Origin: an uncultured Bacteriovoracaceae bacterium
GTDB lineage: Bacteria; Bdellovibrionota; Bacteriovoracia; Bacteriovoracales; Bacteriovoracaceae
Length of the DNA stretch: 64,000 bases
Reading direction: 5' to 3'
Assembly (NCBI GenBank): GCA_938034385.1
Contig: CALHLC010000022.1
Span: forward strand, 62,001 to 126,000
Shown here: positions 1 to 64,000 of the stretch, in pieces
Layout: each line of letters starts with the position of its first letter
Numbering within the stretch: the first letter of the stretch is position 1
Notes under the pieces: generated by a model
The model's database searches: none
What the model was told of the DNA's origin: nothing
The model's input: the letters and a program-made list of their open reading frames with translations, nothing else
Made by a program: the position numbers and the translations under genes

Positions 1-315
1 AAGTTTAATGCTCAAATCGGGAGAGTTTTTCAGAATTGGGGTGTCCGTGGAGGGTTGATAGAATCCACTGGTGGGGCTGGAGTTGATTTATATATAAATA
101 AAGCTAATGCAAAGTTAAGTGCAGATATTTATGATTTCGGAAATGATGATGGAGCTAATCTGAGGTTTACTGGTGATGTTAGGCTGTGGAATGTCTTGTA
201 TGGAAGAGCGACATTAGAAAATACTCTGAATGAATCAAGAAGTGTGACAGTGGGAGGAGGTCTGAAAATTTCAGATGAAGACCTTGCCTCAATATTTGGG
301 TTTTTAGCAAGGTAA
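1..315 (+). CDS. MlaD/MCE-family protein, C-terminal end only
   Basis: The reading frame is open from base 1 and stops at 313-315, so only about the last 104 residues are in the window. The segment reads as a beta-rich end with the stretch RVFQNWGVRGGLIESTGG, followed by alternating polar and hydrophobic strands and ending in ISDEDLASIFGFLAR. This pattern is typical of the C-terminal part of deltaproteobacterial-type MCE (MlaD) substrate-binding proteins of phospholipid ABC transporters, which sit in the periplasm anchored to the inner membrane. The identification rests on this tail alone; the MCE domain lies outside the window. The next gene begins 10 bases downstream, so the two are probably cotranscribed. 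Confidence 0.6.
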   Translation, partial: KFNAQIGRVFQNWGVRGGLIESTGGAGVDLYINKANAKLSADIYDFGNDDGANLRFTGDVRLWNVLYGRATLENTLNESRSVTVGGGLKISDEDLASIFGFLAR

Positions 316-324
316 GGACCACAA

Positions 325-1284
325 ATGAGTAATGTTACAAAATGGATGATTAGAACGAGAAACAATCATCTTCTTGGGCCTATTCCAAAAGAAAAATTGA
401 TAAACCTTTTAAAAACAAACTCTTTAGATGAAGATGATGAAGTTTGCTCTGGAAACGGTTATTGGTTTAAAATTAAAGAAAAAGAATATGTTGATCGTTA
501 CATTCATGGAGATGAAATCTTAGGATTTAATCCTGTAAGTGAGGCTCTCAGTGAGCAACGATTAAGAGAAGATCAACTTAGAAGCAATGCTCTTGATGCG
601 ACTATAGAAAGAAGAAAAAAAGACTATAATGAAGATGACACAACTGAGATTGTTAATATTGATCAATTGCTAGAAAGGTCTGACGAGAAAAGTAAGAAGC
701 CTGAACTTAGTTTAGATTTCAGTAATCCATTAGTTACTAATCCTTTAATTAATGATGAAGTTTTAGATCCTAAAGTAGAAGCACTAAAAGATGAAAAAAA
801 ATTAATTATAGAAAAGTTAAATAAAGATATTCACAAAGAAGAAGTTAAAGAATCAAAAGTCTCGACTGTGCAATCAAATAAAGAATATAAGGATTTAAAA
901 ACAAATTTAGACAAAAGTATTGTTACCCAATATCCATTTTGGAGTCGAATCATCTTTGTCAGAGTACTTCTAACTATTGCTCTCGTTTTATTAATGTTAG
1001 TTATGTATTATGGAATAAAGATAGTAGACGTCTTTTCGGTGGCATATGCTCAAGAAGTTGAAGCTCAAGAAGAAGTTATATTGGAAAGAGAGAACGAAGA
1101 AACTATTGAGTATTCAGAAATACAATTTAAACCCATTTTTTCTATATCGGGCTTTAGGTTGGAGAGCTCTCAATTGGAAGAGAAAATTGATTGCGATGAT
1201 TTATTAGATGTGGAACTGGCATACTTGGGTCGTTTCCTAAACCAAGAAAAAAATAGCAAAGAAATTTCAAAAAAAAAAGTCTAA
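325..1284 (+). CDS. GYF_2 (DUF4339)-like membrane protein, N-terminal part of a gene split at an A10 run
   Basis: 319 codons, ATG preceded by AAGGA at about 314-318. Residues 5-60 look like a GYF_2/DUF4339 adaptor domain (GPIPKEKL, then WFKIKEKE). A long charged linker follows, then one membrane helix at about 211-232 and a short segment with an acidic Glu-rich stretch. The frame ends with KKKV-stop right after ten consecutive A residues (1269-1278). In the -1 frame the sequence stays open from 1257 to 2192, so the natural product is probably a 622-residue protein made by slippage, or the gene carries a one-base indel. GYF-type domains bind proline-rich or partner peptides; the role here is unknown. 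The N-terminal domain would be cytoplasmic and the C-terminal part periplasmic if the single helix has the usual orientation. Confidence 0.6.
   Translation: MSNVTKWMIRTRNNHLLGPIPKEKLINLLKTNSLDEDDEVCSGNGYWFKIKEKEYVDRYIHGDEILGFNPVSEALSEQRLREDQLRSNALDATIERRKKDYNEDDTTEIVNIDQLLERSDEKSKKPELSLDFSNPLVTNPLINDEVLDPKVEALKDEKKLIIEKLNKDIHKEEVKESKVSTVQSNKEYKDLKTNLDKSIVTQYPFWSRIIFVRVLLTIALVLLMLVMYYGIKIVDVFSVAYAQEVEAQEEVILERENEETIEYSEIQFKPIFSISGFRLESSQLEEKIDCDDLLDVELAYLGRFLNQEKNSKEISKKKV
1269..1278 (+). other. A10 run, probable -1 frameshift or slippage site
   Basis: Ten A residues lie at the exact place where the frame of the upstream GYF-domain gene must change to reach the downstream open frame. In the -1 frame the last upstream stop is TAG at 1254-1256, only 12 bases before the run, and the next stop is at 2190-2192. 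Re-reading base 1278 gives KKK-SLILCGK and continues in frame. Poly-A runs of this length are known substrates for transcriptional slippage, and also common sites of indels and sequencing error; the sequence alone cannot separate these. Confidence 0.55.
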
Positions 1285-1403
1285 TCCTTTGCGGAAAAAC
1301 TATTCCTACTTTCAAGGATAACTTCGTAGTTAATGATAAATTCTTAGAGATTTTTCAAGAGCAAAAGAAAGCAAAAAAAACAATCTTTGATTACCGAGCA
1401 AGT

Positions 1404-2192
1404 ATGTTGGAAGTAAGCTCTATTCCTAATTCGATTTATAAAGACTTGCTTGTTATTTATATTCATTTAAAAAATAATCGATTTGATAATATTAGAAAAT
1501 ATGTCAAAGAAACGATTGAAGAGTCATTCTTGGAAAAAGTATTAGTCCCCGATTCACTATACCTGGAAGAAGGGATAAATAAATCCTTCATAGAGACCCT
1601 GGTACAACTGAAAAAAAGTGATTCAAAGACATATCATAGTTATTTAAATTATTTGAGCTTTTTTGATTACCGACAAAGCAAGAGCATTCTTGAAGAGTTT
1701 ATAAAGAGTGAGATTGCTAGTTATGATAAAAACTCTGAGCTTTATAAAGATGTAGCATTTGGTTATCCAATGGCGAACCTTTGGAGTGTTGATATCTTCA
1801 ATCTACATGGGGAGAAAAAATACTATGAATATATTAATAGATATTTTGATTTTTTTCATAAACCTCGAAAGATTTTAAATTTGATACCTGTCATAACTCA
1901 GGCATTTCCTTATAAGCATAAAAAGAAAATTTATGATGATATTTTGAGTCTTAAAAGAAATTTAATCTCCGAGAATAAAAAAATACATTTTTTTAATATT
2001 TGTGAGAATAATCAATTAATAGGGATTTCAATTAAAGGGGAAAAACTTTTAGATTCAAATTGCTTTAAAAAGAAAAGAGACTTCTATATCAAAAAGTTAA
2101 AAACAACAAAATCAGTTGCAATGAAAAATTATATGATTTATAAATTAATGAAAATGGGTGATTTAAACTCGACATACCTTGGTTATCTTTAA
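1404..2192 (+). CDS. C-terminal continuation of the GYF_2-domain protein (-1 frame)
   Basis: 262 codons if started at the first ATG (1404), but that ATG has no recognisable ribosome-binding site (GATTACCGAGCAAGT precedes it) and the frame is open back to 1257. The extra upstream codons encode plausible protein (LILCGKTIPTFKDN). I therefore read it as the C-terminal half of the gene beginning at 325. The product is predicted to be mostly alpha-helical, Lys/Tyr/Phe-rich, with no membrane segment; no catalytic motif is recognised. If the upstream helix spans the inner membrane, this part would be periplasmic. It ends two bases before the GTG of the next gene, which suggests translational coupling. 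Confidence 0.5.
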   Translation: MLEVSSIPNSIYKDLLVIYIHLKNNRFDNIRKYVKETIEESFLEKVLVPDSLYLEEGINKSFIETLVQLKKSDSKTYHSYLNYLSFFDYRQSKSILEEFIKSEIASYDKNSELYKDVAFGYPMANLWSVDIFNLHGEKKYYEYINRYFDFFHKPRKILNLIPVITQAFPYKHKKKIYDDILSLKRNLISENKKIHFFNICENNQLIGISIKGEKLLDSNCFKKKRDFYIKKLKTTKSVAMKNYMIYKLMKMGDLNSTYLGYL

Positions 2193-2194
2193 AA

Positions 2195-2764
2195 GTGTAC
2201 CTTAGTCCTGAGTTTTATAAATTTTCAGAATTATCTCTCGAACTTGCAGAATTTGCTTCTAGAAACATTGACTTAAATTATGTTGAACATGGTGTTGATT
2301 TATTTGCTGGCCAAGGTGTTGTTGGGTTAGAATTTTTGCAAAAAACAGGTGTTGAAATTGAGAAGTTTTCTTTTATTGAAAAGGAAATAGACTTCATGCC
2401 TTTTTTACGAAAAAACATTGAGAGCTCGGGAAGAAAAGAAAAAATTGATGTTGAGAATAGGTGTGTCTTTAATCATGGTCTAAATAGTGAATTTGACTTG
2501 ATCCTACTAAATCCACCTTTTTATGAAAGTCATACAGGTCGTCATCCATATGATTCTCGAAGAAAAAACTGTCACTTTATGAATGGTTTTTCACTCAATG
2601 ATATCTTTGAACTACTATCAAGCATTTCTAAGAAAAAGGTCAATGTTTTTATGAGTTTTCATCAAGAGATAGATTTAAAAGAGAATTATCATTTTGAAGT
2701 AAAACATGTTGAAAAGGAAAAGAATAAGTTCTTATTTAAGATTGCAAGTAAAGAGAAAGCATGA
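2195..2764 (+). CDS. SAM-dependent N6-adenine methyltransferase, TrmN6 (YfiC)-like
   Basis: 189 codons from a GTG lying two bases after the preceding stop. SAM-binding motif I is seen as DLFAGQGVVGLEF (about residues 35-47), and the amino-methyltransferase motif NPPF at 106-109, within LLNPPFY. This combination is that of the class I methyltransferases that modify adenine N6, and the overall layout resembles TrmN6, which methylates A37 of tRNA-Val. At 189 residues it is shorter than the roughly 245 of E. coli YfiC, lacking much of the C-terminal part. A tRNA-Val gene is present 7.3 kb away, which is only suggestive. The 3' end overlaps the convergent dciA gene by 29 bases. RNA substrate specificity is inferred, not shown. 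Confidence 0.6.
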   Translation: MYLSPEFYKFSELSLELAEFASRNIDLNYVEHGVDLFAGQGVVGLEFLQKTGVEIEKFSFIEKEIDFMPFLRKNIESSGRKEKIDVENRCVFNHGLNSEFDLILLNPPFYESHTGRHPYDSRRKNCHFMNGFSLNDIFELLSSISKKKVNVFMSFHQEIDLKENYHFEVKHVEKEKNKFLFKIASKEKA

Positions 2765-3269
2765 CTTCTTTGAACTCATCATCTATGTCTGAGAATATTT
2801 CATTTGCTTTGGCTATTTTCCCTTCTAGCTTTGGATCATTTTTATTGAACTTGTATTCTACTTTTTTAGCTTTTGTATATTTCAAAGTTTGCTTAACTTT
2901 TTCTTCTGACTCGATGAATGCAGCTTCTGAATAGTAGAACTTTAATTCTTTTATATTGTTTTTAAATCTTGGATAGATACCTTCTATTTTCTTAATCAGG
3001 TCTTGTTCGATGAGCTTTAGATGCTGCGCATATAATGGGTGACTTACTACTATCGTTAGAGTTTTATTTTTTATTCTTTGAGGTAGAGTTACTTCTCTGA
3101 GCTTCTCTCCTGCAACTTGATCCCAATTTAAGAGTAGTTCGATGAAATTACCTTGCTCTGCAGGCCTTTTGGAGACAAATTCTTTATTGTGAGTACTCTT
3201 ATAGGCTTTTTTATCTGGTAGGGTATTGGTATACCTTTGGTTGAGTATTTGTCCAATTTTCTTTAACAT
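2736..3269 (-). CDS. dciA: DUF721/DciA-family replicative helicase loader
   Basis: 177 codons. The middle carries the DUF721 pattern: a Trp-containing start (LLLNWDQVAGEKL), then TLPQRIKNKTLTIVVSHPLYAQHL and the following helix LIEQDLIKKI. DciA proteins recruit the replicative helicase DnaB in bacteria that lack DnaC or DnaI. A Lys-rich N-terminal helix and an acidic C-terminal tail flank the domain. An AAGG lies 4 bases before the ATG. The gene runs head to head with lptE, the two start codons being only 5 bases apart, and tail to tail with the methyltransferase gene, overlapping it. Proximity to holA (another replication gene) fits the assignment. Confidence 0.7.
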   Translation of the reverse strand: MLKKIGQILNQRYTNTLPDKKAYKSTHNKEFVSKRPAEQGNFIELLLNWDQVAGEKLREVTLPQRIKNKTLTIVVSHPLYAQHLKLIEQDLIKKIEGIYPRFKNNIKELKFYYSEAAFIESEEKVKQTLKYTKAKKVEYKFNKNDPKLEGKIAKANEIFSDIDDEFKEVMLSLYLQS

Positions 3270-3274
3270 GCCTT

Positions 3275-3937
3275 ATGTTGATTAAATTATTACCTATTGT
3301 CTTTGTTTTTTTACTATCAATTTCTTGCTCGGGATATAAGGTGGTTGAAAATAAAAGTAGCTTCAAGAAATATGGTATTGATAGTATCTCTATTCCAATG
3401 TTCTTTAATAAATCTACTTTGGCTGATGTAAGTGCCAAATTTACCACTTCTTTTACACAAGAGTTATATTCAATTCCAGACTTAGAGATTAAAAGCCCTA
3501 ATAGTAAAACCAATGATGCTTATTTAATTGGGATAGTTAGGAGTGCTCCTAACGAAAGTGGAACTTTAGTCAGGGGAGACTTAGCAGCAAAGATTAAAGA
3601 CCTTGCTCCTAATCGAGGTCAAGGCAATGAAAATTTACTCCCAATTACAAATATTCTAAAGTTAAAGATTGATTTATTTTTAATTCGTAGATCTCCAGAA
3701 TCTAATAGTTTAATTTCAGCATTAAGATCAAAGAGGTACCCAGAACTTTTAGCTTCACATCCATCTATCGTTCTTAAAAAAACAATACCTATCAGCACTA
3801 CAGTGATAAGAGAAGTCTATGATGAAGACTTTGTCGTTAACTCTACTCAGAACCATGGAATTTTAAATAAAGTAATTAAGTCAGAGGCAAAAAAAGCGGC
3901 ATTAACATTTAAAGAGTCAATTAATTATGTATTTTAA
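3275..3937 (+). CDS. lptE: LptE-like LPS-assembly lipoprotein
   Basis: 220 codons. The N-terminus is a lipoprotein signal with lipobox LSISC, so Cys18 would be lipidated. The mature part begins SGYKVVENK and continues with IDSISIPMFFNKSTLADVS, a strand pattern typical of LptE-type proteins (CGY... IP.F.N.T). LptE plugs the LptD barrel and helps place lipopolysaccharide in the outer leaflet. The gene overlaps the next gene, a DNA polymerase III delta-like gene, by 11 bases; the lptE-holA order is also found in E. coli and supports both assignments. The ATG has no clear Shine-Dalgarno sequence and lies 5 bases from the divergent dciA start, so its promoter must lie inside dciA. Confidence 0.65.
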   Translation: MLIKLLPIVFVFLLSISCSGYKVVENKSSFKKYGIDSISIPMFFNKSTLADVSAKFTTSFTQELYSIPDLEIKSPNSKTNDAYLIGIVRSAPNESGTLVRGDLAAKIKDLAPNRGQGNENLLPITNILKLKIDLFLIRRSPESNSLISALRSKRYPELLASHPSIVLKKTIPISTTVIREVYDEDFVVNSTQNHGILNKVIKSEAKKAALTFKESINYVF

Positions 3938-4856
3938 ATTAAATCCAACAGAGAGCTTGGCCCATCTCGACAATGCTAGTTTTCTTAAAGGAATATCGCT
4001 TTTAAATTGTTCTAATGATTTTTATACACTTTTAATGAAAAAAAAGTTTAAGGGTAAACAAGAACTCAAGATTCTATGGGGAGACCAGTTAACTCAATCG
4101 GAATTAGAAAATAAAATTTCAACAATAGATCTTTTTTCGAATCAAGAGAGCTACTGGATCTATAATTGTGAAAAGATTAAGGGTTTAGACCTTCAAGAGT
4201 TCATTGAACTATCCCATAAGATATCAGTAGATATTATCCTTCATTTTAAAAACTTGAGGGTAAAGCCTAAGTTGAAAAAGATCGATTACCTTAATTATGT
4301 TGAAGTTGAAGATTTTAAATTCTGGGAAACGGGGAAAATTCATCTTTTTTTAGAAAAATTGTTAGAGACAAGATTTTCACCAGATTTAAAAAAATACCTA
4401 GAGACACTTTCTTTTGATTCGATGGCAGAGGTGTTCCAGTTCCTGGATCAATTGAAAAACTATAATGAATCTCTTGAAGATATTACTCAAGGTGATTTAG
4501 TTGATTTTGATCAATCCTTGGAAAGCAAAGTCTTTAGCTTTTTAAATTACTATGAAAGAAAAAACTTGAATGGACTTTATAATGAAATAGATCAAATCTT
4601 TCAGAAGAATAAAGTAGGGGAGATTTTTAAAATTTTAAATTTTTTAAAGTCTTCGTTTTATAAGGTTGCTGATGAGAAATATCTGGAAAATAAACCTAGG
4701 CTCTCTAGTTATGATAAGACTTTAAAGAACATAAAGAAAAATTCTTCCACATTTGAGATCTCAGGATGGATAAAACAATTATCTAAACTAGAAGTTAGTT
4801 TAAAAAGAAATACAGATGAGTTTAATAATTATTTAACCGAACTTAGGCTAAGCTAA
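3927..4856 (+). CDS. holA: DNA polymerase III delta subunit-like protein
   Basis: 309 codons, starting inside the end of lptE. It is divergent: no strict motif can be quoted, but the length is close to the usual 340 residues, and the sequence has the N-terminal stretch where HolA reports a target and helper helices (KGKQELKILWGDQL, then STIDLFSNQESYWIYNCEKI). The C-terminal half is all-helical, as in the delta collar domain. HolA opens the beta clamp within the clamp-loader complex. Position directly after lptE is the strongest argument. The 3' end overlaps a convergent small gene by 14 bases. If the alignment failed, it would be a helical protein of unknown function. Confidence 0.55.
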   Translation: MYFKLNPTESLAHLDNASFLKGISLLNCSNDFYTLLMKKKFKGKQELKILWGDQLTQSELENKISTIDLFSNQESYWIYNCEKIKGLDLQEFIELSHKISVDIILHFKNLRVKPKLKKIDYLNYVEVEDFKFWETGKIHLFLEKLLETRFSPDLKKYLETLSFDSMAEVFQFLDQLKNYNESLEDITQGDLVDFDQSLESKVFSFLNYYERKNLNGLYNEIDQIFQKNKVGEIFKILNFLKSSFYKVADEKYLENKPRLSSYDKTLKNIKKNSSTFEISGWIKQLSKLEVSLKRNTDEFNNYLTELRLS

Positions 4857-5184
4857 AGCTTTCAATTGCTTTTTTTGCTTGAGTTAAAATTTCTTGGATT
4901 TCAGGGGAAGACGATTGATTTAAGTCTTGATACCTAGACTCTATTTCTTGAATGGCTACCTTACTCATATAAACATAGACGTCATTGCAACTTTTTTTCT
5001 TCAAATGGCTAACAAGATGATCAATCTCGTTACTTAACTCTATCAAAGTAAACTTTTCCAAAATGGCTTTATAATTAAGAATCCTATCGCTTTTTTCTTG
5101 TTTCTTTCTTTTAAAGCTGAATATGTTTGTTGGTAGTGTGGCTTCCATTGAAATGACTTTAGAAGTCTTTAACCCAAGAGCCAA
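4843..5184 (-). CDS. small helical protein of unknown function
   Basis: 113 codons from a TTG at 5184 preceded by AAAGAG; an ATG 12 codons further in (5148) is an alternative start giving 101 residues, without a better ribosome-binding site. No signal peptide or membrane helix. The protein is Ser/Lys/Glu-rich and predicted helical, with two cysteines of which one lies in KKKSCNDVYVYM. I do not recognise the family. It is transcribed away from clpP across a 168-base region, and its end overlaps the end of holA. Confidence 0.5.
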   Translation of the reverse strand: MALGLKTSKVISMEATLPTNIFSFKRKKQEKSDRILNYKAILEKFTLIELSNEIDHLVSHLKKKSCNDVYVYMSKVAIQEIESRYQDLNQSSSPEIQEILTQAKKAIESFSLA

Positions 5185-5190
5185 GACTCT

Positions 5191-5220
5191 TTGATAATAT
5201 TTACTCTATCTTAGTAAAAT
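5191..5220 (+). promoter_or_regulatory. possible sigma70-type promoter upstream of clpP
   Basis: TTGATA at 5191-5196 and TAAAAT at 5215-5220 are separated by 18 bases. This is the best sigma70-like pair in the clpP upstream region. It would give a leader of about 125 bases containing the CTGACA/TGTCAG inverted repeat. A second promoter nearer to clpP cannot be excluded. Confidence 0.35.
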
Positions 5221-5235
5221 ATACATAGAGTAAGT

Positions 5236-5252
5236 CTGACAGAGTTTGTCAG
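5236..5252. promoter_or_regulatory. inverted repeat CTGACA-N5-TGTCAG upstream of clpP
   Basis: A perfect 6-base inverted repeat with a 5-base centre lies 100 bases before the clpP start and 52 bases from the start of the divergent gene. There is no following T run, so it is not a terminator. It could be an operator for a dimeric regulator or a short stem in the clpP leader. Not matched to a known box. Confidence 0.35.
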
Positions 5253-5352
5253 TTCTGACCTTAAGTTATTACCTATAAGCGTTTCAAGGAAAATCTATTT
5301 TTACTCTTAACTTATTAGATTTAGATCCGATTAGTATTTAAAGAGGAACCTT

Positions 5353-5976
5353 ATGAATACTAAAATGTATGTGCCAAACCCCGTTGTTATTGAGCAAACC
5401 GCAAGAGGAGAGCGTCAATACGACATCTATTCTAGATTGTTATTAGATAGAATCATCTTTTTAGGGACAGAGGTAAATGATGTAGTTGCAAACCTTTTGG
5501 TAGCTCAGATGTTATTCCTTGAGCAAACTGACGCTGGAGCTCCTATTCATTTTTACATTAATAGTCCGGGAGGAAGTGTCTATGCTGGGTTGGGAATATA
5601 TGACGTAATGCAACATATTAGTTGTCCTGTTTATACGTATTGTGTGGGGATGGCAGCTTCAATGGGGTCACTGCTTTTAGCAGCTGGTCATGCTGGACAT
5701 AGATCGGCTCTTCCACATAGTAGAATTATGATTCATCAACCACTAGGTGGAGCAAGAGGACAAGCCTCTGACATTGAAATTCAGGCACGTGAAGTCTTGG
5801 ATCTTAAGAAGAGATTGTATAAGATCTACGTTCATCATCAAAGTGCTGGAAAGACTTATGAAGATGTAGAAAAAGCGTGTGATAGAGATAATTATTTAAG
5901 CGCAGAAGGTGCTAGAGACTTTGGGTTGATTGATAATGTAATCAAACCTAAAGGAAAAAAGACAAATCAAGAATAA
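5353..5976 (+). CDS. clpP: ATP-dependent Clp protease proteolytic subunit
   Basis: 207 codons, ATG preceded by AGAGGA. ClpP forms the tetradecameric serine-protease chamber fed by ClpX. The catalytic triad is complete: Ser103 in GMAASMGS, His128 in MIHQP, and Asp177 in CDRDNYLSA, each offset by 6 from the mature E. coli numbering. The oxyanion region [11 protein letters not shown] (70-80) is intact. Length is normal. The C-terminal tail is Lys-rich. It is followed after 10 bases by clpX, so the two are clearly an operon. The upstream 168-base region holds a promoter-like pair and an inverted repeat. Confidence 0.97.
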
Positions 5977-5986
5977 AAGGTAATTC

Positions 5987-7285
5987 ATGGCTTTAAAAAA
6001 CAGTAATTTAGAATGCAGCTTTTGTGGAAAGTCCCAAAAGGAAGTTAAGAAATTAATCGCAGGACTAGGCGTTTATATTTGCGATGAATGTATCGACTTA
6101 TGCAACGACATTATCACAGAAGACCAGGTGAAAGCAGTATCAAAGAATATCTTTGATAATGTACCTAAACCTCATGAGATAAAAAAGCATCTTGATCAAT
6201 ATGTCATAGGACAAGATAGGGCCAAGAAAATCATCTCTGTTGCAGTTCATAATCATTATAAGAGGATTTCTTATAACACTAATAAGATTAATACCGATGG
6301 AGTAGAGCTAGCAAAATCCAATATTTTGCTTGCGGGTCCAACAGGTAGTGGGAAAACATTAATTGCTCAATCTTTAGCAAAGTATTTAAATGTTCCATTT
6401 ACTATTGCTGATGCTACTTCTTTAACAGAGGCAGGTTACGTAGGTGAAGATGTTGAAAACATATTAGTAAGTTTATTACAAAACTGTGACTACGATGTAG
6501 AGCGAGCAAGCAGAGGGATTATTTACCTTGATGAAATAGATAAGATTGCACGGAAATCAGATAATCCATCTATTACTAGAGATGTTTCTGGTGAAGGTGT
6601 TCAGCAAGCTTTATTGAAGTTGATCGAAGGGTCAGTAGCTTCCGTTCCTCCCAAGGGCGGTAGGAAACACCCTCAACAAGAATTTATCCAATTAGATACA
6701 TCTAATATTTTATTCATCTGTTCAGGGGCCTTTGTTGGGCTTGCTGATATTATCAAAAAGAGAAAAACAAAAAGGCCTTTGGGATTAAACTCGATAGAAA
6801 AGAGTGCTAAAAAATCTACTATTGAAGAACTTGGTGGAATTGAGCCTGAAGATTTATCAAGATTTGGATTGATTCCAGAGTTTATTGGAAGATTGCCTGT
6901 GAACGCTCTTCTTCAAGAGTTAGATGAAGAAGCATTAGTCATGATTTTAACTGAACCCAAGAATGCCTTGGTAAAGCAATATCAAAAATTATTTGACTTC
7001 GATAATATAGAACTTGAGTTTACTCCTGAGGCTTTAAGAGAGGTTGCAAGAACTGCTTTGAAGAAAAAAACTGGAGCAAGAGGGTTAAGATCTATACTTG
7101 AGCAAACAATGCTAGATGTGATGTATGAGATACCAAGTAATTTTAAAATCTGTAAGTGTATAGTTACAGAAGACGCTATCAAAGGGCTAGAAGCTCCACA
7201 GCTTATTGAAGGTGAACGAAAGGTTCCTGAAGCTCCAGAGCAAACTAAATCACTCGGTAAAGGTCATCTTGAGAGTGCAAGTTAG
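5987..7285 (+). CDS. clpX: ATP-dependent Clp protease ATP-binding subunit ClpX
   Basis: 432 codons, AAGG 6 bases before ATG. The N-terminal zinc finger is complete (Cys10, Cys13, Cys32, Cys35). Walker A GPTGSGKT lies at 117-124, Walker B LDEID at 181-185, and the pore and sensor regions ([30 protein letters not shown]) are as in ClpX. The tripeptide that docks into ClpP is LGL (about 265-267) instead of the IGF of E. coli, within the permitted (L/I)G(F/L) pattern. ClpX unfolds tagged substrates and passes them to ClpP, which is encoded immediately upstream. The C-terminal 30 residues are a variable acidic and Pro-containing tail. Confidence 0.97.
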
Positions 7286-7383
7286 AAAAAACTCTTAGAC
7301 ATCACTTCATTTATTAAAAATCTTACTTTTTCTTAAATATACCCTAGGAAATTATACATACCCCCTTTTTTTCCCTGTTTAAT

Positions 7384-7412
7384 TTGATTTCATTTTTATG
7401 AGAAAATATTAA
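7384..7412 (+). promoter_or_regulatory. probable lon promoter
   Basis: TTGATT (7384-7389) and TATTAA (7407-7412) are spaced by 17 bases, in the gap between clpX and lon. The predicted start of transcription near 7419 leaves a leader of about 57 bases before the ATG at 7476. This suggests lon can be transcribed separately from clpPX. Confidence 0.45.
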
Positions 7413-7475
7413 GTACAAGTTGATCTTAAATTCATGGATGAGTTTAAGAGAGTTGTTTTGCTTAAGGAGGAGCTT

Positions 7476-9893
7476 ATGACGAAGAATGAAAAGGTGAATT
7501 CATTCCCACTATTGCCACTAAGGGATGTTATTATTTTCCCACACATGGTGGTCCCTCTTTTCGTAGGAAGAGAAAAATCAATTGCAGCACTAGAGGCCGC
7601 TTCAAAATCAGGGAATGAACTATTTCTTGTAACTCAAAAAGATGCATCTGTTTTAAATCCAGAAAGAGATGATGTTTATGATATAGGAACGGTTGTTAAT
7701 GTTATTCAAATGCTAAGGCTTCCTGATAATACAGTGAAAGTTTTAATTGAAGGAAAGTATAGAGCAAGTATAAGTTCTTTTCATAACACGAGCACAGGCT
7801 ATACAGCTGAAGTGTCAAAGTGTGAAGATCAATCAAATAATGAAACTGATCTACTTGCTACAATGAGATCGGTGAAAACTGTTTTTGAAAAGTATGTAAA
7901 ATTAAATAAAAGAATACCACCTGAGCTATTAATGAGTATCTCATCTATAGAGGATGGTTCAAGACTAGCTGATATTATCGTTGCTCACCTAACGATGAAG
8001 ATCAAAGAAAAACAAGAAATCCTTGATTGTATAGTAGTAGAAGAGAGACTTCAGAAACTATTAGGAAAAATGCAAGGAGAAATTGAAATTATAAACGTTG
8101 AAAAGAAGATTAGATCTCGAGTCAAATCTCAAATGGAAAAATCTCAAAAAGAATATTATCTAAACGAGCAAATCAATGCCATTCAAAAAGAACTTGGTGG
8201 CAAAGAAGATGGCAAGTCTGAAATGAATGAGATGCAAGAAAAGCTCAATAATAAAAATATGCCGATTGAAGCTAAAGAGAGAGTGGAAAAAGAGTTAAGA
8301 AGATTAAAATCAATGTCTCCAATGTCTGCTGAGTCAGCGGTAGTAAGGAATTATCTAGATTGGATGTTAAGTCTTCCATGGCTTGATACTACTGAAGAAG
8401 ATAATAATGTTAGTCGAGCTAGAAAAATCTTAGATGAAGAGCATTATGGAATGCAAGATGTAAAAGATAGAATCGTTGAATACTTATCAGTTAGAAAGTT
8501 AGCTGGTGAAGATAGTAAAGGTGTCATTCTTTGCTTAGCAGGTCCTCCGGGGGTTGGAAAAACATCTATTGTTAAATCGCTTGCAAACTCTATGAATAGA
8601 AATTTTGTTAGAATCTCTCTTGGTGGAGTTAGAGATGAAGCAGAGATTAGAGGTCATAGAAGAACTTATGTGGGAGCAATGCCAGGTAAAATTGTTCAAG
8701 CCTTAAAGAAAGCTAAATCTAGTAATCCAGTTATTTTATTAGATGAGATTGATAAAATGAGTAGTGATTTTAAAGGTGATCCAAGTTCAGCAATGCTTGA
8801 AGTTCTAGATCCAGAACAAAATTCAAATTTTTCTGATCATTATATTGAAATTGAATATGACCTATCAAATGTGATGTTCATTATGACTGCTAATGATATT
8901 TCAAGAATTCCTGGACCACTAAGAGATAGAATGGAAATAATTGATCTTCCAGGCTATACGCCTTTAGAAAAACAAGAGATTGCTAAGAGTTATCTTTTGA
9001 AAAAGGCTGCAAAGCAAAACGGATTAAAAGATTATGAAGTAAACTTAACTGACGAAGCTTTTATGAAAGTTATCAGAGGGTATACTAGAGAGTCCGGAGT
9101 TAGAGATCTAGAAAGAAAGATGAATACGATTTCTAGAAAGATAGCGACTGATGTTGTTGAGAAAGAAATCTCGACTGATAAAAAGTTTAATATCACTGAT
9201 AGAGCAGTTGAGAAATATCTTGGCCCAGTAAGGTTTGATAGTACAGATATAGAAACTGACAAGAAGATTGTTGGATTGGTAAATGGTTTAGCATGGAGTC
9301 CGGTTGGAGGAAGTGTTTTAAATGTTGAAGTTATTGCAGTTCCTGGTACAGGGAAATTACAAGTTACAGGTAAGCTTGGAGAAGTAATGCAGGAATCTGC
9401 TAAAGCAGCTCTTAGTTATGTTAGATCTATTGGAGCTAGATTAGGTGTAGATCATAAGTGGTACGAAACTAATGATATTCATATTCATGTTCCAGAAGGA
9501 GCAACTCCTAAAGATGGTCCAAGTGCAGGTATTACGATTGCCACTGCTTTGACCTCTATAATTACGGGAATAGCTGTTAAGCAAAGCGTAGCAATGACTG
9601 GTGAGATCACACTGAGAGGGAGAGTTCTTCCTATTGGTGGATTAAAAGAGAAGCTTCTAGCTGCAAAGCAATGTGGAATAAATACTATTTGCATACCTTT
9701 TAAGAATGCAAAAGACTTAGTGAAAATCCCTGAAGAAATAAAGAGTGGATTAGAGATCATCCCAGTAAAGAGCTGCGAAGAGGTACTTAAAGTAGCTTTA
9801 GAGCTTAGTAAACCTGAAGAATTTATGAGAGTAGTAGGCTCATTAAATGTTATTGAAGGTGGAATTGAAGACGTTAAACAGGTGGCCAATTAG
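7476..9893 (+). CDS. lon: ATP-dependent protease La (Lon)
   Basis: 805 codons. The start is set by an excellent ribosome-binding site AAGGAGG (7464-7470) in front of ATG 7476; an in-frame ATG at 7434 would add 14 residues before the conserved FPLLPLRDVIIFPHM start. The Lon substrate-binding domain occupies roughly residues 1-300, followed by the AAA domain with Walker A GPPGVGKT at 356-363 and then the protease domain with catalytic Ser683 (DGPSAG) and Lys726 (GGLKEKLLAA), 43 residues apart as in E. coli Ser679/Lys722. Lon degrades misfolded and regulatory proteins. It forms a proteolysis cluster with clpP and clpX upstream but has its own probable promoter. Confidence 0.96.
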   Translation: MTKNEKVNSFPLLPLRDVIIFPHMVVPLFVGREKSIAALEAASKSGNELFLVTQKDASVLNPERDDVYDIGTVVNVIQMLRLPDNTVKVLIEGKYRASISSFHNTSTGYTAEVSKCEDQSNNETDLLATMRSVKTVFEKYVKLNKRIPPELLMSISSIEDGSRLADIIVAHLTMKIKEKQEILDCIVVEERLQKLLGKMQGEIEIINVEKKIRSRVKSQMEKSQKEYYLNEQINAIQKELGGKEDGKSEMNEMQEKLNNKNMPIEAKERVEKELRRLKSMSPMSAESAVVRNYLDWMLSLPWLDTTEEDNNVSRARKILDEEHYGMQDVKDRIVEYLSVRKLAGEDSKGVILCLAGPPGVGKTSIVKSLANSMNRNFVRISLGGVRDEAEIRGHRRTYVGAMPGKIVQALKKAKSSNPVILLDEIDKMSSDFKGDPSSAMLEVLDPEQNSNFSDHYIEIEYDLSNVMFIMTANDISRIPGPLRDRMEIIDLPGYTPLEKQEIAKSYLLKKAAKQNGLKDYEVNLTDEAFMKVIRGYTRESGVRDLERKMNTISRKIATDVVEKEISTDKKFNITDRAVEKYLGPVRFDSTDIETDKKIVGLVNGLAWSPVGGSVLNVEVIAVPGTGKLQVTGKLGEVMQESAKAALSYVRSIGARLGVDHKWYETNDIHIHVPEGATPKDGPSAGITIATALTSIITGIAVKQSVAMTGEITLRGRVLPIGGLKEKLLAAKQCGINTICIPFKNAKDLVKIPEEIKSGLEIIPVKSCEEVLKVALELSKPEEFMRVVGSLNVIEGGIEDVKQVAN

Positions 9894-9933
9894 ACCCATT
9901 TTGAGCATATTTTGATAGATCAGTAATTCTAGA

Positions 9934-9962
9934 TTGACAGTATCTGATCAATCCAATAAATT
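9934..9962 (+). promoter_or_regulatory. tRNA-Val promoter
   Basis: A perfect -35 TTGACA (9934-9939) and TAAATT (9957-9962) with 17-base spacing lie 56 bases before the tRNA gene. Nothing else is transcribed from here on this strand. Confidence 0.65.
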
Positions 9963-10017
9963 CTGATTCAACCAAAAAAAAGACTCCTGCATCTCAAAAG
10001 CTTAGAGTTCTTAAAAT

Positions 10018-10093
10018 GGGCGTTTAGCTCAGCTGGGAGAGCGCTACCCTTACAAGGTAGATGTCGGCGGTTCGATCCCGTCAACGCCCACCA
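10018..10093 (+). tRNA. tRNA-Val (anticodon UAC)
   Basis: 76 bases including an encoded CCA. Acceptor arms GGGCGTT and AACGCCC pair fully; discriminator A at 10090. The D arm is GCTC/GAGC, the anticodon stem CTACC/GGTAG with loop CTTACAA giving anticodon TAC, and the T arm GGCGG/CCGTC with loop TTCGATC. The flanks TTAAAAT and ATTTTAA are complementary and could extend the acceptor stem in the precursor. No integrase or att-like repeat is seen nearby. Confidence 0.95.
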
Positions 10094-10103
10094 TTTTAAA
10101 ACC

Positions 10104-10703
10104 TTATTGAAGTCTAAGTTTTTCTAATTTCTTTCGTATTTTTTTCTTTTCAGGGTAGTATTCAAGTAAGGCAGAATCTTCACCGTCAAATGTGAATAGA
10201 ACTCTATGGTATGTATTAAAGGTCTTATAATAACTTCCAAAAAAATTATCTCCTCCCCATTCCCATTTTTTTCCAGAGACATGAAAAACATCAAATTTTT
10301 CAATTTGAATGTATGGGTTTAATTCAAATGAGAATACTTTCCCTTGATATCCAAGGCTGTCAGCTTTTATTTGTGATAACTTATTTGTATCTTTGATTTT
10401 AGCAATACTAGTTTTGTGATCTTTATTTGATGGAGATACTAGTAAAAGGTTTCCGTCTTTATCAATTTCAAGACCTTCACCATTAATCCAAGTTTCACAT
10501 AGTTGGTCTTGCTCATTACTATCAGGAGCGAGGTGTTTAACAATTATTTTATCAAGAGGCTTACCATAATCATCTTCGTATTTACGGTCACCAGTAATTG
10601 TAACGTTAATGAATTGAGAGTTATTTAGACAGTTTTTATGTTTTATATCAGTAACTTTAGAGTAAAAGTTTAAAGAAACGATAAGTACTAAAAGGTATTT
10701 CAT
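10104..10703 (-). CDS. exported protein of unknown function
   Basis: 199 codons starting at ATG 10703, chosen because GGAGG stands just before it and because the protein then begins with a clear signal peptide (MKYLLVLIVSLNFYS). A longer frame would add nine residues without a ribosome-binding site. The mature protein is beta-rich with blocks such as INGEGLEIDKDGNLLLVSPSN, resembling a partial beta-propeller (strands that end in D-x-D-G), and it ends in a Lys/Arg-rich helix. Two cysteines may form a disulphide. No family assigned. It stands alone between the tRNA and the RCC1-like gene. Confidence 0.6.
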   Translation of the reverse strand: MKYLLVLIVSLNFYSKVTDIKHKNCLNNSQFINVTITGDRKYEDDYGKPLDKIIVKHLAPDSNEQDQLCETWINGEGLEIDKDGNLLLVSPSNKDHKTSIAKIKDTNKLSQIKADSLGYQGKVFSFELNPYIQIEKFDVFHVSGKKWEWGGDNFFGSYYKTFNTYHRVLFTFDGEDSALLEYYPEKKKIRKKLEKLRLQ

Positions 10704-10824
10704 GCAATCCTCCGAGAAGTTTATATACATACTTTTAGCATGTTTTAAGGAGGTTTTTTCAAAGGTAGGTTATTTTTATAGGCTTATTTATAAGGGCGGT
10801 GGGCCCTATGTTAACTAAAATACT

Positions 10825-11733
10825 CTAAAGGATTGAGTTTAAGAACCTTGTAACGTTTTTACTCCAAGAACCAGCTCCTCCCCAGCAAGTAAACCCTTTT
10901 GTGTGTTGAGCACAAATGCCTTTTGAGCTTGCACTGCTAATTGCCAATTTCTTAACCTGAGGAAGGTTTGCAGGAATATCTAGATTTCCAAATGTATTAC
11001 CACCATAACACTTGATTTCTCCTGTATGGGCAACAAGACATATATTATCTACTCCCATGGCGATTTGACTTAGCTTGTGAGCACTTAAAAAATCCTGGAA
11101 ATGGAGTTGTATTTTCTTTCTTTCTTCAGATGAAAAAGCAATTCCCCAACAAATGAGTTGAGAGCTTTGATCAATTCCACAGGCCTTAGAAGATTGCATG
11201 GCAAGGTGACGAACAGACTTTAAAAGAGGATCATTGAGGCCGCTAAAATCAGCTCCCCAGCATTTTAATTGGGAATTGTTTAATAAAGCACAAGTATTAA
11301 AGTCACTTTGGAAAACGTCTTTAACATTTTGTAAACCTTTAGGAACAAGGGTGTACCCAAAGTTATTAAAATTGATTCCCCAACAATCAAGTTTTTCATT
11401 TTTTATAGCACAGGCATGTAATCTAGAGACAACAACCTTAGTATATCCTTTGTTTTTTCTAGGTTGATGAGAAATAATTTTGTTTTTAGGATATCCCCAA
11501 CATTTTAATTGATTGTTTTTAATAATTGCACACCCTGTGCCAAAACCAATAGCAAAAGAGGTCACTTTAGTACTTTTTAATCTATACTTTTTACTTAACT
11601 CTTTGTTGCCACCACAAATTACTTTGCCATTTTTGTTAGCACAAACGTTTTGAGCGAAATAACTCAAGTCAAAACTCTGAGAGTAGAGTTGAAATGATAG
11701 AATGAAAGTACAAAGAATAATAAGAAAATTCAT
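10825..11733 (-). CDS. secreted RCC1-repeat (beta-propeller) protein
   Basis: 302 codons with a signal peptide (to about residue 18, LYSQ). The mature part is built of repeats of about 40-50 residues ending in the pattern CAIxxxxLxCWG: HACAIKNEKLDCWG, TCALLNNSQLKCWG, ACGIDQSSQLICWG, ICLVAHTGEIKCYGG, GICAQHTKGFTCWGG. These are RCC1-type propeller blades with paired cysteines, likely disulphides in the periplasm. The start codon overlaps the stop of the upstream FGE-fold gene by one base (TAATG), so the two are translationally coupled and probably work together. RCC1-type propellers are binding scaffolds; the partner is unknown. Confidence 0.7.
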   Translation of the reverse strand: MNFLIILCTFILSFQLYSQSFDLSYFAQNVCANKNGKVICGGNKELSKKYRLKSTKVTSFAIGFGTGCAIIKNNQLKCWGYPKNKIISHQPRKNKGYTKVVVSRLHACAIKNEKLDCWGINFNNFGYTLVPKGLQNVKDVFQSDFNTCALLNNSQLKCWGADFSGLNDPLLKSVRHLAMQSSKACGIDQSSQLICWGIAFSSEERKKIQLHFQDFLSAHKLSQIAMGVDNICLVAHTGEIKCYGGNTFGNLDIPANLPQVKKLAISSASSKGICAQHTKGFTCWGGAGSWSKNVTRFLNSIL

Positions 11734-12581
11734 TATTTCATCTCCCTTATGATTCGAAATCCAGTATAGGAATTTGGTTTGTCTGGTTCAAAAGAATAAC
11801 GAGTTGTTGATCTATTATGCTCCCAAATATTGCCAAAGCTTCCTCCTCTAATTATTTTTCTTGTCCCATTTTTAGGTCCTTGTGGATCTAGTCCACCTTT
11901 TGGAAAGTCTTCATACCAATCTGAGCACCACTCCCAAACATTTCCATAAACATCTACTAAGCCTAATTGATTCTTTCCTTTTGTTTGAGATCTTAAAAGT
12001 CCGTGTTTTCTAGTATGTCCCCAAATGGGTTCTACTGAACTTAGAGACGTTTGAATGTAAATGGCATGTTTTCTTAAAGAAAATAAAGAGTTTCCATAAT
12101 AAAAAACTCCTTTCGACCCAGCTCTAGTGAAATATTCCCATTGAGCTTCTGTGGGTAATTTATATTTTTTAGAGGTTAAGTGACTTAGTTTTTTTATGAA
12201 GTCCTGAACTTGAGAGAAACTGACTGTTTCAACAGGGTGTTGAGGACATAGACCCATTTTTTTATTTTTCTTCTTCGAATAAAGAGAAATAAAACTATTA
12301 GGGCAATACTTTTTTTCTGAAAACTTAGATGGATTCTCTTTCATTACATCAAAATAGAGTTTTTGGGTAACCTCAGTCTTTAAGACTTCAAAGTCTTTAG
12401 AGAGCTTAACTTTTCTTCTCTTTTCATTTTCAAAATAGCCATGTTCATGCTCTTTGGATCCCATGTAGAAAACTTGTTTTGCTTTAACATAAGAAAAAGC
12501 TTGGTTTAGAGTTGAAAGCTCAACGTTTAAGGCAAAGGTGGAAGAGCATAGTAATAATAGGCTAATTTTGAAAAGGTACAT
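11733..12581 (-). CDS. exported FGE/SUMF1-fold protein lacking the catalytic cysteines
   Basis: 282 codons with an N-terminal signal (LLLLCSSTFA). The formylglycine-generating enzyme fold is clear: FYMGS-like start, TEVTQKLYFDVMKENPSKF, PVETVSFSQVQDFIKKL, KLPTEAQWEYFTRAG, YGNVWEWCSDWY, IIRGGSFGN and TGFRIIRE. In true FGEs a cysteine pair lies between the RGGS and GFR blocks; here that stretch has none, so copper-dependent Cys oxidation of sulphatases is unlikely. Such non-catalytic C-type-lectin-like proteins often act as binding or structural proteins. First gene of a two-gene unit with the RCC1-like gene. Confidence 0.75.
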   Translation of the reverse strand: MYLFKISLLLLCSSTFALNVELSTLNQAFSYVKAKQVFYMGSKEHEHGYFENEKRRKVKLSKDFEVLKTEVTQKLYFDVMKENPSKFSEKKYCPNSFISLYSKKKNKKMGLCPQHPVETVSFSQVQDFIKKLSHLTSKKYKLPTEAQWEYFTRAGSKGVFYYGNSLFSLRKHAIYIQTSLSSVEPIWGHTRKHGLLRSQTKGKNQLGLVDVYGNVWEWCSDWYEDFPKGGLDPQGPKNGTRKIIRGGSFGNIWEHNRSTTRYSFEPDKPNSYTGFRIIREMK

Positions 12582-12775
12582 TTTTTCTTCTCTCTAGATG
12601 ATTTGAAATAGTAATATCATAAAGTATATAAAATGACCGTTGATGACATAAATACCTGATTTTACAAGTACTACCTTCATAAAAACTTGAGCTGATTTTA
12701 TCTAAAAAGTGAATAAACAAAAATTGGCTTAAGTTTATACATCATTTGTAATTAATTCATAAGAGGAATTAGCAA

Positions 12776-12807
12776 ATAAGTCTCAATGCTAAAATTTGAG
12801 GACTTAT
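12776..12807 (+). promoter_or_regulatory. leader hairpin directly upstream of the ribosome-binding site
   Basis: Arms ATAAGTC-TCAA and TTGA-G-GACTTAT pair over 11 bases with a one-base bulge and a 9-base loop. The hairpin ends at the base before the AAGGAG (12808-12813) of the gene at 12822. It could modulate access to the site or stabilise the mRNA 5' end. Confidence 0.4.
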
Positions 12808-12821
12808 AAGGAGAACTACCA

Positions 12822-13820
12822 ATGAAAGGTCTATTAATTATACTTTTAACTGCATTTTTTACTAATGCTCATTCTATGAATACTGAGATGCTCAAGTCTA
12901 AATCATTAGTAGGGAAGCAATTTTCAGCTTTACTTGGAAATTTAGAAAAGAAATTATCAAAGTATAAAGCCACAACTTCTGGAATTAAAGAGTTGGCTCA
13001 AGATACAGAGATTCGCTTTATCATTATGATGGTTGAGTCGTTAGGAAAATTATATAAAAAAGAAGATAATTTCTTTGAAAATTTAAGATTAGATTTTAAG
13101 GCCTTTGAAGATAAAGTTGGAGAGTATAGAAAGTGGGAAAATGTGTTAAAAGGTGCTCAATTAACTCCACAGAGAAGAGAAGAAATTAAATCTTATCAAG
13201 ATGATGGGTTTGAAGAACTACGTAAAGAAATTAGAACAATGGGATGGTTAAGAAAAAATGGGATGTTGAGTGCTTATAAGATGCTTATATCTCACCCGTC
13301 GAAGAAGTTTCCTAAGAAAATAGAGAAGACTTCTTTTGCTATCAAGAAACTTGCAAAGAAACTTGAGAAAATACAGAAAGAAAATTATGAGATGAGTATA
13401 TTTGAAGAGGGTAATAGTCTTCATGAATTAAGAAGAGATCTAAGATGGTTTGGAATTCAAGCGAAGTCCTTAGGAGGTCAAATTACTTTAGGAGATTTAA
13501 ACTCTTGTCCAATTAAGCCACTTCTAAAGTATACGAAAATCAAGCAGATTGTTGAGCATAAGTATGCACAGTTAAACAATTATTTAGGATTAAAAAAAAC
13601 GTGCAAAATCTCTCCTTGTCTTTACTACGCTCTTGTTGCGAATGTAGAAAAACTTGGCCAGATGAAAGATAAAATTGAACTAGAGCTATATTCAAAAGAT
13701 AGTTTCGAAGATCATACTCCTGTTAAGTATTTACAAACTGCTGACGAACTTTACTTAAAATTGAAAGAAAGCAAGATTTTGAAAACTCTTGCTGGTGAGT
13801 TAAGAACTTGTAATGAATAA
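12822..13820 (+). CDS. exported helical protein of unknown function
   Basis: 332 codons, AAGGAG at 12808-12813 before the ATG, and a signal peptide (MKGLLIILLTAFFTNAHS). The mature protein is almost entirely charged helices (many Lys, Glu and Leu), with a cysteine-containing segment CKISPCLYYALV and further Cys at 230 and near the end. No recognised domain. It overlaps the following gene by 8 bases, so the two are an operon and the products may act together outside the cytoplasm. Confidence 0.6.
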   Translation: MKGLLIILLTAFFTNAHSMNTEMLKSKSLVGKQFSALLGNLEKKLSKYKATTSGIKELAQDTEIRFIIMMVESLGKLYKKEDNFFENLRLDFKAFEDKVGEYRKWENVLKGAQLTPQRREEIKSYQDDGFEELRKEIRTMGWLRKNGMLSAYKMLISHPSKKFPKKIEKTSFAIKKLAKKLEKIQKENYEMSIFEEGNSLHELRRDLRWFGIQAKSLGGQITLGDLNSCPIKPLLKYTKIKQIVEHKYAQLNNYLGLKKTCKISPCLYYALVANVEKLGQMKDKIELELYSKDSFEDHTPVKYLQTADELYLKLKESKILKTLAGELRTCNE

Positions 13821-15813
13821 AATATTTCTTTTAGTTGCTCTTTTGGGGATCAATATTTATGCCCAAAAAAGAGTAGATATTGCAATACCTAATATTGAAG
13901 AGATATTTTTAGATGAAGGTATAAGTCCGAATCTCTATAACTTTGAAGAAACGACAGATCAAAGTATTATTGAGTTAGATAAGTACTTATTGAGATTGTT
14001 AAAATCAGAGTCTGAACTAAAGTCTACTTTGAGATTTGGAAGATATTTGTTAAATAAAGCAAAATCTTTTGATGAAAAAATTGAGGCAGTATTTAGGGTC
14101 AAAAGAATTATCTATACTGTTTTATCTACTGATGTTCCTCCAACTATTTTGAAAACGTTTCAAAAAATAAAATCGATTTTAAGATATAGATCTTCAGAGA
14201 TTCCTTACTTAAACCTCGAAGATAGAAAGAAAAAAATATCAAATAGTGACTTAAAGAAAGTGGCAAAAAGTCTATACGACAAGAATAATCAAAAGGTTTC
14301 AATTTCTATGATTAGCAAGATGAATTATGAAGAAATTGCTGACCTTGATGTCTCTAGAAATCATCCCTTATGGCATCAAACCAATATAAATCATTCATTT
14401 GAAAAGCTTGAAAAGTGGACTGAAGCACAGTTGAGAGTGAAGTTAAAAGATAAAACTTATTCTATAAAAAAAGCAAAGAAAATAATGTTTGCTTCAGAGA
14501 TCAAGACAACTGCAACGAGTCCAAAATTAAAGGCCCGAGATATATATGGTGAAAAATGGAAACTAAAATGGGGAAATGAAGTACATGCCGAAGTTATTGC
14601 CAATAGACTCTATGCTAAACTGGGTGGAAAATTTACTGATCTTGTATATTCAGGAGGACATGGAGCAGAAGGAACTATCTTAATTTTAGGAAATCCTGAA
14701 AAGGAAGATAATTGTGATAATATTGTAACAGTCATGACGCTTTCAAAATGTTTCTTAGACTCGAAATATAATTTTAATATTGATCAATTTATTTTTAAAA
14801 GTGGTTTATTATCTGATTTAGATGTTTCTGAACTTATTAACAGTCATTCAAATACTGCGTTTATGAAAAAGAAAATGGCTAAAAACTCATTTTTTTCAAG
14901 ACATTACGTGATGTTTTATGAGTCTTTGGTAGAGCTCAAATCTAAAAAAGTGATGGAGCGATCTGGGCCATCAGCCTTTAGTTCTCTTGGAGCTAATTCA
15001 GATCGAGCAATTAGAGGTCTTTCTCTTTTTAATTCTTGGATAAATAATGTGGATATAAAAGATTTTAATAATAAGGGCGTTTTATTAAAAGATTCAGTAG
15101 GAAAAGAAGATAACTTTGTTGAATATATGCATGACTTAGGTGCTTCTCTTGGTTTTTTAAATTATCCCGCTTCAGCAAATGATCTTCAAATTGGAACTCA
15201 GTTTATGGATATAAGAAAGAAAAAAAATAAACTGATTATTAAAGAAGCTCGTCTATATTCTCCTGATTCATGGGAGCATATTACTTTCACTGATGCCTTA
15301 TGGATGGCAAAGAAAATTGTAAAAGTTTCTAAAGATGAAATATCTGAAATTTTAAAGGCAACAAAATGGCCTAAATTTACTCAAGATGCTATGTCATATC
15401 GACTTTTAAAAAGAAGAGATCAAATTGCCAAACTATTTAATATTACAAATTTATTGCCAGATAATACACAAGCTCCAAATTTCAAATTTAAGTTGAATAC
15501 AATTGAAGATCGAAGAAAAACTGCAAATTCTCTTAAGTTAAAACTATCTGATTTAGATCGTTTTATAAAAAAAATAAGTCCTGACTTCAAAAGTAGTTCT
15601 CTTATTAATTTAACCGATGTAGTTTTAAGGGATGGGAAGATAGCTAGTTGTCATGAATCAATTATCGTTAATCTTCTTGAGTCCAGCATTCACCCATCTG
15701 GGCTTAGTCGGAGATTAGATAGAGACGAAGATCATGTACGATTAAAGCCTTGTAAGTATAATTCAAAAGAATATAAGAGTTTAAAAAAGCTTAAGAGATT
15801 TATTTTTAACTAA
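13813..15813 (+). CDS. exported protein with atypical kinase-like motifs
   Basis: 666 codons with a signal peptide (LLVALLGINIYAQ). The middle holds an ordered set of blocks: KWKLKWGNEVHAEVIANRL (about 248-266; candidate ATP-lysine Lys250 or Lys252 and helix-C Glu260), LSLFNSWINNVDIKDFNN (candidate catalytic Asp414 and Asn419/420), and YMHDLGASLG (438-447; candidate metal-binding Asp441). The order and spacing resemble HipA/Fam20-like atypical kinases. I have seen these blocks together in uncharacterised exported bacterial proteins, but no activity is known to me. The N-terminal 220 and C-terminal 170 residues are helical and unassigned. Partner is probably the overlapping upstream gene. Confidence 0.5.
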   Translation: MNKIFLLVALLGINIYAQKRVDIAIPNIEEIFLDEGISPNLYNFEETTDQSIIELDKYLLRLLKSESELKSTLRFGRYLLNKAKSFDEKIEAVFRVKRIIYTVLSTDVPPTILKTFQKIKSILRYRSSEIPYLNLEDRKKKISNSDLKKVAKSLYDKNNQKVSISMISKMNYEEIADLDVSRNHPLWHQTNINHSFEKLEKWTEAQLRVKLKDKTYSIKKAKKIMFASEIKTTATSPKLKARDIYGEKWKLKWGNEVHAEVIANRLYAKLGGKFTDLVYSGGHGAEGTILILGNPEKEDNCDNIVTVMTLSKCFLDSKYNFNIDQFIFKSGLLSDLDVSELINSHSNTAFMKKKMAKNSFFSRHYVMFYESLVELKSKKVMERSGPSAFSSLGANSDRAIRGLSLFNSWINNVDIKDFNNKGVLLKDSVGKEDNFVEYMHDLGASLGFLNYPASANDLQIGTQFMDIRKKKNKLIIKEARLYSPDSWEHITFTDALWMAKKIVKVSKDEISEILKATKWPKFTQDAMSYRLLKRRDQIAKLFNITNLLPDNTQAPNFKFKLNTIEDRRKTANSLKLKLSDLDRFIKKISPDFKSSSLINLTDVVLRDGKIASCHESIIVNLLESSIHPSGLSRRLDRDEDHVRLKPCKYNSKEYKSLKKLKRFIFN

Positions 15814-16017
15814 ATAGTGATTCAAGTTTTTAGTAGATCCTTTAAAGGCTACATTTTTTCCTCAAGTACCTTATTTTTTTAGTCGGGAAGTGCCAGTTTC
15901 ATCAATTTTCATAATTAAATGCTAGTTTTATATTCCTTTATAACACGCAACGTCTAAATAATTTTACAATACAATCGATTGAAATTTAAAGAAGAAAGTT
16001 ATTCTTAGGAGATAGAG

Positions 16018-19000
16018 ATGCGTCTGCAATCTAAATTGTTAATTTTGTTTATTCTAACTTTTACCATTCAAGGGTATTCACAAGAGTTGAAAGAAAGTCC
16101 TTTTCTCATAGATAAAAAAGAAAAAATCATTGAAAAAAATCATGCCTTTGAAATCAGAGTAAAAAAAGATGAAGACTCAGATGAAGATTTATTAGTTCGC
16201 ATGAAGTATGAAGCCGCTAAAGTTGATAGAAAGTTAGGTCTAGGAATAACTCGAAAGGATGATGATTCAGTCGTTATTGCTCCGTATTTAAATTATCCAG
16301 ACTTTATTACTAAAAAAGAATTATTATTTTATAAACTTGATTCAGAAGAAGTTTTATTTTCAAAAGAGATAAGTACCATTATTACGATTACTGAAAAAGA
16401 GTTTCAAGACTATAATCTTGATGCATTTAACGTCGTGTTAAAGGTTTATAACAAAGAGAATATCTTTGATAAAACTAAGAAAATAAAAATATCAAAGAAA
16501 GCAAATGCAATTAAAGAATTTAATTCAGGCTTTGGTATCTCGAGACTAGAAAAAGCTAATATTCCTCTTAGGGGAGGGACGGTTACTGTTTATGGAGAAA
16601 ATGCCAAAACTGATACTGTCAGTAGAGTTGAAAATGTACTTGCTCCTGTTGATATTAACGGTCGTTATGTTGCAGATATTATTATTCCACATGGAGTTAA
16701 AGATTTAACAATCGAAGTTACAGACAAAGAAAATACAAGAAGAGAAATAATTCGAAATATTAATATCAAAAAAGATAAGTTTTTCTTTTTTGCAATGTTA
16801 GATGCTACTTACGGACAAAACCAATTCACAGGGCCACTCCGAGTTCAAGAAGCCAGACCTGAAGAATTTGAAAACAAATATCTTCATGGACAAGCTGGTT
16901 TTTATCTCAAAGGGAAAATTAGAGGAAAATATCTTATAACAGCAATGGGAAATAGTGGTGAAGGTAATGTTGAATCTCTTTTTAGAAACCTTGATCAAAA
17001 AAGAACTGATCAATTATTAAGAAGGTTAGATGCAGATAAATACTATCCTGTTTATGGAGATGAAAGTACTACAGAAGAGACTGCACCAACTCAAGGGAAA
17101 ATATATTTAAGAGTTCAAGCTGATAAGTCATATGCGGTTTGGGGGAATTATGAAACAAAAATTCTAGGAACTGATCTTACTCAAATTAATAGATCACTTT
17201 ATGGAGCAAAGTTAAATTTAGAGTCAAATGCTCAAACAAAGTATGGTGAATCTAAGTCAAGATTAGTTGGGTTCCTTGCTGATCCAACAACTTTTCCAGC
17301 AAGAGATGAATTAAGAGGAACTGGAGGTTCTGTCTATTTTTTAAGTTATCAAGACTTAACAATTGGTTCAGAAAAAGTTCGAATTGAAGTTCGAGATAGA
17401 CATTCAGGAATTATTAAAAGTGCAAGACATATAGTTTATGGTCAAGACTATGATGTAAATTATCTTCAAGGACGAATTATTTTAAATGAATCCTTAAGTT
17501 CTACAGCTGGTGATGGTGACGTTGTGACTTCCGGGACAACTCAAGCAGGCGACCCAATTTTTCTAGTTGTTGATTATGAAGTGACACCGACTAGTACTAG
17601 TTTGAAAAATAACTTTTTAGTTGGTGGTAATGCTAATCAATGGTTAGGTGATCACTTTAAAGTTGGAGTAACAGCTTTAAAACAAAGAATTAAAAATGGA
17701 GTTGATAATGAGCTCTATGGAGTTGATCTTGTCGCGAGATTAACTGATCAAAGTTATATAAAAGGTGGCTATTCATTAACAAATGGTCAAAGCATTTTAA
17801 CTCAAAGATCTTATGATGGTGGTTATGGTTCTACAAATCAATCAGCTGCAAGTTCAAATGCCGACCCTAAAGCAGTAAATGTTGAAGGGAGTTTTGATTT
17901 TAATGATGTGACGGAGAAATTGCCTGGTAAGTTAAATCTTTACTATAGAGATCAAAAAGCAGGGTATTCTGCTTTAGGACAATCTACTCAACAAGATTTA
18001 AGTAGAATTGGTGGAGCTATAATAGTTGGAAATACTGCAGAAGGTATAAGTGGAAAGTTGGAATACGATCAAACAACAAGTGCTGCAATTGAATCAAATA
18101 GATATTTGGGACAATTAAATTATGAAGCTCAAAAAGTTTTTGGTGCCATTGGTTACGGAGCTGAAAAAACTAACACGATTGATGAAATTTCTAATGTTGG
18201 ATTGAGAGCTGGATTAAAGTTTGGAAAAGATTATGTGAACAAGGCCTATCTCTTTGGGCAAAAAACATTAGACTTTAAAGGCAATACTGTAGATTCAACT
18301 CGATATGGTCTAGGTGCAAAATATAATATTTCAAAAAAAGTCGCTCTTGATGGTGAAGTTAGTCGAGATGTAAATGATGAACTTTATGCCAATGCAAAAG
18401 CAACTTATGACTATAACCACCATTCTCAGTTCTATCTTGGATATGATTTAAGTGAAAATCGAAATAATACAGGTCTTGGTTATGATGGCGTATTTTCTCA
18501 ACTTGGAGGAATAGGAGCTATTGGATCTAGTAATAATACAAGCGGGACAATGTCAGCCGGAACAAAAATGCGTTTTGGAACTTCTGCATCAGTATATAGT
18601 GAAGATCGACTTTATCATGGTCAAGGTCAGGATGGTTATACTCGAACTTATGGAGTTGACTTAACTCCGTGGAAGAATTTCAATTTAGGCGGAAATTTTG
18701 AAAAAGGTCGAGTAAATGATTTTAAAAGAACAGCCGCTGGAGCAAATATAGGTTATGGAAGTGAGAGAAAGCATATTTCAGTTGCAGGTGAATACAGAAC
18801 AGATGAAAATCTTACAACTTCTCAGAAAAGAAAAACATATGTTGGAAAATTCAATTCAAAATATGTAGCTAGTGAACAATTTACTTTACTTGCTAGGGCA
18901 AACTTAAGCTTTAGTGAAAACAACCAAGCAAATATTAATGATGGTGAGTTTATTGAGGCCTCACTTGGGATTGCCTTTAGACCAAAAGAAGGTGATCGTT

Positions 19001-19461
19001 TTAACTTATTAGGAAAGTATACTTACTTTTATGATATCCCAACACTTAATCAAGTAAATGTTGGAGGATCTACTTTTTATAAACAAAAGTCTCACGTCCT
19101 TTCAGTGGATGCCAACTTAGATGTTAGTAAATATTTAACTCTTGGTGGAAAGTACGGTTATAAATTCGGTGAACAAGATTATTTAACTGGTGCAGGATGG
19201 CTTGGAGCAAAATCTCAAATAGTAATTTTAAGAGGAGATTTACACATCGTTCACAAATGGGACTTCACTCTTGAAGGCCGATGGAAAAATCAAGTTGAAA
19301 GTAAAGACAATACCTACGGTGCTCTTGCAGGATTATTTTATCATGTGAATAAGAACGTGCGTTTTGGTGGAGGGTATAGTTGGTCAGAGTTCAGTAGTGA
19401 TCTGACGAACCTATCTATAGATAATAAGGGTTATTTTATAAATGTATTGAGTAAGTTTTAA
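16018..19461 (+). CDS. large outer-membrane beta-barrel protein
   Basis: 1147 codons, GGAG before the ATG, signal peptide to about residue 22 (IQGYSQ). Residues 23-250 form a periplasmic beta-sandwich-like region. From about 260 the protein has long alternating strands with aromatic ends (FFAMLDATYGQNQF, QAGFYLKGKIRGKYLITAMG, and many YGAGLKF-type repeats) and it finishes in a short strand ending KGYFINVLSKF, with Phe as last residue, typical for a barrel recognised by BamA. Eleven bases separate it from the giant adhesin-like gene. I infer that it anchors or exports that partner. Genes of this layout are found together with DUF11-repeat proteins in other bacteria. Confidence 0.6.
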   Translation: MRLQSKLLILFILTFTIQGYSQELKESPFLIDKKEKIIEKNHAFEIRVKKDEDSDEDLLVRMKYEAAKVDRKLGLGITRKDDDSVVIAPYLNYPDFITKKELLFYKLDSEEVLFSKEISTIITITEKEFQDYNLDAFNVVLKVYNKENIFDKTKKIKISKKANAIKEFNSGFGISRLEKANIPLRGGTVTVYGENAKTDTVSRVENVLAPVDINGRYVADIIIPHGVKDLTIEVTDKENTRREIIRNINIKKDKFFFFAMLDATYGQNQFTGPLRVQEARPEEFENKYLHGQAGFYLKGKIRGKYLITAMGNSGEGNVESLFRNLDQKRTDQLLRRLDADKYYPVYGDESTTEETAPTQGKIYLRVQADKSYAVWGNYETKILGTDLTQINRSLYGAKLNLESNAQTKYGESKSRLVGFLADPTTFPARDELRGTGGSVYFLSYQDLTIGSEKVRIEVRDRHSGIIKSARHIVYGQDYDVNYLQGRIILNESLSSTAGDGDVVTSGTTQAGDPIFLVVDYEVTPTSTSLKNNFLVGGNANQWLGDHFKVGVTALKQRIKNGVDNELYGVDLVARLTDQSYIKGGYSLTNGQSILTQRSYDGGYGSTNQSAASSNADPKAVNVEGSFDFNDVTEKLPGKLNLYYRDQKAGYSALGQSTQQDLSRIGGAIIVGNTAEGISGKLEYDQTTSAAIESNRYLGQLNYEAQKVFGAIGYGAEKTNTIDEISNVGLRAGLKFGKDYVNKAYLFGQKTLDFKGNTVDSTRYGLGAKYNISKKVALDGEVSRDVNDELYANAKATYDYNHHSQFYLGYDLSENRNNTGLGYDGVFSQLGGIGAIGSSNNTSGTMSAGTKMRFGTSASVYSEDRLYHGQGQDGYTRTYGVDLTPWKNFNLGGNFEKGRVNDFKRTAAGANIGYGSERKHISVAGEYRTDENLTTSQKRKTYVGKFNSKYVASEQFTLLARANLSFSENNQANINDGEFIEASLGIAFRPKEGDRFNLLGKYTYFYDIPTLNQVNVGGSTFYKQKSHVLSVDANLDVSKYLTLGGKYGYKFGEQDYLTGAGWLGAKSQIVILRGDLHIVHKWDFTLEGRWKNQVESKDNTYGALAGLFYHVNKNVRFGGGYSWSEFSSDLTNLSIDNKGYFINVLSKF

Positions 19462-19472
19462 GGAATAAAACG

Positions 19473-22400
19473 ATGAATTATATCAAGGTGAAACAAGTTT
19501 TTAAAAATACATTTTTTCTTTTTGGATTAATGTTTTTCTCATTTAACTCATATGCAGACCTTTCGGTAGTTGCAACTGTTGAAGATGGAACAGGTCCATT
19601 TAGTGGGGATAATAATCCTGGTAACGATGATGGAAATGCAAATGGTATTGTTAGAACAAATGATGTTCTAAATTTTTGTTTTGAAGTTGCAGTAAATAAT
19701 TCTGCCGAAACAAATGTCTTAATTGAAGTTACAACTACTCCAGGAACAGAATTTAGCTTACCACCTTATTGTAGAACATCTGGTGTTACTCCTTTATCAA
19801 GTGTAACGGGAGATTATACAACTGGTGAGACCGCAGTTTGTAACGTAGGTAATCTTGCTAACGGAACAATTAATTTATTTTGTCTACCAGCCAAGGTTCA
19901 TTATACAGAAGATCAAGGAAATACAGTTGGGTATACTTCAAGCCAGATCTCATCAGACGCTTGGCCTGTTCAAAGTTATGGATCTGCCAACTTTACAGTT
20001 TCAGCTGCACCAATGCTTGATATTGATAAACAAAAAGCTTCGTATCGTGTTTATAGAAGACTAGGCCCGGCTGGAGAACCAGGGGTTGTTCTTGTTTATC
20101 CTATGGTTGTTAAAATGGTTGATGGTGGTAAAGGACAAGAAGTTATTACTAGTGATTTAACTATTACGGATAATCTTGGAAACGTTTCACCTAATGCAAG
20201 GTTATGGCAAGGCTGGGCAGGAGCTCCTCCTTCAGCATGTATTCCAAACCGATTATCAAACAGTGGATTTGAATATCTAAATAATCCATATGCATATATT
20301 AATATAGCTAATGGTGGGCCTGGTGGACCTGGTGGAAGTTCTAATATTCCAAATAGATCGGTTGCAAATTCAGGAACCTTTTTGACTTGTTCAGATTCTG
20401 GTCCTGGTAGTGTAGCAAATATTGTAATCACTGGTTCAGACTTAACACCAATTCATCGAGCAATTCAAAATTCAAGTGGTTCAGCTTTACCATCAGATGA
20501 AATACACCTTGTCTCCATGCTTTTAAGAGTTTGGGTTCCTATTCAAGATGTTACTGATGCTGGCGGAAGTTTAGTCACTAGCAACACATATGATATGACT
20601 GCAACTACAGATTCTGGAGCTCCCAATGTAGATCCAGATATTGCAAACAATACTAGAAATGTTACTCTAAACTCAGGTAGTGGAAGTTGTCAGCTTTACT
20701 ATAGACAAAATGCTTATACCGCTAGTCCTTTACTGCCTGGTAGTGCATCTTCTAGAGATGGTAATGGATTAATTTCTCCAGGAAATAAGTGGAAATCCAT
20801 GACTAGAATAGTTAATACTTCTTTAGATCCAACCAATACTTTACGAAATGCTAGAGTATGTGCAACTTGGGATAATACAAAACATTTATTATCTCAAGGA
20901 GTAACAGGTAATTACGCTGAGGTTAGAAGCATAGGTACAGGAAATACGCCTATTGTCTTAGGGACAATAGAGTATGGTAATGGATCTAGTGGACCAGGTA
21001 CGCAGTGTGATGATGCGTCTTCTCCTGGAGGTTGGCATACTAATCCTTCATTTGTACCTGGAGGTGTCGCTGGAGTTACTAAAGTTAGAGTTACTCAAGA
21101 TTTACCAGCACCAGCAGCAGGTAGTACTTCTCATACATACGTCGACTTACATGTTTTTCATGAATACAAATTACCTCAACCTGCTTTTGGAACAGTCTTT
21201 GCTGATTATGGAATGTGCTCTTCTGATGACTTTGCTCCTAATGAAAGATTAAGTACATACAATGAAAATATTCCTAACGGAACACTGGGTGATAGAGCTA
21301 CTTTTACAGCTGTTACAGTTAGAGTTAATAAATCTGAAGTAAGTAATATCACAAGTGAACTTGCAGGTGAAGATCTTGATTTTGAATTAGCTTGGTCAGC
21401 AACTTTTCCAGCAACACCAGCTAATCCAACAACTTATACTGAAATTGAAGATACTCTTCCTGAGTGGTATACTTATATATCTGGGAGTGCAAACATAACT
21501 CCCTCTTCTGTCACTTATAATCCAGATGGTACTACGACTTTAAAGTGGGTTTTTCCAGCTGCAGTGATTAATCAAGTACAAACGCCTATCACTTATTCAG
21601 TAAATGTTGTGAATTCAACACCTAATAATACAGATGCGATTAATAATGTTGTGATTAGTTCTCCAGATGATGGTTCACCTTTAGCATTAAGATCAGATGA
21701 GTGGACAGTTAAGGTTTTAAACCCAGCTCTTTTTGCGGTTAATAAATCTGTTATCCCACAAATTATTGAAAAACCAGGTAATGTTACTTGGAGACTTTCC
21801 TATACAAATCTTGCAAATAATCCAATTAATGGTGCAACAATGATTGATATCTTGCCAGATACCTCAACTCCGATAGCACCAGCTTCTAGTTATAATGGAG
21901 TTATAAACTTTGTTTCAGTTTCTGGAGCAAACGGTGAAACATTTGAATATTCAGCAGATCCTCAAACAGCAATTTCTAATAATCCTGATGATCCTAGTAA
22001 TGGACCATTAGGTAGTACGAATTGGTGTGCAAATATTGGAGATCCGCTCCCATGTCCTCAAGTTGCATCAGATGTAACGGCTATTAGAATTACCAGGTCT
22101 TCTACTATTCCTGGTCTTGGAGGACCATACTATATTGACGTAGTTGAGGAAGTAGTGAACTTCGAAGGATTGGATACATACACAAATGAATTTTGTCTTG
22201 GTTCTGATGATCTTGCAATTACAATTTGTGCAAACCCTGTTCAAGCAAAAGTTGGTTTAGCAGATTTAGAAATTGATAAACAGATTACAAAGTTTCCTGC
22301 GGTTGTAGGAGATACAGTTATATACAGATTAACAGTTACTAACCAAGGTCCAGATGCTGCAACTGGAGTACAAGTAACAGATAATCTTCCAATAGGATTA

Positions 22401-25400
22401 ACTTATGTTACAAGTGCTGGTGTTGGAAATTATGACGCATCCACTGGAATATGGGATATTGGAAGTGTTAGTCCTACTGCAGGTTCAAATGTAGTTTCAA
22501 TTGATATTACTGCTATAGCAAATACTGGTGGAACTTTCCAAAACTTTGCAGAGATTTCAAACTCAAATATGCTTGACCCTGATTCAAACACTGAAGATGG
22601 TTATGGAGTAGATGAAGATGGTGATGGTAATCCAATGGATGATGATGAAACTGAGATTTCATTTACCATGTATCCTGATGTCTCTTTAGAAAAAGCAGGG
22701 AGCCCAATAACTTCTAATCCTGATGGAAGTTTTTCTATTACTTATACATTAACTTCAACTAATATTGGTGCGTCAAGTTTATATGATCATATGATCACTG
22801 ATGATCTTGCAACAGAGTATGGAACTTATACCGCCAGTGGTACATTAACACCAGGCCAATATAATGTTTCGACAGTCACTGCAACAATTGCTGCTGATAA
22901 TGCAATTGCTGGAGATACACTAGTTGCAGCAAATACAAATTATAATGGTGACACAGATCAAAACTTATTACTATTATCACCAACTCAATTTTCTAGATTA
23001 GGAGCTTTGGATGAAGTGCAGGTTTTATTTACCGTAAACTTTGTTCCGCCTGCTGGGAAGACAAGTTATCTCAATCAAGCAAATGCCACTGGTGATGACG
23101 AAGAAGATGGAGCTCCGGGAGGAGCCGGTAATCAATACTCAGATTTATCTGATGACCCTTCTGATAATGGTGGAACCGATGAAGATGATCCAACACCTTC
23201 AGAGATCCCTGTTCAACCAGAAGTTGGTATAGGTAAATCAGTTGCAACTCCAATCATAGATAACGGAGATGGAACTTTTACTGCAAACTTTACTTTAAAT
23301 GTAGAAAACTCTGGAAACGTTCCGCTGTATGATGTTCAAATTGAGGATAATTTAACATCAACTTTTGGAAGTTTTAATTCCGGAACTTTATCTGTCGGTG
23401 AATATCAAATAGCGACAGCTCCAGCGATAACTACCATTTCAGCTGGATCAAATTTAACATTAAATGCCGGTTATAACGGTGATTCAGATATAAATATGCT
23501 GACCCTTACAAGTGGAGACACTTTAGCTGTTAATGGAACAGCTTCTATAATATTTGGAATAAAATTTATTCCAGACTTTAATAACGCAGCAATTACCTAT
23601 GAAAATCAAGCAACCATAAAAGGTGATTCAACTGAAGATGGAACAACTACAGGTGAAGCAGTTGATGATTCACACGATGGTGGAGATCCAGATCCAGAAG
23701 ATGATGGTCCAGGAAATAATAGTGACCCTACGCCAGTTCCAATTGTAAAAGATCCTGAAATAGGTATCGCTAAAGCAGTAAGCAATGTTGTGAACAACGG
23801 AGATGGAACTTGGAGTGCAACTTATAACTTTGTTGTAGAAAATTCAGGAAATATCGCCCTTCATGATATTAATCTTGTTGATGATTTAGCAGCAAGGTTT
23901 GGAACTTTTGAATCAGTAAATTCTAATATTGATGCAGCTGGAGAATATGGGTTAACGGGTACACCTATTATAACAACGAACTCAGCTAACCCTTTAACAC
24001 CAAGTACTGGTTTTAATGGATCAAGTGATAAAAAAGTTTTTGATTTAACTGCTGGTGGTTTTATGATGGCAGGTGAAACTGTTGAAGTAGAATTTGTAGT
24101 ACTGTTTTATCCAGATACTTCAGTAACTAGTTATCAAAATACTGCAACCATTAGTGGTGATGAAACTTCAGATGGTAATCCAGATGGAGATGCTACAGAT
24201 GATTCTCATGATGGAACAGACCCAGATCCAGATAGTGATGGACCGGGAGATAACTCTGATCCTACAATTTTTAATATCTCTATCAACCCAGCTGTTGATT
24301 TAGAGAAGTCAGCTTCAGTTGTAACTGATAATAACGATGGAACTTATAGTGTCACTTATACTCTAAAAGCGCAGAATACAGGCGATACAACTTTATTTGA
24401 TGTACAAATAACTGATGATATTTCTGCTGGTTTCGGAACTTATTCTACTGGTGCTCCAAGTGGTGCTGGAGAATACACAATAACTCCACTAAATTCTGGA
24501 AGTTTAACTTTTACAACTGATGCAGCTATTACAGGTGATAGCTTAACAATTGATTCAAGTTATACGGGAACTGGAGCTAATACTACATTATTAACTCTAA
24601 CTTCTGGAGACTCTTTTGGAGTTGGAGATATCATTGAAATTCCTATAGTTATAACTTTTACACCTAAATCAGGTTTAACTTATGAAAACCAAGCAGAGAT
24701 TGAAGGTGATAGTTCTGAAAACGGTTCTACAGATGGAGACGTGTCTGATTTATCTGATGATCCTGTAGATAACCCAGGTAGTGATGAAGATGATCCAACA
24801 CCAATAACTGTTCCTATTACAAGTGAAATTGACTTAAAGAAAACTGCTTCATGGACAGTACCTGTAGGTGATGGAACTTATAACACAACCTTTACTCTTG
24901 TTGCTAAAAATACAGGAAGCGTAACTTTATATGATGTTCAAATATCCGATGATGTGTCAGCTGGATTAGGAACATATGTCTCTGGAGTGCCGAGTGCACC
25001 AGGTGAGTTTACTGTAGTACCTTTAACTACTGGTAGTATGTTCTTTAGTAATGATGCTAATCCAACAGGAAACTCATTAACTCTTGATACAAGTTTTAAT
25101 GGAAATACAAACACTGACTTATTAGTTTTAAGCTCTGGTGATAGTTTAGGAGTAAACGATGAAGTAACAATTCAGTTTATTGTGAGATTTTTCCCTGATA
25201 AGAGTGTCAGTGGACCAAGTTATGAAAACCAAGCTCTTGCTGAAGGTGACGAAGATGAAGATGGAACAACTGATGGAGATGCAAATGATCTCTCTGATGA
25301 TCCAACTGATAATCCTGGAACGGATGAAGATGATCCTACTCCAATTTATACACCATCAGCACCTGATGTTGGACTATTAAAAACTGTAAGCCCTGTTACT

Positions 25401-28400
25401 GATAATGGAGATGGAACATTTACAGCTACTTATACTGTATCAGCAACCAACCTTGGAAATGTACCACTTTATGATACTCAAATTACAGATACGATTACGA
25501 CTGCTTTTGGAACTTATGTAGCTGCAACTCCGACAAACGCAGGCGAATATACAATTACTCCACTAGTTGCTGGTGATTTAGCATTTAATCCAAATGCAAC
25601 TCCGGCCGTAAATACCTTAACTCTTGATACGACTTTTAATGGTACACCTGCGGCAAATACACTTTTAACTCTCACTTCTGGTGATAGTTTAGGTGTAGGT
25701 GACACCGTCGATATTAATATTGTAATTACATGGATTCCTGATTTAGATCCAGCAACGGCTCCGACTTATGAAAATCAGGCAATCGTTGAAGGTGATGAAG
25801 TTGAAGATGGAACGACAGATGGTGATGTAGATGATCTTTCAGATGATCCAGCAGATAACCCTGGAGTAGATGAAGATGATTCAACTCCAGTTGCGACTCC
25901 AATAACTCCTGAGCTGGACGTTGAAAAAAGTGTAGTTAGCTCTATTGATAATGGAAACGGAACATGGACAGTTACATTTTCAATTGAAACTGAAAATACT
26001 GGAAATGTAACATTATATGATAACCAAATAACTGATGATTTAACTACTGGTTTTGGAACTTATACTGCGGCAGCTCCGACAGCTCCGGGAGAGTATAGTA
26101 TTACTCCTTTAAATGCTGGTTCTTTAAGTTTTGTAACAGATGCTGCTCCGACCGGAAATAGTATTACAATCAACCCAGCTTATAACGGATCAACAGATAA
26201 AAATTTACTCACTCTAACAAGTGGAGATTCATTAAGTGTTGGAGATAAAATAGGAATTACTTTAGTTATGACTTTTTATCCAGATTTAACTTCTACTTTA
26301 ACAAGAGAAAATCAAGCTCTTGCTGAGGGTGACACGTTTGAAAATGGTACAACTGATGGTGATGCTGAGGATTTGTCAGATGATCCAGTAGATAATCCAG
26401 GAGCGGATGAAGATGATCCAACAGAAGTTCCGATTACTCTTTCTTCAGGAATAAAAACTACTAAGTCAGCTAGTACAGTTGCTGATAATGGAGATGGAAC
26501 TTATACAGTTACTTTTGATATAGCAGTTGAAAATACTGGTAATATTCCTCTTTATGATTTTCAAATTACAGATGATATTGCAACTGGTTTTGGAAGTTAT
26601 CAAACGACTCTAAATAATGTTGGTCAATATACTATCAAACCTTTAGTGCAGTCAGACTTAGTATTTACTACTGATGCTATTCCTACAGGAAACACTTTAA
26701 CAATTGATACTGGCTTTACTGGAGCTGGAGGTAATGTTGAAATGATTGATTTAACAGCTGGAGATAGTCTCGGAGTTGGTGATATAGTAAATATCCCAGT
26801 AGAAGTAACTTATAGACCAGATTGGAATAATCAAACTTCATGGGAAAACCAGGCAGTTGCTGAAGGTGATCATGTTGAAAATGGTACAACTGATGGAGAC
26901 ACTGAAGATGATTCAGATGATCCAGCAGATAATCCAACAACTGACGAAGATGATCCAACGCCAGCACCGCCACCTATTAACTCATCAATTTCAACTACTA
27001 AATCAGTAGGACCAGTTGTTGATAACGGTGATGGAACTTTTAGTACAGTCTTTACTATAGAAGTAGAAAATACAGGAAATATTCCTTTATATGATTTTCA
27101 AATTCTTGATGACATGACTACAGGTTTTGGAACTTATGTAAATACGACTCCAAACTCACTTGGAACTTATACTATTGTTCCTTTAACTCAAAGTGATTTA
27201 TTTTGGGTGACTGATGCTCCTGTTGTAGGAAATTCTTTAACAGTAAATACGACCTTTACCGGTTCATCTCCCAATCACAATATGATTACGTTAACACCAG
27301 GAGATTCTTTAGGAGTAGGCGATAAGATTCAAATCCCGATTGCAGTAACAATTTACCCGGATAAAAATAATCCTGCTCTTACAAGTGAGAACCAAGCAGA
27401 TGCACAAGGTGATCATAGTGAAAACGGGACAACTGATGGAGACGCTGAAGATTTATCAGATGATCCAGCCGATAATCCTGGGACAGATGAAGATGATCCA
27501 ACTCCAGTGGAGTATCCTGTTGGAGGTCAAGTAGGAACTACTAAGCAAGTTAGTGCAGGGCCTACTCATCTTGGACAAGGTATTTTTGAAGTTGAATTTA
27601 CAATAAAAGCAAAAAATACTGGAAATGTACCTCTGTATGATTTCCAAATGACTGATGATTTAACTGTAGGTTTTGGAACTTTTAGTGCGACAACTCCTAC
27701 GGCTCCAGGTCAATATACAGTTGTGCCTTTGACGTCATCAAACTTTGTCTTTACCGATAACCCAGTTCCGACTGCAAATACTTTAACGGTAAATACGAGC
27801 TTTAATGGTGACAGTGATAAAAAGTTTTTAGTCTTAACTTCTGGAGATAGCATAGGAGTAGACGATGAAATTGAAGTGAAGTTTAAGATTCACGTATTCC
27901 CAGATCCAAATAGTACAACTTTAACTAATGATAACTCTGTACTAACTGAAGGTGATATCATTGAAGATGGAACAACTGATGGGGATGTCACTGATATTTC
28001 CGATGATCCAACTGATCCAACAAATGTTGATACTGATGGTGATTCAGATGCTGATGATCCCGCTCATGTAGACTTCCCATTATTTAGTGACCTTCAACTT
28101 ACTAAGAAGGTAAATAGAACTCAAGTTGCGGTAGGTGAAGCAGTTATTTGGACTATTGAACTGGCCAATAATGGAACCATCCTAACTCCAGTTGTAAATG
28201 TTGTAGATAATCTACCTCTTGGGTTTAGTTATATTCCAAACTCTTCTCTCGTTCAAGGAATGAGCTTAGAGCCAAGTGTTAACGGGTTAGATTTAACATG
28301 GACTTTAAATCCAGTACTACCTCAGACGAAAGTGATTATTACCTTTGCTACAAGGATTACACCTTCAGCAGCAATCGGAACTTCAGTAAACTTGGTTGGA

Positions 28401-29828
28401 GCAGATGATGGTAAAAATCCTGTTGCATCTCAAGCCAATGCGGCTATTGAAATTATTCCCGACCATGTATTTGATTGTCCAGATATTATTGGAAAAGTCT
28501 TTTTTGATATTAATCTAGATGGTTATCCAAATGCTGGAGAAAAAGGTGTTCCAGGAGCAAATGTTTATACTCTTAATGGATTAAAGGTAACATCAGATTA
28601 CCATGGACGATTCCATATTGCTTGTCCTTTAATTCCAAACGCAGTGAGGGGAACAAACTTTGCTCTTAAATTAGATGAAGACTCAACTCCATTTGGTTAT
28701 TACGTAACTTCGGAAAATCCAAGAGTTAAGAGATTAACGAGAGCAAAAGTCATTGAATACAATTTTGGAATTGGAAAGTATCAGACACTTGAAGTTATTT
28801 TAAAAGATATAAACTTTAAAGATTGTTCAGAAACCCCAACTCAAGCAACTATCGATTATATAGATGAACTGCTTAGAATGCTGAAAGATAAGAGGTCAAA
28901 TGTGAAGATCACTTATAAATCTGAATATGCTGATAAGAAGATGGTAGGCATGAGAGTTTCAAACTTTGTGACTGAGCTTCAATCTAGATGGAATGGAATT
29001 GGTAGAGAGTATGAGCTAGCAATTGATTCTAGGTCTGAGGTTAAAAAAGATGGTAAGAGTTGTAAGAAGTCTAGAGAGATTGCGGCGGCTAAAGACCCGT
29101 GTCAAAAATACTATGTCTTCCCAAAAAGTAATTTAAAGACTATTTGGTTTGAACATGATCAAGTTAATGAGTCTGAAAACTTTTATAATACAATTAATGA
29201 ACTCTCATCTTTAATTGATGATCATAAAGATAAAATTTCAAAAGTTGTTGTTACAGGTCATACTTCAACAGTTGGATCTAGTCCTTACAATAAAGAACTT
29301 TCTTGGAATAGAGCTCATAAAGTAACGAATGCTCTTTTAGAAAACACTGAACTTGATAGAAGTAAATTTGTTCGAAGAGGAGCAGGTGAAAAAGAAGTAC
29401 TTGTCCCTGAGAGAACAGATGAACATAGGGCTCTAAACCGAAGAACAGAAGTTTATGTAGAGCTTGATCAACATGTTCCTGAACAATGTAGAGAAATAGA
29501 TCCTAAGAGTTTTATTATCTACTTTGATACAGATAAGTTTGATCTTGATGATGGTGACTTAAAAATTATTGGGCGAGCAATACGAGAGTATCAAAAAGGA
29601 AGTAATAGAGTTATCTTAAGATCTTATGCTGATACTAGAAATAATAAGGAATATAATAAGAATCTTGCTCAAAGAAGACTTGAGAGCGTTGAAGATAGAC
29701 TTGTTCATAGACTCAAGGGAATCAATATCAAAAAAGCAGAGGCCTATGGGGAAGAGGATCTTCCAATTGAGACATCTGATGAGATGAAAGAGAATCGAAA
29801 TAGAATTGTAAAAATAATTGTCTACTAA
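19473..29828 (+). CDS. giant DUF11-repeat surface protein with two OmpA domains
   Basis: 3451 codons, AAGGA before ATG, signal peptide ending near SYA-DLS (residue 29). After an N-terminal region of about 900 residues comes a DUF11 domain (from about 929), then ten tandem beta domains of about 179 residues (1067-2869), each ending in an acidic, calcium-site-like segment with DLSDDPxDNPGxDEDDPTP, another DUF11 domain (2871), an SdrD-B-like domain (about 3005: IIGKVFFDINLDGYPNAG) and two OmpA-like domains (about 3212-3340 and 3346-3451). The second OmpA domain keeps Asp (YADT) and Arg (NRNRIV) used to bind peptidoglycan; the first has Ser in place of the Asp (GHTSTVG). I infer an outer-membrane or periplasm-anchored adhesin. 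Confidence 0.75.
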   Translation: MNYIKVKQVFKNTFFLFGLMFFSFNSYADLSVVATVEDGTGPFSGDNNPGNDDGNANGIVRTNDVLNFCFEVAVNNSAETNVLIEVTTTPGTEFSLPPYCRTSGVTPLSSVTGDYTTGETAVCNVGNLANGTINLFCLPAKVHYTEDQGNTVGYTSSQISSDAWPVQSYGSANFTVSAAPMLDIDKQKASYRVYRRLGPAGEPGVVLVYPMVVKMVDGGKGQEVITSDLTITDNLGNVSPNARLWQGWAGAPPSACIPNRLSNSGFEYLNNPYAYINIANGGPGGPGGSSNIPNRSVANSGTFLTCSDSGPGSVANIVITGSDLTPIHRAIQNSSGSALPSDEIHLVSMLLRVWVPIQDVTDAGGSLVTSNTYDMTATTDSGAPNVDPDIANNTRNVTLNSGSGSCQLYYRQNAYTASPLLPGSASSRDGNGLISPGNKWKSMTRIVNTSLDPTNTLRNARVCATWDNTKHLLSQGVTGNYAEVRSIGTGNTPIVLGTIEYGNGSSGPGTQCDDASSPGGWHTNPSFVPGGVAGVTKVRVTQDLPAPAAGSTSHTYVDLHVFHEYKLPQPAFGTVFADYGMCSSDDFAPNERLSTYNENIPNGTLGDRATFTAVTVRVNKSEVSNITSELAGEDLDFELAWSATFPATPANPTTYTEIEDTLPEWYTYISGSANITPSSVTYNPDGTTTLKWVFPAAVINQVQTPITYSVNVVNSTPNNTDAINNVVISSPDDGSPLALRSDEWTVKVLNPALFAVNKSVIPQIIEKPGNVTWRLSYTNLANNPINGATMIDILPDTSTPIAPASSYNGVINFVSVSGANGETFEYSADPQTAISNNPDDPSNGPLGSTNWCANIGDPLPCPQVASDVTAIRITRSSTIPGLGGPYYIDVVEEVVNFEGLDTYTNEFCLGSDDLAITICANPVQAKVGLADLEIDKQITKFPAVVGDTVIYRLTVTNQGPDAATGVQVTDNLPIGLTYVTSAGVGNYDASTGIWDIGSVSPTAGSNVVSIDITAIANTGGTFQNFAEISNSNMLDPDSNTEDGYGVDEDGDGNPMDDDETEISFTMYPDVSLEKAGSPITSNPDGSFSITYTLTSTNIGASSLYDHMITDDLATEYGTYTASGTLTPGQYNVSTVTATIAADNAIAGDTLVAANTNYNGDTDQNLLLLSPTQFSRLGALDEVQVLFTVNFVPPAGKTSYLNQANATGDDEEDGAPGGAGNQYSDLSDDPSDNGGTDEDDPTPSEIPVQPEVGIGKSVATPIIDNGDGTFTANFTLNVENSGNVPLYDVQIEDNLTSTFGSFNSGTLSVGEYQIATAPAITTISAGSNLTLNAGYNGDSDINMLTLTSGDTLAVNGTASIIFGIKFIPDFNNAAITYENQATIKGDSTEDGTTTGEAVDDSHDGGDPDPEDDGPGNNSDPTPVPIVKDPEIGIAKAVSNVVNNGDGTWSATYNFVVENSGNIALHDINLVDDLAARFGTFESVNSNIDAAGEYGLTGTPIITTNSANPLTPSTGFNGSSDKKVFDLTAGGFMMAGETVEVEFVVLFYPDTSVTSYQNTATISGDETSDGNPDGDATDDSHDGTDPDPDSDGPGDNSDPTIFNISINPAVDLEKSASVVTDNNDGTYSVTYTLKAQNTGDTTLFDVQITDDISAGFGTYSTGAPSGAGEYTITPLNSGSLTFTTDAAITGDSLTIDSSYTGTGANTTLLTLTSGDSFGVGDIIEIPIVITFTPKSGLTYENQAEIEGDSSENGSTDGDVSDLSDDPVDNPGSDEDDPTPITVPITSEIDLKKTASWTVPVGDGTYNTTFTLVAKNTGSVTLYDVQISDDVSAGLGTYVSGVPSAPGEFTVVPLTTGSMFFSNDANPTGNSLTLDTSFNGNTNTDLLVLSSGDSLGVNDEVTIQFIVRFFPDKSVSGPSYENQALAEGDEDEDGTTDGDANDLSDDPTDNPGTDEDDPTPIYTPSAPDVGLLKTVSPVTDNGDGTFTATYTVSATNLGNVPLYDTQITDTITTAFGTYVAATPTNAGEYTITPLVAGDLAFNPNATPAVNTLTLDTTFNGTPAANTLLTLTSGDSLGVGDTVDINIVITWIPDLDPATAPTYENQAIVEGDEVEDGTTDGDVDDLSDDPADNPGVDEDDSTPVATPITPELDVEKSVVSSIDNGNGTWTVTFSIETENTGNVTLYDNQITDDLTTGFGTYTAAAPTAPGEYSITPLNAGSLSFVTDAAPTGNSITINPAYNGSTDKNLLTLTSGDSLSVGDKIGITLVMTFYPDLTSTLTRENQALAEGDTFENGTTDGDAEDLSDDPVDNPGADEDDPTEVPITLSSGIKTTKSASTVADNGDGTYTVTFDIAVENTGNIPLYDFQITDDIATGFGSYQTTLNNVGQYTIKPLVQSDLVFTTDAIPTGNTLTIDTGFTGAGGNVEMIDLTAGDSLGVGDIVNIPVEVTYRPDWNNQTSWENQAVAEGDHVENGTTDGDTEDDSDDPADNPTTDEDDPTPAPPPINSSISTTKSVGPVVDNGDGTFSTVFTIEVENTGNIPLYDFQILDDMTTGFGTYVNTTPNSLGTYTIVPLTQSDLFWVTDAPVVGNSLTVNTTFTGSSPNHNMITLTPGDSLGVGDKIQIPIAVTIYPDKNNPALTSENQADAQGDHSENGTTDGDAEDLSDDPADNPGTDEDDPTPVEYPVGGQVGTTKQVSAGPTHLGQGIFEVEFTIKAKNTGNVPLYDFQMTDDLTVGFGTFSATTPTAPGQYTVVPLTSSNFVFTDNPVPTANTLTVNTSFNGDSDKKFLVLTSGDSIGVDDEIEVKFKIHVFPDPNSTTLTNDNSVLTEGDIIEDGTTDGDVTDISDDPTDPTNVDTDGDSDADDPAHVDFPLFSDLQLTKKVNRTQVAVGEAVIWTIELANNGTILTPVVNVVDNLPLGFSYIPNSSLVQGMSLEPSVNGLDLTWTLNPVLPQTKVIITFATRITPSAAIGTSVNLVGADDGKNPVASQANAAIEIIPDHVFDCPDIIGKVFFDINLDGYPNAGEKGVPGANVYTLNGLKVTSDYHGRFHIACPLIPNAVRGTNFALKLDEDSTPFGYYVTSENPRVKRLTRAKVIEYNFGIGKYQTLEVILKDINFKDCSETPTQATIDYIDELLRMLKDKRSNVKITYKSEYADKKMVGMRVSNFVTELQSRWNGIGREYELAIDSRSEVKKDGKSCKKSREIAAAKDPCQKYYVFPKSNLKTIWFEHDQVNESENFYNTINELSSLIDDHKDKISKVVVTGHTSTVGSSPYNKELSWNRAHKVTNALLENTELDRSKFVRRGAGEKEVLVPERTDEHRALNRRTEVYVELDQHVPEQCREIDPKSFIIYFDTDKFDLDDGDLKIIGRAIREYQKGSNRVILRSYADTRNNKEYNKNLAQRRLESVEDRLVHRLKGINIKKAEAYGEEDLPIETSDEMKENRNRIVKIIVY
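22672..28080 (+). repeat. ten tandem repeats of about 540 bases within the giant surface-protein gene
   Basis: Units begin near 22672, 23220, 23757, 24292, 24823, 25365, 25911, 26448, 26985 and 27528 (periods 531-548). Each encodes a block starting like VGIGKSV or ISTTKSV, then DNGDGTF, ENTGNxPLYD, DDxTxGFGTY, LTSGDSLGVGD and a closing ENQAxxEGD plus acidic linker. The copies are diverged at DNA level but share short identical runs, enough for occasional recombination between units. Confidence 0.85.
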
Positions 29829-29833
29829 ATTTG

Positions 29834-29880
29834 ATAGCAATTAGCTGAAACTAAAGAAGTTCAGTTAATTGCTATTTTTT
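29834..29880 (+). terminator. Rho-independent terminator after the giant surface-protein gene
   Basis: Arms TAGCAATTAGCTGAA (29835-29849) and TTCAGTTAATTGCTA (29860-29874) pair over 15 bases (one G-T pair), with a 10-base loop, followed by TTTTTT (29875-29880). It starts six bases after the stop codon. Confidence 0.9.
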
Positions 29881-29904
29881 ATAAAATTTGATGTGATAAG
29901 TATT

Positions 29905-30345
29905 ATGAAAAAAATCTATATTTTAGTCTTTATTTCCTTATCTAGCTTTTGTGGTACCTGCCCAAGCTTGAAAGGAGAGTTGAGTAATTGCCAATTATCT
30001 AATAATGCTAATTTTATGATAAAGATGATTTGGAATAGATTTAGTATTGAAGCTCAAAAGATTACAGAAACTCGTAACTCTCATGGAAAAATTATTGCTT
30101 ATTCTAATCAAACAGATCACTTCAAGGTTAACCAAGGTTTAAAAGTGAACACTGATATTGGAGAGCTTGCTTTAGCCCCAATCAAATGTAATTCGGGCTA
30201 TGTTCAGACAAAAACAAGCTCAACTGTTAAACCTTTATCATTTGAAGTTCAGGCAGAGATTAGTATCTCTGCTACTGTTAACCAATATAACTTTTATATC
30301 AGAAATAGCTATGCTGATTTTCAAGTCTATTGTCAGCGAAAATAA
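29905..30345 (+). CDS. small exported protein of unknown function
   Basis: 146 codons from ATG 29905; a longer frame would begin inside the terminator, so it is rejected. Signal peptide MKKIYILVFISLSSFC is followed by Cys-containing mature sequence (CGTCPSLKGELSNCQLS). The remainder is Thr/Ser/Asn-rich beta strands with a closing FQVYCQRK. Cysteine pairs suggest disulphides; no family recognised. Ribosome-binding site is weak (GATAAG). It lies alone between a terminator and the MFS gene. Confidence 0.55.
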   Translation: MKKIYILVFISLSSFCGTCPSLKGELSNCQLSNNANFMIKMIWNRFSIEAQKITETRNSHGKIIAYSNQTDHFKVNQGLKVNTDIGELALAPIKCNSGYVQTKTSSTVKPLSFEVQAEISISATVNQYNFYIRNSYADFQVYCQRK

Positions 30346-30407
30346 TTTATTTAATTCATACCAACTTCTATCTTACTTGTTATCATAAGAAGCCTTAGGA
30401 GTAGTCA

Positions 30408-31601
30408 TTGATAAAGAACAAAGAAAATATATATGTCTTTATTTTAGCACTTATTCAGTTTTGTCATATTTTGGACTTTGTTATCATGATGCCTTTAGGC
30501 CCATTATTAATGAGAGAGTTTGGAATTAGTGCTACTGAATTTAGTGTTTTGATTTCAAGTTATAGCTTTAGTGCAGCTCCAGCTGCATTACTTTCGGGAA
30601 TATTTATAGATCTTTTTGATAGAAAGAAATATGTCTCTATCAGTTTACTCTTATTTATCATAACAACCTTTTTATGTTCAGTAATGACTTCGTTTAATGG
30701 TCTATTACTCATGAGAATTTGTGCAGGAGCTTGTGGAGGAGTTTTAACAGCGACTATTCTGGCGATGTTAACTGACCTTGTCTCTATTGAAAGAAGAGGG
30801 CAGGCAACAAGCACCGTTTTTGCAGCGTTTTCTTTGGCTTCAATTCTAGGAATACCCTTAGGGTTGTTGATAGCTGATAGGTTTTCTTATAAATGGACTT
30901 TTGTTTTTATTTCAATTATCGCATGCTTTACCTTTGTTTTAATACAGAAATTCATTCCTAGTCTTAAGGATCACTTGAATGGAGAGAGTAAAAATATTTT
31001 TAAAAATTATAAAAGAGTATGCCTGACTAAAAAGTATTGGCCGGCGTTTTTTCTTCCAACGACTGCTTCCTTTTCTGCTTACTTAATAATCCCATTTATA
31101 AGTACCTATTTAGGATTAAACCTAGGATGTTCAGAGACGGACTTAGGAACAATTTTTTTTGTAGCGGGATTTTTTACTGTTGTTAGTATGAAAGTAGTAG
31201 GAAAGTTATGTGACATATATGGAAGCAAAATTGTCTATTATTTCGTGGCCTGTATCTCTTTTATTCCCGTGTATATCTATACTAACTTAACGACAAAAAA
31301 TTTAATTCTCATTGTTTTGATATCTTCATTTTTTCAAATGTTTGTTGCTGGCAGATTTATTCCTTGCATGACTATTGCTACAAAGGTTCCAACTCAAAAT
31401 GATAGGGGAGCTTTTATGAGTATCATGCATGCATTAAGGTCATTCTTTAGTGGTCTTGCTGCTCTAGTTGCTGGATTTATCATTTCTACAAGTGAGATAA
31501 CAGGTCAATTAGAAGGATTTCATTATACTGGCTATATTAGTATCTTTTTTACCATCGTATCTTTTTATATAATGAAAAAAACATCAGACTTATTGGCTTG
31601 A
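30408..31601 (+). CDS. MFS drug/solute transporter, DHA1-like
   Basis: 397 codons from TTG 30408, preceded by AGGAG at about 30396-30400. Twelve hydrophobic helices are predicted. The signature between helices 2 and 3 is DLFDRKKY (major facilitator motif GxxxDRxxRR-like), and the N-terminal block FVIMMPLGPLLMREFGISATEF is typical of the DHA1 efflux branch (AraJ/PbuE-like). It probably exports a small molecule across the inner membrane using the proton gradient. Its end overlaps the convergent lipoprotein gene by 12 bases. Substrate cannot be told. Confidence 0.85.
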   Translation: MIKNKENIYVFILALIQFCHILDFVIMMPLGPLLMREFGISATEFSVLISSYSFSAAPAALLSGIFIDLFDRKKYVSISLLLFIITTFLCSVMTSFNGLLLMRICAGACGGVLTATILAMLTDLVSIERRGQATSTVFAAFSLASILGIPLGLLIADRFSYKWTFVFISIIACFTFVLIQKFIPSLKDHLNGESKNIFKNYKRVCLTKKYWPAFFLPTTASFSAYLIIPFISTYLGLNLGCSETDLGTIFFVAGFFTVVSMKVVGKLCDIYGSKIVYYFVACISFIPVYIYTNLTTKNLILIVLISSFFQMFVAGRFIPCMTIATKVPTQNDRGAFMSIMHALRSFFSGLAALVAGFIISTSEITGQLEGFHYTGYISIFFTIVSFYIMKKTSDLLA

Positions 31602-32501
31602 TGGCTTTATAAACTCTTTAATCTTTTTGTAAGATTCGAAATCCCAATTTGAAGGTTTTTTTCTAGACTTACTTTGCACAAAGTCATCTAGGTAGTGAGA
31701 GTTCATTGGTCTACCACACATTCCTACTGCAAAACCTAGAGGTCTTCTTTTGACGGGCTTAAAATTAAAAATAAAATCATATCTTTTTTCAAACTCATCT
31801 ATAATAGAAATAGAGTTGACGAAACATTGTTTAACTATTTTTTGAGAGTTCAATACTTTTAAGTACCTCAAGGCCCAAACAGCTCTTTTTATATCTTTAA
31901 TAAAGTAAAATTTCTCTTTGTCACTATCCTCAGTTTGCTCAATAAGATCATAAAATGATTGATAATTAAAACTTGGAGCAAGTTTAAGAAGTTTCCAGAA
32001 ACTATAAAGATATAAATGCTTATATGTTGTACAAGTATTAGCATGAATATTTTTAAAATTAGTTATAAATCTTTTTTGATCGATTAATTTTAATATTTCT
32101 TGTGAATATTTCTTATTATCAATCTTTTCATGAAAACTTTGAGGTAGAATTTGATGAGGTAGGATGTCATTGGTTATTTGACCATGATTATTAAAATTAA
32201 ATACTTCATCCTTTATTACACCTTTAAGTACTTCTTGGCTTCCCTGGACTAGTTTATCAAATGCTTTCGAAAAATATTGTCTAAACTCCATCTGATCAGG
32301 CATACCTCTTACAGTATATTGTTCAATTTCATGGAGTTTTATAATTTTTTCATCAATGCTTAATTCTAAATCAGATAAGTAGTTGTCTTGAAAGTATTGA
32401 AACCTGGAGTTAGATTTATCAATATTGGTATTATTTTGAGGAACTCTAAAACTTGAAGTATTAGAACAAGAAAGTATTAAAAGCAAAACTATATACTTCA
32501 T
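31590..32501 (-). CDS. lipoprotein of unknown function
   Basis: 303 codons. Short signal peptide with lipobox LILSC (Cys12) followed by NTSS, with no Asp at position +2. The mature part is mostly helical and charged, with a pair of Cys-containing segments (HANTCTTYKHLYLYSF, VGMCGRPMN) and a conserved-looking LGFAVGMCGRP block. No family assigned. It follows the thioesterase gene with a 2-base gap, so it belongs to the lexA-thioesterase-lipoprotein operon. Confidence 0.6.
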   Translation of the reverse strand: MKYIVLLLILSCSNTSSFRVPQNNTNIDKSNSRFQYFQDNYLSDLELSIDEKIIKLHEIEQYTVRGMPDQMEFRQYFSKAFDKLVQGSQEVLKGVIKDEVFNFNNHGQITNDILPHQILPQSFHEKIDNKKYSQEILKLIDQKRFITNFKNIHANTCTTYKHLYLYSFWKLLKLAPSFNYQSFYDLIEQTEDSDKEKFYFIKDIKRAVWALRYLKVLNSQKIVKQCFVNSISIIDEFEKRYDFIFNFKPVKRRPLGFAVGMCGRPMNSHYLDDFVQSKSRKKPSNWDFESYKKIKEFIKPSSQ

Positions 32502-32503
32502 AA

Positions 32504-32899
32504 CTATTTTTCTAAATACTTAGAAAGCTCCTCTCTTTCAATACCTTCAATTCTAACTGATTTTTGTATTTGATAATTAAAGTGAATCATTGCAGCCTTT
32601 CCCTTTGCAACTTTATTACCTTTTTGAAAAACAATATGTTCTACTGAAATGGAAGAATTTCCAATATTTGATATATAAGTTTCTACTTTGACATCTTCTC
32701 CGTAATGAATTTGTGCAAGAAAATCTATCTCAGATCGTGCGATAATAAGTCGCCACTTTTTTGGATCTAAATCAGGAGTAAAAATTTTAAATAAAGGCTC
32801 TCTGGCTAGTTCGAACCACTGTAATAAAATTGTATTATTAATATGGCCTAAAGCATCTGTTTCGCAAAAACGAGGGGTGATTGTTAATTCTAATCTCAC
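32504..32899 (-). CDS. 4-hydroxybenzoyl-CoA thioesterase-like (YbgC-type) hotdog protein
   Basis: 131 codons. The motif TPRFCETDALGHINNTILLQWFE contains the acidic residue Asp15 and the helix of the hotdog thioesterases, followed by IDFLAQIHYGEDVKVETYI and an edge strand SISVEHIVFQKGNKVAKGKA. Length and pattern match YbgC/FadM-like acyl-CoA thioesterases of the cytoplasm. Ten bases downstream of lexA in the same direction. Substrate unknown. Confidence 0.8.
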   Translation of the reverse strand: MRLELTITPRFCETDALGHINNTILLQWFELAREPLFKIFTPDLDPKKWRLIIARSEIDFLAQIHYGEDVKVETYISNIGNSSISVEHIVFQKGNKVAKGKAAMIHFNYQIQKSVRIEGIEREELSKYLEK

Positions 32900-32908
32900 C
32901 CCTTCATT

Positions 32909-33520
32909 TTAGTACTTTCTAAGTAAAGCAACAAGAACTCCTTTAATAGAGAAGTCTTGTCCCTTATTGACTTTAATAGGTTGGTAGGCAGAGTTTGCAG
33001 GGTGTAATTCGTAATGATTACTTTTCTTATAAAAAGTTTTAATGGTCGCGCCACCATCTATCATGGCAACAACTGTATCTCCATTTTTTGCACTTACTTG
33101 TGACTTTATAATAACGTGGTCACCGTTAAATATTCCTTGATCAATCATTGAATCTCCTTGAACTCTCAAAGCAAAACAATTATTTTTCAAGGCCATTGCA
33201 GGGATCATTGATTGAGCCACAGAGATAAATTCACTATGTGTGTCAGCAATCTCTAAAGGACTACCAGCAGCAACTGATCCTAAAATAGGAATAAGTTCAT
33301 TTTGTTCAGCTTGTTCAACTAATTCTAAACTTCTTGTGGAATTATTATTAGTTTTAATCATTCCAGCTTTTTTTAGATAATTTACATAATCCACCACACT
33401 TCCAAGAGACTTAAGGTTAAAGTGATCCTTAATCTCTTGAAAAGTAGGGGACATTCCATTTTCGTTTATAAAGCTATTAATAAACTCTAGGACTTTTTTC
33501 TGTTTAGGCGTTAGACTCAC
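32909..33520 (-). CDS. lexA: LexA repressor
   Basis: 203 codons from GTG 33520. N-terminal winged-helix DNA-binding domain (1-65: SPTFQEIKDHF with SLGSVVDYVNYL recognition region), cleavage site Ala85-Gly86 in SVAAGSP, catalytic Ser124 (GDSMID) and Lys161 (GATIKTF); the 37-residue spacing equals that of E. coli Ser119-Lys156. It represses SOS genes until RecA* triggers self-cleavage. The start lies inside the end of a 59-codon gene (overlap 17 bases), and a nested dyad upstream probably acts as autoregulatory operator. Followed by the thioesterase gene. Confidence 0.95.
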   Translation of the reverse strand: MSLTPKQKKVLEFINSFINENGMSPTFQEIKDHFNLKSLGSVVDYVNYLKKAGMIKTNNNSTRSLELVEQAEQNELIPILGSVAAGSPLEIADTHSEFISVAQSMIPAMALKNNCFALRVQGDSMIDQGIFNGDHVIIKSQVSAKNGDTVVAMIDGGATIKTFYKKSNHYELHPANSAYQPIKVNKGQDFSIKGVLVALLRKY

Positions 33521-33683
33521 AATATTTTTCCTCGAAATCGATTAAATCTAAAAAATTCGTAAAACACTCATCTATGGCTATGCCCATAATAAATTCGAAT
33601 TCTTTTTTACTTGGGCAGTAATAGTGCTCCCCGGATGTTTGCTGATACATTCTTTCAGCCATTTGAAACGCTTGTCTAGTCAT
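33504..33683 (-). CDS. 59-residue protein encoded directly upstream of and overlapping lexA
   Basis: Read on the minus strand from ATG 33683, which is preceded by AAGGAG. It encodes 59 residues with Cys at 23, 40 and 55 and many aromatic and acidic residues; the tail is DFEEKYCESNA. No membrane helix or signal. The frame overlaps the lexA GTG by 17 bases, so lexA is probably translated by coupling to it. The combination of ideal ribosome-binding site, overlap and ordinary composition supports a real gene. I do not recognise the family; it would be coexpressed with LexA and so be SOS-controlled if LexA autoregulates. Confidence 0.6.
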   Translation of the reverse strand: MTRQAFQMAERMYQQTSGEHYYCPSKKEFEFIMGIAIDECFTNFLDLIDFEEKYCESNA

Positions 33684-33692
33684 GTGCTCTCC

Positions 33693-33739
33693 TTACGGTT
33701 TTTTTACGTAGGATTAGTTTCTACGTATTTCATCCGTAA
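33693..33739. promoter_or_regulatory. nested inverted repeat, probable lexA operon operator
   Basis: TTACGG (33693-33698), TACGTA (33705-33710), TACGTA (33722-33727) and CCGTAA (33734-33739) are arranged symmetrically about 33716, with spacers of 6, 11 and 6 bases. The element starts 10 bases upstream of the 59-codon gene, at the position expected for an operator overlapping promoter and leader. It does not match the classical E. coli or Gram-positive SOS boxes as I know them. Confidence 0.5.
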
Positions 33740-33856
33740 ATCAACCGAGTACTTTAATTTTTCTCTTATGACATTTATTTAGACTTCAAACTATTAAATT
33801 TTATTTAAATGAGAACTTTTTGCCACTGTGACGCGTAGTGTATGTGAAGGTTATCC

Positions 33857-33886
33857 AAATTCGAGATCATAATACGATCTGAATTT
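33857..33886 (+). promoter_or_regulatory. leader hairpin or operator before the Spy-like gene
   Basis: AAATTC-G-AGATC and GATCT-GAATTT form 11 paired bases with a single bulged G and a 7-base loop. It ends about 10 bases before the AAAGGAG of the gene at 33908. Either an mRNA stem near the ribosome-binding site or a dyad for a dimeric regulator. Confidence 0.35.
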
Positions 33887-33907
33887 ACTATTCTTAAAGG
33901 AGAGAAT

Positions 33908-34357
33908 ATGAAAACAATTTTATTAACATTACTTTTTGCTATTTCTTCACTAACTATTGCCTCTGGCGGTGGAAAGCATGGAAAAAGAAAAATGCATAAA
34001 AAGATGCGAAAACACAAAAAACAAAAGCTTGGCAAGATGAAAGAAAGGCTTGGTTTAAGTGAGGACCAGACAGCTAAGATTAAATCAATTAGAGAGTCTC
34101 ATAGAACTCAAATGAAATCTTTAAGAGAGCAAAAACGAGCAGCTAAGAAACAATTTAAAGAGGCAATGAAAAGCTCTAATCAAAACCCAGAACAACTTAG
34201 AAGTTTATTTAATGTTGTTCAAAATAAAAAATCTCAATTAGCTAACGCAAGGTTTGAGAAAAGATTAGCAGTTAGATCTATCTTAACTCCAGACCAACTT
34301 GCTAAACGTAAAAACTTTGACTTTGATGAAAAAGATGAGTCTGAAGAACAAGAATAA
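33908..34357 (+). CDS. Spy/CpxP-like periplasmic chaperone
   Basis: 149 codons, AAAGGAG before ATG, signal peptide (LLFAISSLTIASG). A His/Lys-rich basic stretch (KHGKRKMHKKMRKHKKQK, about 25-42) precedes helices with the LTxxQ-type motifs: LGLSEDQTAKIKSIRESH and ILTPDQLAKRKNF. The fold is that of Spy/CpxP, small helical proteins that protect envelope proteins under stress. The first motif reads LSEDQ, the second LTPDQ. The basic N-terminus could bind metal (His, Met) or anionic polymers. Transcribed towards fadH with a 47-base gap. Confidence 0.7.
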   Translation: MKTILLTLLFAISSLTIASGGGKHGKRKMHKKMRKHKKQKLGKMKERLGLSEDQTAKIKSIRESHRTQMKSLREQKRAAKKQFKEAMKSSNQNPEQLRSLFNVVQNKKSQLANARFEKRLAVRSILTPDQLAKRKNFDFDEKDESEEQE

Positions 34358-34387
34358 TTTAGTAATTATTTAATAGATCATAAAAAA

Positions 34388-34418
34388 GGGTATAGACTTA
34401 TAAAATGAGTCTATACCC
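34388..34418 (+). promoter_or_regulatory. 11-base-pair hairpin with the fadH-like start codon in its loop
   Basis: GGGTATAGACT (34388-34398) and AGTCTATACCC (34408-34418) are perfectly complementary. The 9-base loop TATAAAATG ends in the ATG (34405-34407) of the reductase gene. On the minus strand the same element is followed by six T residues, giving the form of a Rho-independent terminator for antisense transcripts. Confidence 0.55.
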
Positions 34419-36372
34419 AAATACCTTTTCCCCTCTAAATATTCACGGCATCACTTTAAAAAATAGAATCGTTATGGGTTCTATGCATACAGGACTTGAA
34501 GATCATTTTAAATTTGATAAGTTGGCTCATTACTTTAAAGAGAGAGCAATTGGCCAAGCTGCTTTAATGATCACTGGTGGCTTTTCTCCCAACCTTAGAG
34601 GACGGCTTTCTCCTATCGCTTCTCAATTGAGTTACTCATTTCAACTTGGAAAGCATAAAGTTCTAACTAATGCTGTTCATGAACATGATAGTAAAATTAT
34701 TTTACAAGTCTTACATGCTGGTAGATATGGTCATCACCCATTTATAGTAGGAGCAAGTAATAAAAAAGCACCGATCTCAAAATTTAATCCAAAAGAATTA
34801 AGTACTCGATCTGTAGAGAAAACAATTAATGATTTTGTTCATACAAGTAAGCTTGCCAAAAAAGCTGGATATGATGGTGTCGAAATTATGGGATCAGAGG
34901 GATATTTAATTAATCAATTTCTCTCAAAGAAAACAAACTTAAGAACTGATGAATTCGGAGGAAGTTTTCACAATAGAATGAGGTTTGCTCTAGAAATTTT
35001 AAGTAGAACGAAAGAAGCTGTTGGTAATGATTTTTTACTAATTTATAGAATATCGGCTCTAGAGTTAGTTAAGGATGGAGCAACAATCGATGAGGTTTTA
35101 GAACTAGCAAAGCTTTGTGAAAAGGCAGGAGTTTCAATTCTCAATACCGGAATAGGTTGGCATGAATCGAGAATACCAACTATTGCGGCCATGGTACCAA
35201 GGTCGGCCTTCCAATTTGTAACAAAGAAGTTAAAAGAACATGTAAATATTCCAACTATTGCTGTGAATAGATTTAATAACCCTGATGATATTGAAAAATG
35301 TTTAAGCCAAGGGTTTTCAGATCTAGTATCTATGGCCAGACCTTTTTTAGCAGATCCTCATTTTGTTTTAAAAATGAAAGAACAAAGGTCTCAAGAAATT
35401 AATACTTGTATAGCTTGTAATCAAGCTTGCCTTGATCATATCTTCAGTGCCAAGCGAGCAACCTGCCTTGTAAATCCAATGGCCTGTTATGAGTCTGAGT
35501 ATGAAATTAAAAAGTCGCATATTCCTAAAAAGGTTTTAGTTGTAGGTGCGGGGCCGGCGGGCTTAAGTTGTTCAACTACTCTTGCTAGTAGAGGTCATCA
35601 AGTAACATTAATTGATAAAGACTCTGAAATTGGTGGGCAGTTTAATTTAGCCAAAATAGTTCCATCAAAATCAGAGTTTTATGAAACGCTAAGATACTTC
35701 TCAGTCATGATTAAAAAGTTACAAATTGATTTAAAATTAAATACTGACTTTAAGAAGATTAACACTGATGAATATGATGAAGTTGTTATGGCCACAGGTG
35801 TAAAACCGCGTATCCCTAAAATTGAAGGAATTAATCATGAAAAGGTAATTCATTATAATGAATTACTGAGTAAGAAAAAAACAGCAGGTAAAAAAGTTGT
35901 AATCATAGGTGGAGGAGGAATTGCTATGGACTCAGCAACTTTTTTAATGTCTGAATCTCCTGATTATTTTAAATTCTGGGGAATTGATAAATCAATTAAA
36001 ACTTCAGGTGGATTAAAAAATGAAATACATGAATCTCCAAAAAGAGAAATTTCTCTTTTTAAAAGATCTCCTGGAAAGTTTGGATCTGGTCTTGGTAAGA
36101 CTACAGTATGGGCCCATAGAGCAGCTCTAAAAAAAGAAGGAGCGAAGTTTTTTAACGAGGTCGAATATATCAAAATAAATGATGAAGGGCTTCATTATAA
36201 AAAAGATGGAAAAGTAGAAATAGAAAAAGCTGATAGTATTATTATCTGTGCAGGGCAAGTAAGTCATCAAGAAATAGAAAGTAGTAATACTATTGGTGGA
36301 GCTTTAAATGCAAAAGCAATTGATGCTAAAAGAGCTATAAAAGAAGGTTTTGAATTAGGACTTAAAATTTGA
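34405..36372 (+). CDS. fadH: 2,4-dienoyl-CoA reductase (FadH-like), FMN/FAD/4Fe-4S
   Basis: 655 codons. The TIM-barrel old-yellow-enzyme domain starts FSPLNIHGITLKNRIVMGS and holds the catalytic Tyr region SEGYLINQFL. Then come the iron-sulphur ligands Cys335, Cys338, Cys342 and Cys354, at nearly the same numbers as in E. coli FadH, and the FAD dinucleotide motif VVGAGPAGLS, with the NADPH motif IIGGGGIAMDS. FadH removes double bonds in beta-oxidation of unsaturated fatty acids. The start matches E. coli FadH. No standard ribosome-binding site is placed normally; the ATG sits in a hairpin loop, so translation may be regulated. The following flavin reductase-like gene starts at its stop codon. 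Confidence 0.85.
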   Translation: MSLYPNTFSPLNIHGITLKNRIVMGSMHTGLEDHFKFDKLAHYFKERAIGQAALMITGGFSPNLRGRLSPIASQLSYSFQLGKHKVLTNAVHEHDSKIILQVLHAGRYGHHPFIVGASNKKAPISKFNPKELSTRSVEKTINDFVHTSKLAKKAGYDGVEIMGSEGYLINQFLSKKTNLRTDEFGGSFHNRMRFALEILSRTKEAVGNDFLLIYRISALELVKDGATIDEVLELAKLCEKAGVSILNTGIGWHESRIPTIAAMVPRSAFQFVTKKLKEHVNIPTIAVNRFNNPDDIEKCLSQGFSDLVSMARPFLADPHFVLKMKEQRSQEINTCIACNQACLDHIFSAKRATCLVNPMACYESEYEIKKSHIPKKVLVVGAGPAGLSCSTTLASRGHQVTLIDKDSEIGGQFNLAKIVPSKSEFYETLRYFSVMIKKLQIDLKLNTDFKKINTDEYDEVVMATGVKPRIPKIEGINHEKVIHYNELLSKKKTAGKKVVIIGGGGIAMDSATFLMSESPDYFKFWGIDKSIKTSGGLKNEIHESPKREISLFKRSPGKFGSGLGKTTVWAHRAALKKEGAKFFNEVEYIKINDEGLHYKKDGKVEIEKADSIIICAGQVSHQEIESSNTIGGALNAKAIDAKRAIKEGFELGLKI

Positions 36373-36986
36373 ATCATTACGAAAAAGAATATTTTAGTAA
36401 AATGGATTCAAGGTTACGTGCTAATATTTTAAATTGTTTACATGGCTATAAAAGTCCTTTACTGATTGGTACTAAAGGAAAAGAAGAAAATCTTGCGATG
36501 TTTTCAAATGTCTTCCACTTGGGAGCAAGGCCACATCTTATTGGAATGATTTCTAGACCTGATAGTGTAGAACGTGACACTCTTAATAATATAAAAGAAA
36601 CCAAGCATTTTTCGATTAACTATATAGATGCAAATATTTTAAAAAATGCTCATCATACAAGTGCTCGTTTTGAGTCCTCAGAGTTTAAAGAATGTAATTT
36701 ATTGCCTATTTATTCTGCTCAATGCTTAGCTCCTTATGTGAAGGAATCTAAATTAAGACTAGGTTTAGAGCTAAAAGAAATTCAAGATATTTCAATCAAT
36801 AATACGCACTTAATTATAGGAGAAGTCTTTGAAATTTTCTCACAAGTTGATATTGAAAAATTAAACTTATCTCAGGTTTCGAACATTGCAGTTAATGGTC
36901 TTGATAGATACTTTCAAACTGACTCGCATGTTAGACTTAGTTATGCCAAACCAGGCTCAGCTCCTATTGAATTAGACTTCGATTAA
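36369..36986 (+). CDS. flavin reductase-like FMN-binding protein
   Basis: 205 codons from TTG 36369, overlapping the TGA of the fadH-like gene; an ATG at 36402 is an alternative without a better ribosome-binding site. The blocks LHGYKSPLLIGTKGKEENLAMFSNVFHLGARP, DTLNNIKETKHFSINYID and HTSARFESSEFKEC are those of the flavin reductase (DIM6/NTAB) domain, which binds FMN. It may supply reduced flavin or act as an FMN oxidoreductase alongside the upstream enzyme. The overlap implies translational coupling. Confidence 0.75.
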   Translation: MNHYEKEYFSKMDSRLRANILNCLHGYKSPLLIGTKGKEENLAMFSNVFHLGARPHLIGMISRPDSVERDTLNNIKETKHFSINYIDANILKNAHHTSARFESSEFKECNLLPIYSAQCLAPYVKESKLRLGLELKEIQDISINNTHLIIGEVFEIFSQVDIEKLNLSQVSNIAVNGLDRYFQTDSHVRLSYAKPGSAPIELDFD

Positions 36987-37045
36987 ATAAATCTTCTAAA
37001 GCTTGATTGGAACTTACAGGCCTTTGATCCTAAAATGGCTGCATT

Positions 37046-38083
37046 ATGAAGTATATATTAATTTTATTAAGTCTGACGAGCTTCTCTAGTGATAATGAAT
37101 CTCTTTTGAAAAAAGTAAAAGAAGTAAACCTTTTTACGCTTGGATCTTGTAATCACCAAAGGTTCCCTCAACCACATTGGAAAAACATCAGTAATATGAA
37201 TCCAGATCTCATGCTTTTAATGGGAGATAATGTTTATAGTGATTTCTTATCATTTCAATCCTTAGAGCAAGATTATCAAATGCTTCTAAATAATGTGAAC
37301 TTTAAAAAATTGAAATCTAAAGTTCCATTTATAGCGACTTGGGATGACCATGACTATGCAGGCAATAATCAAGGTCATAATTACCCACAGAAAAGAGAAT
37401 CTAAAGAATTATTTCTAAAATTTGCAGGAGAGCCTACTTATTCAAATAGAACCTTAACTCCGGGGATTTATACGAGCTATGACTTTGGAGAAGGTGAGAA
37501 ATCTGTACGGTTTATTTTATTAGATCTTAGATCTTTTAGGAATTCAACTGAGCTTGGATATAAGGATTTATTAGGGGAAGCACAGTGGGAGTGGTTAGAG
37601 CAACAACTGATCACAACTAAAGCAAAAATGAATTTCATCGTTTCAAGTACCAGTATATTTTCAAGGCCAGGAAAAACTAAAAAAAACGAAAAGTGGATAG
37701 ACTATCCAAGGTCTTTTAAAAGACTTATGCATTTAGTCCAGAAGCATGACCCAAGCGGAGTCTTTTTCTTAAGTGGAGATAGGCACTTTGGGTTGATTCA
37801 TTCTTATGTTTATAAAACAAGAAAGTATCATGAGTTTATTTCTTCAGGACTTACTCATGGAGCTAAAACAACGACATATTTCCTAAGAAAAGAGTATGGG
37901 CCCTTAGCTTATGCTGGAAGAAACTTTGGATCAATAAAAATCAATTGGGGAAGTGAACCTATGATTATGCTTAAGATTCATTCATCTACAGATGGGTCGG
38001 TACAAGCAAAGAGAGCTTATAAACTTCTAGATAATAGGTTTTACCCAGTTACAGGCAATAATGAACCTGTTTTGACTCGTTAG
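37046..38083 (+). CDS. PhoD-like alkaline phosphatase/phosphodiesterase
   Basis: 345 codons with a short hydrophobic leader (MKYILILLSLTSFSS). Metal-binding blocks of the PhoD family are present in order: LGSCNHQ, MGDNVYSD, WDDHDYAG and SGDRHF. PhoD enzymes are exported, calcium/iron-dependent phosphomono- and diesterases. At 345 residues it is a short member lacking the N-terminal fibronectin-like domain; such forms occur in many marine bacteria. No standard ribosome-binding site is visible. Followed after 22 bases by cysS. Confidence 0.8.
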   Translation: MKYILILLSLTSFSSDNESLLKKVKEVNLFTLGSCNHQRFPQPHWKNISNMNPDLMLLMGDNVYSDFLSFQSLEQDYQMLLNNVNFKKLKSKVPFIATWDDHDYAGNNQGHNYPQKRESKELFLKFAGEPTYSNRTLTPGIYTSYDFGEGEKSVRFILLDLRSFRNSTELGYKDLLGEAQWEWLEQQLITTKAKMNFIVSSTSIFSRPGKTKKNEKWIDYPRSFKRLMHLVQKHDPSGVFFLSGDRHFGLIHSYVYKTRKYHEFISSGLTHGAKTTTYFLRKEYGPLAYAGRNFGSIKINWGSEPMIMLKIHSSTDGSVQAKRAYKLLDNRFYPVTGNNEPVLTR

Positions 38084-38105
38084 TTTTTTCATTTATCATT
38101 GATCT

Positions 38106-39557
38106 ATGAAAGTTTACAACACGCTCACTCAGAAAAAAGATGAATTTATCCCTAATGATCAAGAACATGTCAAAATGTATGTTTGTGGACCAACGGTTTA
38201 TGACTTCTTACATATTGGAAACTTTAGAGGAGCAATTGTTTTTAATCTTCTGAGAAATTGGCTTGAAGCTAAAGGAAAGAAAGTTACTTACGTCTATAAC
38301 TATACAGACGTAGACGATAAAATAATAAAAAGGGCCAATAAGGAAGGAGTTGATTCTTCTGTTATTTCTGAGCGCTTTATTGAAGAGTTTGAAAAAGACT
38401 TTAACCGTTTAGGGTTAACTCCTCATGAACATAATCCACGTGTCACTGAGTTTATGGATGAGATAATCACTTTTGTTGAAGATCTGGTGAAAAATGAAAA
38501 AGCATATATTGTTGATGGTGAAGTTTTTTATGCTATCGATAAATTTTCTGAATATGGAAAATTGAGTAAAAAGAAACTGGATGATTTAGAAGCAGGTCAA
38601 AGGGTTGAAGTTGATTCAAGAAAGAAAAATCCTTATGACTTTGTTTTGTGGAAGCCAAGTAAAGAAGGTGAACCATCTTGGGATTCTCCTTGGGGTAAAG
38701 GTAGACCTGGTTGGCATATAGAATGCTCTGCGATGATTCAAGGAATTTTTGGTAAAGAAACTATCGATATTCATGGAGGTGGGATAGATTTAATTTTTCC
38801 TCACCACGAAAATGAAATTGCTCAAGGTGAGGGAAGAACAGGTTGTCAGTATTGTAATTATTGGATGCATAATAACTTCATTAATATGAGTGGCGAAAAA
38901 ATGAGTAAGTCTCTGGGGAATGTAATGAAGGCCCGTGACTTTATGGATAAATATCATGGAGAGATATTAAAATACTTATTTTTATCTGTTCATTATAGAT
39001 CGATGTTATCTATTGATAGTGATCGAATATTTCAGGTGATCTCTGCTCTAGATAGAATTTACTCTGCAGTTGATTTAGCTAACAAAGTCTGTGCAAGCGT
39101 GAGTGAAGAAAGTAGTGTAGATAAGAACTTTCAAAAGATACTTGATGATTTAAGCCAAAAAATTAGGAATTCGCTAGATGATGATTTAAATAGTGCTGAG
39201 TTTATATCTTTTATTTTTGAAGGGGTAAGAGCTTTTAACGCTTTAGGTTTTAAGACCAAGAAATGGAATGCTACTCATAAAGCAAACTCTTTAGTTTTTA
39301 AATCTTGGATTCACTCTCAAGGATCCATGGCAGCTTTATTTCAAGAAGACCCAACAGGGATAAAAAATAGATTTGATGAAATTTTAATTAGTGAAAAATC
39401 TATTGATATCCAGCAAGTAGAAGAGCTTATTTCAAAAAGAAAAGATGCTAGAGAAAACAAAGATTGGGCTGAATCTGATAAATACAGAGATCAATTAGTA
39501 GAAATAGGTATTGAGCTTCAAGATGGAATAGGTAAAGGATGGACGATTAAGAAGTAA
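38106..39557 (+). CDS. cysS: cysteinyl-tRNA synthetase
   Basis: 483 codons. The zinc ligand Cys27 (MYVCGPTVYD), HIGN (36-39) and KMSKS (265-269) are all present, as are the helix HGGGIDLIFPHHENEIAQ and the C-terminal domain. CysRS charges tRNA-Cys. Normal length. Upstream ribosome-binding site is weak, as for several genes here. Confidence 0.97.
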   Translation: MKVYNTLTQKKDEFIPNDQEHVKMYVCGPTVYDFLHIGNFRGAIVFNLLRNWLEAKGKKVTYVYNYTDVDDKIIKRANKEGVDSSVISERFIEEFEKDFNRLGLTPHEHNPRVTEFMDEIITFVEDLVKNEKAYIVDGEVFYAIDKFSEYGKLSKKKLDDLEAGQRVEVDSRKKNPYDFVLWKPSKEGEPSWDSPWGKGRPGWHIECSAMIQGIFGKETIDIHGGGIDLIFPHHENEIAQGEGRTGCQYCNYWMHNNFINMSGEKMSKSLGNVMKARDFMDKYHGEILKYLFLSVHYRSMLSIDSDRIFQVISALDRIYSAVDLANKVCASVSEESSVDKNFQKILDDLSQKIRNSLDDDLNSAEFISFIFEGVRAFNALGFKTKKWNATHKANSLVFKSWIHSQGSMAALFQEDPTGIKNRFDEILISEKSIDIQQVEELISKRKDARENKDWAESDKYRDQLVEIGIELQDGIGKGWTIKK

Positions 39558-39638
39558 TTGAGACAATATTGCTCAGATACCTCTTTTTATTTATTATTAT
39601 TTCTAATCAATCAATTATTTTCTATACTTAAATAGTTG

Positions 39639-41897
39639 ATGAAATTTATTATTTTATTATTTTTAATGTTTTCCAATGGGTTTTCTAAAGGCTTTGATCA
39701 TACAGAATATCAGAAGACGATTTCTAATTGGCGAGAGTTAGTTGATAACTCTCAATATACTTTTGAATCAATTAAATCTAATGCTACAGAGACAAGTCAT
39801 CAAGATCTTATGGCCAAGCTCAACTTAATTAGTAAGGAGAGATCAAATTATTTAAGTTATTTATATGCTAATGATAAATCATCACTTTTTAAAATAAATT
39901 CAGATTTTTTAAATGATCTTAAAAGAGAGTTGAAAGCCGTTCCTTTTAAGTGGTACACAATTTTTTTTCTAAAAGCTAAAAGATTAAAAGGGTATTTAAA
40001 TTCAGGGTTTTCAGGTGTTTCAAAATTAGTCTTAGAATTAATAAAAATTTTCAGTGTTTTCTTTGTCCCATTTTTTGCTTGGAGACTATCAAATAAATTA
40101 ACTGTTGAAGTAAAAAAGAGAAGATCAGAATATGTAAAACTATCCTATAGAGGTAAGAAGAGTTATTCATTTGCTTCCGAATTTATGAGGTTGTTCATCA
40201 TATATCTTCCATGGATTATCTCTCTAGTGGCCTTATACGTAATGGTCTGGTTAGTAAGACAGAGCGAGTCTCTAAGTGAGTTTGCTGATTTTATCTTGTT
40301 TTTTAGATATTACATTTATTATAGAATCTTAAAGAAGTTTATTTATGATACTCTCGTTCGAATTGGAAAAACTCGATCAAGGCACAAACAAGAACTTTTA
40401 AAGCTTCAAGAAAAAGCAAAAAATCACGCAACGAGATTTGGTTTAATTTTAATGTGGACATATTTCTTACTTGATCTAATCAGGAGTGTTGTTAGTAAAG
40501 GACTCTCTTATTATATAGTTTTATTTATCAGCTCTATTTTAATTGTTTTACTTGTATTAGTGATAGCAGCCCAATGGAGAGAAGAATTATCTCAAAAGCT
40601 TAAAGCTTTTAGTCTCCCTCATTTATCTACTTGGTTTGCAGATCTTGTTACTCAGAAAAAGTGGTTTTTCTTAAGTCTTCCAGCTCTTTTAATCGTTCTT
40701 CTTGTAAATTCTGTTCAAACTCTTTTAACTTGGTTGGAAAAATTCGATTTTGTAAAAAAAATAACAGCACAAATTTTTAAGAAAAGACTGGAGAGTTCAG
40801 AGAACCTAACTGAAGAGACTACTCACAATGTTCCTGAAGATTACATCATTCACTTTAAAAAAAGCATAGATGAAGATACGGGATTATTTGTAAATCCCGA
40901 AAATGACATTTTAAATAAAATTAAGGAAGTCATTTCACATTGGAGGGATGATAAGAGTGAAGAAAATTCCATGGCCATTGTTGGAGAGACTGGGATAGGA
41001 AAGTCTACTATTTTATCTATGGTAGCCAGAAACTTTGGTAACCTAAAGGTTGCTAAGGTGGTAATGGAAGAGCGAGTCTCGAGTGAAAAAGACTTTTATG
41101 ATTTTATCTTTAAAACTCTAGGGATAGAAGGCGAAGGAATTGTTTCATTGATTAAGTATGATAAGAGTGCAGATCAAACCTTAGTATTGATAGATGAAGC
41201 TCAAAACTGTTTTATTTCTAAACTTGGAGGCTTTGAATCTTTTAAAGCTCTTACTGAAGTTTTAAATGCAAAACTTGAAAATATTTTTTTCTGTATCTCT
41301 TTTAATCAATATGCATGGAACTATCTAAATGCTTGTTTTGGAAAAAACCAAAACTTTAGAAATATCATCCATATTAAAAGCTTAAGTGAAACTGACCTTA
41401 GAAATATTGTGATGAACCGTCATAATCAAACTAAATATGAATTATCCTTCTTGGATATTATTCGAGCTGTAGGGGGAAAATTTGCTAGTGAGAGTACTGA
41501 AGTTATTGCAGATCAATTCTTCAGATTACTTTGGGAACAATCATTAGGAAATCCAAGAGTCGCTATTGCAAATTGGTTATCATCATTGAAGTTCAATGGA
41601 AGGAAAAAGTTTTATTTAGGGTTACCTCATGATGATGATTTATCTAAAACATTAGAAAATATGAGTGATGATACTCTTTTTACCTTTGCTGCAATTGTTA
41701 AACATGAGAATTTATCAGTAAAAGAAATTATGGAAATCACTCACTTAAGTGAAGGTGCCGTAAGATATGCGATTAGATTTGGAATTGATAATTCAATTCT
41801 CAGTATGAAAGATACAAGAAGTTATAATATTGATAATAGATTTCAACACACCTTAATTAGGTATTTAAAAAAGAAGAATTTAGTTTATGCCAGGTAA
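39639..41897 (+). CDS. membrane-anchored AAA-type ATPase coupled to an MscS channel gene
   Basis: 752 codons from ATG 39639 (a TTG just before is less likely). The N-terminus has a signal-like helix, then a soluble region and about five membrane helices (about 130-150, 184-206, 267-282, 289-312, 341-358). The cytosolic C-terminal half is an AAA-type NTPase: Walker A GETGIGKS at 449-456 and Walker B LVLIDEAQ at 515-522, with a winged-helix-like end (IMEITHLSEGAVRYAIRF). The membrane part resembles the helix-rich N-termini of large MscS-family proteins. The next gene (MscS) starts 11 bases before its end. I infer an ATP-dependent gating or assembly partner for that channel; no such function is established to my knowledge. 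Confidence 0.6.
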   Translation: MKFIILLFLMFSNGFSKGFDHTEYQKTISNWRELVDNSQYTFESIKSNATETSHQDLMAKLNLISKERSNYLSYLYANDKSSLFKINSDFLNDLKRELKAVPFKWYTIFFLKAKRLKGYLNSGFSGVSKLVLELIKIFSVFFVPFFAWRLSNKLTVEVKKRRSEYVKLSYRGKKSYSFASEFMRLFIIYLPWIISLVALYVMVWLVRQSESLSEFADFILFFRYYIYYRILKKFIYDTLVRIGKTRSRHKQELLKLQEKAKNHATRFGLILMWTYFLLDLIRSVVSKGLSYYIVLFISSILIVLLVLVIAAQWREELSQKLKAFSLPHLSTWFADLVTQKKWFFLSLPALLIVLLVNSVQTLLTWLEKFDFVKKITAQIFKKRLESSENLTEETTHNVPEDYIIHFKKSIDEDTGLFVNPENDILNKIKEVISHWRDDKSEENSMAIVGETGIGKSTILSMVARNFGNLKVAKVVMEERVSSEKDFYDFIFKTLGIEGEGIVSLIKYDKSADQTLVLIDEAQNCFISKLGGFESFKALTEVLNAKLENIFFCISFNQYAWNYLNACFGKNQNFRNIIHIKSLSETDLRNIVMNRHNQTKYELSFLDIIRAVGGKFASESTEVIADQFFRLLWEQSLGNPRVAIANWLSSLKFNGRKKFYLGLPHDDDLSKTLENMSDDTLFTFAAIVKHENLSVKEIMEITHLSEGAVRYAIRFGIDNSILSMKDTRSYNIDNRFQHTLIRYLKKKNLVYAR

Positions 41898-42726
41898 TGA
41901 AAATTTAACACAAGCTTTTGATTATTTAAGTCTTTTTAGATTTGAATCGATATTATTATTAGTAATAGGTTTTGGCTTATTGATTTATATTGCCAAAAAA
42001 TTTAGAGAGTTTGTTTCTAGAGTTCAAAGAAAATATCCAGACCAACGGTTAAGTATTTTACAAATTGCGACTGTTATAACGTTTATTTGGTATATTTTTG
42101 GATCAATCCTTATTGTCTATGGAGCAATACGTCCTCCTAAAGAAGTATTGCTGGGGCTTGGAGGTTCTGCTGCAGTTGCTATAGGTTTAGCTTTAAAAGA
42201 TATTGTCGCTTCTTTTATCTCTGGTGTTGTCTTATTATTTGATCGTCCATTTCAGGTTGGAGATAGAGTAAAGTTTAAAGATGTTTATGGAGAAATTAGC
42301 CATATTGGATTGAGAGCAGTTCGATTAGTTACTTTAGATGATAGTCTAATAACTATTCCAAACTCTGAGTTTACAAGTAATTATGTTTCTTCTGGTAATT
42401 CTGGTGCTCTTGATATGATGATAGAGATTCCATTTCATTTATCAACAGATGTAGATATAGATAAAATTAAAGAAGTCTTATATGAAATAGCTATAACAAG
42501 TAGGTATGCATACCTTAAGAAGCCAGTATCCATTGTGATGAGTGAAACAGTGCTTGGTTATTCTGTTGCTCTCATATTTACAGTGAAGGCTTACGTCTTC
42601 GATGTAACCTATGAGAAGGCCTTTCAAACTGATATCGTTTCAAGAGCATACAAGTATTTCCAAAAACAAGGGATAAATAGGCCTAATTCTCACTTTTTAG
42701 TTGTCAATGAAGCTCTAAATTCGTAA
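41887..42726 (+). CDS. MscS-family mechanosensitive channel
   Basis: 279 codons, starting inside the ATPase gene. Helices at about 18-36 and 59-80, then the pore helix LGLGGSAAVAIGLALKDIVASFISGVVLLF (about 88-118), followed by the beta domain DRPFQVGDRVKF and IGLRAVRLVTLDDSLITIPNSEF, all typical of MscS. The channel would open under membrane tension in osmotic downshock. Length matches E. coli MscS (286). Overlap with the upstream ATPase gene implies a joint function. Confidence 0.88.
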   Translation: MPGNENLTQAFDYLSLFRFESILLLVIGFGLLIYIAKKFREFVSRVQRKYPDQRLSILQIATVITFIWYIFGSILIVYGAIRPPKEVLLGLGGSAAVAIGLALKDIVASFISGVVLLFDRPFQVGDRVKFKDVYGEISHIGLRAVRLVTLDDSLITIPNSEFTSNYVSSGNSGALDMMIEIPFHLSTDVDIDKIKEVLYEIAITSRYAYLKKPVSIVMSETVLGYSVALIFTVKAYVFDVTYEKAFQTDIVSRAYKYFQKQGINRPNSHFLVVNEALNS

Positions 42727-42736
42727 TTAAAACTCA

Positions 42737-43114
42737 ATGAAAAATAAGATTTTTGATATCCTTGGAATGGGATTATCTGGACTGTGCATTATTCACTGTA
42801 TCGTTCTGCCTTTTATTGTACTAATTTATCCCGCTGCAAACTTTGTTGAAGATCACTTAGTACACGATTTAATCTTTGTGTTTATCATCTTAACTGCTCT
42901 TTTATCTTTTCTACCTCATGCAATAAAAAATAAATCTTTCAAGAGTCTCTTTTTGCCTATCTTAGGAGTTATCCTTTTAGTGATATCTAACTCTGTTTTC
43001 CATCATGAAAAAAGTTCTCTGAGCTTAGGTATTAGTTTTCTTGGCAGCTTTTTCTTAATTTTAGCCCATTATAATCATTATCAAGCTAGAAATTGCTGTA
43101 AAGAGACTCACTAA
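42737..43114 (+). CDS. MerC-like inner-membrane protein
   Basis: 125 codons, four membrane helices. The first carries SGLCIIHCIVLP with Cys17 and Cys21, the pattern by which MerC proteins bind mercury or other soft metals; a further pair CC (120-121) is near the C-terminus. MerC homologues without mer neighbours are common and may transport copper or other metals. The following thioredoxin-like gene has its own promoter-like region. Confidence 0.75.
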   Translation: MKNKIFDILGMGLSGLCIIHCIVLPFIVLIYPAANFVEDHLVHDLIFVFIILTALLSFLPHAIKNKSFKSLFLPILGVILLVISNSVFHHEKSSLSLGISFLGSFFLILAHYNHYQARNCCKETH

Positions 43115-43150
43115 ACTTTTCTAAATTTTCTTATAAATCAATGTAACATT

Positions 43151-43174
43151 TTCTTATTTTCATACGAATAAGAA
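43151..43174. promoter_or_regulatory. palindrome TTCTTATT-N8-AATAAGAA within a promoter
   Basis: An 8-base perfect inverted repeat lies between MerC and the thioredoxin-like gene, 26 bases before the GTG. It overlaps a possible -35 TTCTTA (43151-43156) and is followed by TATAAG (43175-43180). An operator for a metal-responsive regulator is possible; the site does not match a canonical Fur box as I know it. Confidence 0.45.
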
Positions 43175-43200
43175 TATAAGCATCTATCTAAAGGAGATTT

Positions 43201-43782
43201 GTGAAATCCAATATAATCAAGTTCTTATTTTTGCTCAATACTCTAGCATATGGACATTCAACTGAGTTACTTAATCTAAAGTGGTATGACTCTAAAGATA
43301 AGGTTCATAAATTATCAGAAAAAGATTTTTCTAAAAAAATTACAGTCTTAAAGTTCTTTAAAAGCAATTGTCCTGGATGTTTATCCTTTGGACTCCCTTT
43401 AGCAAAAAAAGTTTCTGATCATTATAAAAGTGATACAAAAGTCCAAGTGCTTATTGCACAAACTGTATTCTCTGGATTTAGAACAAATACAAAGAGTAAA
43501 CTTAAGGACATACGAAAAAGGTTTAACCTTGATGTATTAATGGCCCAAGATGATTTAGGTGGAAAAGGTTCCTCTTTGATAGGTAAGTATAGAGCACAAG
43601 GAACTCCTTGGTTTGTTATTCTTGATGAAAACGGAAAAGTGCTTCTTTCAGATTACAGAGTTAGCTTTAAAGGATTAAAAAATTTAATCGATAGTGCCAA
43701 AAATAAAATAATTATTGAGGTATCCCAGCGTAAGCTTCAGACTCGCCGCGCATATAAAAAGTACGAGATATTAAGATCTTAG
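43201..43782 (+). CDS. exported thioredoxin-like (TlpA/redoxin) protein
   Basis: 193 codons from GTG 43201, with AAGGAG before it. Signal peptide (FLLNTLAYGHS), then the thioredoxin fold with the redox motif CPGC (Cys57, Cys60) in FFKSNCPGCLSFG and the cis-Pro segment RAQGTPWFVILD. The product is probably a periplasmic disulphide reductase or chaperone for a metal-binding protein. It is adjacent to MerC and the MerR fusion, suggesting a metal or redox response unit. The C-terminus is Lys/Arg-rich. Confidence 0.75.
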   Translation: MKSNIIKFLFLLNTLAYGHSTELLNLKWYDSKDKVHKLSEKDFSKKITVLKFFKSNCPGCLSFGLPLAKKVSDHYKSDTKVQVLIAQTVFSGFRTNTKSKLKDIRKRFNLDVLMAQDDLGGKGSSLIGKYRAQGTPWFVILDENGKVLLSDYRVSFKGLKNLIDSAKNKIIIEVSQRKLQTRRAYKKYEILRS

Positions 43783-43809
43783 AGTTTTGGATAATAAATA
43801 AGTTTTCTC

Positions 43810-43840
43810 TTGAAATTGACTCAAGGGAAGGCCTTATGAT
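43810..43840 (+). promoter_or_regulatory. probable MerR-type promoter with a 19-base spacer
   Basis: TTGAAA (43810-43815) and TATGAT (43835-43840) are separated by 19 bases, the elongated spacer typical of promoters activated by MerR-family proteins. The spacer and flank contain the partial dyad AAGG/CCTT (43823-43826 and 43832-43835). It lies 31 bases before the TTG start of the MerR fusion gene, so autoregulation is likely. Confidence 0.5.
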
Positions 43841-43870
43841 GAAATAACACCAAAAGATAAGGGATGAAAA

Positions 43871-45421
43871 TTGCACTCTATAGGACATGTTGCTCAAATT
43901 ACAAATTTAACTGCAAGAACCTTAAGACATTATGAAGATAAGGGCTTAATCACTTCTTTTAGAAATGTAGAAAGTGGTCATAGGCATTATTCTAGCGAAG
44001 AAATCCAAAAAATTGAAAGAGTAAAAAAATTCAAATCAATGGAATTCTCGCTGGATGAAATCAAATCATTGTTATTCTCTGAAGAGAATATGTTGCAAGT
44101 AAACCTTGAAGAAAAATTTGAATATAAAATTGAAGCAATTGATAGGAAGCTTACTAGATTAGAATTATCTAAGGAACAAGTACAAAATCAACTTTTGGTT
44201 ACAAGAAAATTTTTTAATGGCAGCTCATTAGAAATAAACCAAAGGAGAGTACTTATGGAAACTTTGAAAACAGAGATTTTAAATCAATTGAAAAAAAGAA
44301 AAACGGTAGGAATGAAGGAACTTGAACTTTTAAAGAGAGAAAATTATTTAATTGATAACTTAGAAAAAAGAAAGTTCTTTAAGGCTCTAAAAGATTGTCT
44401 AGCTTTTGCAAAAAGAGAAGGGATTCGAGTAGGACCAGCCAGAGGAGCTTCACCTGCTCTTTTGTCTTTATATGCTCTTGGATGGAGTGATTTTGATCCG
44501 ACTGATTATAATCTTATCCCGGAGAGGTTTGCAGCAACAGATTTTGATCTTCATATAGATGTTGAGTTTAAAAATGGAAAAAAGTTTATTGATTTCTGTA
44601 AACAAGTATCACAAACCTTGCCGTTTGGCCGAATTGAAGCCTTTAAACTTCCAATTTTAGATATTATTGAAAATGTAAAAAATAGAATAGAAAGTTCATT
44701 TAATTGTGATGACTTTGATAACGATGACCCGCTTATACTAGATCAATTTAGAAAAGGAGAGATTGATTATATTTTCTCCTTTGATATTCCTAAAGAAACT
44801 TTGATGTCAAAATATATGGATAATAACTATTATAAATTAGGGAAGACAAAAAAAATGTTCAGTGAGTATCTAAAATCACAGGAAATCTATAATTATAAAG
44901 ACTTGCTAAATATAGAAGCAATCTTTAGACCTAATAATTTAGATACGAAGTCTTTTATGCGTGAATACATTGATCGCTACCCCAAAGCAAAAGTTAAGAA
45001 ACACTCATACACCTGTTTAAGCTCAGCAATAAATGAATATTTAAAACCTAATTTTGGAGTAATTATTTACCAAGAAGATATCATTCATATAATTAGAGAA
45101 TATACATCATGGAGTTACGAGAAATGCAATTATTTTAGAAGATCACTTCAAAGAGAAACGATCTCAGAAGGTGAAAAAATTGAGTTGTTAGAATATATGG
45201 ATTCAAAAGTCGTTGAATTATTAGAAAAAGAGTCTCCTGTTGTATTTTGTAAAGCTCATGCAGTTGGAGCATGGAGTAAAATTATTAAAACTACTGCTCT
45301 TTTTAAGGCCTTATATAAGGACATCTATTTAGAAGAAATAAAAAAGTGGGAAAGTGAAAATGGATATTCTTGGGGAGATTTTGGATTTATATTTAATGAG
45401 ATCTCTATTCTTCAACAATAA
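43871..45421 (+). CDS. MerR regulator fused to a DNA polymerase III alpha-like core
   Basis: 516 codons from TTG 43871 (AAGGGATG upstream). Residues 1-70 are a MerR winged helix (IGHVAQITNLTARTLRHYEDKG), then a dimerisation coiled coil to about 125. Residues 160-480 are homologous to the catalytic core of DnaE: VGPARGASPALLSLYALG (187-204; DnaE VGPGRGSxAGSLVAYAL), DPTDYNLIPERF, TDFDLHID (223-230, matching the Asp401/Asp403 motif), EAIFRPNNL, FGVIIYQEDIIHI (396-408) and FRRSLQRE. The third Asp (555) appears as Glu. The PHP domain and other DnaE parts are missing. A strong internal AAAGGAG and ATG (44255, residue 129) sit at the domain junction. Normally MerR and DnaE are unrelated; function unknown. 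Confidence 0.75.
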   Translation: MHSIGHVAQITNLTARTLRHYEDKGLITSFRNVESGHRHYSSEEIQKIERVKKFKSMEFSLDEIKSLLFSEENMLQVNLEEKFEYKIEAIDRKLTRLELSKEQVQNQLLVTRKFFNGSSLEINQRRVLMETLKTEILNQLKKRKTVGMKELELLKRENYLIDNLEKRKFFKALKDCLAFAKREGIRVGPARGASPALLSLYALGWSDFDPTDYNLIPERFAATDFDLHIDVEFKNGKKFIDFCKQVSQTLPFGRIEAFKLPILDIIENVKNRIESSFNCDDFDNDDPLILDQFRKGEIDYIFSFDIPKETLMSKYMDNNYYKLGKTKKMFSEYLKSQEIYNYKDLLNIEAIFRPNNLDTKSFMREYIDRYPKAKVKKHSYTCLSSAINEYLKPNFGVIIYQEDIIHIIREYTSWSYEKCNYFRRSLQRETISEGEKIELLEYMDSKVVELLEKESPVVFCKAHAVGAWSKIIKTTALFKALYKDIYLEEIKKWESENGYSWGDFGFIFNEISILQQ

Positions 45422-45490
45422 GATTATTTGAAAATGAGAAGTTCATAAAAAGTCACATTGTTTTTTTTATAAACTCCTCTTGTTAATTTT

Positions 45491-46165
45491 TTATTGTTCT
45501 TTTAAAGTAATGTCACCTTTGAAGTCAATAGTCATTGATTTCTTTATTCCAAAGTCATTACAAACACCGCTTCCAGGTAATTCTCTTACATCAGGAGAAA
45601 TATCTAACTCAAACTCTGGGATTTCTGTATTTATAGCACTTATTAAACCACCAGATAAGCTCCAGATTGCTAATTCAGTTCTAGATAATTCGTAAGTTTT
45701 ATTATAAGTCACATTAAAATTATCTTTAGAGCTAATACTAACTGTTACAGAATTAATACTATCGATGATTGCTCTTGATCCTTCTTCAACTCGATACATC
45801 TTAAAACAAGTATTTGATGAACTATATTGAATTCTAGAATGATTTTTCATCTCTAAAGGTTCCGTATGATGAATATCTCCATCCTCATCAGCCATTATAG
45901 AAAAATTCATATTATATTCTTCATCAGACTTTACTCCATCAAATAATTCAGTACCGTTAATTTTGATATGAACATTGATTGTATTGTTTTTTGCCAGTCC
46001 AGTAGAACCATCTTTCTTTTTCAGCAGAATTGATCCTGAAGAAGTTTGAAACGTTGTAAAGTATGTAGTGTTTAACATTTCCTCATATAGTTCATCTTCT
46101 GTTTTTGAACATGAAGTAGTGAAGAAGCATACTAATAATACCTTTAATAAGATGAAGTTTTTCAT
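45491..46165 (-). CDS. lipoprotein of unknown function
   Basis: 224 codons from ATG 46165, chosen because AAGG stands before it and the protein then starts with a lipoprotein signal, lipobox FTTSC (Cys at about 19). A longer frame would add 28 residues. The mature part is beta-rich, with D/N/S-rich strands and a block HTEPLEMKNHSRIQYSSSN. No family recognised. The 98 bases to mutS2 hold nothing obvious. Confidence 0.65.
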   Translation of the reverse strand: MKNFILLKVLLVCFFTTSCSKTEDELYEEMLNTTYFTTFQTSSGSILLKKKDGSTGLAKNNTINVHIKINGTELFDGVKSDEEYNMNFSIMADEDGDIHHTEPLEMKNHSRIQYSSSNTCFKMYRVEEGSRAIIDSINSVTVSISSKDNFNVTYNKTYELSRTELAIWSLSGGLISAINTEIPEFELDISPDVRELPGSGVCNDFGIKKSMTIDFKGDITLKEQ

Positions 46166-46263
46166 AATTTTCCTTTTGTTATTTAATAAAAGAGTATCAA
46201 AAGCTCTTCCAGAAAAAGTAAGGTAAGGAGTTTTTATAAAAAGTGTCAAATTTTCTTACAATT

Positions 46264-48609
46264 CTAACTAAGCTTAATTCTTGTCATCCCATCAGCGGAT
46301 TCTTTAGGGATTTCAATCTCTAACTCAGCATTGTTTTTAACAAAATTTCTTAACCAGTTTTTTAAGATCCCATTCCCATGGCCATGGATAACTTCAAGAT
46401 AGGGAAGGTTATCAGCATATAAGTCAGAAAGCATTAACTCTATTTTATTTCTAAATTCATCTAGTCTCATCCCTCTTGCATCAAGACTTAAGCTTTCATG
46501 TGCTTTTTTAGTATAATTGAAAGAAAATTGATTAGTTGGTTGCTTTTGTTTGGGGCCATAAGCAAGTTCATCAAATCCTGCTTCTACTTTAAAATTTTTC
46601 CCTATCCCCAACAGAACTTTCTTGGTGTTTAAATTTACCTTGAGTACTTTGCCTAGTTTTCTTAAAGGCTTATAAATATAACTTTGATCAATGATAGGTT
46701 CTTGGTTGATAGTTTTAAAATTACTTTTTTCTTGCACTTGAAGAATTTCTTCAGATTCTATCTCGCAAAAACTTTTATCAACAGATTTAGTGCTAGTCGT
46801 TTTCTTATTTTTTATATCATCTAGAACTTTGTAAGATTTATTTTTTATCTTCTTTAGTTCTTCTTTCAATTTTGTGATTTCCTCTTGTGTTTTTAATTTC
46901 AAGATTCCTTCTTGGGCCTTTAATTGATTGGATAACCTGTGGTTTATCTCTTTGTTTTCTTTTAATTCTTTTTCAAGTGAAGACTTCTTTTTGGAGACTT
47001 CTGATAATAAGGCTTCATAATCCATTAGTTTTTTATCAAGTATCTTTTTAGAGCTTTCAATAATTTCTTGACCAAACTCAAAGTTCTTTGAAAGTTGAGT
47101 GAAAATCTCTAGGGCCCTAGAACTTCCTGGTGAATTAAAAAAGAGTTTATAGGTTGGTTGACCACTATCTGGATCAAAGCCAACATGAGCAGACATGAGT
47201 TTGTTTTTTTCATGAGTTTTCACTTTTAACATTTGATGGTGAGTGGAAACAAATATCAATGGTTTTGTTGTTTTCTCAAAATAATCAAAAAATCCAAGAG
47301 CAAGAGAAGAGGCCTCCTCTGAACTTGTTGAATTAAATATTTCATCTATAAAAATAATAGAGTCTTGTCCCAGAGAATTGGCTAATTCAAGATAGTTTTT
47401 CGTTTCAGCTGCAAAAGAGCTTAAACCTTCTTTTAAACTTTGATGATCTTGAGAGAGAAAGTATATTTCCCTAAAGATAGGAATACTGGCATTTTTAGCC
47501 GGAACAAATAAACCAATATGAGGAAAGAGGGAACATAAGCATATGGTTTTTAAAGTTAGGGTCTTCCCTCCGGTATTGGGACCAGAGATCATGACTCCTT
47601 GTAAGTCATTATCTAAATTTATTGTATTAACAATCGGATCTTCAAGAAGAGGATGATAAAAATCTTCTAGCCAAAAATTATCTTCTTGATTTAAAAGTGG
47701 TCTTTCAAGCCTATAAGCATAAGAGAATTTAGCAAGAGCAAAGGAGTGATCAAGGGCCAATACTAATCTTGTGATTGTAGGGATTTCTTTAATATAATCT
47801 TTTAGTAAGAGAGTGAAGTCTTTACAGATTCTATAAATGACTGCTTCGATCTCAATTGAGAGATCTTTTCTCTCGTTTGAGATAGTAGAGAGTTTTTTAG
47901 GTTCAACATAAAGAGTTTGCCCAGAATCAGACCTTGCATGAATAAATCCTAAGTCTTTTGAATAATGATCAGTTTTAATAAGTAGTACAAAATGATCATT
48001 AAAAATATCATAAGTATTAATCTGTAAGATTTCATTTTTAGAATAATCTCTTATTAAATGATTTAAGACTTCTTTAGCTTTTAAATCTAGCTTATTTCTT
48101 TTTTCGTACAATCTTCTTAGTTCGGGATGTCTTGCATATTCAATGTTTCCATCGAAATCCACAAAGGTTCTAAAGGGCTTAACTATCTTTCTTATGATGG
48201 GCTGAAAAGTAGATGAATCAATTTTTTTATTTGGAAATAGTTTTTGAAATAATAAAGTATTTTGATGAAAGACTTCAAGTATAACGACAACTTGATGAAT
48301 TTCTTCAATAGTTAAGATACTTTCTTTTTCGATCTTTTTAACGTTTGCAATGAGATTCACATCGGATTTTAAAGATTGAATATGTTGGTAGAAGTTTTGG
48401 TACTCAGAACTGTCAATATATTTCATTGATTTTTCTAATAACTCAAATAAAGAATGTATTTCAGACTTAGATTTTTTGCGAGGAAAGGCCTTGATCTTTT
48501 CAATGTTCATCTTAAAGTAGCAGTTTTGTGCTATTGTAGATGTAATAAGATCCCAATCGATAAGATTTAATAATTTATAATCTGTTTGGGCAAGAAGGTT
48601 CAGTTCCAT
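46264..48609 (-). CDS. mutS2: MutS2 with Smr domain
   Basis: 781 codons. The clamp/lever helices are followed by the ATPase with Walker A GPNTGGKT (343-350) and EIFNSTSSEEASSLALG; after a coiled-coil region of basic and acidic helices comes the Smr nuclease domain: LDARGMRLDEF with VIHGHGNGILKNWLR. MutS2 (RqcU in Bacillus) recognises collided ribosomes and splits them, feeding the ribosome quality-control route; older work links it to recombination. The gene begins at the same CATG as the NFACT gene on the other strand, so the two have no intergenic region and each promoter must lie in the other coding sequence. Confidence 0.9.
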   Translation of the reverse strand: MELNLLAQTDYKLLNLIDWDLITSTIAQNCYFKMNIEKIKAFPRKKSKSEIHSLFELLEKSMKYIDSSEYQNFYQHIQSLKSDVNLIANVKKIEKESILTIEEIHQVVVILEVFHQNTLLFQKLFPNKKIDSSTFQPIIRKIVKPFRTFVDFDGNIEYARHPELRRLYEKRNKLDLKAKEVLNHLIRDYSKNEILQINTYDIFNDHFVLLIKTDHYSKDLGFIHARSDSGQTLYVEPKKLSTISNERKDLSIEIEAVIYRICKDFTLLLKDYIKEIPTITRLVLALDHSFALAKFSYAYRLERPLLNQEDNFWLEDFYHPLLEDPIVNTINLDNDLQGVMISGPNTGGKTLTLKTICLCSLFPHIGLFVPAKNASIPIFREIYFLSQDHQSLKEGLSSFAAETKNYLELANSLGQDSIIFIDEIFNSTSSEEASSLALGFFDYFEKTTKPLIFVSTHHQMLKVKTHEKNKLMSAHVGFDPDSGQPTYKLFFNSPGSSRALEIFTQLSKNFEFGQEIIESSKKILDKKLMDYEALLSEVSKKKSSLEKELKENKEINHRLSNQLKAQEGILKLKTQEEITKLKEELKKIKNKSYKVLDDIKNKKTTSTKSVDKSFCEIESEEILQVQEKSNFKTINQEPIIDQSYIYKPLRKLGKVLKVNLNTKKVLLGIGKNFKVEAGFDELAYGPKQKQPTNQFSFNYTKKAHESLSLDARGMRLDEFRNKIELMLSDLYADNLPYLEVIHGHGNGILKNWLRNFVKNNAELEIEIPKESADGMTRIKLS

Positions 48610-49906
48610 GATTCAAGACTATCAAATTATTACTAATCAGATAAATGGTTTTCCTGCTAATAGTGGCTCGCCTATACAAAAAATTTTCTCTACTGCTAGA
48701 TACTTGGCCATTAGCTTACGATCTCCTGGAAAGACTCATTGGATCTATTTAGGCAGGGGAGCTGGCTTTGAAGGATTGTGGTTTGGTGATAAACCACCTG
48801 AATCGAGCTTAAGGGTAGTTAAAGATCAGTTGCTGCAGTATGTACGGAAATATCTGTCTGGAGGAATATTTCACTCTATTGAATTAGATAAGTCAGATCG
48901 AATTATTAAAATTAATTTTATTAAATGGGGACAAATAAATTCATTTTTTTACTTTTATAGAGGAAGAGAATCCATTTTTGCATCTAGACTTTTTGAGGAT
49001 ACTAAAGAAATAAATTTTTCAAGCTATCATGGTTATGTTGATAGAGAAATTGATTTTGATCTTTTTGATGAGATTGGAAGGGCCGAGCTAGAATCAAAGA
49101 AATCTAATAGGAAAAACCTAGAACTTCTAGATCTTTTAGAGAAAGAGAAAAAAGATAGATCTTTAAATAATGTAAAGAGAACGAAATTTATAAAAAGAAA
49201 AGTTAAAAATATAGAAGGAGATCTTACTAAAATGTTATCTATTCCTAAAGTGGAACAAACTGTAAACTCTTGGATGCTAAGACTTCAAAACAATGAAGAA
49301 GTCTCTGAATTAATCGATGTTAGCAAGGTTATGTTAAATGGGTTTAAGTTTAAATTTGCTAAAGACATATCAAGTTTTAAGAAGGTCGATATAATCTTTC
49401 AAAAGATTAAAAGGTTGAAGAAGGCCAAGGAGCTTTTAACGAGAAGATTAAATGAATCTAAAGGGATGTTGATCGAAACAAAACGAGATGATTTGAAATT
49501 ATCTCAAAAAATAATCTTACCTATTTGGAATAGGAAGAAGTTAAAAGTAAAAGAAAAGCTTAATGCTGACTATATAGAAGTTGAGCTTGATAATTATAAA
49601 GTGGTCATTGGTAAAGATGCGAGATCAAACGATCATTTGAGAAAATCTTGGGCCAAAAAGAATGATTGGTGGTTTCATATTGAAAATCAACCGAGTGCAC
49701 ATGCTTACGTGAAAGATTCGTTGGGGCTAGGAGTTAATCCTGAGTTTTGCAAAAAAATAGCTAGGCAATTAAGAACAGCGACAAAGCTAGAGAGCTCTGA
49801 AGTTTCTATTATCTACACTCAAGTCAAAAACTTAAAAGGAGTTAAAGGAGTCGCTGGTTCAGTCTTTTTTAAAAAAGAAAAAAGAATTACCTGCTATATA
49901 GACTAA
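48608..49906 (+). CDS. NFACT-family protein (RqcH-like), short
   Basis: 432 codons, AGAAGG 9 bases before the ATG. The C-terminal 120 residues form the NFACT-R (DUF814) domain: DYIEVELDNYKVVIGKDARSNDHL, then WWFHIENQPSAHAYV and AGSVFFKKEKR. A coiled coil precedes it (about 160-290), and the N-terminal 150 residues are a reduced NFACT-N-like part. RqcH binds stalled 50S-peptidyl-tRNA complexes and adds alanine tails. At 432 residues this is shorter than the roughly 570 of Bacillus RqcH, so tail synthesis cannot be assumed. Directly divergent from mutS2, whose product acts in the same pathway in Bacillus. Confidence 0.75.
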   Translation: MIQDYQIITNQINGFPANSGSPIQKIFSTARYLAISLRSPGKTHWIYLGRGAGFEGLWFGDKPPESSLRVVKDQLLQYVRKYLSGGIFHSIELDKSDRIIKINFIKWGQINSFFYFYRGRESIFASRLFEDTKEINFSSYHGYVDREIDFDLFDEIGRAELESKKSNRKNLELLDLLEKEKKDRSLNNVKRTKFIKRKVKNIEGDLTKMLSIPKVEQTVNSWMLRLQNNEEVSELIDVSKVMLNGFKFKFAKDISSFKKVDIIFQKIKRLKKAKELLTRRLNESKGMLIETKRDDLKLSQKIILPIWNRKKLKVKEKLNADYIEVELDNYKVVIGKDARSNDHLRKSWAKKNDWWFHIENQPSAHAYVKDSLGLGVNPEFCKKIARQLRTATKLESSEVSIIYTQVKNLKGVKGVAGSVFFKKEKRITCYID

Positions 49907-50850
49907 GCTTGTCTTGGAATAGATTCTTTTGCTCTATTAATTTCAATATTTATGTCATTTATTTCATCTTGAGTATCTCTTGCAGATCTTTTAAGAGTGT
50001 TAATTTCATTTTCAATATCGGCAATATCTTCAATATAATCTTTTTTCTTTTTCGCAAAGTCATCTCTATGACTGAGAAGCTTTCTTCTTAAGTCTAAAAC
50101 TCTTGAATCACTATTTGAAGTTGTAGAGCCAACAGGTCTTAGTTTTGACCTAGATCTTTCTAGTTCATAGAGATTCTCCTCTAAGCCTCTTAAGTATCCT
50201 TCTTTTTCAATTACAAAGTGGTCTCTTTTTCTTCTTGTATCAAGCAGTTCATCTCTCTTAGATTCAATTTGATCAATAATAGAGCGATATTTTCCTTTAG
50301 CAGCTCTAAGGTTATCTTCTAAACTATTTAATTTGTAATATCCTTCTCCCTCTTCGTATCCAGCAAGAAAAGATCTTTCGTTGGTTCTTGAGCAAGTTCC
50401 AATATATTTTCCTCCTTTAAATCCAAAGTCATACCCTGATTTTTTAGTACAAAAATTAGTGAGTCCATTCGTATAGCCTGCTTTATATAAACTTTCTGAA
50501 GCTTTGATTCGATAAGGCGAACAAGTTGCATAATAGCTCTTCATTTCGCTTCCATTAAGTGCATCTTTATTCCCAACCCCTCTCCAGCCTAGAACATGAA
50601 AGTTACTTAAACCACTACATTTAATAACCCCTTGATGTTTAACACCTTCTATATATCGATCTTCATCTACAGATGTGCCGTGTTCGTTACATTTTTGTTT
50701 GTAACTTCCGAGCATGCTCATCCATTTTCTATTTTTTTGTACATCTTGAATTCCTTTAAGGTGCCAATCCATCGTTTCACAGTCTTTCTTAGACAAAGAA
50801 CCACATGAAAAAAGAATAGGTACAATAAATAGTAATTTAAGCAGATTCAT
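49903..50850 (-). CDS. DUF2799-like lipoprotein
   Basis: 315 codons from ATG 50850 preceded by AGGAG; a longer frame would add 16 residues. Lipobox FSCGS (Cys at about 16), then SLSKKDCETMDWHLKGIQDVQ, a DUF2799-type start (Cys-x-x-x-D-W), repeated short units with W, G and D residues (GWRGVGNKDALNG), and a C-terminal coiled coil (about 190-310) rich in Lys/Glu/Arg. The tail could span the periplasm. The end overlaps the convergent NFACT gene by 4 bases. Confidence 0.65.
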   Translation of the reverse strand: MNLLKLLFIVPILFSCGSLSKKDCETMDWHLKGIQDVQKNRKWMSMLGSYKQKCNEHGTSVDEDRYIEGVKHQGVIKCSGLSNFHVLGWRGVGNKDALNGSEMKSYYATCSPYRIKASESLYKAGYTNGLTNFCTKKSGYDFGFKGGKYIGTCSRTNERSFLAGYEEGEGYYKLNSLEDNLRAAKGKYRSIIDQIESKRDELLDTRRKRDHFVIEKEGYLRGLEENLYELERSRSKLRPVGSTTSNSDSRVLDLRRKLLSHRDDFAKKKKDYIEDIADIENEINTLKRSARDTQDEINDINIEINRAKESIPRQA

Positions 50851-50894
50851 AAAACTCCTGTATTTTAAGATATTAAAGTAATACGAAGGGGATG

Positions 50895-51461
50895 TCACTT
50901 TGTTGCATTATGTGAAAAAAGTGGAATTTGCTCTAGTTTTTCTGGTTTTGTTTTTGGGGTGACCTTTTTAGGTTTATTATTTTTAAATTTCATTTGGACC
51001 TTAGGCTTTGGCATAAGGTCTTTTACATCTCCCCATTGAGCATATGGATCGATCTTGGGGTATTGAATCTGACTAATGAGTTTGGTTTTGAGATTAAAGC
51101 TTAAAAGTACAGGGTTTTGTTCATCAACTGCAGGAAAAACCTTTAATAGGTAATGAACAAATTCACGACACTTTTTATTATTAAGACGAAACTTTGTAGG
51201 GTAGATACCGTAAAAATTATTATAAGTTACATATGATTCATTTTTATGATCATTGCCAATTCTATTATATGTTGTTGCACAGATGAGCTCAACTTCTCTT
51301 GAGCTTGGAAGTATTAAGTTGAAATGCTCATCGCTTACCTCTCCAGGGTAGGCCCTGATGAACTTTAATTTAATCTCTCCTTTGTTCCAATTATGCTTTT
51401 TAATGGTCTGAGAAAATAGCTGAATAGAAATAATGCTAAGTAAAATAGTGAAAGCCTTCAT
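50895..51461 (-). CDS. exported protein of unknown function
   Basis: 188 codons, AGGAGG before the ATG, signal peptide (ISIQLFSQ). The mature part starts IKKHNWNKGEIKLKF and runs through beta strands; two Cys (ICATTYN, NKKCREF) may pair. The C-terminus is Lys/Pro-rich (KPKKVTPKTKPEKLEQ). No family recognised. Divergent from the Nramp-related gene, with a palindrome in the shared region. Confidence 0.6.
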   Translation of the reverse strand: MKAFTILLSIISIQLFSQTIKKHNWNKGEIKLKFIRAYPGEVSDEHFNLILPSSREVELICATTYNRIGNDHKNESYVTYNNFYGIYPTKFRLNNKKCREFVHYLLKVFPAVDEQNPVLLSFNLKTKLISQIQYPKIDPYAQWGDVKDLMPKPKVQMKFKNNKPKKVTPKTKPEKLEQIPLFSHNATK

Positions 51462-51493
51462 TATACCTCCTTGGTTGGCCTAATATTGAGACG

Positions 51494-51509
51494 ATCTTGG
51501 AGCCAAGAT
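51494..51509. promoter_or_regulatory. 16-base palindrome ATCTTGGAGCCAAGAT between divergent genes
   Basis: Two 7-base arms, ATCTTGG and CCAAGAT, with an AG centre. It lies 12 bases upstream of the -35 of the Nramp-related gene and about 33 bases before the start of the divergent gene at 51461. It is a likely operator for one or both genes. Confidence 0.5.
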
Positions 51510-51521
51510 GTTCTGGATGTC

Positions 51522-51550
51522 TTGTTAAAAAAGAAGAACTTTTATAAAAT
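51522..51550 (+). promoter_or_regulatory. promoter of the Nramp-related transporter gene
   Basis: TTGTTA (51522-51527) and TAAAAT (51545-51550) are spaced by 17 bases; transcription would start near 51557 and give a leader of about 23 bases. Confidence 0.5.
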
Positions 51551-51579
51551 TTAGCACTCCACTTACAAGGACTTAACAA

Positions 51580-52779
51580 ATGAACTTTTTTAAAAGACTT
51601 GGACCAGGACTCTTATTTGCTGGAGCTGCAATAGGGGTATCACATATTGTTCAGTCGACAAGAGCGGGAGCATTATATAGCTTTGAGTTAGTCATTGTAG
51701 TTATTCTTGCCAATTTATTGAAGCTTCCGATTTTAGAAATGGGAGTTAGATATCCGCTTGAGACTAGAGAACATTTATTACATGGGTATCATAAGTTAGG
51801 AAAACATTACTTACTCTTTTTTTTATTGATAACTCTTTGTACTATGTTCATCATTCAAGCCGCAATTACAGTTGTAACCTCTGGTATCTTAATGCTTTTT
51901 TTACCAACTGGTAGTAGCATTTTAGTTGTTAGCCTCATTGTATTAATTTTAGCTTCTCTCATATTAATTGTAGGGAAGTATTCATTTTTAGATAATTTTG
52001 TTAAGTTCATAATTATTGCTCTCTCAGCTACTTGTATTCTTGCAACGCTATTATCATTGAAGTTATTTGACCCTAATAAAGTAAGTTATACTTTTAATAT
52101 ATTTGAGTTTTCAAAAACTACTGATGTACTTTTTATGATGGCCTTGATTGGCTGGATGCCCGCTCCAGTTGATACTTCGGTCTGGCAATCTATTTGGTAT
52201 GAACAAAAGAAAGATTATAAGAACGCATTTTTTGATTTTCATATTGGCTATTGGACAACAACAATTCTTGCTCTTTTGTTTCTAAGCCTAGGAGCATTAG
52301 TAATGTTTACCAAAGGAGATGGATTTTCTTCTCAGGCGGTTGGTTTTGCTAGTGATTTAGTAAGTATCTTTACAAGTAGTATTGGATTGTGGGCGAAGCC
52401 AATAATTGCATTTGCATGTCTTGCAACGATGGTAAGCACAACTCTGACTTGCCTTGATGCTTACCCCAGAGTTTTAAATGGAATATATAAAGAAATTAAA
52501 GGAAATGAAGCAAAGAGTATTTATAATTTCTCTTTGATTTTTACTGTTATTGGAACTATTTTAGTATTGTACTTTTTTCTTGAAAATATGAAGAAAATGG
52601 TCGACTTTGCAACGCTCATTTCTTTTCTTGTTACTCCTATTATTGGATATTTTAATTTTAAATTATTTATAAAGCTAAAAAAAGACACAGCTTACGATAA
52701 TTCCATTAACTTAGTTTTTATAATTAGTTTAGTGTTTTTTAGTTTGTTTACTATTTACTTTGTTTCTTTGAAATTTTAG
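51580..52779 (+). CDS. Nramp-related transporter lacking the DPGN metal site
   Basis: 399 codons, AAGGA before ATG, about eleven membrane helices. The start GPGLLFAGAAIGVSHIVQST aligns with helix 1 of the Nramp/MntH family, where classical members have DPGN; here the region reads AIGVSH, so the Asp and Asn metal ligands are absent. Helix 6 reads ALIGWMPAPVDTS rather than MPH-type. The protein therefore belongs to the divergent Nramp-related group, some members of which transport magnesium or other substrates rather than manganese. Overlaps queF on the other strand by 4 bases. Confidence 0.7.
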   Translation: MNFFKRLGPGLLFAGAAIGVSHIVQSTRAGALYSFELVIVVILANLLKLPILEMGVRYPLETREHLLHGYHKLGKHYLLFFLLITLCTMFIIQAAITVVTSGILMLFLPTGSSILVVSLIVLILASLILIVGKYSFLDNFVKFIIIALSATCILATLLSLKLFDPNKVSYTFNIFEFSKTTDVLFMMALIGWMPAPVDTSVWQSIWYEQKKDYKNAFFDFHIGYWTTTILALLFLSLGALVMFTKGDGFSSQAVGFASDLVSIFTSSIGLWAKPIIAFACLATMVSTTLTCLDAYPRVLNGIYKEIKGNEAKSIYNFSLIFTVIGTILVLYFFLENMKKMVDFATLISFLVTPIIGYFNFKLFIKLKKDTAYDNSINLVFIISLVFFSLFTIYFVSLKF

Positions 52780-53279
52780 TAAGGCCTACCTAGAGAAAAA
52801 CTATAAGCACCTGGCTTGTAGTTACTCATTCTAGTCTCTTTGATTTTTTTATACTTTGCACTACTAGAGGACTTACTTGAATATGGATAAATTGCTATTC
52901 CACCTCTAGGAGTAAATTCGCCTATGACCTCAATGTATTTAGGCTTCATTAGTCTGAAAAGATCATTACAGATTTTTTGAACACAGTCTTCGTGGAAGTC
53001 TCCGTGGTTTCTAAAACTAAAAAGGTAGAGCTTTAAAGACTTTGATTCAACCATATGTTTATCAGCGATATAGTTAATGAAAATTTTAGCAAAGTCTGGC
53101 TGAGAGGTAATTGGACATAGACTTGTAAACTCAGTACATACAAGACTTACCCATTGGTCATCTTTTGGGTTTTTATTAATAAATTTCTCTAGAATAGAAG
53201 GATCATATTCAGTCTTATATTCAGTTGACCCACCAAGGTGTTTAAGTCCTTTTAAATCTTTGCTTTTTCTTGTACTCAT
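52776..53279 (-). CDS. queF: NADPH-dependent 7-cyano-7-deazaguanine reductase (QueF)
   Basis: 167 codons, the short YkvM-type. The catalytic nucleophile is Cys55 in FTSLCPITSQPDFA with Asp62, and the NADPH/substrate motif is RNHGDFHEDC. It makes preQ1 for queuosine in tRNA. No preQ1 riboswitch is possible here because the start is only 26 bases from the start of the next gene on the other strand. Confidence 0.92.
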   Translation of the reverse strand: MSTRKSKDLKGLKHLGGSTEYKTEYDPSILEKFINKNPKDDQWVSLVCTEFTSLCPITSQPDFAKIFINYIADKHMVESKSLKLYLFSFRNHGDFHEDCVQKICNDLFRLMKPKYIEVIGEFTPRGGIAIYPYSSKSSSSAKYKKIKETRMSNYKPGAYSFSLGRPY

Positions 53280-53305
53280 AAATATTGTCTATCAAGGAAA
53301 AGAAC

Positions 53306-53614
53306 ATGTATCAAATATATTTCTATGTACCTGTAAAATATAAAGAGATGGTTAAGAATGCCATGTTTGAAGCCGGAGGAGGGGAGTTAGGCAATTATGA
53401 GAAATGTAGTTTTGAAGTCTCGGGAAAAGGACAATTCTGTCCCTTAGAGGGAAGTATTCCCTTTGAAGGAAAACTTGGAAAAAAGGAAATCGTGGAAGAG
53501 TTTAAAGTCGAAATGCTTGTGAAGAAAGCTGTTTTAAGCCAAGTGGTTTTGGCTTTAAAAAACGCTCATCCTTACGAAGAAGTCGCTTATGGGTATTTTG
53601 AAATTTGTCGATAG
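53306..53614 (+). CDS. YqfO/CutA-like small protein (NIF3 inserted domain type)
   Basis: 102 codons from ATG 53306, chosen because AAGGAAAA precedes it. The sequence YQIYFYVPVKYKEMVKNAMFEAGGGELGNYEKC and the end ALKNAHPYEEVAYGYFEI are typical of the CutA/PII-like domain that is inserted in NIF3/YqfO proteins and also occurs alone. Function uncertain; related domains are trimeric and may bind metals or nucleotides. Confidence 0.75.
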   Translation: MYQIYFYVPVKYKEMVKNAMFEAGGGELGNYEKCSFEVSGKGQFCPLEGSIPFEGKLGKKEIVEEFKVEMLVKKAVLSQVVLALKNAHPYEEVAYGYFEICR

Positions 53615-53615
53615 A

Positions 53616-53915
53616 TTAAAAGTCTAGATCCATAAAGCCGTTTAAGCTAGGAGCATCTTCTTTGCTAGGAGTTGGCTCTTCCTCAATTGAAGCAATACCT
53701 CTTGAAGTTTTTGCTTCTTTTTTTCTAAGCCTTTTTTCTCTAGCCATACTTATTTTTTCTTCTTTTTCAGCTAGAGCTTGCTCTTTTTCCATCTTTTCTA
53801 AAATTTCATTTTCACTTCTCATATCTTTTAAAAAGTCATCAGCATCTTCACCCATAAGGTCAAAAGAGCTAGATGAGAAAGAAAAAATCATTAAAATAGT
53901 GAATAGTATTTTCAT
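53616..53915 (-). CDS. small exported protein, Lys/Glu-rich
   Basis: 99 codons from ATG 53915, with AGGAGAAG before it, and a signal peptide (LFTILMIFSFSSS). The mature chain is a charged helix (about 45-75, EKMEKEQALAEKEEK) with an acidic beginning (FDLMGEDADDFL) and end (DLDF). No family. It follows the 76-codon gene with one base between stop and start, so both are one unit. The acidic openings of the two (GEDADDFL, FNPEDLIDHE) suggest distant paralogy. Confidence 0.55.
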   Translation of the reverse strand: MKILFTILMIFSFSSSSFDLMGEDADDFLKDMRSENEILEKMEKEQALAEKEEKISMAREKRLRKKEAKTSRGIASIEEEPTPSKEDAPSLNGFMDLDF

Positions 53916-53916
53916 T

Positions 53917-54147
53917 TTACTCTTCTCCTGTACCAAGTGATGGATCAATTAAACGATCTGCAGCATTATCTGCCATTATTTGATCTTCTATCTCTTGTTC
54001 TTGAGCTGCTTGATTGGCAGCAATGTCTGCTTCAATTTCGGCATCTGTTGTGATTTCAAGTTGTTCATGATCAATTAGATCTTCAGGGTTAAAGCTTGAA
54101 AAACCAGACATTGAAAATAGTACTAATACCATAAAAATTTTTTTCAT
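53917..54147 (-). CDS. small exported acidic protein
   Basis: 76 codons, signal peptide (VLVLFSMSGFS), AGGAG in front of the ATG. The mature chain of about 58 residues is very acidic and Ala/Gln/Glu-rich (IEADIAANQAAQEQEIEDQIM), helical, without Cys. First gene of the two-gene unit; a promoter-like pair lies 38-66 bases upstream. Function unknown; highly acidic short periplasmic helices can act as chaperone or metal buffer, but nothing shows this here. Confidence 0.55.
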   Translation of the reverse strand: MKKIFMVLVLFSMSGFSSFNPEDLIDHEQLEITTDAEIEADIAANQAAQEQEIEDQIMADNAADRLIDPSLGTGEE

Positions 54148-54184
54148 AACTAATTACTCCTGTGCAACTATTCGGTACCAGATG

Positions 54185-54213
54185 ATTATACTTTAATGTG
54201 TATTTCTTCCTAA
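54185..54213 (-). promoter_or_regulatory. possible promoter of the small exported protein pair
   Basis: On the minus strand TTAGGA (54208-54213) and a perfect TATAAT (54185-54190) are separated by 17 bases. Confidence 0.4.
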
Positions 54214-54350
54214 TTGAGGCGTTTTTTTTTGAAAAGATTAGAGCTAGGATAGAAGCTGCCAAGAAAGTTAGGCATCGCTTTAATCTAGGAAAAATCTACC
54301 TTATAAAAATCCTACTTAAATAATTACTCTTATCTGAACGATCAAGTACT

Positions 54351-55478
54351 ATGAGTGTTTTTAATGATGCTATTAAAAATTTTTTAAGTCCAATAGAGGA
54401 CTTACTGTCTGATGATTCTATTTCAGAAATTATGATTAATGGCCCGTATGAAATTTTCATTGAAAGAAGTGGGAAAATTATTAGAACTGAGTATCGATTT
54501 CAAAACAATGAAAACCTTATGTCTGCTATGAGAGCGATTGCTCAAGCCGTAGGAAAAAAGTTTGATGCAGATGATCCGAGACTAGATGCAAATTTACCTG
54601 ATGGATCTAGAATTGCAGCTGTGCTTAGTCCTATCAGTACAAATGGTACAGCAGTTTCGATTCGAAAGTTCTTTAAAGAACGAGTTCTATTAAAGGACCT
54701 TATTGCATGGGGGGCAATCTCAAAAGATGCAGCAAGGTTTTTAGATATATGTATTTATCTTGGAAAGAATATGCTTGTTTCAGGTGGAACAGGTTCAGGA
54801 AAGACGACTTTATTAAATATTTTGGCTAGTCGAATTAGTAATAATGAAAGAATCATTATTATAGAAGATACAAAAGAGATGAAACTTGAAGATCAACATG
54901 TTGTTCACATGATTACGAGAAAAGAAGATCCAACTCAAAATATTAAAGGTATATCGACTCAAGATCTATTACACTCTGCTATGAGGCTTAGACCTGATAG
55001 AATTATTGTTGGAGAAGTGAGATCTGGAGAAGCTCTTGATTTGGTTAATGCAATGAACACTGGTCATGATGGAAGTATGGGAACAGTTCATGCTAATAAT
55101 CCAGATGAGGCTTGTTTAAGATTAGAAACACTTTGCCTACAATCTGGAACTAAAATACCACCCAATTCGCTAAAGCTAATGATTGCAAATGCTTTACAGG
55201 TTGTTGTTCAGACAAAACGATTTTCTGATGGAAAAAGGCGAGTTTCGCATGTTTCAGAAGTTCTTGGTGTAAATAATGATGGATCATATAATTTAAAACA
55301 TATTTTTGAATGGACGCAAAAAAGTAAAAATGATGAGACTGGAGAGCTGATAGGAGAGCTTGCTCCTTGCCAATATTTACCAACATTTTTTGATCAAATA
55401 AAAGTAAATAAACTTCCCTTTCCTAGTTCAAAGTTTGAAAGACCTGATTGGGTGAAAAAATTAAAGAAAGCAGCTTAA
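54351..55478 (+). CDS. CpaF/TadA-type secretion ATPase
   Basis: 375 codons. N-terminal domain IEDLLSDDSISEIMINGP, Walker A GTGSGKTT (146-153), Asp box IIIIEDTKEM, Walker B RPDRIIVGEVRSGEALDL and the His motif GTVHANN, in CpaF order. These hexameric ATPases power Tad pili and related systems of the type II/IV secretion superfamily. No other tad or cpa gene is in the window, so it is an orphan here, either working with a distant locus or split from it. Followed after 39 bases by enolase, probably without functional link. Confidence 0.85.
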   Translation: MSVFNDAIKNFLSPIEDLLSDDSISEIMINGPYEIFIERSGKIIRTEYRFQNNENLMSAMRAIAQAVGKKFDADDPRLDANLPDGSRIAAVLSPISTNGTAVSIRKFFKERVLLKDLIAWGAISKDAARFLDICIYLGKNMLVSGGTGSGKTTLLNILASRISNNERIIIIEDTKEMKLEDQHVVHMITRKEDPTQNIKGISTQDLLHSAMRLRPDRIIVGEVRSGEALDLVNAMNTGHDGSMGTVHANNPDEACLRLETLCLQSGTKIPPNSLKLMIANALQVVVQTKRFSDGKRRVSHVSEVLGVNNDGSYNLKHIFEWTQKSKNDETGELIGELAPCQYLPTFFDQIKVNKLPFPSSKFERPDWVKKLKKAA

Positions 55479-55517
55479 ATTTAGATCTTTTGTTCTCTTT
55501 AGCTTATACTCAAGATT

Positions 55518-56798
55518 ATGAGTACAATAAAAAAAATTCACGCTAGACAGATTCTTGATTCGAGAGGAAACCCTACAATAGAAGCACAAATTCACACAAG
55601 TTGCGGAAAAATGGCCATTGCAGCCGTGCCTTCCGGGGCATCAACAGGGTCTCGAGAAGCTCTTGAATTAAGAGATCAAAATAGTGATATCTTTCTTGGT
55701 AAATCTGTTTATAAAGCAATTGAAAATATTAATAAAATAATTGCACCAAAAGTTTTGGGTCAAAGTGTTTTCGACCAAGCATTAATTGATAAGACTATGC
55801 TTGAACTAGATGGAACTGAATATAAAAAGAACTTAGGAGCAAATGCTATCTTAGCTGTTAGTTTGGCTGCTGCTAAAGTTGGAGCAAAATGTAAAAACAT
55901 AGAGTTATTTCAATACTTAAGTGATGAATTGGGTTGTCCCCAATATCATGATAGTTATAAATTACCTGCTCCTTTAATGAATATTATTAATGGTGGTGAA
56001 CATGCTTCGAATTCTTTAGATATTCAAGAGTTTATGATTGTTCCAAGATTAAAAGGCGGATTTGGCCGAAACCTAAGGGCCGGTGTTGAGATTTTCCATC
56101 ACTTGAAGAAAGTCTTAACTTCTCAAGGTCATTCAACTAATGTCGGGGATGAAGGGGGCTTTGCTCCAAACTTAAAAAGTCATGAAGAAGCCATTGAGTG
56201 CATATTAAAAGCAATTGAAAATGCGAATTATAAACCTGAAGAAGAAATTATGATTAGTCTTGATGTTGCCGCGAGTGAGTTTTATAAAGACGGGTTTTAT
56301 CACTTCTCTAATGGTTCTAAGAAATCAAGTCCAGAGATGATCGATTACCTTGATATGTTAGTCGATAAGTATCCGATGTATTCTGTGGAAGATGGATTAG
56401 CTGAAGATGATCAGCAAGGATGGATAGCATTGACTGAAAAGATAGGGACAAAGGTATTATCTATTGGAGATGATCTTTTTGTAACTAATAAGAAAATTCT
56501 TAAAAAAGGAATAGAGTTAAAACAAGCTAATTCAATCTTGGTTAAAGTAAACCAAATAGGAAGCCTGACAGAGACTTTTGAAACAATGGCCTTAGCAAAA
56601 GAGAATAATATTAGCTCAGTAATTAGTCATAGGTCAGGAGAAACCGCTGATACTTTTATTGCTGACTTGGCAGTTGCTACAAGTTCAGGTCATATTAAAA
56701 CTGGTTCTGCCAGTAGGTCTGATAGAGTAGAAAAGTATAATCGACTTTTAAGGATAGAGGAATTCTTAGGAGATAAAGCAGAGTATTTCCACATCTAA
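55518..56798 (+). CDS. eno: enolase
   Basis: 426 codons. The signature blocks ARQILDSRGNPTIE, VPSGASTGSREALELRD, GDEGGFAPN, VEDGLAEDD, GDDLFVTN and SVISHRSGETADTFIADLAV are intact, with the C-terminal GSASRSDRVEKYNRLLRIEE. It converts 2-phosphoglycerate to phosphoenolpyruvate and, in many bacteria, sits in the RNA degradosome. Normal length. Weak ribosome-binding site. Confidence 0.97.
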   Translation: MSTIKKIHARQILDSRGNPTIEAQIHTSCGKMAIAAVPSGASTGSREALELRDQNSDIFLGKSVYKAIENINKIIAPKVLGQSVFDQALIDKTMLELDGTEYKKNLGANAILAVSLAAAKVGAKCKNIELFQYLSDELGCPQYHDSYKLPAPLMNIINGGEHASNSLDIQEFMIVPRLKGGFGRNLRAGVEIFHHLKKVLTSQGHSTNVGDEGGFAPNLKSHEEAIECILKAIENANYKPEEEIMISLDVAASEFYKDGFYHFSNGSKKSSPEMIDYLDMLVDKYPMYSVEDGLAEDDQQGWIALTEKIGTKVLSIGDDLFVTNKKILKKGIELKQANSILVKVNQIGSLTETFETMALAKENNISSVISHRSGETADTFIADLAVATSSGHIKTGSASRSDRVEKYNRLLRIEEFLGDKAEYFHI

Positions 56799-56810
56799 CA
56801 GGAGGTTAGA

Positions 56811-57419
56811 ATGGATCGAAAATATATTATCAGTTTAACTTTTGAAGAAGATAATCTCTTCTTTAAAAAAATGCATAATTTTAGAAGAAGAAACTCTAGC
56901 TCTTTTACTGAGTCAAATATAATTAACTTGCCACTGATAGCACCATTCACCTTAAAAGAAGGCAAGAAAATTGACGATACTTTCGAGAGTTTTGAAGAAG
57001 AGATTTCTTCTTTCTTTATTAATGAAAATGATATTCACTCCGTAACATTTACAGGACTTGATGTTTATAAACATTATAAGAAGTATTTATTATATTTAAA
57101 CCCAAGGTTTTCATTTGATTTCTACCATTGCATTGAAGCACTAAATGAATTGAAGAAAGAACATGCTGTTTCTTTAAAAAAGAAAGAAGCAAAATCTCCA
57201 TATTTAATTATGGGAAAATTTTCATTCGAGCAAGACTTTAAAGATGCTCACGATGCAGCAGCACAAGAGTTTTGGTTTCCAGTTGACCTAAATATTAAAT
57301 CCATTGCTTTATTTGAGAAAAACGCTCACCATTGGAGCCTGAAAAGAACTTTCTTAGAGTTTGTTCACATAAATGAAGACTTTAGTTCTTCAGAAAAATC
57401 TTCTAACATTAAAGTATGA
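56811..57419 (+). CDS. protein of unknown function, possibly 2H-phosphoesterase-like
   Basis: 202 codons, AGGAGG (56800-56805) before ATG 56811. No signal or membrane helix, so cytoplasmic. Strand-helix pattern with NLPLIAPFTLKEGKK near residue 40 and a late SLKRTFLEFVH recall the 2'-5' RNA ligase fold, but the two catalytic His-x-Thr motifs of that family are not found, so a fold resemblance is all that can be said. It follows eno after 12 bases and could be cotranscribed. An inverted repeat AAAGTAT/ATACTTT (57411-57436) spans its stop. Confidence 0.55.
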   Translation: MDRKYIISLTFEEDNLFFKKMHNFRRRNSSSFTESNIINLPLIAPFTLKEGKKIDDTFESFEEEISSFFINENDIHSVTFTGLDVYKHYKKYLLYLNPRFSFDFYHCIEALNELKKEHAVSLKKKEAKSPYLIMGKFSFEQDFKDAHDAAAQEFWFPVDLNIKSIALFEKNAHHWSLKRTFLEFVHINEDFSSSEKSSNIKV

Positions 57420-57444
57420 AGATAATTTAATACTTTGAGGGTTT

Positions 57445-58158
57445 ATGAAAAACTTATTTTTAATTGCTTGTTTTTTCTCGTTTGGATCTTATTCTAAGAT
57501 TTTTCAAAATAAGTTTATTTCAGTTGATTTGCCTATTGGTTGGGAATGTACCCTAGAAGGGACTGAGTATATCTGCCAGAGCACAATTGAAGAGCGTAAA
57601 AAAGAAGCGATCTTTGTATTTGCAGCTAAGATGAGAGGGAAAACAGACTCTTTAGAGTATTATAAAGCTTATCTAAAAAAGAGAAAACCACTGAAGCTCC
57701 CTACGGGAGAGAGAATTGTTAGTGAGCCTAAGTATGTAAAGTTAAGTAAAATTAATTCACATGACTGGGTAGATGCCCTTCATTTATCTAGTGAAATTCC
57801 TGGATATTACACGCGATATCTTGCAACTGTAAAAGATGACTTAGGTGTAGCGTTTACTGCTTCTATTGCTCAGCCTTATTATTCAAAGTATCAAAAGCTA
57901 TTAGAAAAAGTAGTACTATCTTTAAAAGTGTTTAGAAATCGAGGGGCAAGAGTAGGCAAAAGATCTGGAATAAAAGACAGAAGGCAGAGGGCAGTACTTG
58001 AGGAAATCGAAATGGTATCAGCGAATGATTTTGAACCACTCGAGAGAGCAAAAACTACCAGTAGTGTAAAAAAGAATAAGAACGATAAATCTCTTTATCT
58101 TTATCTCTTACTTGGTTTACTAGTAGTACTATTTATATTTTCTCGTAGAAGAAGATAA
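57445..58158 (+). CDS. exported membrane protein with a C-terminal helix and Arg tail
   Basis: 237 codons. Signal peptide (LIACFFSFGSYS), a soluble domain of about 150 residues (FQNKFISVDLPIGWECTLEG; resembles the PsbP/DUF1795-type beta sheet with a Trp and two Cys at 34 and 44), then a charged linker, a membrane helix (about 215-232) and the terminal RRRR. This signal/helix/Arg layout resembles bacterial C-terminal sorting tags of the MYXO-CTERM or GlyGly-CTERM kind, but the motif before the helix that defines those families is not seen. A tiny opposite-strand gene begins right after the stop. Confidence 0.6.
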   Translation: MKNLFLIACFFSFGSYSKIFQNKFISVDLPIGWECTLEGTEYICQSTIEERKKEAIFVFAAKMRGKTDSLEYYKAYLKKRKPLKLPTGERIVSEPKYVKLSKINSHDWVDALHLSSEIPGYYTRYLATVKDDLGVAFTASIAQPYYSKYQKLLEKVVLSLKVFRNRGARVGKRSGIKDRRQRAVLEEIEMVSANDFEPLERAKTTSSVKKNKNDKSLYLYLLLGLLVVLFIFSRRRR

Positions 58159-58159
58159 A

Positions 58160-58276
58160 TCATTTAAAAAGATTGAAAAAAGGAAGTTTGTCGGGATTAT
58201 TCAATTCCGATTTCATCAAAAAGATAACAATTAATAAGACGACTAAAGCAATCAGACGTAAGTTTTTCTTGTTCAT
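58160..58276 (-). CDS. 38-residue single-helix membrane peptide (small gene)
   Basis: Read on the minus strand from ATG 58276: basic start MNKKNLR, a hydrophobic helix of about 14 residues (LIALVVLLIVIFLM), then SELNNPDKLPFF and NLFK, stop at 58160. It is convergent with the Arg-tailed gene, stops one base apart. Composition is typical of small membrane proteins. There is no Shine-Dalgarno sequence, so a leaderless mRNA or a chance frame remains possible. Confidence 0.4.
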   Translation of the reverse strand: MNKKNLRLIALVVLLIVIFLMKSELNNPDKLPFFNLFK

Positions 58277-58331
58277 TTTAGTAGTGTATAGACTGCAAAG
58301 ATTTCAGTAAAGCATTGAAATTGTAGGCGAG

Positions 58332-58340
58332 TGATATAAT
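58332..58340 (+). promoter_or_regulatory. extended -10 promoter of the outer-membrane/TPR operon
   Basis: TGATATAAT is a perfect extended -10 (TGnTATAAT). A TTGAAA lies at 58315-58320, with only 14 bases between the hexamers, as tolerated for extended -10 promoters. Transcription would start near 58347, 30 bases before the first gene. Confidence 0.6.
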
Positions 58341-58376
58341 TAAACTGGATAAACTTAATTTGTTTCAGGTTGTTAT

Positions 58377-59066
58377 ATGAAATTATTTTTTAAAATTGTT
58401 ACGCTTTGCATTTTGTTTTCATTCGGGAATTCATTTGCAGAAACTAAATATGAAGACCTTGATGGAATTTTCATTAAAGCTGTTGATAATTATCCGGCCT
58501 TAAAGAAGAACGAGTTCTCTATCGGGGCAACGGTCTTACCTTTTGATCCGTACTTCTATGGCTTTGGTATTACTCTTGGCTACACTCGATATTTTAATAA
58601 AAAATTTGGTTGGGAAGTATTAAGTGGTGACTTTATTTTTAATATTCAAACTCCATTAACTAAAGAAGTTGTTGAAGTTACAGCTGGAGCTGGTACTCCT
58701 GTTCAACCAGATGATATTGAACAAACTCAGTTCATGGTAAATTCAAATTTAAAATATGTTTTAAGCTATGGGAAAAACATCTTTCTTGATAAGCATATTC
58801 GTTTAAATAGAACAGAGATTCTCGGTGGTATTGGAATAGCAGGAACAAGCGGGAAGTTAGGAGTTGTAGGTGGTTCTGGAGCAACATATATTCTGGTTAA
58901 TCTTGGGATGCAATTAGATTTTTCTATTTCTAAAACAATGTCTTGGAAACTTGAATATATGAATCATTTTAATACAAATCTTGGAAAAGATGAGCCTGAT
59001 GCAAGACAAGGGAATAACTTTTTAGAGTTTGGAGAATTTAAGGCCATGCTTGCATGGAGATTTTAA
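58377..59066 (+). CDS. outer-membrane beta-barrel protein (GltA/GltB-like layout)
   Basis: 229 codons, signal peptide (LCILFSFGNSFAE). The mature part is an eight-strand-like barrel: FSIGATVLPFDPYFYGFGITLGYTRYF, then FGWEVLSG and SNLKYVLSYG, closing with FGEFKAMLAWRF with terminal Phe. The pattern is that of the outer-membrane barrel family (TIGR04565-like) linked in Myxococcus to gliding (GltA/GltB). First gene of an operon with two TPR proteins and another barrel. The gliding link is inferred from layout only. Confidence 0.6.
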   Translation: MKLFFKIVTLCILFSFGNSFAETKYEDLDGIFIKAVDNYPALKKNEFSIGATVLPFDPYFYGFGITLGYTRYFNKKFGWEVLSGDFIFNIQTPLTKEVVEVTAGAGTPVQPDDIEQTQFMVNSNLKYVLSYGKNIFLDKHIRLNRTEILGGIGIAGTSGKLGVVGGSGATYILVNLGMQLDFSISKTMSWKLEYMNHFNTNLGKDEPDARQGNNFLEFGEFKAMLAWRF

Positions 59067-59071
59067 TATAA

Positions 59072-60400
59072 ATGAAAATACTAATAGGAGTATTATTGAT
59101 TTCAATCACTGCATTTTCACAGCCTAAGGCAAAGTGGGAAGGGACTATTCCTGCGGTGGCGAACAAACCTGAAAGATGGCATAAATTAATAGATGATCTC
59201 TATAAAGAAGGACATTATTTTGGAGTTCTAGCAGCTTCTTTTAGAATGATTCACTTCTTTGATGACTTAAAGAGTAAAGAAAAAGCATTCCAGTATTTAG
59301 TTGCTCTTATTGATATTGGTTATCCACATAGTTTAATGGATATCTTTTTTGTAGGTGATTTAGATCAAACAGATAGAAACCAATTTATTCAAAGTTATAA
59401 CTTCTATAAAGGGGTTACAAATAAAATTAAAAATATGGAGAAATGGTCTACTGACTTTTTTCAAAGGATCGATAAAGAAAACTTTAATAAGTATCAATTT
59501 TATCAAGCGATAAAGAAATATAACGAAAAGGATCTTGTTGGTAGTCTAGATATACTTGATAAGATTTTACGATCTCCTCTTTCTCCTAATGATTACACTT
59601 TTGCTAAAAAAGTAGTTCGAACAAAAGCAAGAATTCATTTTGAGAGAAAAGAATTTGAAAAATCATTGAGTTATTATGATGAGTTTCTTCTTAAGGTGAA
59701 TCCGTTAACACCAAGCGATTGGCTAGAGAAAGCATGGAATTTATATTATTTAAAGAAATATGATGAGTTAATGGGAACTCTTTATAATTTAGAGTCAAAC
59801 TCAGCTCAAAAATATCCTTCGTTTGAGAAGTACATTTTGAGAGCACAAATTTATCTGGAAAATTGTAGAGTCCAAAATATTTCAATGCTCACTAGAAGTT
59901 TCAATAAAGAATTCAAGCAATCTGTTGAAGGAATTATTCGAGGAAAGAGGCTTGCTCGATTGAAGCAATTACAAGTTGTTGCGAGAACTACTCATCCTCA
60001 ATATAAAAAAGTATTAGATTCTATCATAAATTTAAAAAATGAATCAAAAAATATCAGTGACCTCAGTTCAAGAAATAGAGAGTTAGCAAAGTATTTGTAC
60101 CAAACAGAGCTTAAGATCTTAAAGGTTTATGCAAAGTTTTATAAAGAAGAGGCCTTAGATCAAGCGGCTAAAGAATTAACAATGCTTTCAGAGTCATTAA
60201 AATTCTTAGGATACTCCACAGCTAGAGAGAAGTATAACCCTCTGACTGTATTTATCCCTCGTGAGAAAGAACAAGAGAGTTTAGTAGATGTCATTGACTA
60301 TGATAACAAAGGTTTCGTTTTTAAGTGGAAGCAACTTGGAGACTTTTGGAGAGATGAAAGAGAAAAATACTATGGAGCAATGAGTAGCAAATGCGATTAA
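59072..60400 (+). CDS. exported TPR protein
   Basis: 442 codons, five bases after the previous stop, signal peptide (LISITAFSQ). Tetratricopeptide helices run from about 30 to 300 (EGHYFGVLAASFRMIHFF, KARIHFERKEFEKSLSYYDEFL, WLEKAWNLYYLKKYDELMGTLY), and the last third is a long charged helix region. It is a periplasmic scaffold. The place between a barrel and a larger TPR protein resembles GltC in M. xanthus. It overlaps the next gene by 10 bases. Confidence 0.65.
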   Translation: MKILIGVLLISITAFSQPKAKWEGTIPAVANKPERWHKLIDDLYKEGHYFGVLAASFRMIHFFDDLKSKEKAFQYLVALIDIGYPHSLMDIFFVGDLDQTDRNQFIQSYNFYKGVTNKIKNMEKWSTDFFQRIDKENFNKYQFYQAIKKYNEKDLVGSLDILDKILRSPLSPNDYTFAKKVVRTKARIHFERKEFEKSLSYYDEFLLKVNPLTPSDWLEKAWNLYYLKKYDELMGTLYNLESNSAQKYPSFEKYILRAQIYLENCRVQNISMLTRSFNKEFKQSVEGIIRGKRLARLKQLQVVARTTHPQYKKVLDSIINLKNESKNISDLSSRNRELAKYLYQTELKILKVYAKFYKEEALDQAAKELTMLSESLKFLGYSTAREKYNPLTVFIPREKEQESLVDVIDYDNKGFVFKWKQLGDFWRDEREKYYGAMSSKCD

Positions 60401-63400
60401 TTAAAACTTTATTATTATTTTTAGTGTTTAGTGTTAACCTTCAAGCAAGTGAAGCAGAATTTAATGCTAAACTTAAAAAAATGTATTATAGAATCAACAA
60501 ATCTGTTGATATCTTGCGAGAACAAATAACAAATAATCAATCAGCACCTTATCTTGCCAATTTATATATGGAGTTAGGAACACTTTTAAGCCAGAAGGCA
60601 AATGTTTTATATTATTTAAAAATGGAACAATTAAAAGGTGAGAAGTCTGAAGGCGATGAAGGATCAAAACAATTTTCAGATGTTGTTGTTGTGACGAAAG
60701 AATCGATTGCTGTTTATGGAAAAATAACTAAAGAATTTCCAAAGTTTGCAGGACTTCCTCGAGCTTATTATGCGATGGCACTAGCTCAAAGATCAATAGA
60801 TGAAAGAGTTCCTTTCATGAAAACTGCAAGGTTGATTATTTCAAAGTACCCAACGACTCAAGAAGCCGTTAAGTCGAGATTATTACTGGGACAATTTCAA
60901 TTTGATGGTGGCGTTTATGATGAGGCCTTAAAGAGTCTTGGACCTGTTGCATTCTCAAAGTTTCCTTATGAAAGAAATGCTGCAAAATATAAAATGGGGC
61001 TAATAAAGTTAGCAGAAGGAAAACATAAAGCTGCTTTAAGTCTTTTTAGACAAGTTGTTATTGATAAAGAGCTAAAACCTGAAGAAAATGAAAAAGAATT
61101 ATCTTTAGACAGCAAAGATGTTAAGTCGAGTTTAAAAAGAGAAGCTCTTATTGATTCTGTTCGAGCCTATACACATGTATTTAAGAAGAATGCGAAACCT
61201 ATTTCTTATTATTCAGAGATTGCTCCTACTGAAAATTTATTTCAAGAGGTTATTGAAAAACTTGCTTATAGATATATTCATCAGAAAAAATACAATGATG
61301 CTGTAAAACTTTTAAGAACTTTGAGTGAGAGGAACTCAAACCCTGAAAAAGTTCTAAATATTTATAAAGAAGTTTTATTAATGATTCCGCTTGATAAAAG
61401 AGTAGATGTGCCTGTAGCAGAAATTGAGTTTGTTATTTCTAGGTTTTTACAGTTCAGTAATTTTTATAGACTAAAAGATTCTGTTAAAAAAAGTACATAT
61501 GATTTTTTCGAAAAACAATTAAGAGACCTGGCTACTCGATCTCATGAAAGAGGTAAAAAGAGTAGAGGGATCATTAAGGACGACTATTTTGAAAAGGCTG
61601 CGTCTTTTTATAATCTATACTTTGCTACATTTAAAAGAAATAAACATTCAGTAAAGCTTGCGATGAATATGGGTGATACTCACTACCGATTAAAGAATTA
61701 TTTAAAAAGTGGTGATTATTATATAAGAGTATTTAAGGGAGAGTTTGGAAAGACTGCACAAAGAGGGGATTCAATAAAGAATGCTATCTATGCTTTACAG
61801 AAAAATAAAGATTACACTTTTTATGAAACAAGAAGAGTAAATGGGCTATTGATAGAAGCACTTAAGAGTTATATGAACTTTGATAGTTCTAAAAGAAAAG
61901 ATCCCAAAACAAATTATTCTTTAGCAAAGGCTTATTATGATCAAGGGTTTTATCAGAGTGCATTGCCTAAATTATATGGATATATCAAGAAGTTTCCTAA
62001 AGCGAAATATTCAGCTGATGCTGCAGATCTTATTTTAGATTACTATAATGTAAAATCTGATTTTAAAGGAATCATTCGAGCAAGTAATAAAATCTTATCA
62101 ATGAAAATTCCAAATGCTGCTTTAAATTCTAAAGTTTCTCAAATTAGAGACCAAGCAAAGCTTCAAAAGCTTCAGAAAATTGTTCATAACAATGCTAGTG
62201 GAGGAAGTACTGGAGAGAGCTATCTAAAGCATGCAGCCAATCTTTCATCAGATCTTAGAAACATTGCTCTAAAGAAAGCTTTGGAATCATCTAAAGCAGA
62301 AAAAGATTTTAAAACATTTCTTAAAACAGCAAGCTTAATGGCCAATCAAGAAAAAGATTCAGAGAAAAAAAATGAGATCCAATCTTCTATCGCTCAAGAA
62401 CATTTAAAGATGACAAACTTTAACGCCTCATTTGATAAATATATGTCTTTAGCTAGATCTGGTTCTAAAGAATCTAGGTTAAATGCATTTAAGCAAGCTG
62501 TAAGTATTGCTATTGCAATGAAAGACATAAATAAAATTTCCAAGTTAGGCCGGAGTGCAAGCTTAATGTCTAAGCTGGATTCAGACTATAAGTCTCAACT
62601 GGAAAATCAAATTGCAAGTATTTTGGAGTCGCCTGTGAGGATTCCTTCAGGTTTATCAAATGTTGTGAAGAGTTTAGGGCAAAGCCCTTCTTTAGCCTTA
62701 GGTTTGTTTAAAGCAACTCCTCGTTTAAATCAATCACTAAAAAGCTATTCTAAGCTTCTTACTAAACGTGTATGTTCAGGAGGATCTGGAGTCGTTTGTA
62801 ATTGGAAAAGACTTCAATCTATTGATGGACAGGCGAAATCTTTTAATAGTCGTCTGGCAAAAGCAAACGCAAGTGCTGATTCGATCGAGCAATATGCAGG
62901 AGGGTTCTCTGAATTAGCTGCAAAGTATTCTGAAGTAGAAGGTGGATCTGATCCTCAACTAGGAATGGTAAGTTCATTAAGACAATTTAAACTATATAAT
63001 TCATTTGCTGATTACTTAGGACGTGTTGCTAAGAAAAATCCAAGCTTAAGTGCAGTTTTAAAAGAGAAAATCACTGAAAGTAGAGTGAACGCTAAAAGTT
63101 TTCTTAAAAGATGTAGAGAAATCATTGCAACTTCAAATCTTGATACTCCTACTAATAAGTATTGCAAGACAGGACAGCAAAAAAGTTTCTCTTCTATTGC
63201 TTTCTGGGCAAGAGGGAAATCTTCAAGGTCTATGGCCAGTGCACCTGAATCAAGTTTCCCTGAGATTAAAAGGAACTTATTTGCTAGCTTTAAGCCTGAA
63301 GACTTAATGGATATCTCTTATAAGTACTATAAAAAAGGTGCTTTTAATTATGCTTCTGCTGCTGCGACCTATGCTCTCTCTTTAGGAGGAGCAGATACAA

Positions 63401-63525
63401 AGAGTTTAAATACTATCATTGGGTGTAGTGCAAAAAAGTTAAATTTATTAAACGAAGCAAGATATTTTCTTAAGTCAGGATCAAGTGTGAATGGGTTAAG
63501 AAATCAATGTCTTAGAGGTTTATGA
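60391..63525 (+). CDS. large exported TPR protein
   Basis: 1044 codons with signal peptide (LLLFLVFSVNLQAS). Repeated helix-turn-helix units with the TPR spacing occur throughout (PRAYYAMALAQRSIDERVP, AKYKMGLIKLAEGKHKAAL, TNYSLAKAYYDQGFYQSAL), and a Cys pair and a more globular end follow (about 770-1044). It probably organises a periplasmic or outer-membrane complex. It ends ATGA, overlapping the start of the next barrel gene, so the four genes are tightly coupled. Relation to GltE/AglT-type proteins is inferred from size and setting only. Confidence 0.6.
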   Translation: MRLIKTLLLFLVFSVNLQASEAEFNAKLKKMYYRINKSVDILREQITNNQSAPYLANLYMELGTLLSQKANVLYYLKMEQLKGEKSEGDEGSKQFSDVVVVTKESIAVYGKITKEFPKFAGLPRAYYAMALAQRSIDERVPFMKTARLIISKYPTTQEAVKSRLLLGQFQFDGGVYDEALKSLGPVAFSKFPYERNAAKYKMGLIKLAEGKHKAALSLFRQVVIDKELKPEENEKELSLDSKDVKSSLKREALIDSVRAYTHVFKKNAKPISYYSEIAPTENLFQEVIEKLAYRYIHQKKYNDAVKLLRTLSERNSNPEKVLNIYKEVLLMIPLDKRVDVPVAEIEFVISRFLQFSNFYRLKDSVKKSTYDFFEKQLRDLATRSHERGKKSRGIIKDDYFEKAASFYNLYFATFKRNKHSVKLAMNMGDTHYRLKNYLKSGDYYIRVFKGEFGKTAQRGDSIKNAIYALQKNKDYTFYETRRVNGLLIEALKSYMNFDSSKRKDPKTNYSLAKAYYDQGFYQSALPKLYGYIKKFPKAKYSADAADLILDYYNVKSDFKGIIRASNKILSMKIPNAALNSKVSQIRDQAKLQKLQKIVHNNASGGSTGESYLKHAANLSSDLRNIALKKALESSKAEKDFKTFLKTASLMANQEKDSEKKNEIQSSIAQEHLKMTNFNASFDKYMSLARSGSKESRLNAFKQAVSIAIAMKDINKISKLGRSASLMSKLDSDYKSQLENQIASILESPVRIPSGLSNVVKSLGQSPSLALGLFKATPRLNQSLKSYSKLLTKRVCSGGSGVVCNWKRLQSIDGQAKSFNSRLAKANASADSIEQYAGGFSELAAKYSEVEGGSDPQLGMVSSLRQFKLYNSFADYLGRVAKKNPSLSAVLKEKITESRVNAKSFLKRCREIIATSNLDTPTNKYCKTGQQKSFSSIAFWARGKSSRSMASAPESSFPEIKRNLFASFKPEDLMDISYKYYKKGAFNYASAAATYALSLGGADTKSLNTIIGCSAKKLNLLNEARYFLKSGSSVNGLRNQCLRGL

Positions 63526-64000
63526 AAAAAATATTTCTTATAATTTTTATTTTTTCTAGCTTGATATTCTCACAAGAAGATCTATCTGCTAATAAATATA
63601 TGTTTGATCAAAACAATGATGAGAAAAAAGATACTAAAATTATTCTCGAATACCCTGAGTTGAAAAAGTTTTTATTTGGAGTTCCCGAAAATACTTTTTG
63701 GATAGGTGTTGGAGCATCTCCATTAGGTTTAATGGGATCGAAGTACTTATTGACTCTTAGTCCTTTACAATTACATTGGAAAATAAAATGGTTAGATTGG
63801 GAAGTCTTAAATTTTGAAATAGGAAAAACTTTTACATCTGCTGAGTTTGCATCTTCATGGAGTTTTATGGTGAGAACAACACCCAAAATAAAACTTTTTA
63901 ACTTATCTGAAAATTTAAGTGTTAGTGCTGGAGTTCTCTTAGGACTAGAAGTAATACAATACCCAGATATAAAAGTTACACTTGAGTCGCCACCAGTAGG
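63522..64000 (+). CDS. exported outer-membrane barrel protein, 5' part only
   Basis: Starts with ATG 63522 overlapping the previous stop (ATGA) and stays open to the window end (159 full codons). Signal peptide (FLIIFIFSSLIFSQ), then ENTFWIGVGASPLGLMG, SPLQLHWKIKW, and LNFEIGKTFTSAEFASSWSFMVR, alternating strands like the barrel at 58377. An opposite-strand frame in this stretch is a shadow. Confidence 0.6.
   Translation, partial: MKKIFLIIFIFSSLIFSQEDLSANKYMFDQNNDEKKDTKIILEYPELKKFLFGVPENTFWIGVGASPLGLMGSKYLLTLSPLQLHWKIKWLDWEVLNFEIGKTFTSAEFASSWSFMVRTTPKIKLFNLSENLSVSAGVLLGLEVIQYPDIKVTLESPPV

Follow-up and report, generated by a model that had tools for sequence, protein, structure and literature searches.

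The window, a stretch of 64,000 nucleotides from an uncultured member of the Bacteriovoracaceae, carries on its forward strand an open reading frame (43871-45421) that starts with TTG, reads through without a stop, as the original prediction had it, and encodes a protein of 516 amino acids. The N-terminus of this protein (residues 3-68) matches the Pfam model MerR_1 with an E-value of 2e-16, and the C-terminal part matches two models of DnaE, the alpha subunit of DNA polymerase III: DNA_pol3_alpha (the alpha 'NTPase' model, corresponding to the palm; E 1e-9) and DNA_pol3_finger (E 4e-14 to 8e-13). The MerR match and both DnaE matches exceed the curated cut-offs, and NCBIfam and PDB sequence searches agree with the Pfam result. 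The DnaE-like part comprises 388 residues, compared with about 1190 for the DnaE of the same genome, which is encoded on another contig. The features of the gene are listed in Table 1.

Upstream of the fusion gene lie a gene for a membrane protein of 753 aa whose C-terminal domain is an AAA domain (39636-41897), a mechanosensitive channel gene (41887-42726) whose start overlaps the end of the former, and a MerC-family (mercury transport) gene (42737-43114), located two genes before the fusion. Downstream (46264-49906), a MutS2 gene (MutS_V and Smr domains) is divergent from an NFACT/RqcH-like gene, the two start codons almost touching; MutS2 and NFACT/RqcH are ribosome-rescue factors in other bacteria.

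Table 1. Positions of the MerR-DnaE-like fusion gene, its domains and its predicted control elements in the window.
Feature	Position	Strand	Evidence or remark
MerR-type promoter/operator (predicted)	43810..43840	+	-35 TTGAAA (43810-43815), -10 TATGAT (43835-43840)
19-bp spacer between -35 and -10, TTGACTCAAGGGAAGGCCT	43816-43834	+	window promoter
Full-length MerR-DnaE-like fusion	43871..45421	+	516 aa; AAGGGA (43859-43864) before the TTG start
MerR winged-helix DNA-binding domain, residues 1-70	43871..44080	+	PF13411 E 2e-16; 16/16; Foldseek
Long helix of dimerisation type, residues 72-115	44084..44215	+	AlphaFold helix H72-115, monomer model
Internal ribosome-binding site AAAGGAG (44241-44247) and ATG (44255-44257)	44241..44257	+	388-aa DnaE-like product
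DnaE-like product alone (predicted), 388 aa	44255..45421	+	Pfam, PDB search, hhalign
DnaE palm-derived region with GPARG and HIDVEF	44264..44581	+	PF07733
GPARG nucleotide-loop motif	44432-44446	+	GxxRG invariant 16/16
HIDVEF, remnant of DFDVDF	44552-44569	+	Asp230 invariant 16/16
EAFKLP at the place of DnaE KFDFLG; Asp555 to Phe258	44636..44653	+	Phe 16/16; manual motif alignment
Fingers-derived region	44864..45166	+	PF17657; alignment to 5lew 639-806
His463, the DnaE KSH-motif histidine (Mtb DnaE1 His787)	45257..45259	+	invariant 16/16; alignment

A PDB search with a profile of the C-terminal part of the family finds solved DnaE at E 8e-30, and the hhalign alignment of this part with DnaE of the same phylum has a probability of 99.9 (E 7e-32). 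AlphaFold modelled the window protein with a pLDDT of 87 and a clade II protein (about 26% identity) with a pLDDT of 88; the top solved match of each model in Foldseek is DnaE (E 2.6e-11 for the window protein, 7e-9 for the representative of clade II, the most divergent clade). The N-terminus of both models matches MerR structures, those of the window protein including the N-domain of TipAL (2vz4, ranked first) and CueR (1q06). Structure prediction and an HHpred-type comparison, both suggested as checks by the original prediction, bear out, together with the Pfam and PDB profile matches, its claim of a MerR regulator joined to a DnaE palm and fingers core. The PHP domain and most of the N-terminal part of DnaE had also been reported missing; by length and alignment the PHP domain, the thumb and the OB/tail region are indeed absent, and in the hhalign profile alignment the family lacks about 100 DnaE residues that cover the thumb region and a portion of the palm.

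Homologues with the same order of MerR and DnaE core were found across the Bdellovibrionota. In an alignment-based search, 19 of 369 genomes of the phylum, distributed over 10 genera, carry the fusion, the window's own genome counted; in the 18 further genomes, 16 relatives span the whole gene (one with an internal stop) and two are partial. The search of the class yielded five of them: one fragment and four gene-spanning relatives (42-65% identity). The gene-spanning relative L035 (genome G071) is interrupted by a TAG shortly downstream of the internal start and L038 (G064) is a fragment of the fusion only; these decayed copies show that the gene can be lost. MerR (PF13411/PF00376) and the DnaE palm model are matched by all 16 stop-free full-length proteins, and the finger model by 13 of them. 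Three further genes (G169, G174 and G175) encode about 500-540 aa and, judged by their N-terminus, which is the same, are probably members. The sequences of the relatives come mostly from metagenome assemblies, and the fusion is open in 16 genomes at identities down to 25%. The fusion is real and conserved.

A scan of bacteria and archaea with clade I motifs (one genome per species) gave nine loci, all in organisms named Bdellovibrio, Bacteriovorax or relatives; clade II was searched for within the phylum only. Single-sequence scans of genome contigs and viral contigs gave no relatives. Viral matches from the alignment search were ordinary long phage polymerases (954-1221 aa), and phage and plasmid matches were partial (22-31% identity) and, where annotated, ordinary DnaE.

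By sequence alignment, HIDVEF (residues 228-233) lies on the DFDVDF motif of DnaE: the place of Asp401 is taken by His or Trp and that of Asp405 mostly by Glu, while Asp403 survives (Asp230). The original prediction had placed Asp401 and Asp403 at residues 224 and 226, which is wrong, these residues varying freely across the family (D/E/V/A/K/R/S/T and others). The hhalign register is shifted by two residues, and there too at most one of Asp401 and Asp403 is kept in all members. The third catalytic Asp is missing, as predicted, but the Glu proposed in its stead (E256) is not conserved; the Asp555 column is Phe in 16/16, a placement made by manual motif alignment (EAFKLP for KFDFLG) in a stretch that hhalign leaves in a large gap. 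The catalytic triad Asp401/Asp403/Asp555 (E. coli numbering) reads H/W, D and F, and to judge from these residues the DnaE-like domain is probably catalytically dead. Because most catalytic residues are lost and yet GxxRG, Asp230, Glu402-Asp403, His463 and Lys473 are invariant in proteins down to 25% identity, the domain looks as if it were kept for binding and freed from catalysis, and not decaying. His787 of Mtb DnaE1 is one of the three protein contacts of nargenicin (PMC8922275); every relative has a counterpart of this His. Of the other two contacts (Mtb numbering), Arg667 is also present in clades I and Ib, and Gln638 in four Ib members; in clade II the equivalents of both are either lost or variable.

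The ribosome-binding site and ATG at the junction, which the original prediction had read as an internal start, are present at the positions it gave, and a purine-rich site followed at fixed spacing by a start codon occurs at the junction in every relative. All 16 genes have AGG as the codon of the invariant Arg125, which forms part of the ribosome-binding site, against 35 of the 452 other Arg codons of the same genes (about 8%), a count taken over related sequences and given with no formal probability. At the other conserved Arg positions, between three and six different codons occur. Fifteen of the 16 genes have ATG as the internal start codon and the remaining one has GTG, as does the stop-containing L035; the full-length start is TTG in the window gene and ATG in its relatives. 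On this comparative evidence, the codon-level conservation of AGG is not explained by the protein sequence, and the internal start is evolutionarily conserved, two products being predicted.

Spacers of 19-20 bp, such as the one predicted here, are typical of MerR promoters (PMC9909328). The layout TTGACC-19-(T/C)ATGnT precedes most relatives; the 19-bp spacer is found in the window and in the clade I and Ib relatives, and clade II fits the 19-bp rule less clearly. At up to three mismatches, a threshold that more divergent sites would escape in all our regulon searches, the window operator is the sole match in its genome. The clade Ib operator pattern has one match each in eight of the 12 genomes tested, all upstream of the fusion gene, and none in the other four, among them G069 and G088, which have diverged versions; the reversed control pattern has no match in the 12 genomes. 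With a looser operator core, other matches are mostly at the level of the reversed control, a clear exception being a site in G158 before a gene that joins MerR to a part of Lon. The upstream sequence of the clade II gene of G156 occurs once in each of three genomes. Since, in the genomes to which the matching pattern applies, the site is found almost only before the gene itself, and no conserved neighbouring gene was found around the relatives, the fusion protein probably controls mainly itself.

A search with the MerR-linker part revealed a second MerR group of about 340 aa, which is more widespread in the Bdellovibrionota. All 16 members extracted (L095, L096, L104, L114, L122-L127 and L129-L134) carry an internal ribosome-binding site with its ATG where the two parts join. 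Mur_ligase_M is matched in five of eight members, the best E-value (0.0026) being below the curated cut-off; the only PDB match of one profile of the group is MurD (E 0.11), and that of the other is an unrelated glucosyltransferase (E 0.11). The weak resemblance of this C-terminus to the Mur ligase central domain is no more than suggestive. The gene mentioned above for G158 (L086:1742-2827), of a type found in one genome only, fuses MerR to the substrate-binding (N-) domain of Lon (PF02190 E 3e-24); its internal ribosome-binding site is weak, and the operator upstream is of the same kind as that of the MerR-DnaE gene in this genome. The cassette of MerR, linker and internal start looks like a module that has recruited different enzyme fragments. 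It is possible, if on balance doubtful, that predatory bacteria possess a modular and apparently undescribed class of 'enzyme-mimic' MerR proteins, in which the cassette is combined with inactive fragments of essential enzymes (DnaE, Mur-ligase-like, Lon N-domain), each serving as sensor and sponge for attacking compounds or proteins, or for substrates, of that enzyme.

Our preferred reading, to which we give a little better than an even chance, is that the gene encodes an autoregulated MerR sensor and sponge of the TipAL/TipAS type, with a dead polymerase fragment as its ligand-binding part. The full-length form would bind the promoter with the 19-bp spacer that lies immediately before its start and, upon binding of a ligand by the C-terminal domain, would activate it. 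Two proteins would be made from the transcript, the full-length one and, presumably in excess, a free C-terminal domain translated from the internal start; this free DnaE-like domain would take the ligand out of circulation. Because the shortened DnaE core has lost most catalytic residues and keeps part of the nucleotide pocket, the ligand is most likely one that normally docks in the active site of the replicative polymerase, such as an inhibitor, a nucleotide or a DNA end.

A sensor and sponge is favoured because TipA shares the plan of an autoregulated MerR protein that has an internal start and controls few or no other genes, and because a decoy role against nargenicin has been suggested for a homologue of DnaE. 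TipA has two start codons and constitutes a minimal autoregulated resistance system, with the short form as the predominant drug binder (PMC7762955). The window gene resembles TipAL/TipAS of Streptomyces lividans in its MerR N-terminus, for which the TipAL N-domain is the best structural match, in the predicted control of its own promoter, and in two in-frame starts that yield a full-length regulator and a free ligand-binding domain (predicted here); it differs in phylum and in having a fragment of DnaE where TipA has the TipAS fold, and neither the window protein nor its relatives have a Pfam match to the TipAS domain (PF07739). NarR/NgnU of Nocardia, a dnaE homologue adjoining the nargenicin cluster, is the proposed decoy (PMC8922275) and is likewise a DnaE relative proposed to protect by binding a polymerase inhibitor, whereas it is, compared by description, a neighbour of a biosynthetic cluster with no MerR fusion described. 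With DnaE itself (C-family) the fusion shares palm and fingers homology, the GxxRG loop, the YxE of the fingers and the KSH-type His, but it has no PHP, thumb region, OB or tail, its fingers are shortened, the equivalents of Asp401 and Asp555 are lost, and it is joined to MerR. AlbA is not known to be a fragment of an essential enzyme. It is comparable in being related to MerR and conferring resistance by trapping albicidin (PMC6078987). The sensor-and-sponge reading has points against it: the pocket is kept only in part, with the two variable nargenicin contacts in clade II; the promoters of clade II fit less clearly; and the internal ribosome-binding site of MerR-Lon is weak.

The main rival is nucleotide sensing, a possible but rather unlikely alternative in which dNTPs, (p)ppGpp-like molecules or primer ends would report the state of replication or predation to MerR, and the short form, as a competitor for ligand or dimer partner, would tune the response, without a role as sponge or in resistance. 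The invariance of the GxxRG loop and His463 is consistent with it, and the Mur-ligase-like and Lon N-domains of the kin fit substrate sensing as well as inhibitor sensing; a sensor of general state would, however, be expected to control other genes, and the sites lie almost only before the gene itself. Improbable in our judgement is a decoy or guard, in which the DnaE fragment would be bait for a phage or competitor protein whose binding triggers MerR and floods the cell with bait. Such a role would agree with the retention of the entire palm/fingers surface, which is more than a minimal pocket, with the patchy distribution (19/369 genomes) and the decayed copies (the internal stop in G071, the fragment in G064), and with kin that hold parts of other essential enzymes, whereas the neighbourhood has no link to defence genes or prophage, and we know of no DnaE-binding attacker of these hosts.

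The reading that the original prediction preferred, a DNA polymerase effector switched on by damage or metal, is highly improbable because catalytic residues and thumb are missing. Palm and fingers homology and one Asp of DFDVDF (Asp230) are retained; against this, the third catalytic Asp is Phe in 16/16 and the first is His or Trp, about 100 residues with the thumb region are absent in the alignment, and there are no DinB, ImuA, ImuB or LexA partners among conserved neighbours. The imuA/imuB/LexA association of the DnaE2/ImuA-ImuB mutasome was not found around the fusion, which has no conserved neighbours and a MerR-type promoter instead. Still less probable is a metal regulator of the nearby merC-like gene: this gene (PF03203 E 9e-17) lies 0.75 kb upstream, but it is not conserved near relatives, and the sole operator copy, between a thioredoxin-like gene and the fusion gene, is directed away from it. 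The original prediction also considered a polymerase-derived DNA-binding domain, which was right in kind, and the remains of two genes merged by stop loss; the latter, and an assembly artefact at the join, have a probability close to nil. In their favour stand the ribosome-binding site and start at the junction, but 16 genomes, with proteins as little as 25% identical, have an uninterrupted frame for this fusion, so that it is no assembly or stop-loss artefact, and the same junction occurs with other C-terminal domains.

Among open-access papers, no description was found of MerR together with DnaE and Bdellovibrio, nor of a transcription factor sensing via a replicative polymerase that has been inactivated. 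MerR goes unmentioned in two genome-wide surveys of bacterial polymerases, one of which explicitly left out fragments lacking an intact active site. The family adds a case of a gene-internal translation start conserved at the codon level. If the sensor-and-sponge reading is true, the ligands would point to natural molecules that act on DnaE, which is much sought after as a target for antibiotics, and the gene would serve as it stands as a biosensor for DnaE inhibitors. The modular class, if true, would represent a general way to make a drug target its own alarm.
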